From positions 1-45,373 of the forward strand of contig DASYVT010000022.1 in assembly GCA_035936835.1 (NCBI GenBank): a stretch of 45,373 bases of DNA, read 5' to 3'. This document shows positions 1 to 45,373 of this stretch, one piece after another (position 1 is the stretch's first letter; each line of letters begins with the position of its first letter). The DNA is from Candidatus Methylomirabilota bacterium (GTDB taxonomy: Bacteria; Methylomirabilota; Methylomirabilia; Rokubacteriales; CSP1-6). A program made the translations under genes and the position numbers. A model generated the notes under the pieces. The model worked only from the letters and a program-made list of their open reading frames with translations, was not told the origin of the DNA and did not search any database.

Positions 1-1382
1 CCCACCTGCTCCCACATGACGTCGCGCAGCCGCTGCTGGAGCGCGTAGAGCCCCTCGCCCTCGCCGCGCCCGAGGGGTAGGACGATGCGGGCCGCCGCCG
101 CCTCGACGTCCTGCGTGGACAACCGCGGCAGGGACCGGCCCACGACCCACTCCGCCATCACGTCGCCCGCGATCCCGCCGAAGACGGTCGAGTCGGCCAC
201 GCCATTGCCTCCCAGCCGGTTCGCGCCGTGGATGCCGCCCGCATCCTCGCCGGCGGCGAAGAGTCCCTCGATGGCGGTCCGGCACGATGGATCGATGACC
301 ACCCCGCCCATCATGAAGTGTGCCGTCGGGCCCACTTCGACCGGCTCGCGGGCCAGATCCCGACCGAAGTCGCGGCAGCGCTTGACCATGCCCCTGAAGT
401 TGGTCTCGACGAGCGTCGCGCCAAGGTGAGACACATCGATCCAGACCCCTCCATGCGGACTGCCGAGGCCCTCCTGCACCTCGGTGAAGCATGCGCGCGC
501 GACGAGGTCGCGCGTGGAGCGCTCCATGCGCCCCGGATCGTAGCGCGACATGAAGCGCTCGCCCTTGCCGTTGAGGAGCCTGCCCCCCGCCCCCCGGAGC
601 CCCTCTTCGAGCAGCGCGCCGGTCATGAGCGAGTTCGGCACGACGAGGCCCGTGGGATGGAACTGCACCATCTCCATGTCCTTGACGGGGGCGCCGGCAC
701 GCAGCGCCAGCGCGATGCCGTCTGCGGCCTTGTCCGCCGAGCAGGCGATGACGCGGTACATCGTCGGCCCGCCGCCCATCGCGAGCAGCGTGGCGCGGCT
801 GCGCACCGCGGTGAAGCTCCCGCGGCGGATGTCGAGCACGAGCGCCCCGCCGACGCGGCCGGCGCCGTCGCTGAGCAGCTCGACCGCCCGGTGTTCCTCC
901 AGCGCGCGAATGGAGGGGCGAATCCACACCTGCTCGGTCAGCCGGTTCATGATCTCGATGCCGGTCAGATCTCCCTTGTGAATGGTCCGGTCGTGCGTCT
1001 GGCCGGCGAAGGGCTTCTGGTGGATGCGGCCGTCGGGGTGGCGGTCGAAGAAGCAGCCGTAGCGGCTCTCGAGCTCCAGCACGCGCCCGGGCGCCTCGGT
1101 GACGAGCGTCCAGACGAGCTCCTGGTCGTTGATCCAGCCGCCGCCCGCGAGGGTATCGAGGAGGTGCGCGTCGAGAGAGTCGGGCGAGGCGAGCACGGCG
1201 TTGTAGCCGCCCTGGACCATCCGCGTGCAGCCCGCGCGGCCGAGCAACCCCTTGACGACGACGGTCACCGACAGATGCGGCGAGCGGTCCGCAGCGTGCA
1301 GGGCCGCGCAGAGCCCGGCGCCGCCGGCGCCCAGGATCAGAAGATCGGTCTCGAGGATGTCGATGGCGCGCTCCGCGGTGAC
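1..1382 (-). CDS. SdhA/FrdA-like FAD-dependent flavoprotein (partial, runs off left edge)
   Basis: Flavoprotein of the succinate dehydrogenase/fumarate reductase family, expected to oxidise or reduce a dicarboxylate through covalently bound FAD. The minus-strand frame shows a glycine-rich FAD loop (LILGAGGAG) right at the N-terminus, the family motif QFHPTGL near residue 240, and a run of conserved downstream motifs (ALLEEGLRG, GERFMSRY, GGNGVADS). The C-terminal part is beyond the window. It follows soxZ by about 100 bases, as the last visible member of the sulfur cluster. No ATG, GTG or TTG exists in frame between the preceding in-frame stop (the soxZ TGA) and the FAD loop; I place the start at GTC 1382 only as a best guess. 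L-aspartate oxidase is a related alternative, but the HPTGL motif and downstream pattern fit SdhA/FrdA better. Role in sulfur metabolism is unproven. Confidence 0.75.
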
Positions 1383-1481
1383 TATAGCCCCGGGCCGGGT
1401 CCGGGCGCAATCCGCCGAGGCGCCCTCAGCGGGCGGGCGCCTCGGGCAGGTCGTGGAGGCGCTGGCGGGCCCCGCCGAGGC

Positions 1482-1811
1482 TCACGCCGGCTTGACCTCG
1501 GCCGAGCCCTCGAAGCGCGATCCGTGGGTGTCGAAGAACGTGACCTTGAGCGTCCCGGGCTCGGTCACCCTGAACGCGAAGCCGAACGACGGGTTCTCGC
1601 CGATCGAGGTCGAGGTGTCGAACTCCGCGATGTCGCGGCCGAGGTAGCTGACGACGACGCGGTTGACGAAGCGGTAGTTCCTGTCCACCGACTTCCCGTC
1701 CTTGCGCTCGACTCGCTCGTTGGGGTGGATCAGGAGCGCCCGCGCCCGCGCCACCGACCCGCGCGCGACCGAGCCCGGCACCCTGATCTTCACCTGCCCC
1801 ATGGCGCTCAC
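1482..1811 (-). CDS. soxZ: SoxZ, sulfur-carrier complex subunit
   Basis: SoxZ is the small immunoglobulin-like partner of SoxY in the periplasmic carrier on which thiosulfate or sulfide sulfur is bound during Sox oxidation. The 109-residue product has typical SoxZ features: KIRVPGSVARG near the start, an HPNE segment, YRFVNRV, and FGFAFRVTEPG before a short C-terminal strand; length matches the family. I chose the GTG at 1811 because it overlaps the soxY stop as GTGA, indicating translational coupling; an ATG three codons later (1802) is the alternative. No signal peptide is visible, as expected since SoxZ is exported together with SoxY. Confidence 0.9.
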   Translation of the reverse strand: MSAMGQVKIRVPGSVARGSVARARALLIHPNERVERKDGKSVDRNYRFVNRVVVSYLGRDIAEFDTSTSIGENPSFGFAFRVTEPGTLKVTFFDTHGSRFEGSAEVKPA

Positions 1812-2296
1812 GCGGCGCACCCCGCGACGACCACGCGGACGCTGCGCTTGACCATGAGGAGCGCGCCGTCCTGCATCTCCGCCACGGCACGCACGTCTCC
1901 GGTGTCGGCCAGCCGGAGGTAGGCGGCCACGTACGCCTGGCCGCACGCCGGCGTGAGGCTGAACTTCGCGTTGAGCGGCCGCGGGTTCTTGTCGGACAGG
2001 ACGTAGATGGCCTTGGCGTAGCTCTGCGGCGTCATCGGCGACTTGACCTCCACCGACATGGCCACGTTGCCGCCGTCCTCCGCGATGAGCGGCAGCTCGA
2101 AGGTGATGACCTGGGAGCCATCCTTGATCGGGCGGCCCCCGAACAGCCGCTGCATGGTTTTCTCGACGGGCTCCTCGGGGGCGAGGTTGGCGAGAAAGCC
2201 TTGGGCGCGCGCCTTGGCGTGAGGCCAGGCGGCGGCAAGCGCCGCCGCGGCGGCTCCCTTGAACACTTCTCTCCTGGTCACCCCCTGCCGAGCCAT
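1808..2296 (-). CDS. soxY: SoxY, sulfur-carrying subunit with Tat signal
   Basis: SoxY carries sulfur intermediates on a C-terminal cysteine. The 162-residue product begins with a Tat-type signal (TRREVF, then an alanine-rich core) and has the usual beta-sandwich body and a LTPACGQAY segment. The C-terminus reads VVVAGCAA, so the carrier cysteine is kept but the standard GGCGG swinging arm is replaced by AGCAA. The ATG at 2296 follows a GGGGAG; an ATG at 2314 would add six residues. It overlaps soxZ and lies 56 bases after the molybdopterin oxidoreductase. No soxXA, soxB or soxCD is visible in the window. Confidence 0.88.
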   Translation of the reverse strand: MARQGVTRREVFKGAAAAALAAAWPHAKARAQGFLANLAPEEPVEKTMQRLFGGRPIKDGSQVITFELPLIAEDGGNVAMSVEVKSPMTPQSYAKAIYVLSDKNPRPLNAKFSLTPACGQAYVAAYLRLADTGDVRAVAEMQDGALLMVKRSVRVVVAGCAA

Positions 2297-2352
2297 GACT
2301 CCCCGCTTAACCATGATTCAATGATGCCGCGCTTCACGACCAAGTCAAATGT

Positions 2353-5184
2353 TCACGGCTCGAGGCGGTAGGTCGAGGCATCGGGCATGAAAGCCCTCGG
2401 CAGCCAGAGGGGGCGCCTGAGCCCGCCGGGTCCCGGCGCCGGCCGCGCCATCGCGAGCCACTCGCGGTAGACCTGATGCGCCCGGTTGGTGTCCACGACG
2501 ACGTCGCCGTAGCGGTCCTCGGGCCCCGGGCGGACGACGCGCACCTTCTGGTGCCAGCAGTGCTGGCCACTGACCGGGTCCGGGTGCACCGGAAACGCCA
2601 GGTTCTGGTGGACGCCCGGGTCCTCCCACCAGACGCGCGACGAGTCGGGGTCAGCGCTCTCGAACGGCCTCACGCCGTGGATGTGGCGGAGCCGCCACTG
2701 CCCTTCCCCCAGGCGCTGCATGTCCACGAGGGCCGTGGACCAGCGCTCGCCGCCCGCGTCCTCCTGGAGCCGCCAGCGGCCGAGGTGATGCGAGCAGGCG
2801 ACAACGCCGGGCCGGATCGACTCGGTCACCCAGACCTTGTCCACGAAGTGGCCGATCTCCGTCTCCACCTTCAGGAGATCTCCCGTGACCACGCCGAGCC
2901 GCGATGCGTCGCCGGGACTGAGCCATAACGGATTCGTGTGCGAGATCTCGTAGAGCCACTTGGCATTGCCCGAACGCGAGTGGATCAGGGTGGGCAGCCT
3001 GAAGGTCGGCAGGAGCAGCATCTCACCGCGGGCCGGGTCGATCTGGGACCAGTGCACGTGGCCCTTCGCGTAGGTCGGCACGGCGTGTTCCGCCCACTTC
3101 CAGTCCTTGAGCGTCTTCGAATAGAACTCGAGCTTCCGCGAGGGCGTGGGGAACCCCGCTCGGAGCTGCCCGTCGACTTCGACGCCCACGGCGCTCCCGC
3201 CCTTGACCGCCACGCGCGTGACGGGGTCGACCGCGGCCCCTAGGCACTCCGCGGGGGAGAGCGGGGTCTCGTGGGTGCGGTAGACGTGGTCTTCAATGAG
3301 GAACGCGCCGTACTTGCGCATGTACTCGAGCGGAGTCAGGCCCTGGCGCGCCGCGGCCTCGGGCAGCCCGGGGACGCTGTGCTCGAAGATCCACCGGTAG
3401 AACTCCTCGATCCTGAGCTTCTCGCCCGCGCGGTACGGGGACTCGAAGTACTTCCGGATGCCGAGCGTCCCGTCGGGGTCGATGCGCCACGAGAGCTCGA
3501 TCAAGAACTCGTCCTCCTCCCACACCTGCCCCAGCCCCACGGCCTCGTGGGCCTGCCAGGTCAGGTCGAACTTCTTGCCCTGCCGCTCGAGGGCCACGCG
3601 CAGGACGGGCTGGCGGAAGCCGATCCAGCGCGCGGCGTGGGTCTCCTGGCTCATGAGGTCGTGGCGCTCCGAGGCGTGCCCCATCGGCAGCACGTAGTCG
3701 GCGAACCACGCGGTCTCGCTCCAGATGGGCGTGAGACAGGCGTGCCGCTCGACCTTGGCCTCGTCCGTCAGCATCTCGATCCACGACATGCCGTCGGGGT
3801 TGGTCCAGACGGGGTTGTAGACGCGCGTGAAGTACATGGCGAGCTTGCCGCGGCCTTCGCGGAGGAAGTGCGGCAGGAGGAAACTCATCTCGAAGAAGGC
3901 CAGCGGGTACTCGCGCGGCATCAGGAGCTCGCTCCACACTTTCGCGGGCGGCGGCATCATGGGCGGCTCGGGCACGGCCTTGTTCCAGGCGCCGGGCGCG
4001 GTGCCGCCGGGAACCGCGACGGCGCCCATCAGCACCACCACCAGCTCGAGGGCGCGCGCGACTTCCCAACCGTGGAGGTTGCCGGCCGCCGCGTTCCGCC
4101 AGACGTGCGTCGAGAGCGCGCCGCCCGAGCGGCCGATCTCCCGCGCCACTTCCTCGATGCGCGCGGCGGGGATGCCGGTCTCGGCCTCGGCGAACTCCGG
4201 CGTGTACGCCGCGTAGATCTCGCCCAGCGCCCGCTCAAATTCCTCAAAGGCGACCGGCGCGCCCGGACGCTCGTCCCGCAGGTACTCCTCCCAGTTGACC
4301 CAGCGGCGGACGAACTCGCGGTCCCAGGTGCCCGCACGAAGCAGGACGTGGACGAAGGCCAGGAGCATCGCGGCCTCGGTCCCCGGCCACGGCGACAGCC
4401 AGTAGTCCGCCATCGACGCGGTGTTGCTCAACCGCGTGTCCACCACGCAGACCTTGGCGCCCGCCATCTTGCCCTCGATGATCCGCTGGGCGTGCGGGTT
4501 GAAGTAGTGCCCCGCCTCGAGGTGGGAGGACAGGAGGAGGATGAAGCGCGCGCGGCTATGATCGGGCGAGGGCCGATCGTACCCGTGCCAGAACGCGTAG
4601 CCGGCACGCGCCGAGGCCGAGCAGACGTTGGTGTGGCTGTTGTGCCCGTCGATGCCCCAGGCGTGGAAGACGCGCTGGAGGTAGACGAGCTCGTGCCCCG
4701 GGCGGCCCAGGTGATACATGATCTCCTCCTGCCTGCCCTCGACGAGCGCCGTGCGGATGCGGCCGGCGATGTCGTCCAGCACCTCGTTCCAGCTGACGCG
4801 CGCCCATTTACCTTCCCCGCGCTTCCCCGCGCGCTTCAGCGGGTAGAGGATGCGCTCCGGGTCCTGCACCTGGTTGAGCGTGGCCGGGCCCTTGGCGCAG
4901 TTGCGGCCACGGCTTCCCGGGTGCTCGGGGTTGCCCTCGAACTTCTGGATCTTGAGCGTCTGCTTGTCTACGTAGGCGAGGAGCCCGCAGCCCGCCTCGC
5001 AGTTGAAGCAGATGGTGGGGATGAGCGCGTAGCGCCGCTCCACCCGCTTCGGCCACGCCTTCGAGTCGTACTCCCGCCAGTCGTCCCACCGTTCGACGGG
5101 CGGAAAGGGGCTGAGCCCGGGCGCCGGCGGGTCGAGGTCGCGGGCGTGAGGGTGCAGCGGCTCGGCCGTCCTGTCGTTCGTCAC
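2353..5184 (-). CDS. Molybdopterin oxidoreductase, SoeA-like (putative sulfite dehydrogenase catalytic subunit)
   Basis: Large catalytic subunit of a complex iron-sulfur molybdoenzyme, 943 residues. The N-terminus binds a [4Fe-4S] cluster through C59, C62, C66 and C96. C188, in NVCSAS, is the likely molybdenum ligand, as in polysulfide/thiosulfate reductase and formate dehydrogenase relatives. A C-terminal molybdopterin-binding domain follows. There is no twin-arginine signal, which suggests a cytoplasmic enzyme, as known for SoeA and unlike PsrA/PhsA. GTG 5184 overlaps the upstream TGA as GTGA; the same frame stays open far upstream, but that part is only the shadow of the upstream gene. Setting beside soxYZ, fcc genes and sulfite exporters favours sulfite oxidation to sulfate, with electrons passed to the fused FeS/NrfD protein. 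Polysulfide or tetrathionate chemistry remains possible. Confidence 0.85.
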   Translation of the reverse strand: MTNDRTAEPLHPHARDLDPPAPGLSPFPPVERWDDWREYDSKAWPKRVERRYALIPTICFNCEAGCGLLAYVDKQTLKIQKFEGNPEHPGSRGRNCAKGPATLNQVQDPERILYPLKRAGKRGEGKWARVSWNEVLDDIAGRIRTALVEGRQEEIMYHLGRPGHELVYLQRVFHAWGIDGHNSHTNVCSASARAGYAFWHGYDRPSPDHSRARFILLLSSHLEAGHYFNPHAQRIIEGKMAGAKVCVVDTRLSNTASMADYWLSPWPGTEAAMLLAFVHVLLRAGTWDREFVRRWVNWEEYLRDERPGAPVAFEEFERALGEIYAAYTPEFAEAETGIPAARIEEVAREIGRSGGALSTHVWRNAAAGNLHGWEVARALELVVVLMGAVAVPGGTAPGAWNKAVPEPPMMPPPAKVWSELLMPREYPLAFFEMSFLLPHFLREGRGKLAMYFTRVYNPVWTNPDGMSWIEMLTDEAKVERHACLTPIWSETAWFADYVLPMGHASERHDLMSQETHAARWIGFRQPVLRVALERQGKKFDLTWQAHEAVGLGQVWEEDEFLIELSWRIDPDGTLGIRKYFESPYRAGEKLRIEEFYRWIFEHSVPGLPEAAARQGLTPLEYMRKYGAFLIEDHVYRTHETPLSPAECLGAAVDPVTRVAVKGGSAVGVEVDGQLRAGFPTPSRKLEFYSKTLKDWKWAEHAVPTYAKGHVHWSQIDPARGEMLLLPTFRLPTLIHSRSGNAKWLYEISHTNPLWLSPGDASRLGVVTGDLLKVETEIGHFVDKVWVTESIRPGVVACSHHLGRWRLQEDAGGERWSTALVDMQRLGEGQWRLRHIHGVRPFESADPDSSRVWWEDPGVHQNLAFPVHPDPVSGQHCWHQKVRVVRPGPEDRYGDVVVDTNRAHQVYREWLAMARPAPGPGGLRRPLWLPRAFMPDASTYRLEP

Positions 5185-6728
5185 GAAAGCGGCAGCGCCT
5201 GGCCGGCGCGCACCCAAATGTCTTCCCAGAGCCAGAGGCCGAAAAGACCGAGCACGGTCGCCGCGACGGCCGCCCACGGCTGCGGCGAGACCACGAGCAG
5301 GACGAGCGGCACGGCGGTGCCGCCCACCACGATGCCCCACCAGAAGCGGACGCGGTACGGACCCCGCGTGATCAGCCGCGCGGCGCGGGCGGCATCCTGG
5401 GTGGCATGCGCCGTGAAGGTCTCGGCGAAGAGCACGACGCCGTTTAGGGCGAGCGAGAACCAGAGCGCCATGCGGAGCCCCTCGGCCACGCGCGGATCGT
5501 CGCTGACGGCGAGCGCGGCGAGCAGGAGGCTCGCGCAGCCGGCCGTGACGGCGGCCACGAGGAGATGGGGCAGCACGAGTGGGCTCTGCCAGAAGTCGCG
5601 TCCCTCGGCCTGGCCGAAGAGGAAGGCGCTGTAGCCGGCCGACGCCGTGGCCACCAGCAGCACGGGCCAGCCCAGGGCGAAGAACGCCATGTGGCTCTGC
5701 GTCCACCCCGCGACGAGCCAGGCGACGCCCAGGAGACCGTGCGCCGTCAAAATCCACCCGCCCCAGACCAGCCAGGAGCGCCAGTTCGGCTTCAAAAGGA
5801 GATAGAGGAATCGCTCCGGGCGCGTGAGGTCGAGGACGAGGAGCGCGGTCGTCAGCGCGAGGAAGACGAGGCTGATGAGCGGCGCCGCGAGCCCCGCCAC
5901 GGGTCCGGCAAAGGACAACCCGTCGATCGCGGCGACCGCCGCGACCAGAAGCGCGCCCGCCGCGACCGACTTGGTCCAGAGATACGTCGAGACCTTCCAC
6001 CCCCAGGGCCGCTCCGGATGCGCCACGTCGTACACCGTCCGCGCCATGCCGAGCAGGTCCACGCCTTCACCGGCGACGGACGCCGCCCGGCCGGCGACGT
6101 TGGGCCCGCCCGGCACCGGGATGCGGCTCGCCTCGGCGAAGAGATAGCGGTCACCGGCCTTCTGCATGGCCGGCCTCAGCGCGGCTTCGTCGGCGCCGAT
6201 ATAGAAGAGCTTGGGCTGCGTCCCCTGCTCCGGCTTGCGCACCGCCACCTGCTGCGTGGCGACGAGGCGCGCGATCCCCGACGTGGGGTCGTCCAGGTCG
6301 CCCGGGACGATAGCCTGCACCGGACACACGATGACGCACGCCGGCTCGAGCCCGACCTCGACCCGATGCGCGCAGTAGTGGCACTTGGCCGCCGTCTGCG
6401 TCTCTGGGTCGATGTAGAGCGCATCGTACGGGCACGCCTGCATGCACGACTTGCAGCCGATGCAGCGGTCGCCGTCGAAATCCACGATGCCGTCGGGGCG
6501 CCGGTAGAGCGCGACGGTCGGACAGATCGTCACGCACGGGGCGTTGTCGCAGTGGTTACACCGCATGACGGAGAAGTAGCGCCGCGTGTCGGGGAACGTG
6601 CCCTTCTCGATGTACTTGACCCAGGTGCGGTTGACGCCGAGCGGCACCTGGTTCTCTTCCTTGCACGCCACCGTGCAGGCGTGACAACCGATGCATTTCC
6701 GCTGGTCGATCACGAAGCCGTAGCGCAT
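5181..6728 (-). CDS. Fused four-cluster ferredoxin / NrfD-type membrane subunit (SoeB-SoeC-like)
   Basis: Electron-transfer and membrane-anchor subunits joined in one 515-residue protein. The first ~190 residues hold four [4Fe-4S] motifs: C12-C15-C18-C22, then CNHC with a later CP, CIGCKSC, and CHYC with a later CP, as in PsrB/SoeB/DmsB. From about residue 240 to the end there are eight or so hydrophobic helices of the NrfD/PsrC type, which exchange electrons with quinone. In most systems these are two genes. The ATG at 6728 is preceded directly by the TAG of a 45-codon ORF that repeats the first 22 residues. The stop overlaps the GTG of the molybdopterin subunit, so the two very probably form one complex. 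Confidence 0.88.
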   Translation of the reverse strand: MRYGFVIDQRKCIGCHACTVACKEENQVPLGVNRTWVKYIEKGTFPDTRRYFSVMRCNHCDNAPCVTICPTVALYRRPDGIVDFDGDRCIGCKSCMQACPYDALYIDPETQTAAKCHYCAHRVEVGLEPACVIVCPVQAIVPGDLDDPTSGIARLVATQQVAVRKPEQGTQPKLFYIGADEAALRPAMQKAGDRYLFAEASRIPVPGGPNVAGRAASVAGEGVDLLGMARTVYDVAHPERPWGWKVSTYLWTKSVAAGALLVAAVAAIDGLSFAGPVAGLAAPLISLVFLALTTALLVLDLTRPERFLYLLLKPNWRSWLVWGGWILTAHGLLGVAWLVAGWTQSHMAFFALGWPVLLVATASAGYSAFLFGQAEGRDFWQSPLVLPHLLVAAVTAGCASLLLAALAVSDDPRVAEGLRMALWFSLALNGVVLFAETFTAHATQDAARAARLITRGPYRVRFWWGIVVGGTAVPLVLLVVSPQPWAAVAATVLGLFGLWLWEDIWVRAGQALPLS

Positions 6729-6863
6729 CTAACTCAGCCCTCGCCTCGGGACGCCCTGGCCTTCGGCCATCGGCCGTCCATCAGCTCGAACCGCCACACA
6801 CGCGACGGTGCACGCATGGCAGCCGATGCATTTCCGCTGGTCGATCACGAAGCCGTAGCGCAA
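6729..6863 (-). pseudogene. Truncated duplicate of the ferredoxin N-terminus
   Basis: A TTG-started frame of 44 codons plus TAG ends exactly where the ferredoxin/NrfD gene begins (TAG then ATG). Its residues 2-22 repeat the start of that protein, including the first cluster motif [11 protein letters not shown], then run into unrelated sequence. Bases 6823-6862 equal 6688-6727 without a mismatch (40 bases, offset 135). The next nine codons encode the same residues but seven differ at the third position. This looks like the remnant of a diverged homologous gene joined by recombination. A functional short leader peptide is less likely. Confidence 0.7.
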
Positions 6864-6881
6864 GCGAGTCTCCCGTGATCT

Positions 6882-7664
6882 CTAGTGCAGAACGTCGATC
6901 CAGACGCGCAGGGCCGCCAGCGCGATGACGGCGCCGAGTATTACGCGCAGGACGCCGACGGGGGCGCGCCGGCTGAGATGCGCGCCGAGGCTCGCGCCCG
7001 GCAGCGAGCCCGCGACCACGGCGGCGGCCGCAATGAACGGAACCTGGCCCGTCGCGAGCTTGCCCACGAAGCCCAGGAGCGCCCCGGCGCCGGCCATCGC
7101 GAGCGACGTCCCGATGCTGAGGCGCACCGGCACGCGCATGACTCCGATCAGGACCGGCATCAATAGGAAAGCTCCGCCGGCGCCCACCAATCCGGACATC
7201 ATGCCGACGACGCCAGGGATGCAGACGGCCTCGGCCCGGTTGAACGGCATGGTCTCCGCGGTCGCCGCCGGCCCCGCCTCGGCGGGCGTGATGAACATGA
7301 GCAGCAGCGCCGTCGTCGCCATCAGGGCAAACACCAGGAGCAGCACACGTCCCTCGACGAAGTGAGATCCCACGGCGCCCGCCAGCGAGCCCAGGGCCAT
7401 GGCGCTTCCCCCCCAGAGCGCCAGGCGGCGGTGGAGCATGGCGCCGCGGCCGTGGGTCCACACGCCCATCGCGGAAGCGGCCAGCACCTGCGCCATGGTC
7501 ACGCCCGCCACCAGCTTGATGTCGAGGCTGCCCACGGCGAGGAGCGGCGGGACATAGAAAAGGAGCGGGATCATCACGATGGCCCCGCCCACGCCGACCA
7601 GTCCCGACGCGAACGCGCCAGCAAAGCCCAGCGCGGCCAACGTCAGGATGAAGGCCGCGCTCAC
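6882..7664 (-). CDS. TauE/SafE-family sulfite (or sulfonate) exporter 2
   Basis: Multi-pass membrane permease of the TauE/SafE/TSUP family (DUF81), thought to move sulfite, sulfonates or related anions out of the cell. About eight hydrophobic segments are visible, in two halves each starting with a glycine-rich motif (GLVGVGGA and GLVGAGGAF), the family signature. GTG 7664 (VSAAFIL) puts the first helix at the N-terminus, as is usual. An ATG at 7757 would overlap the preceding stop as ATGA and add 31 arginine/glycine-rich residues unlike the family, so it is the alternative start. It is the second of two adjacent TauE-type genes in the sulfur cluster and would remove sulfite formed by sulfur oxidation. 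Confidence 0.82.
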   Translation of the reverse strand: MSAAFILTLAALGFAGAFASGLVGVGGAIVMIPLLFYVPPLLAVGSLDIKLVAGVTMAQVLAASAMGVWTHGRGAMLHRRLALWGGSAMALGSLAGAVGSHFVEGRVLLLVFALMATTALLLMFITPAEAGPAATAETMPFNRAEAVCIPGVVGMMSGLVGAGGAFLLMPVLIGVMRVPVRLSIGTSLAMAGAGALLGFVGKLATGQVPFIAAAAVVAGSLPGASLGAHLSRRAPVGVLRVILGAVIALAALRVWIDVLH

Positions 7665-7753
7665 GCGGAAGCGCCCGGATCCGGCTGCGACATGGGCAGC
7701 ATGATACCTCGGCCGCCGCCCGCCGGAGGGGCGAAGGACGCCGTCCCCGATCT

Positions 7754-8572
7754 TCATCCTCCCTGCCAGCCCAGAACGATGAGCCGGACGCCCACGAACG
7801 CCAGGGCGACGACCAGTGCCCGGATGATCCAGACCCCGCGGACCCATCGCGCGTGCCACGCGCCCAGCTGGGCGCCGGCGGCCACGCCGATCGCCAGCGG
7901 GAGGATGCGCCCGAGGACACCCAGGAAGTCGCCCTCGAGCGCGTGCACGGCCGAGCCCGTCAGGGTCATGATGGCCAGCGTGAAGTGCGACGTGGCCGTG
8001 GCGACGTGCACCGGGAAGTGGAGGAGGTTGGCCATCACGGGCACGTGGATGATCCCCCCGCCGATGCCCAGCAGGCTCGAGAGGAAGCCGACGCCGAGGC
8101 TCAGCCCCACGCCGAGCACGGGGTTGAACGCGTACGCGTGGACGGTGCCGTCGGCCTCGACGAGACGCCGCCGCATCGCCCAGCGCCCGCCATCTCCCGC
8201 CGCGCTCTCGGACGGCCCGCGCAGCAGGAACGCGCAGATCGCCAGCATCAGGATCCCGATCAGAAGGTCGAATGACCGGCGCGGCATGCGGTCCGTCGCG
8301 AGGGCTCCCAGGATGGCGCCGGGCACCGTCGCCGTCGAGAAGAGCAGGCCCGACTTATAGTCGATGCGCCGCATGCGCGCGTAGGCGACGGATCCGGACA
8401 GCGCGTTGACGAACACCACGGTCAGCGAGATCGTGGCGATCGTGTGCGGGGAATCGTTCGGGTAGAGCAGAAGGAGCAGCGGCACGAGGAGAAAGCCGCC
8501 GCCCGCGCCGATGAGCGTGCCGTAGGCCCCGAGGGCGAAGCCCACAGGAAGCAGCCAGAGGAGTTCGGGCAT
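7754..8572 (-). CDS. TauE/SafE-family sulfite (or sulfonate) exporter 1
   Basis: Second TauE/SafE permease, 272 residues and about eight membrane helices. The repeated half motifs are GTLIGAGGGFLLVP near the N-terminus and SSLLGIGGGIIHVP in the middle, which are strongly conserved in this family. It differs clearly in sequence from its neighbour at 6882-7664, so the two are not a recent duplication; they may form a heteromer or have different substrates. It lies 65 bases after the cytochrome gene fccA on the same strand. Substrate is inferred from the sulfur-oxidation neighbourhood only. Confidence 0.85.
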   Translation of the reverse strand: MPELLWLLPVGFALGAYGTLIGAGGGFLLVPLLLLLYPNDSPHTIATISLTVVFVNALSGSVAYARMRRIDYKSGLLFSTATVPGAILGALATDRMPRRSFDLLIGILMLAICAFLLRGPSESAAGDGGRWAMRRRLVEADGTVHAYAFNPVLGVGLSLGVGFLSSLLGIGGGIIHVPVMANLLHFPVHVATATSHFTLAIMTLTGSAVHALEGDFLGVLGRILPLAIGVAAGAQLGAWHARWVRGVWIIRALVVALAFVGVRLIVLGWQGG

Positions 8573-8637
8573 GAGTCGCCGAAAGCTCGGCAGCCCATTC
8601 TGCCACGGCGCCCCCGGGGCGGGCGCCGGATTCCGGG

Positions 8638-9246
8638 CTAGCGCAGGCTCGAGTAGTACGCGGCCAGGTCGGCGAACTGGCCGTCCGGGATGATCCGCAT
8701 GAGCGCCTTCTTGGCCGCGAGCAGCGGTTCACCGGGGTCCCGCGTGTCCACCTTGAAGAGCACCATCTGCTGCGCGAGGTAGCCGGGAGGCTGGCCGGCG
8801 AGTCCCGGGATCAGCCGCGCGGGATCGCCCTTGCCGTCCGGCCCGTGGCAGATCACGCACTGGGCCGCAACCGTCTTGCCTCTCGCGGCGGCCTCGGCCG
8901 AAGAGCGGATGGGCGTGGGCAGGCGCTTCTGCGCGGCGAAGTACGCCGCGATCTGGTCCAGCCCGAGGAACTGGATCTCCTTCGCGTACGGCTCCATCTC
9001 CGGCGACGGGCGCTTGCCGGTGGCGTAGTTCTCGGTCTGCCGCTTGAAGTAGGCCGGGTCGAGCCCCGAGATGCTCGGCATCATGTCCGAGCCGCTGTTG
9101 CCGTTCCAGCCGTGGCAGGCCGCGCACGTGATGACCTTCGCGAAGCCCGGGTCGTCGAGCGGGCCGGCGGCGCGGGCCGCCCCGGGCGCAACCGCGAGTA
9201 CGAAAACTGCCGCCGCGAGGGCGGCCGCGAAGCGTATCGTCGTCAT
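8638..9246 (-). CDS. fccA: Di-heme cytochrome c, sulfide dehydrogenase cytochrome subunit (FccA-like)
   Basis: Periplasmic c-type cytochrome, 202 residues. A Sec signal (hydrophobic core then ARA/AAG) is followed by two class I cytochrome domains with heme sites C41-C44-H45 (CAACH) and C130-C133-H134 (CVICH). Likely methionine ligands lie in MMPSISGL and in the second domain. Such di-heme proteins pair with the flavin subunit FccB and accept the electrons released from sulfide. The ATG at 9246 is 16 bases after the fccB stop, so the two are co-transcribed. The related SoxE of the SoxEF pair has the same fold and would be an equivalent name. Confidence 0.83.
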   Translation of the reverse strand: MTTIRFAAALAAAVFVLAVAPGAARAAGPLDDPGFAKVITCAACHGWNGNSGSDMMPSISGLDPAYFKRQTENYATGKRPSPEMEPYAKEIQFLGLDQIAAYFAAQKRLPTPIRSSAEAAARGKTVAAQCVICHGPDGKGDPARLIPGLAGQPPGYLAQQMVLFKVDTRDPGEPLLAAKKALMRIIPDGQFADLAAYYSSLR

Positions 9247-9262
9247 GATCGCCGTCCCCCCT

Positions 9263-10540
9263 CTACGACAGCATGTCGGCCCAGATGCTCTGCCGCCAGC
9301 CCTCTGCACGCTGGGCGACGGAGACGCTCTGGGCGGGCGTGAGCTTCTGCTCGATCTGGACCACCTTGCCGTTCTCGATCTTGTAGGAATTCACCACCGC
9401 GATGGCTTCGCGGTCGCTGACCCAGCTGTAGCAGGTATTGCCGGGCGGCATGAGCGGCACCGCCTGCCCGTTGAGCAGGCTCACGATGCTGAGCGCCGCC
9501 GCCTTGCCCATGTTGTTGGCGACGTTGCCGGACTTGGGCACGGGCAGGCCGATGGTGGCGTCGCCGATCACGTGGATGTTCTTCTGCTTCACCGACTCGT
9601 ACGTGACGTGGTCCACCTCGCACCAGCGCTTGTCGGCGCCGACGAGGTCCGCCTGAACGGCGATCGCGCCCGCGCGCTGGGGCGGGATCAGGTTGAGCAC
9701 GTCGTACTTGACGCGGTCGAACTCGGTGCGGACTTCGCGCGTCGAGGTATCGACGCCGATCACCTTCTGCGAGGCGCGGTAGTCGATGTTCGGGTACGCC
9801 TGCCACGCCGCGCGGAAGAGCGCGGTCTTCGACACGATGTTCTGGTTGGCGTCGAGCACGATCACCCTGCTCTTCGGCTTGTTCTGCTTGAGGTACCACG
9901 CGACCTGGCAGATGCGCTCGTACGGGCCCGGCGGGCAGCGGTAGGCGACGGGCGGCACCGTCAGGACGAAGACGCCGCCGTCCGGCATGGACTGGATCTG
10001 CGCCGCCAGCTGCACCGTCTGCGGCCCCGCCTTCCACGCGTGGAGCACCGTGTCCTTGGCGGCCGCGAGCCCCTCGACCTGCTCCCACTGGAAGTCGATG
10101 CCGGGCGAGACGACGAGGCGGTCGTAGGCGAGGTAGCCCTCGCCGATGCGGACGCGCTTGGTGTCGGGCTCGATGGCAGTCGCTGACTCGTGGATGATCT
10201 TGACGCCGCGGGCTCGGAGCCCGGCGTAGGAGAGCGTCAGGCTCTCGATGGTCCGCTGGCCGCTCAACACGAGGTTGCTGAACGGGCAGGAGACGAACTC
10301 GCGGTTGGGCTCGAGCAGCACCACTTCGATGGACGGGTCGGCGATCCGGATGTATCGGGCCGCGGTGGACCCGCCCCAGCCGCCGCCGATCACGACCACC
10401 CTGCGGCCGCTCTTTGGAGCGATGTCGCCCGTCATGGTACTGGCGCAGCCCGAGAGTCCAAGGCCGGCGCCCAAGCCCAACCCGACACCGACACCCACAC
10501 CCGAGGAGAGGAGGAAATCTCTGCGCGTCAACCCGCTCAT
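9263..10540 (-). CDS. fccB: Flavocytochrome c sulfide dehydrogenase, flavin subunit (FccB/SoxF)
   Basis: FAD enzyme oxidising sulfide to sulfur in the periplasm, 425 residues. It begins with a Tat motif (TRRDFL) and a long glycine-rich hydrophobic stretch ending in LSGC at residues 29-32, which reads as a lipobox. The FAD loop is GGGWGG (52-57). The two redox cysteines of the family are visible in YRCPPGPYER and NTCYSW, and VIGDATI is the second FAD contact. The ATG at 10540 has AAGGAGG seven bases upstream and a sigma70-like promoter 50-80 bases upstream, making this the first gene of the sulfur operon. Family members usually have a cleaved signal, so a lipid-anchored form would be unusual. 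Confidence 0.9.
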   Translation of the reverse strand: MSGLTRRDFLLSSGVGVGVGLGLGAGLGLSGCASTMTGDIAPKSGRRVVVIGGGWGGSTAARYIRIADPSIEVVLLEPNREFVSCPFSNLVLSGQRTIESLTLSYAGLRARGVKIIHESATAIEPDTKRVRIGEGYLAYDRLVVSPGIDFQWEQVEGLAAAKDTVLHAWKAGPQTVQLAAQIQSMPDGGVFVLTVPPVAYRCPPGPYERICQVAWYLKQNKPKSRVIVLDANQNIVSKTALFRAAWQAYPNIDYRASQKVIGVDTSTREVRTEFDRVKYDVLNLIPPQRAGAIAVQADLVGADKRWCEVDHVTYESVKQKNIHVIGDATIGLPVPKSGNVANNMGKAAALSIVSLLNGQAVPLMPPGNTCYSWVSDREAIAVVNSYKIENGKVVQIEQKLTPAQSVSVAQRAEGWRQSIWADMLS

Positions 10541-10590
10541 TGGCCCGCCTCCTTCATTGATTAGCTCAGTTCTCGACCGGAATACGGAGA

Positions 10591-10619
10591 AACTTACTAA
10601 GCCATTTGCGCCATGTCAA
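10591..10619 (-). promoter_or_regulatory. Sigma70-like promoter of the sulfur cluster
   Basis: On the minus strand TTGACA (10619-10614), 17 bases, then TAAGTT (10596-10591). The -35 is a full consensus match with ideal spacing. It lies 50 bases before fccB, and the region between fccB and the upstream threonine synthase gene holds nothing else. Confidence 0.6.
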
Positions 10620-10631
10620 CAGCGTTTTTGG

Positions 10632-11873
10632 CTAGAGGCCGAGGGCCTTCCTGACACGGGCGAGGACCTGCGCCTCGTCGCCTTCAAGGTGCACCGGAGC
10701 CGGCAGCGCCGGCGGCGAGTTCTTGATCCCCGCGCCCGTGAGCACGATGACGATGCGCGAGCCCGCATCCACCTCGCCGGTCTCCTTCATCTGGCAGAGC
10801 GCGGCGAGCGCGGCGGCGGCCTCGGGCGCCGTCCAGATGCCCTCGACGCGCGCCAGGAGCTTCTGCGCCTCCACGATCTCCTGCTCGCTCACGGCGCGCG
10901 CGTGGCCGCCGGTATCGCGCATGATCTTGAGCATCTGGCGCCCCGCGAAGGGGCCTGGCACGCGAAGGCCGGGCGCGTCGGTGACGGGGTTCTCCCAGAG
11001 CGTCGTGGTCTCGGCCTTGTCGTCCCACGCCTTCACGAGAGGGGCGCACCCTTCGGCCTGGACCGCGACGAAGCGCGGCTGGGCGGCCTTGATCCAGCCC
11101 ATGGCCGCCAACTCGTCGTAGGCCTTCCAGATCCCGACCAGACCCGTCCCGCCGCCCGTCGGGTACATGAGGAGATCCGGCGTCTGCCAGCCGAGCTGCT
11201 CGGCCAGCTCGAGCCCCATTGTCTTCTTGCCCTCGAGGCGATAGGGCTCCTTGAGCGTGGCGAGATCGAACCAGCCGATCTTGGACGCGAGCCCCGCGAT
11301 CAGCTTGCCCGCCGTCGCGATCGAGCCGTCCACGGTGAAAACAAAGGCGCCCGCGATGATCGCCTCCGCGATGGCGGCCTCCGCCGTGCCGCGCGGGACC
11401 ACGACCGCGACAGGGATCCCGCCGCGGGCGCCGTAGACGGCCGCGGCGCCGCCCGCATTCCCCGCCGACGGGATCATCAATCCCTTGACGCCGAGCGTGC
11501 GCGCCTTGGTCAGCGCCATGCCGAGACCGCGCGCCTTGAACGAGCCCGTCGGGTTCTGGCCTTCGTCTTTCGCCCAAACGTGGCGCAGGCCCAGGTGCGC
11601 GCTCAGGCGCGGGAGCGGGATCAACGGCGTGCCGCCTTCGCCGAGCGTGACCGGTTCCTCACCGTCGTCGAGCGGCGTCAACTCGCGGAAGCGGTACATC
11701 CCGGGCGCGCGCCGGAGCAGGTCGTCCTTGGTGACGGCGGCGGCGACCCTGGGCAGGTCGTACCGCACGGCCAGCATCTGGCCGCAGCCCTCGCAGACGG
11801 TGAGGAGGCGGCCGGCCTCGTGGCGCCGGCCGCAGACAGTGCACTCGATATGGGTGACGAAGGACGGGCTAAT
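10632..11873 (-). CDS. thrC: Threonine synthase
   Basis: PLP enzyme converting O-phosphohomoserine to threonine, last step of threonine synthesis. PLP lysine lies in NPTGSFKARG, substrate contacts in SAGNAGGA, and the PLP phosphate loop in PTGGGTGL. The first ATG in frame is at 11777, but conserved sequence continues upstream: about 32 further codons encode a zinc ribbon (CTVC then CEGC), as found at the N-terminus of many threonine synthases. No ATG, GTG or TTG exists in that part. The best candidate is ATT at 11873, which overlaps the TAG of the EF-G gene. I give the extended form (413 residues) and mark the start uncertain. It follows the EF-G-like gene and is probably co-transcribed with it. 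Confidence 0.88.
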   Translation of the reverse strand: MSPSFVTHIECTVCGRRHEAGRLLTVCEGCGQMLAVRYDLPRVAAAVTKDDLLRRAPGMYRFRELTPLDDGEEPVTLGEGGTPLIPLPRLSAHLGLRHVWAKDEGQNPTGSFKARGLGMALTKARTLGVKGLMIPSAGNAGGAAAVYGARGGIPVAVVVPRGTAEAAIAEAIIAGAFVFTVDGSIATAGKLIAGLASKIGWFDLATLKEPYRLEGKKTMGLELAEQLGWQTPDLLMYPTGGGTGLVGIWKAYDELAAMGWIKAAQPRFVAVQAEGCAPLVKAWDDKAETTTLWENPVTDAPGLRVPGPFAGRQMLKIMRDTGGHARAVSEQEIVEAQKLLARVEGIWTAPEAAAALAALCQMKETGEVDAGSRIVIVLTGAGIKNSPPALPAPVHLEGDEAQVLARVRKALGL

Positions 11874-13947
11874 GGGCCTTCTCTTTCTCTGCCTTCGCGG
11901 CGGCGACGACTTTCTCCGCGAGGTGGGCCGGGACTTCTTCGTAGTGCGAGAACTCCATGGAGTAGCCGCCGCGCCCGCCCGTCATGGAGCGGAGCGAGGA
12001 CTCGTACGTCAGCATCTCGGCCATGGGCGCCTGCGCGCGCACCGAGACGACTTCGCCGTCGGGCTCCATGCCCACGATGCGCCCGCGGCGGCCGTTCAGG
12101 TCGCCGATGACGTCGCCCGCGTGGTCGGACGGCGCCGTCACCTCGACGTGCATGATGGGCTCGAGCAGGATCGGGTGCGCCTCCATGAAGCCCTTCTGCA
12201 GGCCCATCGAGGCCGCGATCTGGAAGGCCATGTCGGAGGAATCCACGTCGTGGTAGGAGCCGTCGTAGAGCGAGACCCTGAGGTCCACGATGGGGTAGCC
12301 GGCGAAGATGCCACGCTTCAGGCAGTCGCGGACGCCTTTTTCCACCGACGGGATGAAGTTGCGCGGCACGGAGCCGCCGAAGATGTCGTCCACGAACTCG
12401 AAGCCGCCGCCGCGCTGGAGCGGCTCGACCTTGAGCCACACGTCGCCGTACTGCCCGCGGCCGCCCGTCTGCTTCTTGTACTTGCCCTGCACGTCGGCTC
12501 GCCCCTTGACCGTCTCCTTGTAGGGGATGCGCGGCGGCAGGAGGCTCACGTCCACGTTGTACTTGCGCTTCATCCGCTCGACGACCGTCTCGACGTGCAG
12601 CTGCCCCATGCCGGAGACGAGCAGCTGCTTGGTCTCGGGGTCGAAGTGGTGGTGCAGCGTCGGGTCCTCCTCCGTCATCCGGTGGAGCGCCGTCGAGATC
12701 TTGTCCTCGTCGCCGCGAGTCTTGGGCTGGATGGCGAAGGAGATGGCGGGCTCCGGGAAGGCGATGCCCGGCAGGACGACCGGGTGCGCCTCGTCCGAGA
12801 GCGTGTCGCCCGTCAGCGTGTCTTTCAGCTTCGCGACGACGCCGATCTCCCCGGGCCCCAGCGAGTCGACGGCCTTCTGCGTCTTGCCCATGAGCCAGCC
12901 GAGGTGGCCGATGCGCTCCTTGGCCCCGCGCGTGGAGTTGAGCACCTGGCTGTCGGACTTGAAGGTGCCGGAGTACACGCGGAAGAGCGAGAGCTTGCCC
13001 ACGTGCGGGTCGGCGATGGTCTTGAAGACGACGGCCGCCAGCGGCGCCTTGGGATCGGGCGCGAGCGTGACCGGCTGCTGAGTGCGCGGGTCGATGCCCA
13101 CGACCGGGCCGGCTTCGGCGGGCGACGGGAATTCCTTGACGATCAGGTCCATCAGCGGCTGGACGCCGATGCCCTTGGTGGCGGAGGCGGCCATGACGGG
13201 CACGAGGCTCCCCTGCCCGATGGCCTTGCCGAGGGCCTTGACCATCTCCTCCTCGCCGATGCTGCCCTCTTCGAGATACTTGGCGAGAAGGTCGTCGTCC
13301 GTCTCGGCCACAGCCTCGACCAGCTTCTCGCGCCACGTTTTGGCGTCGTCCATCGCCTCGCCGGGGATGTCGGCTTCTTTGGCCTTGCCGTCAGCCGTGA
13401 GGAGCGCCTTCATCGCGACCAGGTCCACCACGCCCTTCAGGCCCGCCTCGGCCCCGATCGGCAGCTGGAGCGGGCAGAGCCGGCCCTTCAGGCGCTTCTG
13501 GAGCGACTCGAGGGTGCGGAAGAAATCGGCGCGCTCGCGGTCGAGGCGGTTGATGACGACGGCGCGCGGCAGGGCGTACTCGTTGGCGTACTTCCAGACC
13601 TTCTCCGTCTGCACCTGCACGCCGGCGACCGCGTCCACCACGATCACCGCCGCGCCGGCGACTCTCAACCCCCCGCGCGCGTCGGCCACGAAGTCGCCGT
13701 ACCCGGGCGTGTCGATCAGGTTGAGGCGATGGCCCTTCCAGTCGCAGAACGCGACCGAGGTGCCCAGCGAGATCTTGCGCTTGATCTCGTCGGGGTCGAA
13801 GTCGGTGGTGGTGGTGCCGTCGTCCACCTTGCCGAGCCGGTTGATGGCGCCGGCCGCGAACAGGATGGCTTCCACCAGGGATGTCTTGCCGACTCCACCG
13901 TGGCCCGCGAAGCCCACGTTGCGGATCTTGGAGATGTCCGTCGCCAT
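11869..13947 (-). CDS. Elongation factor G-like GTPase (EF-G-2 / FusA2 type)
   Basis: Translational GTPase of 692 residues with all EF-G domains. G1 is GHGGVGKT, G3 is DTPGYGDF, and G4 is NRLD in place of NKxD. The switch I region (DDGTTTTDFDPDE) is that of the EF-G-like subgroup found beside a normal EF-G in many bacteria, not of canonical EF-G with its RGITI segment. Domain IV (GRGQYGDVW) and domain V are intact. The ATG at 13947 follows GGGGAGG. An extended -10 lies about 70 bases upstream. Its function in the cell is not settled for this subgroup; ribosome binding or recycling is expected. Confidence 0.88.
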   Translation of the reverse strand: MATDISKIRNVGFAGHGGVGKTSLVEAILFAAGAINRLGKVDDGTTTTDFDPDEIKRKISLGTSVAFCDWKGHRLNLIDTPGYGDFVADARGGLRVAGAAVIVVDAVAGVQVQTEKVWKYANEYALPRAVVINRLDRERADFFRTLESLQKRLKGRLCPLQLPIGAEAGLKGVVDLVAMKALLTADGKAKEADIPGEAMDDAKTWREKLVEAVAETDDDLLAKYLEEGSIGEEEMVKALGKAIGQGSLVPVMAASATKGIGVQPLMDLIVKEFPSPAEAGPVVGIDPRTQQPVTLAPDPKAPLAAVVFKTIADPHVGKLSLFRVYSGTFKSDSQVLNSTRGAKERIGHLGWLMGKTQKAVDSLGPGEIGVVAKLKDTLTGDTLSDEAHPVVLPGIAFPEPAISFAIQPKTRGDEDKISTALHRMTEEDPTLHHHFDPETKQLLVSGMGQLHVETVVERMKRKYNVDVSLLPPRIPYKETVKGRADVQGKYKKQTGGRGQYGDVWLKVEPLQRGGGFEFVDDIFGGSVPRNFIPSVEKGVRDCLKRGIFAGYPIVDLRVSLYDGSYHDVDSSDMAFQIAASMGLQKGFMEAHPILLEPIMHVEVTAPSDHAGDVIGDLNGRRGRIVGMEPDGEVVSVRAQAPMAEMLTYESSLRSMTGGRGGYSMEFSHYEEVPAHLAEKVVAAAKAEKEKAH

Positions 13948-14017
13948 GCCTACCTCCCCGTGCCCCTGCTGCGAAGGGAAACTCCGACTGCCGGAGAAAA
14001 GGGCGATGTGGGCAGGG

Positions 14018-14026
14018 ATGCTACCA
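14018..14026 (-). promoter_or_regulatory. Extended -10 element before the EF-G-like gene
   Basis: Minus strand TGGTAGCAT, matching the extended -10 pattern TGnTAnnnT. There is no good -35. The surrounding gap (13948-14148) otherwise holds only an imperfect hairpin (ATCACCGG paired with CCCGTGAT around 14110-14130), without a T-tract, so I do not call a terminator. Confidence 0.4.
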
Positions 14027-14148
14027 CAGCGCCGGGACACAGGCCAGAGGAAGGTCGGGGAGGCCCTGCGTCTCCTCAGAGAGCGGACGAGGAAGAGGGC
14101 GCGCCGTCATCACCGGCGCCCCCGTGATTTGCGAAGGAGACGCTGGCG

Positions 14149-15321
14149 CTACTGGTTCCTGCCGCGCATCGACGCCGGCTGGCCGGGCAGCTTGAGCGTC
14201 TTGCCGGTGTTGACGACGCGGATGCCCTTCTTGGTCTGCTCGACCTTCAGGATGGACATGTCGCTGTCGATGTAGTTGCCGACGTAGAGGTACTCGCCGT
14301 CGGGGCTCCAGACGGCGCCTTCCGGCAGGCCCTTGACCTCGACCTCGTCGAGCTTGGTCACCTTCTTGCCGTCGATCTTCAAGATGACCACGCTGCCCTG
14401 GCGGTTGTAGAACCACGAGCTCCACGCGGCGTCGTTGCCGCGCAGCAGCATCACGGCGGCGAGATCGCCCTTGGGGCTGATGGCCAGGCCCTCGGGGGCG
14501 TCGCCCACCACCACGCGGTCGATCACGCGCGGCGGGGTCGCCTCGAGGTCGATGACGCTCACGGTGTCCACGTTGCCGTCCGAGCGGCCGCCGTTGCCGT
14601 TGTCGGCCGTCAGCGCGATGGTACCGAGCGGCGAGACGTCCACGTTGTAGGGCCAGAGACCGACGTTCATATTGTACTTGGTGTCGGTCACCTTCTGGCC
14701 GTCCACGTTGAGCATCCCGATCTTGTGGCCGGGGAACTTGGCCACGAGCGCCCGCTTGCCGTCGGGGGTGAAGACAGCGTGGGTCACCACCTCGCCCATG
14801 GGCACGGTGTCGATCAGCTTGACCTCCCTGCCAGAGATCGAGAGCACCCCGATCGAGTTGTCGGCGCGGTTCGTGACAAGGGCCAGGGTGCCCGCCGGGT
14901 TGATGCTGAGGCCGGAGGGCTGCTTGCCGACTTCGACCGTCGCGATGTGAGCGGGCGGGGTGGCCGTCAGGTCGATCACGTAGAGCTTGTTGTCAGGCAC
15001 CGGCTTCCACTTCTCGCCGTCCTTCTGCCAGTCCACCGAGTTGGCCACGATGGCCAGCTTCTGGTCGGGCGTGATGGCCAGGTTGGTCGGCGGCCCGAAG
15101 ACGGAATTCATCAGCGGCAGGTTGCCGACGATCTTCGGCGCCTCCCGGTTGCTGAAGTCCACGATGAGGACCGCGTCCTTGCCGGGAGGGCCAAAGACCT
15201 GGCCGCCGTTCTTGTCGAACGTGACCTTGTTGTCGATCCCGATGATCATGACCTGCGCGTGAGCCGCGAGCGGCGCGAGGACGAGCGACAGTGCCAGGGC
15301 CAGCGTCTTTACTGTGCGCAT
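14149..15321 (-). CDS. Secreted beta-propeller protein (YncE-like)
   Basis: Exported protein of 390 residues. The Sec signal peptide ends near AAHAQ (residue ~22). The rest consists of repeated blades of the YVTN/YncE type (for example GLAISPKGDLAAV, AVWSPDGEYLYVGN, THAVFTPDGKRALV), giving a seven-bladed propeller. Such proteins often bind ligands or partners in the periplasm; no catalytic motif is seen. The ATG at 15321 follows GAGAGGGGA. It is the last gene of the leftward hopanoid-containing operon, 32 bases after the hydrolase gene. Its connection to hopanoids is only positional. Confidence 0.75.
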   Translation of the reverse strand: MRTVKTLALALSLVLAPLAAHAQVMIIGIDNKVTFDKNGGQVFGPPGKDAVLIVDFSNREAPKIVGNLPLMNSVFGPPTNLAITPDQKLAIVANSVDWQKDGEKWKPVPDNKLYVIDLTATPPAHIATVEVGKQPSGLSINPAGTLALVTNRADNSIGVLSISGREVKLIDTVPMGEVVTHAVFTPDGKRALVAKFPGHKIGMLNVDGQKVTDTKYNMNVGLWPYNVDVSPLGTIALTADNGNGGRSDGNVDTVSVIDLEATPPRVIDRVVVGDAPEGLAISPKGDLAAVMLLRGNDAAWSSWFYNRQGSVVILKIDGKKVTKLDEVEVKGLPEGAVWSPDGEYLYVGNYIDSDMSILKVEQTKKGIRVVNTGKTLKLPGQPASMRGRNQ

Positions 15322-15353
15322 GCGAAATTCCCCTCTCGTCTGGTGGGTTGGGG

Positions 15354-16295
15354 CTACGGCCGGACGACTCTGTTGGCGAGCACGCCGATCTTCTCGACTT
15401 CGGCTTCCATGCGGTCCCCGGCCTTGAGGAAGTTCCCCGTCGCCGCGCCGACTCCGTCGGGCGTGCCGGTGGCGATCAGGTCGCCGGGGAGGAGCGCCAT
15501 GGAGAGCGACAGCACCTCGATGCACTGGTCCACTGGGAAGGTCATCTTGCTGGTGTTGCTCGACTGCCGCACTTGTCCATTAACGCGCATGACGATGCTG
15601 AGCGCCTGCGGGTCCGGGATCTCGTCGGCCGTGACCAGCACGGGGCCCATGGGGCAGAAGGTGTCGAGCGACTTGCCCTTGAACCACTGCGTGTGGCGCT
15701 TCTGGAGGTCGCGGGCGGTCACGTCGTTGATGATCGTGTAGCCGAAGACGTGCGTGAGCGCGGCGGCGCGGCTGATGTCGCGGCCGGCCGTGCCGATCAC
15801 CGCCGTCAGCTCCACCTCGTAGTCGAGCTCGCTGGTGACCGCGTGGTGGACCACGTCGTCGCCGGGGCCGATGACGGCCGTGCCGGGCTTCGTGAAGTAT
15901 ACCGGGTGCTCGGGCACGGCGGCGCCGCGCTCGGCGGCGTGGTCGGCGTAGTTGCGGCCGAGGCAGAAGACGTTGCGCGCCGGGTGCGGGATGGGCGCCA
16001 GCAGGCGCACGCGCTTGAGCGGGTAGACCAGCTTGCGCTTCGCCAGCTCCTCGATGGCCTGCTGGTCTACCAAGCGCTTACCGTACTCCCAGGCCTCGTG
16101 CGCCAGGACAAGTGCGGCTTCACCGCCCTGGATCAGCTCGAGCAGGCTCTTCGGGAAGCCGCCGCGGCCGCGCCTGACCGCCCCTCGCTGCGCGGCCAAG
16201 TCCTTCGCCAGGCCGCCCAGGTCCAGCACGGCCTCGTGCCACACGGCGCCCGGCTTGGGCTCGCCCCGTCCGCGACGGAAGGTGACGAGGTGCAC
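15354..16295 (-). CDS. Fumarylacetoacetate hydrolase family protein
   Basis: Metal-dependent C-C hydrolase or decarboxylase of the FAH fold, 313 residues. The catalytic core starts near NVFCLGRNYADH, with metal ligands in SELDYEVEL, the DVTARDLQ segment, and the closing GDLIATGTPDGVG loop. A first ~90-residue domain is present, as in many FAH proteins acting on 2-keto-diacids or acylpyruvates. The substrate cannot be read from sequence. The GTG at 16295 comes 2 bases after the ispH stop. Confidence 0.85.
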   Translation of the reverse strand: MHLVTFRRGRGEPKPGAVWHEAVLDLGGLAKDLAAQRGAVRRGRGGFPKSLLELIQGGEAALVLAHEAWEYGKRLVDQQAIEELAKRKLVYPLKRVRLLAPIPHPARNVFCLGRNYADHAAERGAAVPEHPVYFTKPGTAVIGPGDDVVHHAVTSELDYEVELTAVIGTAGRDISRAAALTHVFGYTIINDVTARDLQKRHTQWFKGKSLDTFCPMGPVLVTADEIPDPQALSIVMRVNGQVRQSSNTSKMTFPVDQCIEVLSLSMALLPGDLIATGTPDGVGAATGNFLKAGDRMEAEVEKIGVLANRVVRP

Positions 16296-16297
16296 GG

Positions 16298-17299
16298 CTA
16301 CTCGCTCACCGCGGCGGCGCCGCTGCGCTCCGGCAGGGTCTTGCCGCTCTGCCGGGCGATGTCTTCCAGCTCGCGCGGCAGCCCGAAGCGCACGTCCTCC
16401 TCGACCACGTGGACCTCGCGCACCCCGACGCGGCCGGCGTGCTGGAGCGCTTCGACCACTTCTGTCACGAGGAACTCGGGCGTCGAGGCGCCGGCCGTCA
16501 CGCCGACGCGCTTGGAGCCGTCCAGCCACTCGGGCTTGATGTCGTTCTTGTCGTTGATCAGGTAGGACGGCGTGCCCATCACCGTCGAGACTTCGACCAG
16601 GCGGTTCGCGTTGGAGCTGTTTGCGGCGCCGATGACGAGCAGCACATCCACCTGCCCAGCCACGGTCTTGGCCGAGGCCTGGCGGTTCTGGGTCGCGTAG
16701 CAGATGTCGTCCTTGGCGGGCCCGGCGATCTTCGGGAAGCGGCGGCGCAGCGCCTCGATGCAGGCGCGCGTGTCGTCGAGGGAGAGCGTCGTCTGGGTCA
16801 GGTAGGCGACCTTGTCGGGGTTGGGGATCTTGAGCTTGTCCACTTCCTCGGGATGCGCGATGAGGAACATGCGGTCCGGCGCCTCGCCCATGGTGCCCAC
16901 GACCTCGTCGTGGTCGGCGTGGCCGACCAGCACGATGCTGTAGCCCTCGCGCGCGTAGCGGATGGCCTCGAGGTGCACCTTGGTGACGAGCGGGCACGTC
17001 GCGTCGATCACGCGCAGGCCGCGCCGCTGGGCCTCGTGGCGCACCGCGGGCGAGATGCCGTGGGCGCTGAAGATCACGGTGGCGTCGTCGGGCACCTCGT
17101 CGAGCTCGTCGACGAAATGCGCGCCCTTGGTGCGGAGCGCCTCGACCACGTGGCGGTTGTGCACGATCTCCCGGCGCACGTAGACGGGCGGCGGGCAGAC
17201 CTGCAGCGCCAGCTCCACGATGTCAATGGCGCGGTCCACGCCGGCGCAGAAGCCGCGGGGACCGGCCAGCACGATTTCCTGAAGCGGAATGGTCGCCAT
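16298..17299 (-). CDS. ispH: 4-hydroxy-3-methylbut-2-enyl diphosphate reductase (IspH)
   Basis: Last enzyme of the MEP isoprenoid pathway; makes IPP and DMAPP from HMBPP using a [4Fe-4S] cluster. The three cluster cysteines are C18 (GFCAGV), C102 (DATCP) and C200 (DICYATQNRQ). The substrate motifs AHGIS, TQTT and SSN are in place. At 333 residues it has a normal length with a short C-terminal extension. Its place inside the hopanoid operon ties precursor supply to squalene synthesis. It starts 7 bases after the second dehydrogenase gene. Confidence 0.95.
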   Translation of the reverse strand: MATIPLQEIVLAGPRGFCAGVDRAIDIVELALQVCPPPVYVRREIVHNRHVVEALRTKGAHFVDELDEVPDDATVIFSAHGISPAVRHEAQRRGLRVIDATCPLVTKVHLEAIRYAREGYSIVLVGHADHDEVVGTMGEAPDRMFLIAHPEEVDKLKIPNPDKVAYLTQTTLSLDDTRACIEALRRRFPKIAGPAKDDICYATQNRQASAKTVAGQVDVLLVIGAANSSNANRLVEVSTVMGTPSYLINDKNDIKPEWLDGSKRVGVTAGASTPEFLVTEVVEALQHAGRVGVREVHVVEEDVRFGLPRELEDIARQSGKTLPERSGAAAVSE

Positions 17300-17306
17300 A
17301 GTCTCC

Positions 17307-18341
17307 TCAGGCTGTGTACGGCTCGATCAGCACCTTGAGCGCCTGGCCCCGCTCCATGAGGCCGAGGGCTTCCGGGACGTCGGCCAGGCCCATGGTGTGG
17401 GTCAGGAGCCCGTCAGGCACCAGGGCCTCCGACTCCAGCAGCGCCACCGCCTGCCTGATCAAGGCCGGCGTGTGGTGGAATGCCCCGACCAGCGCCAGCT
17501 CTTCATAGTGCACGCGCCGGGTGTCCACGGCCACGGTCGTACCCGGAGCGCAGCCGCCAAAGAATACCACGGTCCCTCCCGGGCCGACAGCAGCCACGGC
17601 CTGCTCCCAGACCTCGGGGCGGCCCGTGGCGTCTACGGCCACGTCCACGCCGCGGCCACCCGTGACGTCGCGCAAGAGGGCCGCGAGGCTCGGCGATTGG
17701 CCGGCGTCCAGGCACTCGGCGATGCCGAGGCCCCTGACCCGGTCGAGGCGCCAGCCGGGCTTGCCGACGAGGAGCGGCCGCGCGCCCCGCTGCGCCGCCA
17801 CGAGGGCGAGGAGACAGCCGAGCGGCCCGTGGCCGATCACCGCCACCGTCATGCCCTTCTCGACCCGGCCGCGCTCGATCCCGAGGAGCGCACACGCCAG
17901 GGGCTCGGCGAAGGCCGCGCGACGCGCGGGCAGCGACGGGCCCAGCCGGACCACATTGGAGGCGACGAGCCGCGGCGGAAGGGCGATGTATTCCCCGTAG
18001 CCGCCGTTGACGAAGAGGAGATCCTCGCAGAGGTTGTGGCGCCCCGCCCGGCAGCAGCGGCAGGCTCCGCAGGGCGCCGAGTTGGCGGCGACGACGCGGT
18101 CCCCTTCACGGAAGTCGGTCACTCCGCGTCCCACGCGCGCCACGGCGCCGGCGAACTCGTGGCCGAACACTGTCGGCACGTGCGGGATCATCACGGGATG
18201 CCCGCGCCGCAGCACCTTGACGTCCGTGCCGCAGGTCAGCGCGGCCTCGATCTTCATGACGATCTCGCCCGGCCCCGGCTCAGGCACCGGCATCTCCTCG
18301 AAGCGGAGATCGCCGGGCCCGTAGAAGACTTGCGCTTTCAT
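17307..18341 (-). CDS. Zinc-dependent alcohol dehydrogenase, MDR family (2)
   Basis: Medium-chain dehydrogenase/reductase of 344 residues. The catalytic zinc site is C37 (TCGTD) and H61-E62 (GHE). The structural zinc lobe has four cysteines in CGACRCCRAGRHNLC. The NAD(P) fold begins at VIGHGPLGCLLA. It resembles threonine/sorbitol dehydrogenase-type members, which oxidise secondary alcohols or reduce aldehydes and ketones. It sits in the hopanoid operon after a related dehydrogenase (64-base gap) and before ispH. Substrate unknown; a polyol or sugar-derived group such as ribosylhopane is an inference from position. Confidence 0.85.
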   Translation of the reverse strand: MKAQVFYGPGDLRFEEMPVPEPGPGEIVMKIEAALTCGTDVKVLRRGHPVMIPHVPTVFGHEFAGAVARVGRGVTDFREGDRVVAANSAPCGACRCCRAGRHNLCEDLLFVNGGYGEYIALPPRLVASNVVRLGPSLPARRAAFAEPLACALLGIERGRVEKGMTVAVIGHGPLGCLLALVAAQRGARPLLVGKPGWRLDRVRGLGIAECLDAGQSPSLAALLRDVTGGRGVDVAVDATGRPEVWEQAVAAVGPGGTVVFFGGCAPGTTVAVDTRRVHYEELALVGAFHHTPALIRQAVALLESEALVPDGLLTHTMGLADVPEALGLMERGQALKVLIEPYTA

Positions 18342-18405
18342 CCGGGAACGGGGGCCCAGAAATGGCCCCCGTACTCCCCCAGTCCGCAGATAACGCTCGA
18401 GGTTG

Positions 18406-19416
18406 TCATGGCCTTATGTAGACCTTCACGGCTTCCTGGCGCTGCATGAGCTCGACGCCGCGCGCGAGCTGACCGAGCGGCAGCCTGTGGGTGATGAGCC
18501 CGTCCACGTTCACCGTCCCCTGGCTGAGGAGATCGAACGCCTCCCTCAGCTCGACGGGTGAGGACGAATACGTGGCCGAGATGGTCAGCTCGCGGTGGTA
18601 GAGATCGGCCAGCGACAGGGGCAGGCTCTCGCCCGCCCCGCCCGCGAAGTAGTGGAGCTGGCCGCCGTCGCGAACACGGGCCGTAGCCCACGGCAGGAGC
18701 GCCGCGCCCCCGGCCGTCAGCATCACGATGTCGACGCCGCGACCGTCCGTGGCCTGTCGGAGCGCCGCATCGAGCTCGGCGTCCTCGTCGGGGACGCGGG
18801 CGCCGGCGCGGCGGCCGAGCGCGCGCCTGCCGGAGACGAGGTCGGCGCCGAAGACAGCCGCGCCCGCGAGCGTAAAGGCCCGGGCCAGCAGGCACCCGAT
18901 CGAGCCAAGGCCCACGACCATCACCGTGTCGCCCGGCGCCGCCCCGGAGCGCTTGACGGCGCGCAGGCAGCAGGCCAGCGGCTCGGTGAAGGACGCCGTC
19001 TCGTCGCTCATCGCGTCCGGCAGCGCGAAGGCGGCGTGCGAGACGTTCGGCGCGGGCACGCGGCAGAGCTCGGCGAAGCCGCCCGGGTCGAGGTTGCTCA
19101 GCTTGAAGTGGCGGCACATGGACGGGCTGCCGCGCCGGCAGTAGTGGCAGGCGAAGCAGGGCACGTGATGGGCGACGACGACCCGCCGGCCGCGGCGGAA
19201 CCCCGTCACGCCGGCGCCGACTTTGACGACCTTGCCGACCACCTCGTGGCCGAACACGGCGGGAGCCTTCGTCGCCGGGCTCGTGACCTTCAGGATGTCG
19301 GAGCCGCAGAGCCCGCAGCCGCTCACGCGAACCAGCATTTCCCCGGGCCCGATCCGCGGCTCGGGCCAGTCGCCGAGCTGGAGTCTGCCGGGCCCGGCGT
19401 AGACCGCGGCTTTCAC
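18406..19416 (-). CDS. Zinc-dependent alcohol dehydrogenase, MDR family (1)
   Basis: Second MDR dehydrogenase, 336 residues. Catalytic zinc ligands C37 (GLCGSD) and H57-E58 (GHE), structural zinc cysteines in CFACHYCRRGSPSMC, and cofactor loop VVGLGSIGCLLA. It has the same architecture as the neighbour at 17307 but is clearly diverged from it. GTG 19416 overlaps the hpnD stop as GTGA, so translation is coupled to squalene synthesis. An in-frame start further upstream would run through the 15-base repeats at the end of hpnD and is less likely. Substrate unknown. Confidence 0.85.
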   Translation of the reverse strand: MKAAVYAGPGRLQLGDWPEPRIGPGEMLVRVSGCGLCGSDILKVTSPATKAPAVFGHEVVGKVVKVGAGVTGFRRGRRVVVAHHVPCFACHYCRRGSPSMCRHFKLSNLDPGGFAELCRVPAPNVSHAAFALPDAMSDETASFTEPLACCLRAVKRSGAAPGDTVMVVGLGSIGCLLARAFTLAGAAVFGADLVSGRRALGRRAGARVPDEDAELDAALRQATDGRGVDIVMLTAGGAALLPWATARVRDGGQLHYFAGGAGESLPLSLADLYHRELTISATYSSSPVELREAFDLLSQGTVNVDGLITHRLPLGQLARGVELMQRQEAVKVYIRP

Positions 19417-20297
19417 GTGCGCTTCTTTCCCCACCTCGACTGGCCCCACCTCGACTGGCCCCACCTCGACTGGACCCAGCAGCGGAGAGCGATGCCGAGC
19501 TTCCTCGGCGTGGGCACGCTCACGCGCCCGCCGAAGACGCGGAACCGGCGGCGCTCGATAGTTTCGAGAAGCGCGAAATAGGTCCGCCCCATGATCTCGG
19601 CGGCGAAGAGGGTGCGCTGGTCGACGCGCGGCAGCGCGGTCCAGGCGCCCTCGTAGTAGGAGCGCGCGCGCCGAGCCTGGTGCTCCATGAGCCTGACGAA
19701 GCCGGGGGTGTAGCGCCCCGCCGCCAGGTCGTCGGCGGTGACGCCGAAGCGCTGGAGGTCCTCCTGGGGCAGGTAGACGCGCCCGGCCAGGGCGTCGGGC
19801 TGGACATCACGCATGATGTTGGTCAGCTGGAGCGCGACGCCGAGGTTGACCGCGTACTCGCGCGCCCGCACGTCCGTGTAGCCGAAGATCTCGATGCAGC
19901 AGAGCCCGACGGCGGAGGCGACGCGGTAGCAGTACGGGTAGAGCTCGTCGAACGTCTTGTACGTGGAGCGCTCGAGGTCCATCTCGACGCCCGCGATGAT
20001 CTCTTCGAGCGCGGCCCGCGGGATCGGAAAGATCTTCACGGCTTCCTGCAGCCGCTGTGCCGCCGGGTGCACCGGCCTACCCTCGAAGACCTCCGCGATC
20101 TCCGCGCGCCAGCGCTCGAGCTCCTTTCGCTGGGCCGCGCGGTCCTGCCCGACGTCCACCGCGTCGTCGACGATGCGGCAGAAGGCGTAGACGGCGTAGA
20201 GGGCCTCGCGCTGGGGCCTCGGCAGGCAGAGGAAGGCGTAGAAGAAGTTGGAGCGGCTCTTGCGCGTCAGTCTCGAGACGAACTTGGCGGGATTCAT
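19413..20297 (-). CDS. hpnD: Presqualene diphosphate synthase (HpnD-type squalene/phytoene synthase)
   Basis: Condenses two farnesyl diphosphates to presqualene diphosphate in the bacterial route to squalene. The 294-residue protein has both aspartate-rich motifs (DDAVD and NIMRDVQPD), the YCYRVASAVG segment and a YLPQEDL motif. ATG 20297 overlaps the hpnA stop as ATGA. The C-terminus is odd: a 15-base unit repeated three times makes a run of SRWGQ repeats, followed by GKKRT. HpnC and HpnE, the usual partners, are not in the window, so they are encoded elsewhere or this enzyme acts alone. Confidence 0.88.
   Translation of the reverse strand: MNPAKFVSRLTRKSRSNFFYAFLCLPRPQREALYAVYAFCRIVDDAVDVGQDRAAQRKELERWRAEIAEVFEGRPVHPAAQRLQEAVKIFPIPRAALEEIIAGVEMDLERSTYKTFDELYPYCYRVASAVGLCCIEIFGYTDVRAREYAVNLGVALQLTNIMRDVQPDALAGRVYLPQEDLQRFGVTADDLAAGRYTPGFVRLMEHQARRARSYYEGAWTALPRVDQRTLFAAEIMGRTYFALLETIERRRFRVFGGRVSVPTPRKLGIALRCWVQSRWGQSRWGQSRWGKKRT
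19429..19473. repeat. Three perfect 15-base tandem repeats in the end of hpnD
   Basis: The unit CCCCACCTCGACTGG occurs three times in direct succession (19429-19443, 19444-19458, 19459-19473). It is in frame with hpnD and encodes the SRWGQ repeats. The three copies are identical, so the array is recent. Its core CGACTGG resembles CGACTTGG in the 16-base array at 32345. Confidence 0.9.
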
Positions 20298-21304
20298 GCC
20301 GCGCGAAGCCCCACCGGTCGGGGCGCGTAGCCCCGCTCGACGAACCAGGCCACGGCGTCCCGCAGCGCGTCCTCGGCGGGAGTCTGCGGCAGGCCGAGCT
20401 CGCGGACGGCCTTCTCGGCGCTGAAGTACATGCGCTTTCGCGCCATGCGCACGGCGTTCAGCGGCACCTGCGGTGTCCCGCCGGTGACGCGGGCCGCGCC
20501 CTCCATGCAGAGGGCGGCCATCCACGCGACGCCGTACGGTACCCGGAACCGGGGCGCGCGGAGACCCGTGATCCCGGCGAGCGCCCGGAAGATCTCGATG
20601 AGGGACATGTTGCGGTGGCCGAGCACGTACTTTTGGCCGACCCTGCCGCGCTCGGCGGCCAGGATGTGGCCGCGCGCGACGTCCCGCACGTGGACGATGT
20701 TGAGCCCCGTGTCGAGCGAGCCCACCATCTTGCCCTTGAGGAAATCCACGACCATCTGCCCCGTCGGCGTGGGCTTGACGTCCCAGGAGCCGATCGGCGC
20801 CGAGGGGTTGACGATGATGATCGGCGCCCCGCGCGCCGCGAGCTCGTCGGCGACGCGCTCGGCAAGGAACTTGGAGGCCTTGTAGGGCCCGACCATGTCC
20901 TCGAGCCCCACCGGGCTCGTCTCGTCTCCCGGCGTCCCGTCCTTCGGAATGCCCAGCGCGCCGACGGTCGAGGTGTAGACGATGCGCTCGGCGCCCGCCT
21001 CGGCGGCGGCCGTCAGGATGTGGCGGGTGCCGTCCACGTTGGCGCGGTAGAGCTCGCGCGGGTCCCGCGCCCAGAGCCGGTAGTCGGCGGCGACGTGGTA
21101 GACCCAGCGCGCGCCCTTGACCGCCGCCCGGAGCGAATCCGCGTCGAGGAGATCGCCCTCGGCGATCTCGACCGCGCAGCCCTCGAGCGCCCTGCGGTCG
21201 CTGCCCTTGCGCGCCAGCACGCGCACCGTCCGGCCGTCGGCCAAGAGCTCCCGGACGAGGTTGGCGCCGACGAACCCGGTGCCGCCCGTGACGAGCGCGT
21301 CCAT
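20294..21304 (-). CDS. hpnA: Hopanoid-associated sugar epimerase/dehydratase HpnA
   Basis: Short-chain (extended SDR) NAD-dependent protein of 336 residues. Cofactor loop GGTGFVGANL at the N-terminus, and catalytic YKASK with a preceding TSTVGALG serine region. The segment YHVAADYRLWARDP is typical of the HpnA family found in hopanoid gene clusters. The exact reaction of HpnA is not well established. It lies between hpnG (12-base gap) and hpnD (4-base overlap). Confidence 0.9.
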   Translation of the reverse strand: MDALVTGGTGFVGANLVRELLADGRTVRVLARKGSDRRALEGCAVEIAEGDLLDADSLRAAVKGARWVYHVAADYRLWARDPRELYRANVDGTRHILTAAAEAGAERIVYTSTVGALGIPKDGTPGDETSPVGLEDMVGPYKASKFLAERVADELAARGAPIIIVNPSAPIGSWDVKPTPTGQMVVDFLKGKMVGSLDTGLNIVHVRDVARGHILAAERGRVGQKYVLGHRNMSLIEIFRALAGITGLRAPRFRVPYGVAWMAALCMEGAARVTGGTPQVPLNAVRMARKRMYFSAEKAVRELGLPQTPAEDALRDAVAWFVERGYAPRPVGLRAA

Positions 21305-21316
21305 GGCGCGTGCCGT

Positions 21317-22018
21317 CTACGCCGCCAGCCGGGCGAGCGAGCCCGCCACACTCTCAAGCGCGCGCCGCGATGACCGCCGGAGCTGGAGCGCGCGGCGCAG
21401 GACCCGCGGATGCGCCAGGGCGAGGACGCCGCCGCATCGGAGGCGCCCGTCGGCGCCCATCAACCGCATCAGCTCGTCGGGCAGCGTTTCGCGCGCGTCG
21501 TCCGACACGGCGCGCACCACGAGGGAGGAGCACCCGCGTGCGGCCGCCGCTTCGAGGATGGTCGCCGACTCCATGTCCACGGCCACGGCGCCCGTCGCGG
21601 CGCGAAGCGCCGCCTTGGCCTCGGGCGTCACTACGGCCCGGCTCACTGTCGCCATGACGCCGGTTCGTGCGTGGGTACTTCCCTTGGCAGCGGCACGCTG
21701 AGCGGCGCTCCCGGTGACCGGCAGACGCACCCCCGCGTCGTTGATGACTGCCTCCGGCAGGACGAGGTCGCCCACGCCGAGGGCGGGATCGAGGCCCCCG
21801 CAGACGCCGGCCGAGACGACGAGCGGGCGGTCAGAAGCGGCGACGAGGGCAGTCCAGCGGGAGCCGAGGAGACCGGCACGGAGACCGACGGGAGCCACGC
21901 GGAGAGTTCCGCGGCCGAACGCGGGGAACGACAAGGACGGCAGCGACGGCAGGGAGAGCGCCCGGGCCAGGGCCCGGGCCTCGAGCTCAACCGCCGTCAG
22001 GACCAGGATCGCGACCAA
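21317..22018 (-). CDS. hpnG: Hopanoid-associated nucleoside phosphorylase/nucleosidase HpnG
   Basis: Purine nucleosidase-like enzyme that removes adenine from adenosylhopane, giving (phospho)ribosylhopane. The protein of about 233 residues shows the MTA/SAH nucleosidase fold: VSAGVCGGLDP, DLVLPEAV, the purine and ribose contact AVDMESATI, and VVRAVSDDA for the catalytic aspartate. No ATG begins the conserved part; I chose TTG 22018 (LVAILVLTAVE), which overlaps the upstream small gene by 32 bases. The start is the uncertain point, not the family. Confidence 0.82.
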   Translation of the reverse strand: MVAILVLTAVELEARALARALSLPSLPSLSFPAFGRGTLRVAPVGLRAGLLGSRWTALVAASDRPLVVSAGVCGGLDPALGVGDLVLPEAVINDAGVRLPVTGSAAQRAAAKGSTHARTGVMATVSRAVVTPEAKAALRAATGAVAVDMESATILEAAAARGCSSLVVRAVSDDARETLPDELMRLMGADGRLRCGGVLALAHPRVLRRALQLRRSSRRALESVAGSLARLAA

Positions 22019-22355
22019 GCCGGTCGACGCCGGACGCCGCGGCCCGGAGCGCCCTCTCCTTCTCCTTGCGCTCGACCCAGGCCTTCCAGCTGTTGCCGGC
22101 CGCGGTGTCCTTGCCGGTGAACTTGATGGTGGCAATGTCACGGTAGGGGATGGTGAAGGGGCCGTCTCCCTGCTCGTCGAAGAGCTGGATGAAGGCGTCG
22201 GGCGCGTCGGCCTCCCGGTTGAAGATGTAGCCGACGATTTCGCCGCCGTCCCTCTTCACGACCGTCGTGTTGCCGCGGTAGTCAAAGGCGAAATCGACCA
22301 CCTCTCGGAGAGACGTGTAGTCGTTGATCTGCGGCACCCACCCCTCGAGGGTCAT
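21987..22355 (-). CDS. Small conserved-looking protein of unknown function between hpnH and hpnG
   Basis: 122 residues, unrecognised. The first ~95 residues look like a compact soluble alpha/beta domain (alternating strands such as TTVVKRDGGEIVGYIF and FTIPYRDIATIKF), followed by a charged helix (WVERKEKERAL) and a low-complexity tail that overlaps hpnG. There is no signal peptide, membrane segment or metal motif. ATG 22355 is 4 bases after the hpnH stop, so it is translated with the two enzymes that add and then strip the adenosyl group. A role as an accessory protein in that step is an inference. Confidence 0.7.
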   Translation of the reverse strand: MTLEGWVPQINDYTSLREVVDFAFDYRGNTTVVKRDGGEIVGYIFNREADAPDAFIQLFDEQGDGPFTIPYRDIATIKFTGKDTAAGNSWKAWVERKEKERALRAAASGVDRLGRDPGPDGG

Positions 22356-22359
22356 GGGC

Positions 22360-23376
22360 CTACAGCTTTCCGGAGAGAGCGACCGAGACGGTCTCGGCGA
22401 AACCCTTGAGCGAGCTGAACGTGTGGTCGACGGCGGTCGCCTCGTACCCGCAGTGGACCATGCAGTCGCGGCACTTCTCGTTGCCGCTCTTCTTGCCGTA
22501 GTTTTCCCACTTCGTGCCGTCCATCAGCTCCCGGAAGCTCGCGGCATAGCCTTCCTGGAGCAGGTAGCAGGGGCGCTGCCAGCCGAACATATTAAAGGTG
22601 GGGTTGCCCCAGGGCGTGCACTCGAAGTCCTTCTTGCCCATGAGGAAGCGCAGGAAGAGCGGCGACTGGTTGAACTTCCAGCGCCGCTTCGGCTTCGAGA
22701 GCATCTCGCTGAAGAGCTGATTGGTGCGCGTCTGGTGCAGGAAGTGTTCCTGGTCGGGCGCCTTCGAGTAGCTGTACCCGGGCGAGAGCATCATGCCCTC
22801 GACTCCCAGGTCCATCATCTCGTCGAAGAACTCGCGCATCCTGAGCGGCGAGGCGCCGTCGAAAAGCGTCGTGTTCGTCGTCACGCGGAACCCGCGCTGG
22901 AGCGCGGCCTTGATCCCCTCGACCGCCTCGTCGAAGACGCCGTCCCGGCAGACCGCCTCGTCGTGCTCCTCCCGCAGCCCGTCCATGTGCACGCTGAACG
23001 TCAGGTACTTGGACGGCGTGAAGAGGTGGAGCTTCTCCTTGAGCAGAATGGCGTTGGTGCAGAGGTAGATGTACTTCCTGCGCTTGACGAGCTCGGCCAC
23101 CAGCTTGTCGATGTCGGGGTACATGAGCGGCTCGCCGCCCGGAATGCTCACGATGGGCGCCCCGCACTCCGCCACGGCCGCAAGGCACTGCTCCACGGTC
23201 AGGTGCTTCTTCAGGATCTGGGCCGGGTACTGGATTTTGCCGCAGCCGGCGCACGCGAGGTTGCACCGGAACAGGGGCTCGAGCATCAGGACGAATGGGT
23301 AGCGCTTCTGGCCGCGGATCTTCTGCTGGAGGATGTAGCTCGCGACGGTGTACATCTGGGAGACCGGCACGCTCAT
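22360..23376 (-). CDS. hpnH: Adenosylhopane synthase, radical SAM protein HpnH
   Basis: Radical SAM enzyme that attaches the 5'-deoxyadenosyl group to diploptene, the first step of hopanoid side-chain extension. The 338-residue protein has the cluster motif C38-x3-C42-x2-C45 (CNLACAGC), the SAM-binding GGEPL, and late cysteines in CRDCMVHCGYEA, all typical of HpnH. ATG 23376 follows the preceding stop by 4 bases. Its presence shows the organism makes extended C35 hopanoids and not only diploptene or diplopterol. Confidence 0.95.
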   Translation of the reverse strand: MSVPVSQMYTVASYILQQKIRGQKRYPFVLMLEPLFRCNLACAGCGKIQYPAQILKKHLTVEQCLAAVAECGAPIVSIPGGEPLMYPDIDKLVAELVKRRKYIYLCTNAILLKEKLHLFTPSKYLTFSVHMDGLREEHDEAVCRDGVFDEAVEGIKAALQRGFRVTTNTTLFDGASPLRMREFFDEMMDLGVEGMMLSPGYSYSKAPDQEHFLHQTRTNQLFSEMLSKPKRRWKFNQSPLFLRFLMGKKDFECTPWGNPTFNMFGWQRPCYLLQEGYAASFRELMDGTKWENYGKKSGNEKCRDCMVHCGYEATAVDHTFSSLKGFAETVSVALSGKL

Positions 23377-23380
23377 CTGC

Positions 23381-24184
23381 TTAGTGACCTCTTTCGTCTA
23401 TCGTTGTCGTGATCACGGCCACCCGCTCCCCCGCGGGCCGCTCAACCGTCCAGCCCCGTGTCACCGATATGGCCTTGAGAGCATAGACTAGCAGAAAAAC
23501 GGCCACATGCACGAGGATTCCGGCCCCCAGCAGGGCCCTCTCCCCGATCCAGCCGGTGATCCCGAGGTTGAAGAGGACGACTCCATAATAGAGGCCGATA
23601 CCCCCCAAGGGCGACCCCAGTGCCTGGGGCCGGCGCCTGACGGCCCGGAGGTAGCCGCCCACGATCGCCCAGCCAACGAGGAACCAGCCGGCGAAGTTGG
23701 AGAGGGGCACCCTGAAATAGATGCCCGGCTCGGCGTAGTAGAAGACGCGGCCGAGGAACCAGGACTCCCCGAGGACCGCCAGCGGGTCCATGACGACGTC
23801 CACCAGCGTCATCAGCGCCACGGCGAGGGCGGCGGGCGCCCAGCCGCGGGCCTGCCCGAGCGCCCAGCGCGCCAGGCAGTACGAGCCGTAGGAGAGGAAG
23901 GGGAAGGACAGCGGGACGAAGAACGGCACGTTCGAGATGAAGAGCTCGCGCCCTGCGGTCTCGCCCGTGTAGTGGTAGAGGCCGAACGGGATGCCGATGC
24001 GGGTCGACGCGTACTCGGCCGCGAAGGCGACGGCCCAGCCCCAGCCGAGCCACCCGAAGGCCCGGCGCCATCCGAGGTCGCGCCCTGCCAGGACGAGGAA
24101 GACAGCGAGAAAGACGACGACGTACGGGCGCAGCAGGACCGTCCCCGCGAGCAACGTCGGCCAGCCGGGGACCTCGTGGGCCAT
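23381..24184 (-). CDS. CruF-like membrane protein (carotenoid biosynthesis protein family, DUF422)
   Basis: Integral membrane protein of 267 residues with about seven helices. It matches the CruF/carotenoid 1',2'-hydratase family: FAAEYASTRIGIPFGLYHYTG, NVPFFVPLSFPFLSYG, and DVVMDPLA with conserved acidic residues. Known members add water to the end double bond of acyclic carotenoids. Here it leads the hopanoid operon and no carotenoid gene is seen, so a triterpene substrate is possible (inference). I chose ATG 24184 because a good promoter (TTGAAA-17-TAAGGT) puts the RNA start at or next to this ATG. A TTG at 24220 would add 12 residues but would lie within the promoter. Confidence 0.78.
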   Translation of the reverse strand: MAHEVPGWPTLLAGTVLLRPYVVVFLAVFLVLAGRDLGWRRAFGWLGWGWAVAFAAEYASTRIGIPFGLYHYTGETAGRELFISNVPFFVPLSFPFLSYGSYCLARWALGQARGWAPAALAVALMTLVDVVMDPLAVLGESWFLGRVFYYAEPGIYFRVPLSNFAGWFLVGWAIVGGYLRAVRRRPQALGSPLGGIGLYYGVVLFNLGITGWIGERALLGAGILVHVAVFLLVYALKAISVTRGWTVERPAGERVAVITTTIDERGH

Positions 24185-24191
24185 GCCGGCG

Positions 24192-24220
24192 ACCTTAGCG
24201 GACTTCTCTCGGGTTTTCAA
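24192..24220 (-). promoter_or_regulatory. Sigma70-like promoter of the leftward hopanoid operon
   Basis: Minus strand TTGAAA (24220-24215), 17-base spacer, TAAGGT (24197-24192). The expected RNA start (about 24185) falls on the ATG at 24184, so the message may have no leader. The divergent cyclase promoter lies about 30 bases to the right. Confidence 0.55.
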
Positions 24221-24251
24221 CGCGGCGCGGGTGCCGACCAGGCGAGGGCTG

Positions 24252-24260
24252 TGCTAGTAT
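24252..24260 (+). promoter_or_regulatory. Extended -10 element of the squalene-hopene cyclase operon
   Basis: TGCTAGTAT fits the extended -10 pattern TGnTAnnnT. The expected start (about 24267) is two bases before the in-frame GTG at 24269. No clear -35 is seen, as is common with extended -10 promoters. Confidence 0.45.
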
Positions 24261-24268
24261 CGGGCGGT

Positions 24269-26218
24269 GTGCGCCACCCACAACTCACGGTGCCAGGCGT
24301 GACTCCGCCCACCATCGTCCAGTCCGAGGTCGACACCGCCATCGACAAGGCCCAGTCGGCCCTCCTCGTGGCGCAGGCCCCGGACGGTCACTGGCTCGGC
24401 GAGCTCGAGGCCAACAGCACCATCACCAGCGAGTTCCTGCTCTTGTGCCATTTCCTTGACCGGGTGGACCGCGAGCGGGAAGCCAAGATGGTGCGTTACC
24501 TTCGGGAGTGCCAGGTCGCGGACGGCGGGTGGAGTCTCTACGAGGGCGGACCGGCCAATATCTCGGCGACCATCAAGGCCTACTTCGCTATGAAAGTGGC
24601 GGGCGTGGGGGTGGACGACCCCGCCATGGCGAGGGCGCGGGCGCTCATCCAGGACTGGGGCGGCCCCGTCGAGGCGGACGTCTTCACCAAGATCCTCCTC
24701 GCGCTCTTCGGCGAGTACGACTGGCGCGGCGTGCCGGCCATGCCGGTCGAGATCATGCTGCTGCCCCGCTGGTCCTACTTCAACCTCCACGAGGTCTCCT
24801 ACTGGTCGCGGACGGTCATCGTCCCGCTCCTGATCCTGATGGACTCCAAGCCCGTCAAGCGGCTGCCCGAGTCCTGCCGGCTCGACGAGCTCTGGCCCGT
24901 GCCGCGCGAGCGGGCGAGCCTGCGGCCCAGGCGCATCCCGCGCCCCTTCTCTCCCAAGCGCTTCATCTGGAAGAACCTGTTCATCGGCGTGGACGACGCG
25001 CTCAAGGGCTGGGAGCGGCTCGGCCCCCGTCCTTTCCGCGGGCGCGCCATCGAGGCGGCGCAACGGTGGCTCGAGGAGCGGCTGGCGGTGCCGGGCGGGC
25101 TCGGCGGCATCTTCCCCGCCATGACGAACGCGGTCCTGGCCCTCCGCACGCTGGGCTACCCGGACGACCATCCGCTGATCCGCGGTCAGGTCAAGGAGAT
25201 CGAGAACCTGGGCGTGGAAACCCGGGACGCGCTCCACTACCAGCCGTGCGTATCGCCCGTCTGGGACACCTCGCTCGCGGTCAACGCGCTCATCGAGTCG
25301 GGGCTGCCCGGGGACCACCCGCAGCTCGTGCGGGCCGGCGAGTGGATGATGAACAAGCAGATCATGGTGCCGGGCGATTGGCAGGCCAAGCGGCCCCACG
25401 TGCCGCCTGGTGGCTGGCCCTTCCAATACGACAACGACTTCTATCCCGACCTCGACGACTCGGCCATGGTCATGATGGCGCTTGCCAAGACGCACGGGCT
25501 CGACCCCGAGCGCAAGGCGCGCTGCATCGACCGGGGCCTGACCTGGTTCCTCGGCATGCAGGGCGGCGACGGCGGCTGGGGCTCCTTCGACGCCGACAAC
25601 GACCGGCTCATCTTCAACAACATCCCGTTCGCCGACCACGGCGCCCTCCTCGATCCCTCGACCGAGGACCTGACCGGCCGCGGCCTCGAGCTGCTCGGCA
25701 CCCTCGGCCACGGGCTCGAGCACCCCGCGGCCCAGCGGGCGCTCACCTTCATCCGGAAGACCCAGCACGAGACGGGGGCCTGGTACGGCCGCTGGGGCGT
25801 CAACTATGTCTACGGCACGTGGTCGGTGCTGCGCGGGCTGGGCGCCATCGGCGAGGACTGCTCCAGGGACTACGTCCAGCGGGCCGTTGCCTGGCTCGAG
25901 GTGCGGCAGAACGCCGACGGCGGCTGGGGCGAGACCCTCGCCTCCTACGAGGACGACGATCTTGCCGGCCGCGGCGAGTCGTTGCCGAGCCAGACGGCCT
26001 GGGCGCTCCTCGCGCTCTTCGCCGCCGGGCGCATCGAGGGGCCGGCCGTCGAGAAGAGCATCCGCTACCTGATCGACCGGCAGAACGCCGACGGCACTTG
26101 GGAAGATCCGCTCTGGAACGGCACGGGCTTCCCGCGGGTCTTCTACCTCAAGTACCACCTGTACGCGAAGTACTTCCCGCTCTGGGCGCTGGGCGTGTAC
26201 CGGAGCGCGACGACGTGA
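24269..26218 (+). CDS. shc: Squalene-hopene cyclase
   Basis: Cyclises squalene to hopene/hopanol at the membrane; about 649 residues. The catalytic acid motif DLDD (DxDD type) is at residues 394-397. QW repeats are plain (QGGDGGWGSF, QNADGGWGE, QNADGTWED), and the substrate-channel and membrane-binding segment WSYFNLHEVSYWSR is present. Candidate starts are GTG 24251, 24269, 24290 and 24299; I chose 24269 because of the extended -10 just upstream. The frame stays open for over 700 bases further left, but that part lies over the oppositely transcribed CruF-like gene and is not coding. The stop overlaps mlaE (GTGA). Confidence 0.95.
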   Translation: MRHPQLTVPGVTPPTIVQSEVDTAIDKAQSALLVAQAPDGHWLGELEANSTITSEFLLLCHFLDRVDREREAKMVRYLRECQVADGGWSLYEGGPANISATIKAYFAMKVAGVGVDDPAMARARALIQDWGGPVEADVFTKILLALFGEYDWRGVPAMPVEIMLLPRWSYFNLHEVSYWSRTVIVPLLILMDSKPVKRLPESCRLDELWPVPRERASLRPRRIPRPFSPKRFIWKNLFIGVDDALKGWERLGPRPFRGRAIEAAQRWLEERLAVPGGLGGIFPAMTNAVLALRTLGYPDDHPLIRGQVKEIENLGVETRDALHYQPCVSPVWDTSLAVNALIESGLPGDHPQLVRAGEWMMNKQIMVPGDWQAKRPHVPPGGWPFQYDNDFYPDLDDSAMVMMALAKTHGLDPERKARCIDRGLTWFLGMQGGDGGWGSFDADNDRLIFNNIPFADHGALLDPSTEDLTGRGLELLGTLGHGLEHPAAQRALTFIRKTQHETGAWYGRWGVNYVYGTWSVLRGLGAIGEDCSRDYVQRAVAWLEVRQNADGGWGETLASYEDDDLAGRGESLPSQTAWALLALFAAGRIEGPAVEKSIRYLIDRQNADGTWEDPLWNGTGFPRVFYLKYHLYAKYFPLWALGVYRSATT

Positions 26219-27024
26219 CAGACGGGTCGGCCGGCCCTGAGACCTGGCCTCTGCCGGCGCGCTGGGTCGAGGCGCTGGGACGCGTCGCACTCTACCTCGT
26301 CGAGTCGCTCGGCCGCTTCGGCCGCTTCCTCGGCCAGGCGGTGGCGCTGGTCTTCATCCCGCCGCTCAAGCTCGGCCGCCTGACCACGCGCGTGTATTTC
26401 ATCGGCTTCAAGTCGCTCACCATCGTGATCCTCACCGGCGCCTTCACCGGCATGGCGCTGGGCCTCCAGGTCTTCCTCACTCTGCAGCGGGTAGGCTCCG
26501 AGGCCTTCGTGGGACCGGCCGTGGGCATCGCCCTCGTGCGGGAGCTCGGGCCCGTGCTGACCGCGGTCTTCGTCACGGGCCTGGCCGGCTCGGCGCTGAC
26601 CGCCGAGCTGGGCATCATGCGGATCACGGAGCAGATCGACGCGCTCATGGTCATGGCGCTCAACCCGATGCGCTACCTCGTGGTGCCGGCGATTCTGGCG
26701 GGGATCATCACCTTCCCGATGCTCACGGCGATCTTCGACGTCGCCGGCATCTACGGCGGCTACCTGGTCGCCGTCATCCTGCTGGGCATGTCGCCCGGGA
26801 CGTACTTCGGCCAGATGCAGGCCTTCGCCGACATGAGCGACGTCATGGTCGGCTTCTGGAAGTCGCTCTGCTTCGGCGCGCTCGTGCCCTGGGTGTGTAC
26901 GTACAAGGGCTTCCACTGCGGCCACGGCGCCGAGGGCGTGTCGCGCGCAACGACGGAGGCGGTCGTCCTCTCCTGCGTGCTGATCCTCGTCTTCAACTAC
27001 TTCCTGGGCTCGGTGCTGCCGTGA
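26215..27024 (+). CDS. mlaE: MlaE-type lipid ABC transporter permease
   Basis: Inner-membrane permease of the Mla (MCE) phospholipid transport system, 269 residues, with about five membrane segments. Family signatures are VYFIGFKSLTIVILTGAFTGM, VGIALVRELGPVLTAV, and the EQIDALMVMALNP loop that contacts the ATPase. GTG 26215 overlaps the cyclase stop and its own stop overlaps mlaF, so cyclase, permease and ATPase are translationally chained. This links hopanoid synthesis to a lipid shuttle between the membranes. Confidence 0.9.
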   Translation: MTDGSAGPETWPLPARWVEALGRVALYLVESLGRFGRFLGQAVALVFIPPLKLGRLTTRVYFIGFKSLTIVILTGAFTGMALGLQVFLTLQRVGSEAFVGPAVGIALVRELGPVLTAVFVTGLAGSALTAELGIMRITEQIDALMVMALNPMRYLVVPAILAGIITFPMLTAIFDVAGIYGGYLVAVILLGMSPGTYFGQMQAFADMSDVMVGFWKSLCFGALVPWVCTYKGFHCGHGAEGVSRATTEAVVLSCVLILVFNYFLGSVLP

Positions 27025-27767
27025 TCCGCATCCAGGGCCTGAGGAAATTCTTCGGCCCGCAGCCTGTGCTGCGGGGCGTGGACCTCGACGTGGCGACGGG
27101 CGAGGTCATGATCATCATCGGCCGGAGCGGCGGGGGCAAGTCGGTCCTGCTCAAGCACCTCCTGGGGCTCCTGCGCCCGGACGCGGGCGCCGTCCTCGTC
27201 GACGGGACGGACATCACCCAGCTCCGGGGCGCCGCGCTCGAGGCCGTGCGCCGGAGCTACGGGGTCGTCTTCCAGGGCGGGGCGCTCTTCGACTCGATGT
27301 CGGTGTTCGACAACGTCGCCTTCCCGCTGCGCGAAAAGACAAACCTGGGCGCCGGCGACATCGCCCAGCGCACCGAGGAGAAGCTCGTCCAGGTCGGGCT
27401 CGTAGACATGGGCCACAAGAACCCCGCCGAGATCTCGGGCGGCATGCGCAAGCGGGTCGCCATCGCGCGGGCCCTCGTGACCGAGCCCGAGATCGTCTTC
27501 TTCGACGAGCCCACGACTGGGCTCGACCCGATCCTCGTCAACACCATCCACCACCTGATCCAGGACCTGCACCGCAAATTCCGATTCACGGCAGTCATGG
27601 TCAGTCACGAGATTCCGGAGATCTTCGAGATCGCCGACCGCGTGGCCATGCTGCACGAGGGCGTGATCATCGAGACCGGGGATGCTCGCAGCATCCAGAA
27701 CTCGAAGAACCCGATCGTGCAGCAGTTCATCCACGGAGCGGTCGAGGGCGCCAACCATGTCGCGTGA
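27021..27767 (+). CDS. mlaF: MlaF-type ABC transporter ATPase
   Basis: ATPase of the Mla lipid transporter, 248 residues. Walker A GRSGGGKS, Q-loop VVFQGGALFDSM, signature ISGGM, Walker B IVFFDEPTTGLDP and the switch histidine in VSHEIPE are all intact, so the protein should be active. GTG 27021 overlaps the mlaE stop as GTGA; mlaD follows after 18 bases. Confidence 0.93.
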   Translation: MIRIQGLRKFFGPQPVLRGVDLDVATGEVMIIIGRSGGGKSVLLKHLLGLLRPDAGAVLVDGTDITQLRGAALEAVRRSYGVVFQGGALFDSMSVFDNVAFPLREKTNLGAGDIAQRTEEKLVQVGLVDMGHKNPAEISGGMRKRVAIARALVTEPEIVFFDEPTTGLDPILVNTIHHLIQDLHRKFRFTAVMVSHEIPEIFEIADRVAMLHEGVIIETGDARSIQNSKNPIVQQFIHGAVEGANHVA

Positions 27768-27785
27768 AACGAAGGGGGAAGCCGC

Positions 27786-28226
27786 ATGAGACGTTCGGCG
27801 ATGGATCTGGCCGTCGGGGTATTCGTCCTGGTGGGAATTTTGGCCTTGGGTTGGCTTTCGGTTAGACTCGGGAAAGTTGAATTCTTCAGAGGCGAGAGCT
27901 ATACGGTGACCGCGGATTTCCCCACGACCGCCGGCCTCAAGAATGGGTCGAGCATCGAGATTGCGGGCGTGGAGGTCGGCCGGGTGACTTCGATCCAGCT
28001 GGCGAACTACCAGGCCCGCGTGATCATGTCCATCCGAAACGGCATCAAGCTCACGGACGACTCGATCGCGTCCATCAAGACCCGCGGGCTCATCGGCGAG
28101 AAGTTTCTCCAGATCAGCCCCGGCGGATCGGAGCGGATCATCAAGCCCAACGGCAAGATCACCGAAGTGGAACCGCCCATCGATCTCGAAGAGCTGCTGT
28201 CGAAATACGTCTTCGGGAAAGTCTAA
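27786..28226 (+). CDS. mlaD: MlaD-type MCE domain protein
   Basis: Membrane-anchored periplasmic substrate-binding subunit, 146 residues. One N-terminal helix (VGVFVLVGILALGWLSV) is followed by a single MCE domain with the usual GLKNGSSIEIAGVEVG and TRGLIGEKFLQI segments. The C-terminus (DLEELLSKYVFG) matches the hydrophobic tail seen in MlaD. ATG 27786 follows AAGGGGGAA. MlaD hexamers form a lipid channel above MlaFE. Confidence 0.9.
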   Translation: MRRSAMDLAVGVFVLVGILALGWLSVRLGKVEFFRGESYTVTADFPTTAGLKNGSSIEIAGVEVGRVTSIQLANYQARVIMSIRNGIKLTDDSIASIKTRGLIGEKFLQISPGGSERIIKPNGKITEVEPPIDLEELLSKYVFGKV

Positions 28227-28267
28227 CGAGCCCCGAACCAGTGCCCAGAATCAGTGGAGGATCAGCA

Positions 28268-28942
28268 ATGATTGGTCGTCATTTGTGCCGGCCCGCGCTG
28301 GCCTGCCGGCCTGCGCGGGCGTGGGGGGTCGCGCTTGCGGGCCTCCTCATTCTGTCAACGGCCCAGGGCGGCTTTGCCGCCACGGCTCAGGAGCAGCTCA
28401 AGGGCGCCATCGACCGCGTCGTCAGCACGCTCGATAGCCCCGCGCTCAAGGGTGACGGCAAGGCCGGCGAGCGGCGCAGCGCGGTCCGCAAGATCGCCAA
28501 CGAGATCTTCGACTTCGCCGAAATCGCCCGCCGGTCGCTGGGCCGCTACTGGCAGCCCCTGACCGAGGCGCAGCGGAGCGAGTTCGTCGGGCTCTTCGGC
28601 GACCTCCTCGAGCGCTCGTACATCTCCAAGATCGAGCTGTACGGCGGCGAGAAGATCATCTACAGCGGCGAGCGCGTGGATGGCGACCTCGCCACCGTGA
28701 GCACCAAGATCATCACCAAGAACGCCACGGAGGTGCCCGTCGACTACCGGCTCTTCCGGCGGGGCGAGAACTGGATGATCTACGACGTCAACATCGAGGG
28801 CATCAGCCTCGTGTCGAACTACCGCACCCAATTCAACAAGATCATCCAGACGAGCGGCTACAACACGCTCGTCGATCGCATGAAGACCAAGCAGACCGAG
28901 TTCCTCGAGGAAAGCGGCCAGAAGAAGAAGGTCCAGAACTAG
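28268..28942 (+). CDS. mlaC: MlaC / HpnM-type periplasmic lipid carrier
   Basis: Toluene-tolerance Ttg2D/MlaC family protein, 224 residues, that ferries lipid across the periplasm. A long N-terminal region with a Sec signal (cleaved near GFAA) is followed by the family core: IFDFAEIARRSLG, LTEAQRSEFVGLF, and VDYRLFRRGENWMIYDVNIEG. The ATG at 28268 follows GGAGG. HpnM of other hopanoid clusters belongs to the same family, and this copy lies in a hopanoid cluster, so either name fits. Confidence 0.88.
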   Translation: MIGRHLCRPALACRPARAWGVALAGLLILSTAQGGFAATAQEQLKGAIDRVVSTLDSPALKGDGKAGERRSAVRKIANEIFDFAEIARRSLGRYWQPLTEAQRSEFVGLFGDLLERSYISKIELYGGEKIIYSGERVDGDLATVSTKIITKNATEVPVDYRLFRRGENWMIYDVNIEGISLVSNYRTQFNKIIQTSGYNTLVDRMKTKQTEFLEESGQKKKVQN

Positions 28943-28979
28943 AGGGCCGCCCGCTGCGCCGGCTCCCAGATATCCGTGG

Positions 28980-29000
28980 GGCCGGCGCGGCGCGCCGGCC
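28980..29000. repeat. Perfect 21-base palindrome between mlaC and the ThDP gene
   Basis: GGCCGGCGCG (28980-28989), one base, then its exact complement (28991-29000). It lies 15 bases before the next start codon. No T-tract follows on either strand, so it is not a standard terminator; it could form a cruciform or an RNA hairpin that affects the downstream gene, or be chance in GC-rich DNA. Confidence 0.6.
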
Positions 29001-29015
29001 GCCCAGGCGGCAGCC

Positions 29016-30176
29016 ATGACCGGCCACCAATTCGCCGATCTCCTCGACGCACAGGGCTTCGACTTCTTCACCGGCGTCCCCTGCTCGCTCGCCGAGGGCG
29101 TCATCGCGGCCCTCGAGCGCCAGCCGCGCGGCCGCCGGACACCCTATGTCCCGGCTGTCCGCGAGGACGTTGCACTCGGGCTCGCCGCCGGCGCCTGGCT
29201 CGGCGGCCGTGTGCCGGCCGTGATCATGCAGAATTCAGGGCTCGGCACGAGCGCGAACGCGCTCGTCTCGCTCTCGCTGCTCTACCGGCTGCCGGCGCTC
29301 CTGCTCATGACCTGGCGCGGCTTCGAGGGGAAGGACGCTCCTGAGCACATCGTGATGGGCGAGATCACCCGGCCCCTCCTCGACCTTATGGGCGTGCCGC
29401 ACCGTGTGCTCGCGCGCGGGAGCGAGGAAGCCGACCTCGCCTGGGCCCGCGCCGAGGCCCTGCGCTCGAGCCAGCCCGTGGCCCTCCTGCTCCCGCCGCG
29501 CGTGCTGGAGGCAGACACCCCGGAGCCGGCGGCGCCGGCGTCCGTCACGCCCCAGGCGCCCGTCACGACAGCGCCGCCGTCGGCCTTGCCCTCCTCGCTG
29601 TCCCGCTTCGAAGCGCTCAGCGTAGCCGTCGGGGCTCTCGGGAGCGAGCCCGTCGTCCACGCCAACGGCTACGTCTGCCGCGAGTCCTTCGCCGTGCGCG
29701 ACCGGCCGGAGAACTTCTACATGATCGGCTCCATGGGGCTCGCCTCGTCCATCGCCCTGGGGCTCGCGCTGGCCCGCCCGGAGCGGCGCACCGTGGTCTT
29801 CGACGGCGACGGCAACCTCCTCATGAACCTGGGCATTCTGCCCATGGTCGGCGGTGGGCCGGCGATCGGCCGCGGCCGCCCCGCGAACTTCGTCCACGTC
29901 GTCTTCGACAACAGCGTCTACGCTTCGACGGGCGGGCAGCTGTCGCCGTCGCGCGGCGTCGGCCTCGCCGCCGTGGCGGCGGCGTGCGGCTATGCGCGGG
30001 CCGAGTCCGTCGACTCGGCGGCCGGGGTCGAGAGCGCGCTTCGCGGAGCGCTCGAGGCCGACGGCCCGAGCTTCATCCTCGTCCGCGTCAACGCCGAAGA
30101 GCACCCGGCGCCACGCATCCCCTACGCCCCCGAGGAGATCCGCGACCGTTTCCGTCGCGCCATCGGGAGCCCGTGA
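29016..30176 (+). CDS. ThDP-dependent decarboxylase, phosphonopyruvate/sulfopyruvate decarboxylase-like
   Basis: Thiamine diphosphate enzyme of 386 residues with Pyr and PP domains and no middle domain, as in phosphonopyruvate decarboxylase and fused sulfopyruvate decarboxylase. The N-terminal part has GVPCSLAEG, a conserved glutamate in VREDVALG, and QNSGLGTSANAL. The ThDP/Mg site is GDGNLLMNLG with the closing VFDNSVYASTG. A proline- and alanine-rich linker (about 168-190) joins the domains. It lies in the rightward hopanoid operon, and its stop overlaps the HpnL-like gene. No PEP mutase is nearby, so phosphonate synthesis is not supported by context; the 2-oxo acid substrate is unknown. 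Confidence 0.82.
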   Translation: MTGHQFADLLDAQGFDFFTGVPCSLAEGVIAALERQPRGRRTPYVPAVREDVALGLAAGAWLGGRVPAVIMQNSGLGTSANALVSLSLLYRLPALLLMTWRGFEGKDAPEHIVMGEITRPLLDLMGVPHRVLARGSEEADLAWARAEALRSSQPVALLLPPRVLEADTPEPAAPASVTPQAPVTTAPPSALPSSLSRFEALSVAVGALGSEPVVHANGYVCRESFAVRDRPENFYMIGSMGLASSIALGLALARPERRTVVFDGDGNLLMNLGILPMVGGGPAIGRGRPANFVHVVFDNSVYASTGGQLSPSRGVGLAAVAAACGYARAESVDSAAGVESALRGALEADGPSFILVRVNAEEHPAPRIPYAPEEIRDRFRRAIGSP

Positions 30177-31186
30177 GCGTCAGGCTGCTGCGGCCGCTGC
30201 TCCTTGCGGTCGGTCTCGCGGTCGTCGTGTGGCTCGTCTGGGATCTCGGACCGGCGGCTGTGTGGGAGGCCATCCACAGACTGTCCTGGCGGCTCGGGCT
30301 GGTCGTGCTCTTCCCGTTCTGCGTGGCCGTCGTCCTCGACACGCTCGGCTGGCGCCTGCTCCTTCCCACGTGCCGCGTCCCGTGGGGGACGCTCGCCGCG
30401 GCGCGCCTCGCGGGGGAAGCGGTTAATCTCCTAACGCCGACGGCCTCGGTCGGCGGTGAGCCGCTCAAGGCCTACCTCGTGCGCGACCGCCTTCCGCTCG
30501 ACGAGGGGCTTGCCTCCGTGGTCGTGGACAAGACCACCATGGTCATGGGCCAGGCCGCCTTCCTCGCGGCCGGTCTCGGCGTGGCGCTCCTGGCCCTGGA
30601 GCCGTCGAGGACCGTGACCATCGCGATGGCGGCTCTGCTCGCGGTCGAGATCGTCGGAGTGGGCGGCTTCGCCATGGTGCAGATCCGTGGAGGCATCGCC
30701 GGGGCGGGCCGCATCCTCCACCGGCTGGGTGTGGGACGGGCCGAGAGCCACCAGGAACTGCTTCACGAGGTGGACGGACGGCTCGCGCGCCTGTACCGGG
30801 AGCGGCGCGCCCGAGTGCTGCTGTCCGCGCTGCTCCACACGCTCGGCTGGGCCGTCGGCGGCTTCGAGATCTACGTGGTGTTGACGCTGGCAGACATCCC
30901 GGTGAGCCTCACAACCGCGCTCGTCCTCGAAGCCGTCGGCTGTGCCGTCAGGTTCGCGACCTTCATGGTTCCGGGCTCGCTCGGCGCGCTCGAGGGCGGC
31001 AACGTCGCCGTCTTCGCCGCCTTCGGCCTGCCCGGAGCGGCGGGGCTTTCCTTCTCCCTCGTTCGCCGACTACGCGAGGCGACGTGGGCGCTGATAGGGC
31101 TCGGAGCCCTGGCAGCCTTCAAGTCCCGGCCCGAGGGTCCGGCGGTCGGCGGGTCGAGCCCCGCGGGAGGTTCCGGAGGCGCCTGA
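30173..31186 (+). CDS. HpnL-like membrane protein (UPF0104/flippase-like), copy 1
   Basis: Integral membrane protein of 337 residues with about seven helices, of the lysylphosphatidylglycerol synthetase membrane-domain/UPF0104 family to which HpnL of hopanoid clusters belongs. Family motifs: RLAGEAVNLLTPTASVGGEPLKAYLV, FATFMVPGSLGALEGGNVAVF, and LVRRLREATW. GTG 30173 overlaps the ThDP gene stop. The function is probably movement of a lipid or lipid-linked group across the membrane. A clear paralogue is at 40410-41384. Confidence 0.83.
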   Translation: MSVRLLRPLLLAVGLAVVVWLVWDLGPAAVWEAIHRLSWRLGLVVLFPFCVAVVLDTLGWRLLLPTCRVPWGTLAAARLAGEAVNLLTPTASVGGEPLKAYLVRDRLPLDEGLASVVVDKTTMVMGQAAFLAAGLGVALLALEPSRTVTIAMAALLAVEIVGVGGFAMVQIRGGIAGAGRILHRLGVGRAESHQELLHEVDGRLARLYRERRARVLLSALLHTLGWAVGGFEIYVVLTLADIPVSLTTALVLEAVGCAVRFATFMVPGSLGALEGGNVAVFAAFGLPGAAGLSFSLVRRLREATWALIGLGALAAFKSRPEGPAVGGSSPAGGSGGA

Positions 31187-31191
31187 CGCTG

Positions 31192-31200
31192 TGGTAACAT
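31192..31200 (+). promoter_or_regulatory. Extended -10 element before inositol-phosphate synthase
   Basis: TGGTAACAT fits TGnTAnnnT and lies in the 50-base gap before the GTG at 31237, suggesting an internal promoter in the hopanoid operon. Confidence 0.4.
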
Positions 31201-31236
31201 GACCCGTCCTTATTAACGACCGTCTGGGAGGTCCAC

Positions 31237-32310
31237 GTGGGATCGGTACGCGTCGCCATCGTCGGAGTCGGCAACTGCGCCTCGGCGCTCGTCCAGGGAG
31301 TCCACTTCTACAAGAACGCTCCGGACGACGGCTTCATCCCGGGCCTCATGCGGCCCCGGCTCGCCGGGTACCACGTCGGCGACATCGAGTTCTCCGCGGC
31401 GTTCGACGTGGATGTCAACAAGGTCGGCCGTGATCTCTCCGAGGCCATCTGGGCCAAGCCCAACAACACGGTGCGCTTCGGCGAGGTGCCGCATCTCGGG
31501 GTGCCCGTCCAGCGCGGGATGACGCATGACGGCCTGGGCCACTACCTGTCCCAGGTCATCACGAAGGCGCCCGGCCCCACGGTCGACATCGCCGGCATCC
31601 TCCGCGAGACGCGCACGGACGTGGTGGTCAACTTCCTGCCCGTCGGCAGCGAGATGGCGACCAAGTGGTACGTCGAGCAGATCCTCGACGCCGGCTGCGG
31701 CTTCGTCAACTGCATTCCGGTCTTCATCGCGCGCGAAGAGTACTGGCGTCGCCGCTTCGAGGAGCACGGCCTGCCGATCGTGGGCGACGACGTCAAGTCG
31801 CAGGTGGGCGCGACCATCATCCACCGGGTGCTGACCAAGCTCTTCATGGACCGCGGCGTGCGGATGGAGCACACGAGCCAGCTCAATGTGGGCGGCAACA
31901 CCGACTTCCTGAACATGCTCGAGCGCTCGCGCCTGGCCTCCAAGAAGATCTCCAAGACGGACGCGGTCCGCTCGCAGCTCGCGCACGAGATGGCGGCCGA
32001 CGACATCCACATCGGCCCGAGCGACTACGTGCCGTGGCTGCTCGACCGCAAGTGGGCACACATCCGGCTCGAGGGTCGCGCCTTCGGCGACCAGCCCATC
32101 AACGTCGAGCTCAAGCTCGAGGTGTGGGACTCGCCGAACTCAGCCGGGGTCGTCATCGACGCGATCCGCTCCTGCAAGATCGCCATGGACCGCGGCCTCA
32201 AGGGTGCGCTCTTCGCCCCGTCGGCCTACCTGATGAAGTCCCCGCCCGAGCAGTGGTCGGATGAGATCGCCCGCACGCGGCTCGAGCGCTTCATCGACGG
32301 CGGCGTCTAG
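31237..32310 (+). CDS. ino1: Myo-inositol-1-phosphate synthase
   Basis: Converts glucose 6-phosphate to inositol 1-phosphate with bound NAD; 357 residues, the short actinobacterial/archaeal type. NAD loop [10 protein letters not shown] near the N-terminus; the core has [16 protein letters not shown], and the catalytic segments [12 protein letters not shown] and [12 protein letters not shown]. The GTG at 31237 follows GGGAGG. Inositol synthesis in bacteria usually serves phosphatidylinositol or related lipids and solutes. Here the gene lies among hopanoid and lipid-export genes, which suggests a lipid head group (inference). Confidence 0.93.
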
Positions 32311-32344
32311 TCAGCGTAGCTCGGCGGGCCACGGCCCGCGCAGG

Positions 32345-32424
32345 GCTCCGCCAAGTCGGGGCTCCGCCAAGTCGGGGCTCCGCCAAGTCGGGGCTCCGCC
32401 AAGTCGGGACTCCGCCAAGTCGGG
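32345..32424. repeat. Five tandem 16-base repeats upstream of hpnN
   Basis: Unit GCTCCGCCAAGTCGGG, four perfect copies (32345-32408), a fifth with A for the first G (32409-32424), and a broken sixth. The array fills much of the 155-base gap between ino1 and hpnN and stops 8 bases before an extended -10. Copy number is likely to vary between strains. Confidence 0.92.
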
Positions 32425-32431
32425 ACTCCGA

Positions 32432-32440
32432 TGGTAGACT
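32432..32440 (+). promoter_or_regulatory. Extended -10 element before hpnN
   Basis: TGGTAGACT fits TGnTAnnnT, 26 bases before the hpnN ATG. Its -35 region falls inside the 16-base tandem repeats, so repeat number could affect expression. Confidence 0.4.
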
Positions 32441-32465
32441 GGGTTAGTCGCCCCGCTGCCATGCC

Positions 32466-35204
32466 ATGATCGCCATCTCGAGAACGGGACGTCTGCTGCG
32501 CCGCCTGGTCCGGCTCTCCTGCCGGCGGCCGCTCGTTACGACGCTTCTCTCGCTCATCCTGGCCGTCGCCGGCGTCACCTACACGCTCCACGCGCTCAGC
32601 TTCAAGACCTCCGGCCGAGATCTCCTGCCCAAGAAAGCCGGCTACATCGTGCGCTACAACCAGTACGCGCGGGAGTTCGGCGAGCTCGAGGACATCGTCA
32701 TCGTCATCGAGGCGCGCACCTTCGAGGCAGCCAAGGACTACGCCGCGCGCCTCGTTCAGGAGCTTCGCGCCTCGCCGCTCAAGTTTCCGCGGGTGGCGTA
32801 CCGCGTGGATCCGAAGCGCTTCGAAGGCCGTCATCTCCTCTATCTCCCGGAGAAGCAGCTCAAGGAGATCCGCGACAGGATCTTCGACCACCAGGAGTTC
32901 ATGGAGAGCTTCGCCGGCGACCCAAGCCTGGCGCGGCTGATCGAGGGCGCCAACGCGGCAATGGCCTCGGCTTTCGTCTCGAACCTGTTCGACCTCGGGA
33001 TCGGCCAGGGCAGCGGGGAGGACACGCGCTTCCTGCGCCTGGTGCTGGACCAGATCGCCGGGCGTCTCGAGCACCCGACGCCCTACCGCTCGCCGTGGGG
33101 CACGCTCTTCTCCTTGAGCGAGCGCCCCGCCGACGCTGGCTATTTCCTCTCGGACGACAAGAGCCTGCTCTTCGTGCTCGTGGAGACGCCGCAGAGCGAG
33201 AAGGGCAGCTTCATGAGCGACCGTCGGGCCATCGAGATCATCCGCCGCGTCATCGCGGACCTCAAGCCGGCCTTCCCCACCGTGCAGGCTGGAGTGACCG
33301 GCGGCCCGACCCTGTCCAACGACGAGATGACGGCGGCCTTCCACGACAGCAGCGTCGCGACCGTGCTCGCCTTCGGGCTGACGCTCCTCGTGATGCTGCT
33401 GGCCTTCTGGCGGGTGGGCAAGCCCCTCCTGATGCTGGCCGTGCTGGCGGTGACGCTCGCCTGGTCCATGGGGATCATCACGCTGACGGTCGGACACCTG
33501 ACTATCTTCTCGGTCATGTTCATCTCCATCGTCATCGGCATCGGCATCGACTACGGCATCTACTTCCTGTTCCGCTACGAGGAGGAGATCTTCCTCGGGC
33601 GCAACCTCAAGGAGGCGCTCGAGCTGACCGCCGCACGGGCGGGGCCCGGCATGCTCATCGGCGCGCTGACGGCCGGTGGCACCTTCTACGTCCTCATGCT
33701 GACCGATTTCCGCGGCATCCAGGAGCTGGGCTTCATCGCCGGCACCGCCATCCTGATGGCGTGGCTCGGCATGATGACGCTGTTCCCCGCGCTGCTTGTC
33801 GTGGTCGACCGCCGCCACGGCGACCGGCCCCGCAACCAGGCGCCGCGGGCGCACGCGCTCGAGCGCATCAACGTTCCTGTGCTCGACCGCCTGACGCGCT
33901 ACCCCAAGGCGGTGCTCACGATCGCCGGGGTCGCGACGGCAGCCTCGCTCGGGGCCCTTCCGTACGTAGGCTTCGACTACAACCTGCTGAACCTCCAGCC
34001 CAAGCGTACGGAGTCGGTGATCTGGGAGAAGCGCATCCTCGCCAACACCGGGCGCTCGGGCTTCAACGGCCTGGCCTCGGCCACGACTCTCGAGGAGCTC
34101 CGCCGGAAGCAGGAGGCCTTCGAGAACCTCTCGTCGGTGTCCGAGGTGGACTCGGTTCTCCGCGTCATCCCCGATAACCAGAAGGAGAAGATCGCGATCG
34201 TGCGGACCTTCGCGCCTATCGTCGCGCCGGTGCGCGTCGGCCGCTCGAGCCCGGTTGATCTCGACCGGCTGACGCGGGCGCTCGGTGAGCTCACGCGACG
34301 GCTGGACATCTTCGCCGCGGAGGCGGGGGACAAGCTGCCGGATGACCTCAAGCAGCTGCGGACCCGGACGATGGCCCTGATCACGGCGCTCCAGTCGACC
34401 AGCCGCGAGGTCTCGGAGCCCGCGCTGACCCACCTGCAGTCCCAGCTCTACGGCGACTTCGTCACCAACTTCTTCGATCTGCAGCGCAACCTGAACCCTC
34501 GACAGATCGGTCTCGCGGACGTGCCCGACGAGCTCCGGCGCAAGTTCATCGGCAAGCGCGGCGACTTCCTGCTGCAGATCCACCCCAAGCTGGACATCTG
34601 GGAGCGCGAGGGTGCGCGGCAGTTCGTGCGCGAGCTCAGATCGGTGGACCCGGACGTGACGGGGGCGCCCATCATCACCTACGAGGCCATCGGCTACATG
34701 GAGCGGGCGTACTTCCAGGGCACCGCGTACGCGTTCATCCTCGTGGGGCTGCTCTCCGCGCTGATGATCCGCCGGGGGAAGGAAACCCTGCTGGCGCTCC
34801 TCCCGCTGGTGCTGGCGCTCCTCTGGACGATCGGCCTGATGCGCGTCTTCCACCTGCAGTTCACCATGGCCAATGTGTGGGGCCTGCCGCTCATCGTCGG
34901 CGCGTCAGCCGAGTTCGGGCTCAACGTGATCGTCCGCTACTTCGAGGGGCGCGACCACGGCGGCCCGCTAATCGCGCGCAGCACGATCATGGCGGTGGCG
35001 CTCAACGGCGTGACCACGATGGTCGGCTTCGGCAGCCTGATGATCGCCCGGCATCAGGGCATCTTCGGGCTGGGTCTCCTGCTGACGATCGGAGCCTTCT
35101 GTGCCCTGCTCGCCTCGCTGGTGGTCCTGCCGGTCATCCTTCGATTGATCGCCCGGCCCGCCGCGCACGCGGCGCCAACAGTCGCCCGCTCCTCGGCCGC
35201 TTAG
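32466..35204 (+). CDS. hpnN: Hopanoid-associated RND transporter HpnN (MMPL family)
   Basis: RND/MMPL exporter of 912 residues that moves hopanoids to the outer membrane. One helix at residues ~22-42 is followed by a periplasmic domain, then five or so helices (from ~295) with FMSDRRAIE before them and IGIGIDYGIYFLFRYEEE within them. The second half repeats this plan, with a helix near 480, a second large domain, and helices from ~755 including GASAEFGLNVIVRY. The ATG at 32466 lacks a clear Shine-Dalgarno. It is the last gene of the rightward hopanoid set and runs toward the palindrome at 35213. Confidence 0.92.
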   Translation: MIAISRTGRLLRRLVRLSCRRPLVTTLLSLILAVAGVTYTLHALSFKTSGRDLLPKKAGYIVRYNQYAREFGELEDIVIVIEARTFEAAKDYAARLVQELRASPLKFPRVAYRVDPKRFEGRHLLYLPEKQLKEIRDRIFDHQEFMESFAGDPSLARLIEGANAAMASAFVSNLFDLGIGQGSGEDTRFLRLVLDQIAGRLEHPTPYRSPWGTLFSLSERPADAGYFLSDDKSLLFVLVETPQSEKGSFMSDRRAIEIIRRVIADLKPAFPTVQAGVTGGPTLSNDEMTAAFHDSSVATVLAFGLTLLVMLLAFWRVGKPLLMLAVLAVTLAWSMGIITLTVGHLTIFSVMFISIVIGIGIDYGIYFLFRYEEEIFLGRNLKEALELTAARAGPGMLIGALTAGGTFYVLMLTDFRGIQELGFIAGTAILMAWLGMMTLFPALLVVVDRRHGDRPRNQAPRAHALERINVPVLDRLTRYPKAVLTIAGVATAASLGALPYVGFDYNLLNLQPKRTESVIWEKRILANTGRSGFNGLASATTLEELRRKQEAFENLSSVSEVDSVLRVIPDNQKEKIAIVRTFAPIVAPVRVGRSSPVDLDRLTRALGELTRRLDIFAAEAGDKLPDDLKQLRTRTMALITALQSTSREVSEPALTHLQSQLYGDFVTNFFDLQRNLNPRQIGLADVPDELRRKFIGKRGDFLLQIHPKLDIWEREGARQFVRELRSVDPDVTGAPIITYEAIGYMERAYFQGTAYAFILVGLLSALMIRRGKETLLALLPLVLALLWTIGLMRVFHLQFTMANVWGLPLIVGASAEFGLNVIVRYFEGRDHGGPLIARSTIMAVALNGVTTMVGFGSLMIARHQGIFGLGLLLTIGAFCALLASLVVLPVILRLIARPAAHAAPTVARSSAA

Positions 35205-35212
35205 CAGGGTCC

Positions 35213-35334
35213 AGGGCGCCGAGAAGGGTCCAGATTCGAGGCGGCGCCCGAAGACCGCACGCGAGGCGTACTCCTGTACGTTGAGCGTGCGGTCGAGGGC
35301 GCCAACGAAGCAGATGGGCCCTTCTCGGCGCCCT
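35213..35334. repeat. Large nested palindrome between convergent genes
   Basis: Four pairs of inverted arms nest around one centre: AGGGCGCCGAGAAGGG (35213-35228 with 35319-35334), GGCGCCC (35243-35249 with 35297-35303), GACCGCACGC (35253-35262 with 35285-35294), and CGTAC (35267-35271 with 35276-35280). All arms are exact complements. The element fills the gap between hpnN (+) and malate synthase (-). It could fold into a long hairpin on either strand and act as a two-way terminator. The layered form also suggests a dispersed repeat or a structured RNA. Confidence 0.85.
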
Positions 35335-35339
35335 GCGAG

Positions 35340-37025
35340 TTAGAAGGCGTCGGGGGCGGCTGCGATGTGTTCCAAGTCCGCGTGGGTATAGGAGCCGAGG
35401 CTCCGGAAGTCGAGCTCGGTGTAGTTCTTGATCCAGCGCATGGCGATCTTGACAGCCTTGCGGTAGCGTACTCCGGTCTCCACGTCCTTCCCCAGCGATA
35501 AGTAGAGGATGTCCTGGACCTCTTCCTTCAGGAGCCGCTTCACCATGGGAAAGTCGTGGACCTGCGACGGATCGGTCGAGTCCTTCGCGTGGTGCCGGAT
35601 GCGCTGGGCGATCTGGGCCACCGACATGCGGCCGGTGGCGAGATCCTCCATCAGCGCCGGGTGGACACCTGGCTTGCCCGCCAAGCTGTCGATACCCTTC
35701 GCGCCGCGGCCGCCGAGCCAGCCCTCGACGTACTCGATCACCATGCGCGCGTTGCGCCGCGTCCCGCCGACCGTGATCGGCCCCATGGGCACCTCGATCT
35801 TGACCGGGTAGTTGCCAACCTCGGTCATCGCCAGCGTGGGCTTCCAGCCTGAGGCGGCGAGGCGCTTGAACGGCTCCCCGGCAGTCTTCATGTGGAAGAT
35901 ATGCGCGACCCAGGCGCGGATGAAGCCCTGCTGCGCCTCCCACTCCTTGTCGGCGCGGATCGCCTCCCCCGCCACCCGGTTGACCTCGGGGTCATTGCCC
36001 GGCAGGGCCGTCGCCATGCCGCCGATGGGCACCGCCCCTCGCTTGAGGCAGATCGCCACCAGCCTCCGGAAGATATTGGCGAGGAAGGGCGTCGTCTTGA
36101 TGTCCACGCCGAAGCGGTCCGGCCAGACCGACGTCGGGTCGGCCATGACGAACTCGAAGATCGAGGCCTTGAGGTCCCAGCGCGCGGCATTGAGGCCGGC
36201 GGCGTAGGGACCGAGGGCGTAGAGCATCTCCTCCATCAGGTAGACGGCAGGCAGCGACTCGACCAGCGGGATGCCGCGGATGACCGCGTCCGTGAGAGCC
36301 GGCAGATGCCGGCGGCTCGCGTCGAAGACATCGCGATACCAGGCGACCTCCTCCACGGTCTCGACCTTGGGAAGATAGAAGTAGATACCCTGCCCGCGCC
36401 CCGCCTGGGCGCGCCCCGCGTAGTAGAGCGTCAGCGCCGTGCCGAGGATGGCCGCCGGCACGGGCCGGCCGTCCACGGTGACGTCGTGCTCGTCGAGGTG
36501 GAGCCCGCGCTCGCGGTGCATGAAGAACGGCAGCTCGCCGGGCGCGATGCGGTACTCCCTGCCGCGCGCCGTGTCTGTGTAGGCCAGCTCGCGATTGACC
36601 GCCATCAGACGGTTCTGCGCCGCCCGCACCGTGTCTACTAGCCGGTGTCCGCCGGAATCCTCGTCGTCGTCGAGGTCGCCCTCGGCGCGCTCGCCCTCGG
36701 GACCGGGGTTGAGCGCGTTGATGAACATGCTCGTGATCGAGCAGGGCCCGGAAATCTCGATGCCGGGGCGCCTGAGGTCTTCGGGCACCGGCGGCACCTT
36801 CCAGTCGCCCGTCGTGGCGGCGGAAACCGGCTGAGGCCCGGGCAGCGTCCCCTGCTCGAGCGCGCGCCTGAGCACCGCGTCGCGCTGGCGACGGAGCGCA
36901 TGCACGCGCGGCGTGAAGTCGTCGTGCACCGCGCAGAGGTACTCGCAGAAGTCCGCGGTGAAGAGCTGGGCCGCGCCCTCCACCGGGGCGAAGCGGACAC
37001 GGGTCGTCGCGCTCGTCGGGGTCAT
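35340..37025 (-). CDS. Malate synthase A-like protein
   Basis: Condenses acetyl-CoA and glyoxylate to malate in the glyoxylate shunt, if canonical. The 561-residue protein aligns along the malate synthase A plan: INALNPG near residue 105, RGLHLDE (catalytic arginine loop), YFYLPKVET, LVESLPA with a metal-binding glutamate, LNAARWD with the second ligand, PIGGMATALPG, and the C-terminal domain EVGNYPVKIEV. Two parts differ: the usual MADFEDSxSPTW is replaced by an acidic DLDDDEDSGG, and the first region reads ISGPC. No isocitrate lyase is in the window. ATG 37025 is 46 bases after the molybdopterin gene stop. Confidence 0.8.
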   Translation of the reverse strand: MTPTSATTRVRFAPVEGAAQLFTADFCEYLCAVHDDFTPRVHALRRQRDAVLRRALEQGTLPGPQPVSAATTGDWKVPPVPEDLRRPGIEISGPCSITSMFINALNPGPEGERAEGDLDDDEDSGGHRLVDTVRAAQNRLMAVNRELAYTDTARGREYRIAPGELPFFMHRERGLHLDEHDVTVDGRPVPAAILGTALTLYYAGRAQAGRGQGIYFYLPKVETVEEVAWYRDVFDASRRHLPALTDAVIRGIPLVESLPAVYLMEEMLYALGPYAAGLNAARWDLKASIFEFVMADPTSVWPDRFGVDIKTTPFLANIFRRLVAICLKRGAVPIGGMATALPGNDPEVNRVAGEAIRADKEWEAQQGFIRAWVAHIFHMKTAGEPFKRLAASGWKPTLAMTEVGNYPVKIEVPMGPITVGGTRRNARMVIEYVEGWLGGRGAKGIDSLAGKPGVHPALMEDLATGRMSVAQIAQRIRHHAKDSTDPSQVHDFPMVKRLLKEEVQDILYLSLGKDVETGVRYRKAVKIAMRWIKNYTELDFRSLGSYTHADLEHIAAAPDAF

Positions 37026-37071
37026 CGCGACGCTCCAGTGGGGGACACTCCTGGGCTCCGTGGTTGGCGGT

Positions 37072-39123
37072 CTACAGCCTGGCGACCTGGACCAGGTTCG
37101 AGTGCAGCGCCGGCCCCCCGCCCATGTCCGCGAGCCGGTCGTCGGTGATCACGTTGACGCCGCGACCGCCCGCCTGGTGCTTGGACCACCAGATGCCCTC
37201 GATGACGGCGAGGCCGGGGCGGGTGTCGTCCGTGAGCGTCGCGGTGAACCGCGCCTCACCTCGGGCGCTCCGCACCATCACGGCGTCTCCGTCCGCGATT
37301 CCGCGCGGGCGGGCATCCTCGGGATGGAGGAACACCGAGGCGCCCCGCTGGCGGCGCCTCAGCTTGTCCGACTGGCTGAAGGACGAGTTCAGGAAGAAGC
37401 GGTTGGGCGGCACGATGCACTGGAGCGGGTAGCGCCGCGCCACGGCCTCGTTCTCCGGTCCCTCGACGAGCGGCACGTACGTCGGCAGCAACGGCAGGCC
37501 CGCTCGGGCCATCGACTCGGAGACGAACTCGACCTTGCCCGAGGGCGTCGGCGCGCCGACGGCGAACGGCAGGTACGGCCGGCCGACGCTCAAGCGCACC
37601 GACCGCTCCGCCTTCAACCGCTCGTACGTGATGCCCGCGACCGACAGGTCGCCGGACGCCAGCACCTCCCGGATGAGCGCGGGCTCGTCCTTGGAGAAGT
37701 GCGGGTCGGTCAGCCCCATCGCACGCGCCAGCAGCCGGACCACGCGCCAGTTGGAGCGCGACTCCCCGGCCGGCTCGATGACCGGCTCGGCCAGCTGAAC
37801 GTAGAGGTGACCGAAGGACTTGTACAGGTCCACGTGCTCCATCGACGTCGTGGCGGGGAGCACGATGTCCGCGTAGTCCGTCGTGTCGGTCAGGTGCTGC
37901 TCGTGGACCACCGTGAAGAGGTCCTCGCGGGCGAGGCCGCGCAGCACCAGCTCCTGGTTCGGCACGACCGAAGCGGGGTTCGAGTTGTAGACGTAGAGCG
38001 CCTTGACGGGCGGGCTCATGCAGGGGTCGGTCAGCGCCTGCCCCAAATGGATCATGTTGATCGTCCGGGGCTCTAGCGCGGGCATGAGGTCGCGCCGCTC
38101 GAGGGCGGCCAGATCGAGCCCGAAGGTGCGCGTGGAGGACAGGAGCGCCCCGCCCGAGGGATGCGCATACGCGCCCGTGAGCGCCGGCAGGCACGCGATC
38201 GCGCGGCAGGTGCCGCCGCCGTTCTCATGGCGAGAGAGCCCGATCCCCACGCGCAGGAACGACGCCGGCGACGCCCCGTAGCGGCGCGCAAAGCTCACGA
38301 CCGCCTCCGGCGTGAGCCCCGTGATGGCGGCGACGCGCTCCGGGGCGTACTGCTTGACGTGCTGCGCGAGCGGCCCGTAGCCGAGCGTGGCCCGGTGGAT
38401 ATACTCGTGGTCCACCAAGCCCTCTTCGATGAGCACGTGCATCATCCCCAGCGCCAGCGCGCCGTCCGTGCCCGGCCGAGGCTGGAGATAGAGGTCCGCC
38501 GTCTTCGCGGTCTGCGTCCGGTAGGGATCGATGCACACGATGAAGGCGCCGCGCTTCCGCGCCCGCTTCACGAGCGACATGAGGTTGATGTGCGTGTAGC
38601 TCGCGTTGATACCCCACAGGATAACCAAGTCGGAACCGACCATCTGCTCAGCGTCGCTGCCGGCGACCGTGCCGAGCGTGGCCGTCCATCCGGCGTACGC
38701 GGTCGTGACGCAGATCGTGCGGTCGAGCTGCGCGGCGCCCAGCGCGTGGAAGAGCGGGTGCCCGGCCCAGTACTGGAGGAGCCCCAGCGTGCCGCCGTAG
38801 GAAAACGGCAGGATGGCTTCCCCGCCCCACTCCGAGATCACGCCCCGCCACCGGCGCGCGATCAGGTCGATCGCGGCCTCCCAGCCGATGGGCTCGAAAC
38901 GCCCCTCGCCCTTGGCCCCGACGCGCCTGAGCGGCGTCAGCACCCGCGTCGGGGCATAGACGCGCTCGGCGTAGTCGTGAACTTTGCCGCAGACCACGCC
39001 GCGCGTGAAGGGGTGCGCCGGGTCGCCGCCGACGTCGGTGACGAGGCCGTCGTCCACGGTGACGACGAGCGCGCACTGGGACGGGCAATCGTGGGGGCAA
39101 ACAGACTGCAGAATCTCATGCAT
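37072..39123 (-). CDS. Molybdopterin oxidoreductase (COG0243 type) of unknown substrate
   Basis: Stand-alone molybdoenzyme of 683 residues. N-terminal [4Fe-4S] ligands C9, C13, C17 and C45 (CPHDCPSQC then GVVCGK); molybdopterin-binding segments VILWGINASYTH, IDPYRTQTAKTAD, and a C-terminal molydopterin dinucleotide-binding domain ending VNVITDDRLADMGGG. No Tat signal and no linked FeS or membrane subunit, so it appears cytoplasmic and not part of a respiratory complex. Its substrate is unknown. ATG 39123 lies 2-3 bases after the expected RNA start of an extended -10 promoter, so the message may be nearly leaderless. Confidence 0.85.
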   Translation of the reverse strand: MHEILQSVCPHDCPSQCALVVTVDDGLVTDVGGDPAHPFTRGVVCGKVHDYAERVYAPTRVLTPLRRVGAKGEGRFEPIGWEAAIDLIARRWRGVISEWGGEAILPFSYGGTLGLLQYWAGHPLFHALGAAQLDRTICVTTAYAGWTATLGTVAGSDAEQMVGSDLVILWGINASYTHINLMSLVKRARKRGAFIVCIDPYRTQTAKTADLYLQPRPGTDGALALGMMHVLIEEGLVDHEYIHRATLGYGPLAQHVKQYAPERVAAITGLTPEAVVSFARRYGASPASFLRVGIGLSRHENGGGTCRAIACLPALTGAYAHPSGGALLSSTRTFGLDLAALERRDLMPALEPRTINMIHLGQALTDPCMSPPVKALYVYNSNPASVVPNQELVLRGLAREDLFTVVHEQHLTDTTDYADIVLPATTSMEHVDLYKSFGHLYVQLAEPVIEPAGESRSNWRVVRLLARAMGLTDPHFSKDEPALIREVLASGDLSVAGITYERLKAERSVRLSVGRPYLPFAVGAPTPSGKVEFVSESMARAGLPLLPTYVPLVEGPENEAVARRYPLQCIVPPNRFFLNSSFSQSDKLRRRQRGASVFLHPEDARPRGIADGDAVMVRSARGEARFTATLTDDTRPGLAVIEGIWWSKHQAGGRGVNVITDDRLADMGGGPALHSNLVQVARL

Positions 39124-39131
39124 GACGCAAC

Positions 39132-39140
39132 AGAGTAGCA
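39132..39140 (-). promoter_or_regulatory. Extended -10 element before the molybdopterin oxidoreductase
   Basis: Minus strand TGCTACTCT fits TGnTAnnnT. The 36-base gap to the divergent transporter holds back-to-back promoters with almost no untranslated leader on either side. Confidence 0.4.
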
Positions 39141-39147
39141 CACGTTG

Positions 39148-39153
39148 TATAGT
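39148..39153 (+). promoter_or_regulatory. -10 box before the BT1-type transporter
   Basis: TATAGT (five of six consensus bases). The expected RNA start is at about 39160, which is the A of the ATG. No good -35 is seen. Confidence 0.45.
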
Positions 39154-39159
39154 GCTCAA

Positions 39160-40410
39160 ATGCTCGCCCGGCTCAAGGCGCTGCACCCGTTCCAGACGCC
39201 GGACGTCAAGCGCCTGGCCGTGCTCTTCGGCATCGTCTACTTCGCCCAAGGCATGTGGTACCTGCCGAACCAGACCATCACGATCTCGCTGAAGGACGGA
39301 GGCCTGTCGGCAGGACAGGTCGCCGGCTTTTTCGCCATCACCACGGTGCCGTGGCTGATCAAGCCCGTCTACGGTCTCCTGTCCGACTTCGTACCGCTCT
39401 TCGGCTACCACCGGAAAAGCTACCTCTTGCTCACATCGGCGACGGCGGCCGCGGCCGGGCTGCTCCTCGGCCTGACGGGAGATCACGCGTACTGGCGGAT
39501 GGCGGCCTTCCTCACGCTGATGGCGCTGGGGCTCGCCTTCACCGACGTGCTGGTGGACGCGCTGATGGTAGAGAACGGCAAGCCCATGGGTTTGACGGGC
39601 GCCTTCCAATCCGTCCAGTGGGGCGCCATCACGACGGCGTCCATCCTCGTGGGCGAGCTCGGCGGGTACCTCGCCGAGAACCGGCGCCTGCACGCCGCCT
39701 TCTTCCTCGCCGCCTGCTTTCCGCTGGTCTCGCTCCTGATGTCCGCCTTCTTCGTCCGCGAAGCCCCCGCGCGGGCGGACCGCGAGGCCTTCGCGACCAC
39801 CTGGGGCGCCATCCGGGACGCCTTGCGCGAGCGAGAGGTCTGGGTGGTCGGAGGCTTCATTTTCTTCTGGACCTTCAGCCCGTCCTTCGGGCCGGCGATG
39901 CTCTACTATCAGACCGACCACCTGCACTTCTCTCAGCAGTTCATCGGCCACCTGGCGGCGATCGCGGCGGTGGCGGGCGTCGCCGGAGCCTTCATCTACG
40001 CGCCGCTGTCACGCCGGGTGCCGCTCACACGGCTCATCAACTTCTCCATCGGCGCCGCCGTCATTGGCACGTTGGCGTACCTCGTCTACCGGGGCCACGT
40101 CTCGGCCATCATCATCGACGTCGTCTTCGGCTGCGTCGGCATGATCACCCAGCTCGCCTTCCTCGACCTGGCGGCCAAGTCGTGCCCGCGCCGCGTCGAG
40201 GCGACCTTCTTCGCGCTCCTGATGTCCGTCTACAACGGCGGCAGCCAGATCTCGCAGAACATCGGGGGCCGGCTCTACGATTCCTTCGGCTTCACCCCGC
40301 TCGTCCTGGTCTCGACGGCGTTCACCGCGGCGGCCTGGCTGCTGGTCCCGCTCGTCAGGATCGACCGCATCGAGGCCAAGGCGAAGCAGGCCGAGCTGCC
40401 TGCCCTCTGA
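39160..40410 (+). CDS. MFS transporter of the BT1 (folate/biopterin) family
   Basis: Twelve-helix major facilitator protein, 416 residues. Features of the BT1/FBT family: YFAQGMWYLPNQ at the start of helix 1, PWLIKPVYGLLSDFVP, GYHRKSYLLL, DVLVDALMVE, and SVYNGGSQISQNIGG in the second half. Known relatives carry folates, pterins or similar molecules, but the substrate here is open. ATG 39160 is preferred over a TTG at 39145 because a -10 box overlaps the latter. The stop overlaps the next gene (TGATG). Confidence 0.82.
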   Translation: MLARLKALHPFQTPDVKRLAVLFGIVYFAQGMWYLPNQTITISLKDGGLSAGQVAGFFAITTVPWLIKPVYGLLSDFVPLFGYHRKSYLLLTSATAAAAGLLLGLTGDHAYWRMAAFLTLMALGLAFTDVLVDALMVENGKPMGLTGAFQSVQWGAITTASILVGELGGYLAENRRLHAAFFLAACFPLVSLLMSAFFVREAPARADREAFATTWGAIRDALREREVWVVGGFIFFWTFSPSFGPAMLYYQTDHLHFSQQFIGHLAAIAAVAGVAGAFIYAPLSRRVPLTRLINFSIGAAVIGTLAYLVYRGHVSAIIIDVVFGCVGMITQLAFLDLAAKSCPRRVEATFFALLMSVYNGGSQISQNIGGRLYDSFGFTPLVLVSTAFTAAAWLLVPLVRIDRIEAKAKQAELPAL

Positions 40411-41384
40411 TGCGGCTGGTTCGCCTGGGCCTGCTCGTCTGCGGCGCCGCGCTCTTCCTGTGGCTGCTCGCCACCATCGGCCCCGGCGCCGTCGTCCAAG
40501 CCTTCGCGGATCTGTCGTGGCGGCTCCTGATCATCCTCGTCTTCCCCTTCGGGCTCACCACGCTCCTCGACACGCTCGGGTGGCGCTACGCGTTTCGCCG
40601 CGACACGGTGCCGTTCAGGGCGCTGCTGGCCTCTCGCCTCGCGGGCGAGGCCTTCAACCTCACGACACCCACGGCCTCGATGGGCGGCGAGGCCGTCAAG
40701 GCCTGGCTCGTGAGACCGTGGGCGCCGCTCACCGAGGGCCTGCCGTCCGTGATCGTCGCCAAGACGACGATCACCATCGGGCAGGCGCTCTTCGTCGTGG
40801 TCGGGCTCGTCGCGGCCCACGCGGCCCTGCAGTCCGACTCCCTCGTCGTCCGCGGCATGGAGTGGCTGCTCGTGGTCCAGGTGGTGGCCGTAGGCGGCTT
40901 CGTGGCCGTCCAGGCCGGCGGAGCCCTCCGCGGCAGCACGCGGTGGCTCAAGAAGCTCGGGTGGCTCTCGGGCAGTCGCCTCGAATCGGTCACCCAGGTC
41001 AACGACGAGCTGGCCCACTTCTACCGCCGCGAGCCCAAGCGACTGGCGCTGTCGATCCTCTTCCACTTCCTGGCGTGGCTCATCGGCGCGCTCGAGCCCT
41101 GGCTCATCCTGCGCTGGATCGGGCTGCCGGTCTCGCTCGCCGAGGCCACCGCCATCGAGGCCTTCAGCAGCGGCATCCGCTTCGCGGCCTTCCTCGTGCC
41201 GGGCTACCTCGGCGCCCTCGAGGCGGGACACGTGGCGATCTTCGCCGCGCTCGGGCTGGGCGCGCCCGCGGGGCTGTCCTTCACGCTGATCCGCCGCGTG
41301 CGCGAAGCCGCGTGGACCGGACTCGGCTTCCTCGCCCTCGCGCCGCTCCGCGCTCAAGCTCCTCCCGCTTCCGAAAAGCCCTAG
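40410..41384 (+). CDS. HpnL-like membrane protein (UPF0104/flippase-like), copy 2
   Basis: Paralogue of the protein at 30173-31186, 324 residues, with about seven helices. Shared blocks: LDTLGWR, RLAGEAFNLTTPTASMGGEAVKAWLV (compare TPTASVGGEPLKAYLV), and IRFAAFLVPGYLGALEAGHVAIFAALG. It is coupled to the BT1-type transporter by a TGATG overlap, away from the hopanoid locus, so it may handle a different lipid. Ends 52 bases before the convergent pcp gene, with nothing notable between. Confidence 0.82.
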   Translation: MRLVRLGLLVCGAALFLWLLATIGPGAVVQAFADLSWRLLIILVFPFGLTTLLDTLGWRYAFRRDTVPFRALLASRLAGEAFNLTTPTASMGGEAVKAWLVRPWAPLTEGLPSVIVAKTTITIGQALFVVVGLVAAHAALQSDSLVVRGMEWLLVVQVVAVGGFVAVQAGGALRGSTRWLKKLGWLSGSRLESVTQVNDELAHFYRREPKRLALSILFHFLAWLIGALEPWLILRWIGLPVSLAEATAIEAFSSGIRFAAFLVPGYLGALEAGHVAIFAALGLGAPAGLSFTLIRRVREAAWTGLGFLALAPLRAQAPPASEKP

Positions 41385-41436
41385 CCTGATCTCCCGGGGA
41401 ACTAACCACTCGCGAGGCGGGCGGGACCGGACACCG

Positions 41437-42063
41437 CTACGACGGACGGCCGGCGAGGTGTTCGCTGATTACCCGCAGAGCAGCCTCGATCGCGCGCACG
41501 CCGATGGCGGGATCCATGCTCGGCTGGTCGAGCCCCGAGGCGGCGACCATCGCGGGCGAGAGCGGGACGTGCATGAAACCGACAAGCGCCCGGCTCGAAG
41601 CAGCGCTGACGGCGTGGAGCGTGGCGTAGAGAGTCTGGTTGCAGAGGTAGGTGCCGGCCGTGTTGGAGAGATACGCGGGGATGCCCTCCCGCGTGAGCGC
41701 CTCGAGGATGGCCCGCAGGGGCAGCGTTGCGAGATAGGCCGCCGGGCCGCCAGGCACGCAGGGCTCGCCGCTCGCCTGGTAGCCGGCATTGTCGGCCACC
41801 TCGTAGTCCATCACGTTCACGGCCACCCGCTCGAGCGCGATCCGCGCCCGCCCTACGGCCAGCCCCACATGCAGCACCGCCAGCGGATCGTGCTCGTGGA
41901 GAAGGCGCCGCGCCGCGAGCCCGGCCTCGACGTGGTGCACCGGCAGGATCGCGGCGCGGACGGGCAGGCCTCCGACCACGCGGCCGTCCACGGCCTTTGC
42001 GATCTCCTCAGACGGGTTGGACGGATGTCCGCCGAAGGGCTCGAAGCCCGTGACGAGGATCAT
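41437..42063 (-). CDS. pcp: Pyroglutamyl-peptidase I
   Basis: Cysteine peptidase removing N-terminal pyroglutamate, 208 residues. The catalytic triad is visible: E78 in ALERVAVN, C141 in SNTAGTYLCNQ, and H165 in FMHVPL. The N-terminus MILVTGFEPFGG is typical. ATG 42063 overlaps the stop of the upstream gene as ATGA, so it is the last of a three-gene leftward operon. Confidence 0.93.
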   Translation of the reverse strand: MILVTGFEPFGGHPSNPSEEIAKAVDGRVVGGLPVRAAILPVHHVEAGLAARRLLHEHDPLAVLHVGLAVGRARIALERVAVNVMDYEVADNAGYQASGEPCVPGGPAAYLATLPLRAILEALTREGIPAYLSNTAGTYLCNQTLYATLHAVSAASSRALVGFMHVPLSPAMVAASGLDQPSMDPAIGVRAIEAALRVISEHLAGRPS

Positions 42064-42455
42064 GGCTCCTCCCGGTCCTCTCGCTCGACGATCTTCTTGG
42101 CCCTCTCGTAGCTCTTCTTGAGCCAGGACATCGTGCGCCCCGCGTCCCGCAGCTCCTTGACGCGGCAGATGACCCACCCCTGCCCGCCCAGGCGCGGGTG
42201 CGGCGCGAAGACGCCCGAATCCACCGCGCGGCGCTGGTCCTCCACCGTGAGCCGGATCCAGAGGTCGGTGTCCTTGGCCCGAAGCGGAAAGCACGCGAAG
42301 AGGCGCGGCCCCACGAAGTAGCCCCAGCGCCCGAACATGGGCGTGATCTTCACCCCGGGCCAGCCGCCGAGGATCTCGTTGAGCGCGCCGCCTGTCCCGG
42401 TGCCGCCTTTCTCGAGGCTGCGCCGCGTGCTGCGCCCCGCGCCGATCCCACGCAC
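42060..42455 (-). CDS. TfoX-like / YjbR-like small protein (uncertain)
   Basis: About 131 residues. The visible core KITPMFGRWGYFVGPRLFACF, then DTDLWIRLTVEDQ and GWVICRVKEL, resembles the TfoX N-terminal or MmcQ/YjbR fold, which carries no catalytic site. The last ~25 residues are a charged helix. There is no ATG; GTG 42455 is the best start, 14 bases after the upstream stop. The stop overlaps pcp (ATGA). Confidence 0.55.
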   Translation of the reverse strand: MRGIGAGRSTRRSLEKGGTGTGGALNEILGGWPGVKITPMFGRWGYFVGPRLFACFPLRAKDTDLWIRLTVEDQRRAVDSGVFAPHPRLGGQGWVICRVKELRDAGRTMSWLKKSYERAKKIVEREDREEP

Positions 42456-42469
42456 TCTTCGCGGAGGCG

Positions 42470-42781
42470 CTATGGCCAGACCTGTGTGTACGCGAAGCGC
42501 GCCCGCTCCGAGACCTTGCCGAACCATCGGTCGTAGTCTCGCCTGAGCGCCTTCATGTGGCCCGACTTCATCAGCGCGCGAAAGGTCTTCTCGTCCTGGA
42601 CCTCGTAGACGGCCATGTAGCGGAACTTGTCCTCGCCCATGATGGCCTTGTAGCGCCGCGCGCTCACCGCCCCGGGGTAGCGCAGGAATTGCGGGCAGTG
42701 CTTGTAGTTGTACCAGCGGTTGAACGCGGCTTCCTTCTTCCGGGGGATGGTCGCCTTCACGATGAAGAGCACCGTGGCCAT
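42470..42781 (-). CDS. Dimeric alpha-beta barrel protein (EthD/NIPSNAP-like)
   Basis: Small soluble protein of 103 residues starting MATVLFIVKATIP, with an NRWYNYKHCPQFLRYPG segment and YMAVYEVQDEKTFRALM. The pattern of one ferredoxin-like alpha/beta unit is that of EthD-like and antibiotic monooxygenase-like proteins, which dimerise. No cofactor site can be read. ATG 42781 follows AAGGAGG. The 88 bases upstream (to the MFS pseudogene) show no clear promoter. Confidence 0.7.
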   Translation of the reverse strand: MATVLFIVKATIPRKKEAAFNRWYNYKHCPQFLRYPGAVSARRYKAIMGEDKFRYMAVYEVQDEKTFRALMKSGHMKALRRDYDRWFGKVSERARFAYTQVWP

Positions 42782-42869
42782 GGAGCCTCCTTTTCAGCCC
42801 TCGCCTCACCGCTCTCGCGCCTCCGGCGGCTCGGCAGCGTTTCGGCTCGAACTTCCTTGAGTTAGTGGT

Positions 42870-43614
42870 TCACCGCTTACCGCCCACGCCCAGGACCGAG
42901 AAGGCCCAGCCCCATCCGAAGACGAGCGGCGCGACGGCGCCGGCGCCGAAGCCCAGCAGGGAGCGCACGGCAAGCGCCGAGCCCAGTCGCTCAGGCCTCA
43001 CCGTTTCGGTGATCCCGGTCGAGTATACCGACGAATCACCGAGGGCGGAAAGGCCATAGCGGCTGCCGATGGCGACGATGAGAAGCAGCGGCGCCGCCAG
43101 CATCCAGCCGAAGCTGAAGGAGCAGGCGGAGCTGACGAGCATCATCGCCGCAATCACGGCTGTGCGGCCCCAGCGGTCGGACAGCGCGCCGCCGACTGCC
43201 GAGGCAACGATGCCCATGACGTGGAAAAGGGCCGAGAGCCTCGCCCCGCCCGCGCCACCACGATGCCGCCGACCACGAGCGCGATCACGTAGCCCAGCGA
43301 GGAAGCGGCAAGGAACCAGCCCACCGCCCGCCCACGGCGCGCGGGCTCAAAGCGCTCCGCGAGCAGCATGATGCCCGGAGTGTAGATGCCCGAGACGGCG
43401 ATGGCGACGGCGCCGAAGAGGAGCAGCACCGAAATGTGGCCCTGGGTAGGACGGGGATCAGCAGCGACACCGCCGCCGTCAGGCCCGCCGAGGCGATGAA
43501 GACCACGCGCGGGTTCATGTAGTCCGCGAGCGCGGATACCACGACGAGCGCGATGGCCCGGCCCAGACCGGTACCCCTGCCGGTGACCAGGGCAGCCCTG
43601 CCCTGGAAAGTCAC
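42870..43614 (-). pseudogene. Chimeric, frameshifted MFS transporter with an SDR-type start
   Basis: Three reading frames must be joined to read this. The first (from ATG 43614) starts with about 22 residues of a short-chain dehydrogenase N-terminus (LVTGRGTGLGRAIA), then passes in frame into an MFS helix region (ADYMNPRVVFIASAG). Near 43440 the MFS sequence moves to a second frame (SVLLLFGAVAIAVSG, AERFEPARRGRAVGW), and near 43235 to a third (GGALSDRWGRTAVIA), ending at 42870. MFS helix 1 and the part around helix 6 are missing. Two shifts plus an unrelated 5' end indicate a dead gene; sequencing error alone would not explain the SDR start. Confidence 0.8.
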
Positions 43615-43629
43615 GGAGAGTTCCCCGGT

Positions 43630-44403
43630 CTAGGGGAAGTGGTAGCGGGAGATGTGGACGTGGACGTTGTTGGCCGCGTCGGGCTTGAGCGTGATCTCGT
43701 TCGCCCCGTAGAACATCATGGCGTCCACCTTCTGTAGCCGCTGGACGAGCGGCGCCATCTCGGGCGCGACCATGGAGAGCGCCGCCATGCCGAGAGTGCC
43801 GCCCACCTCTGCCGCCGGCACCATCATCAGCGTCCCGCCGCCGGCCCAGCCGACCATGCTCCGCGGCCCATCGTTGACGGCGACCTCGGGCAGCCCGAAG
43901 AGCTGCTGGAAGGTCTTCCCCGTCTCCTGCGGATCGCGACAGCCGATGACGAGACGCTTGAAGCGGACGGGTGAGTCCGCGAGGGCATCATCATGCTGCG
44001 GCGTCGCGAGCTCGACCAGCACGCCGGCGCACGCCTGCGGGCTGAGGAAGACGATGCGCCCCGCCAGCCCCTGCCGCGGCGTCTGGTCGATCAGCGCCAC
44101 GTTCTGGGCCTTGAGGGTGCCGAGGTCGGCGTCGACGTTCGGCGTCTCGAGGCAGACATGGTGCAGCCCTTCGCCGTGCTTGGCGAGGAAGCGCGCCACG
44201 CCCGTGTCCCCGCGCGTCGGCTCGAGCAGCTCGATCTCGCTGTCACCCGCGGCCAGGAGCGCGGCGCGCACGCCCTGGTCGGCGATGTCCGCCTCGCGGA
44301 CGAGCGGGAGTCCCAAGGCGTCCCGCCAGAAGCGGCTGGCGCGCTCCAGGCTCTCGACCACGACGCCGACGTGATGGATCTTCTTGATCATGCGCTGAGT
44401 CAT
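43630..44403 (-). CDS. Methylmalonyl-CoA epimerase-like VOC protein with extra C-terminal domain
   Basis: Vicinal oxygen chelate protein of 257 residues. The first ~140 residues match methylmalonyl-CoA epimerase: IHHVGVVVESLERA, SEIELLEP, GLHHVCLET, and VELATPQ supply the metal ligands (two histidines, glutamates). Known epimerases end there. Here a further ~115 residues form a second VOC-like half (RFKRLVIGCRDPQETGKTFQQLFG, GGTLMMVP, and a late NVHVHISRYHF). Starts at ATG 44403, or 44391. A promoter lies 46 bases upstream. Confidence 0.78.
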   Translation of the reverse strand: MTQRMIKKIHHVGVVVESLERASRFWRDALGLPLVREADIADQGVRAALLAAGDSEIELLEPTRGDTGVARFLAKHGEGLHHVCLETPNVDADLGTLKAQNVALIDQTPRQGLAGRIVFLSPQACAGVLVELATPQHDDALADSPVRFKRLVIGCRDPQETGKTFQQLFGLPEVAVNDGPRSMVGWAGGGTLMMVPAAEVGGTLGMAALSMVAPEMAPLVQRLQKVDAMMFYGANEITLKPDAANNVHVHISRYHFP

Positions 44404-44448
44404 CCGCTGCCGGGCAGCCGGACGATGCGGCTCCGGCGGCGACGTACC

Positions 44449-44477
44449 AACCTAGCCGAGCCCCGGTGGAATTTCAA
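44449..44477 (-). promoter_or_regulatory. Sigma70-like promoter before the VOC gene
   Basis: Minus strand TTGAAA (44477-44472), 17-base spacer, TAGGTT (44454-44449). It has the same -35 and spacing as the hopanoid operon promoter at 24192-24220. Confidence 0.45.
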
Positions 44478-44499
44478 GCGTTTTCCCCCGCCCCACCCG

Positions 44500-45373
44500 T
44501 CATGCCGGCGCGAAGAACTTCTGGAACTCCGGCCAGGGCTGGGGCGACACCGCGCACAGGCGCGCGGCCTCGGCGACGTGCGCGGGTGTCTTCATGCCCA
44601 CGAGCGCCGTGCCCACGCCGGGCGTGGAGCGCACGAACTGCAGCGCCCGCTGCGCGTCGGTGTCGAGGCCCGGAAGGAACCGGGCGATCTCCGCCGGCAG
44701 GTTCTTCGCGAGCTGGCCCTGGTAGATCGACGCGGAGCTCATGACGTAGACGTCGAGCCGGCGCGCCGACTCGAGCAGCGGGACGGGCTCGCGCCCGGCG
44801 CCCTGGTTGGCAAGCGTGAAGGCCTCGGTCATGGCGAGGTTGTACGGCAGCTGGACCACGCGGAACCGGTGCTCCAGCCCTCCGACCTCCTCGGCCAGCG
44901 CGACCAGATCCGGCAGCGAGAGGAAATCGCGTGCCGACTGCGGCTGGCGGTACCCGCTCCAGGTCGCCGTGCCATAGAGCCCGATCCTCCGGTCCCGGGC
45001 CGCGCCCTCGAGGAACTCGAAGGCCGCGCGGAGCCGGCGCGTCACCTCGCGCCGCGGCAGCTCGCCCAGCTGAGTCTCCGGGTTGTGGAGGTAGTAGATG
45101 TCGATGGTCTCGAGGTCGATGTTGACCCGGCTGCGCTCGATCTGGTCCTCCAGATAGCGCGGCGTCATGCAGTGGCAGCCGGCGACGAGATCGCCGGACC
45201 TCAGCAGCCCCGGCGGCGCGGGCCCGTCGAAGGGCAGAAAGCCGCCCTTAGTCGCGACCACGACGCCCTCGCGCGCCGCGCTGCCGGCGCGCACGAGGCG
45301 GCCGAGCGCCCGGCCGACGGCGCGCTCGCTCCGCTGGTGCCGATAGTTGACCGCGGAGTCGACGACATTGATC
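44500..45373 (-). CDS. Aldo/keto reductase (partial, N-terminus beyond right edge)
   Basis: NADPH-dependent oxidoreductase with the AKR (beta/alpha)8 barrel; the visible part is about 290 residues and ends at the TGA at 44500. The catalytic aspartate and tyrosine are in VVDSAVNYRHQRSE near the right edge, the lysine in VVATKGG, and the histidine-bearing strand in IDIYYLHNPE. The C-terminal STPGVGTALVGMKTP matches the NADPH-binding segment. The first 40-50 residues lie beyond the window. Substrate unknown. Confidence 0.88.
   Translation of the reverse strand, partial: INVVDSAVNYRHQRSERAVGRALGRLVRAGSAAREGVVVATKGGFLPFDGPAPPGLLRSGDLVAGCHCMTPRYLEDQIERSRVNIDLETIDIYYLHNPETQLGELPRREVTRRLRAAFEFLEGAARDRRIGLYGTATWSGYRQPQSARDFLSLPDLVALAEEVGGLEHRFRVVQLPYNLAMTEAFTLANQGAGREPVPLLESARRLDVYVMSSASIYQGQLAKNLPAEIARFLPGLDTDAQRALQFVRSTPGVGTALVGMKTPAHVAEAARLCAVSPQPWPEFQKFFAPA

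Follow-up and report, generated by a model that had tools for sequence, protein, structure and literature searches.

A dispersed palindrome with a conserved fold at gene ends of Rokubacteriales and other bacteria: a candidate gene-less insertion element

The window analysed here, by which we mean the whole stretch of 45,373 nucleotides (positions 1 to 45,373 of contig DASYVT010000022.1, from a Candidatus Methylomirabilota bacterium), carries a long palindrome between an MMPL-family transporter gene (32466-35204, + strand) and a malate synthase gene (35340-37025, - strand), which converge on it. Nested inverted arms between convergent genes had been predicted at 35213-35334, and both the arms and the setting are borne out. 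The arms reach slightly past these limits, and the insert, at 35205-35339, takes up the entire gap between the TAG of the transporter gene and the TAA of malate synthase. Elsewhere in the window, just upstream of the MMPL gene (32325-32436), lies a tandem 16-bp unit, CGGGGCTCCGCCAAGT, in five overlapping copies. The parts of the palindrome and its borders are as follows.

35202..35204, + strand: TAG stop codon of the MMPL-family gene, left edge (sequence, gene calls)
35205..35339, + strand as the more stable folding strand: whole insert between both convergent stop codons (sequence, fold of both strands)
35212..35232, + strand: left (inner, A2) arm CAGGGCGCCGAGAAGGGTCCA, pairing with 35315-35334 (covarying helices 1-2, own-genome alignment)
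35230..35239, + strand: left core CCAGATtCGA (family CCAGATGCGA), near invariant (own-genome alignment)
35243..35249, + strand: 5' half of the middle stem, GGCGCCC, pairing with 35297-35303 (fold, covariation)
35253..35262, + strand: 5' half of the inner stem, GACCGCACGC, an arm named in the original prediction, pairing with 35285-35294 (fold, covariation)
35263..35284, + strand: conserved tip GA-GGCGTAC-TCCT-GTACGTT-GA, with a tandem G.A mismatch and two conserved G.T pairs (fold, alignment)
35285..35294, + strand: 3' half of the inner stem, GCGTGCGGTC (fold, covariation)
35304..35317, + strand: right core AACGAAGCAGATGG, conserved (own-genome and cross-phylum alignments)
35315..35334, + strand: right (A3) arm TGGGCCCTTCTCGGCGCCCT, adjoining the malate synthase stop codon (fold, covariation, position of the right end relative to stop codons)
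35340..35342, - strand: TAA stop codon of malate synthase, right edge (sequence, gene calls)

When folded as RNA, the + strand of the palindrome forms a single, internally mismatched hairpin (-104.8 kcal/mol, z = -11.7, equalled by 0 of 200 shuffles), and the - strand folds at -90.4 kcal/mol (z = -9.1). The GA at 35313-35314 lies opposite the GA at 35233-35234 as a tandem G.A mismatch, and the T at 35236 in the left core is a substitution private to this copy. A2 and A3 are the only clear inverted ends here. The predicted lack of a T-tract is upheld for this copy, which is likewise without a terminator-like match, and a sigma-70 pattern found no promoter-like match.

The palindrome is neither single-copy nor unconserved. 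BLAST found about 40 places in its own genome (4.1 Mb, 236 contigs), the best 30 at 85-100% identity over most of the query, and a covariance model derived from 31 copies recovered these places and added about eight divergent copies; at E <= 1e-4 the family was present in 45 of 95 genomes of the phylum, in all five genomes of the genus (at least 34 matches each) and patchily outside it. These copy numbers are search matches, some of them lower bounds. Covariation among the 31 own-genome copies is strong: standard pairs occupy 96.9% of cells, double-sided changes occur in 19 of 45 pairs (shuffle mean, 8.7; 0/500), and the signal is lost when the partner is shifted by 1 to 3 columns. Both sides have changed in 9 of 17 pairs of helix 4, the inner stem. 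In this set the mismatch-bearing cores and the tip GGCGTAC/GTACGTT are nearly invariant and the stems vary. A dispersed element resembling REP or BIME sequences, as first suggested, is thus present in the broad sense of about 40 genomic copies with covarying stems.

The full element consists of arm A1, a short spacer, arm A2, a core hairpin and arm A3, the last being complementary to both A1 and A2, and measures about 125-150 bp (about 180-235 bp in long forms). An A1 arm scores at least 8 in 47 of 151 copies against 7 of 151 shuffled controls, and at least 10 in 28 copies against 0 controls; terminal inverted repeats are therefore A1/A3 in a subset of copies and A2/A3 in nearly all. Matched ends often start TAG-CAGG, TAA-CAGG or TGA-TGG, which are stop-codon triplets reading inwards, and such ends occur even where no gene runs into them; we infer that A1 and A3 are the true termini. 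Both CTAG and TA were considered as a target duplication and none was established, the ends overlapping stop codons and the flanks of empty sites being strongly diverged. Long forms carry additional modules in the left flank, tip or right flank in various combinations. Those of L033, L035, L036, L037, L038 and L039 (around 1500-1725) have interchangeable modules, with left and central module parts that are mutually complementary (CGAGACGAGGGCTGAG / CTCAGCCCTCGCCTCG). At L007, L013, L034 and L251, a left half-element lies directly upstream of a full element, an arrangement that nested insertion or slippage might produce. The copies examined are short, non-coding and without a transposase gene, and among the fetched loci there was neither an open reading frame between separated element halves nor an autonomous parent sharing the element's ends. 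Gaps of about 1 kb at two orthologous loci, considered as an ORF-bearing carrier, consist of ordinary adjacent genes.

That the element is gained and lost is shown by orthologous loci at which it is missing, reduced to a deletion footprint or turned round. Four congeners were searched for the flanks of 24 own copies, and selected sites were read out. The L016 site is empty in three congeners, L011, L018 and L024 are empty in G060, L015 is empty in G057 (6 bp between two convergent stops), and L002 is empty in G059 and G057 and occupied in G058. In G060 the empty L011 and L018 junctions are operon junctions consisting of a stop, 2 nt and a start; the L011 copy is itself orthologous between the window's genome and G059. 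Arm footprints, which are deletion remnants, occur at two G059 sites. At the malate synthase locus, only an arm remnant (CAGCCGCCTGCTAG) is present in G059, a long form in G057, a copy in opposite orientation in G090 (another genus) and a remnant in its congener G089; no comparable element is present in the other genera whose locus was read out. Orientation is also opposite in G059 at L003, L006 and L008, the first two being long forms there. In G059 the counterpart of own copy L014 is L252, and there a different palindromic repeat (GGGGTCAGGTCTTGCATT ... AATGCAAGACCTGACCCC) splits the element.

The copies are intergenic, and a stop codon often borders A3. Genes beside the copies were called with a custom codon-usage gene finder that is simple, its starts being rough and its stops exact. 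Among the 39 own copies with two neighbours, 19 are in convergent, 14 in tandem-, 4 in tandem+ and 2 in divergent contexts, and the right-hand gene is directed into the element in 33 (p = 7e-6 versus one half); the 100 cross-phylum contexts comprise 25 convergent, 45 tandem-, 22 tandem+ and 8 divergent. Across phyla, the right-hand stop codon falls 15-20 nt from GCAGATGG in 40 of 77 cases; this distance is the length of the arm, and hence the stop abuts A3, whereas the left side has no comparably sharp peak. Gaps are tight, and in compact places the purging of gene-damaging insertions might by itself leave only those that abut a stop, but the sharp one-sided peak across phyla calls for more. 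Such placement would suit a 3'-UTR element, and convergent contexts are enriched both in the window's genome (19 of 39 copies, compared with 1 of 27 gene pairs in the window) and across phyla (25 of 100, compared with 74 of 577 of the loci's own gene pairs; p = 0.002), as might be expected of a bidirectional intrinsic terminator or an mRNA 3'-end stabiliser that was multiplied by recombination and kept for insulating convergent genes. An A-tract plus a T-tract, as expected of a bidirectional terminator, is found in 67 of 120 cross-phylum copies. However, the window copy and most own copies lack a T-tract (T4 in A3 in 6 of 37 own and 69 of 120 cross-phylum copies), and L011 and L018 lie in tandem gene pairs with no space for a promoter. 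A plain terminator is disfavoured because a T-tract is missing from the window copy and because these two copies split 2-bp operon junctions; the better-folding strand is, moreover, usually antisense to the abutting gene. We therefore regard termination or stabilisation as an unlikely explanation of the family.

The + strand, defined as CCAGATGC...GCAGATGG, is the more stable one in 37 of 37 own and 111 of 117 other copies with RNA parameters, and in 37 of 37 and 109 of 117 with DNA parameters. Purines predominate where it is unpaired or mismatched: in alignment A2 it shows 224 G.A against 18 T.C and 229 G.T against 80 A.C, counts that are partly affected by misaligned inner stems. The mRNA of the abutting gene usually comes from the opposite strand and so is not the strand that folds better. 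This preference points to either folded single-stranded DNA or a separate transcript, two forms that these data do not separate; selection on a folded single strand is supported. A small structured or cis-regulatory RNA made from the + strand, of the kind supposed in 2009 by the annotators of a Geobacter subfamily, would account for the G.U pairs and tandem G.A mismatches conserved on one strand and for the conserved terminal motif, and related sequences in G. metallireducens have indeed been listed as predicted short RNA elements (PMC2700814). Against an RNA stand the usual antisense position of the + strand, the lack of a promoter-like match (sigma-70 only) at the window copy and the polymorphic presence among close relatives. 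Rfam gave no meaningful match for the window or variant copies, the weak matches to plant and animal microRNAs being due to chance. We consider an RNA function improbable.

Orientation relative to replication was assessed in two Geobacter genomes, with origin and terminus called from 20 sampled stretches in each. In Geobacter sp. AOG1 (one 3.68-Mb scaffold; about 79 matches), the 78 placed copies are grouped into long blocks that share a strand, and GC skew suggests an origin near 0.9 Mb and a terminus near 2.7 Mb. The + strand is opposite to the leading strand in 62 of 78 copies, compared with 64.6% co-oriented genes (Fisher p = 0.009), an excess confined to one replichore (28:3). The second genome gave 30 of 35 copies versus 152 of 251 genes (p = 0.002). 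This orientation is not general, since contigs with two copies in the window's genome (C69, C146, C189, C231) are mostly discordant. Chromosome-scale strand blocks of the element, beyond gene co-orientation, can be seen in Geobacter on G095 C1 and G098 C1, C9, C11 and C12.

A degenerate pattern scan with one genome per species found more than 100 stretches among the matches listed. Named records with matches include Rokubacteria/Methylomirabilota, Deltaproteobacteria including Geobacter, Nitrospirae, Myxococcales, Firmicutes, Selenomonadales, Peptococcaceae, Gemmatimonadetes, Gallionella and others; many matches come from metagenome bins, and isolated odd phyla may therefore be contamination. 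One match, L090, was set aside as it looks like a chance match in coding sequence. In a 70-sequence cross-phylum alignment the outer arms differ greatly in sequence yet pair, with 262 double-change cells against 92 in shuffles (outer helices 1 and 2 only). Invariance of the cores, including the left core, is no evidence in this set because the search pattern fixed them, whereas their invariance within the window's genome is evidence. A viral collection of 2.9 million contigs contained one matching stretch (L206 6174-6301), possibly prophage or host flank, and a distant-mode search of plasmid and phage collections with a single 152-nt consensus gave no match.

Given the many copies, the covarying fold, the placement at gene ends, the stronger folding of one strand and the gain and loss at orthologous sites, the palindrome probably belongs to a dispersed insertion element that is gene-less and non-autonomous, behaves like a MITE or REP and is putatively mobilised in trans as a folded strand. 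The A2-core-A3 strand would be extruded as a hairpin in single-stranded form and would serve as the substrate of a putative recombinase or transposase supplied in trans, and insertions would persist mainly at gene ends, where coding sequence and the neighbouring operon are spared. Several points tell against mobility: no transposase, ORF-bearing full-length relative or target-site duplication was established; empty sites could in part be precise losses; some copies (L011) are orthologous between species, so that vertical inheritance combined with gene conversion may account for some of the pattern; inverted, long and short forms could originate in place at a given locus; and the opposite strand also folds strongly. 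More tentatively, the family may form a cross-phylum class of mobile DNA whose folded single strand is recognised by a putative recombinase or replication-linked factor and which would be inserted beside stop codons in a fixed orientation and, in Geobacter, be oriented relative to the replication fork. Movement by a RAYT (Y1) transposase as a REP/BIME element, which the many intergenic palindromic copies might suggest, is very improbable, since Y1_Tnp (PF01797) matched control genomes but neither the window's genome (G000, 99.94% complete) nor copy-rich AOG1 (G095, 79 matches), a divergent and unrecognised Y1 enzyme being possible.

Part of the family has been seen before. The G. metallireducens genome paper of 2009 reports 24 predicted short RNA elements with a central palindrome, GRCGTAGCGCTGCTACGCC, in three other species too, and its list includes Gmet_R1005 = GSU0160.1 (PMC2700814). 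This palindrome is the exact reverse complement of the tip GGCGTAGCAGCGCTACGTC of the Geobacter copies L099 and L165, and those elements are intergenic and multicopy, as here; the tip of the window copy (GGCGTAC-TCCT-GTACGTT) has diverged from it. The 2009 list gives an RNA reading, and other phyla, the three arms, covariation, stop-codon placement and gain or loss do not appear to figure in it. Literature searches, both topical and with the sequence letters themselves, turned up the Geobacter papers and a review of MITEs but no account of the family at large. The family fills intergenic space in Rokubacteria, Geobacter and many uncultured or little-studied bacteria, essentially unannotated, and it illustrates that structure-preserving covariation among genomic copies need not imply a functional RNA.

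REP/BIME sequences mobilised by RAYT share with this family the trait of dispersed extragenic palindromes near gene ends, but the unit here is longer, single and three-armed (about 125-150 bp), and two copy-rich genomes have no Y1 transposase, so that membership of REP/RAYT, as opposed to a broad likeness, does not hold. Integron attC sites are imperfect palindromes that follow a gene's stop codon and have a preferred folding strand. The present element resembles them in these respects, but its copies lie outside cassette arrays and its ends, TAG-CAGG and TGA-TGG, differ from the attC consensus. Bacterial MITEs are likewise short, non-coding and intergenic, with inverted ends and a stable fold; Chunjie of Geobacter uraniireducens, compared here by description only, is one of 178-235 bp, and one copy sits inside an operon (PMC10969869). 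In contrast to MITEs, the present family has a core conserved across phyla, and neither a target-site duplication nor a parent insertion sequence was established for it; insertion polymorphism between relatives is present. The family is apparently mobile DNA of a type that has hardly been described; it keeps its shape while its letters change, and it offers a testable case of gene-less DNA spreading without a known transposase under rules that comprise three arms, stop-codon placement and, in Geobacter, replication orientation.
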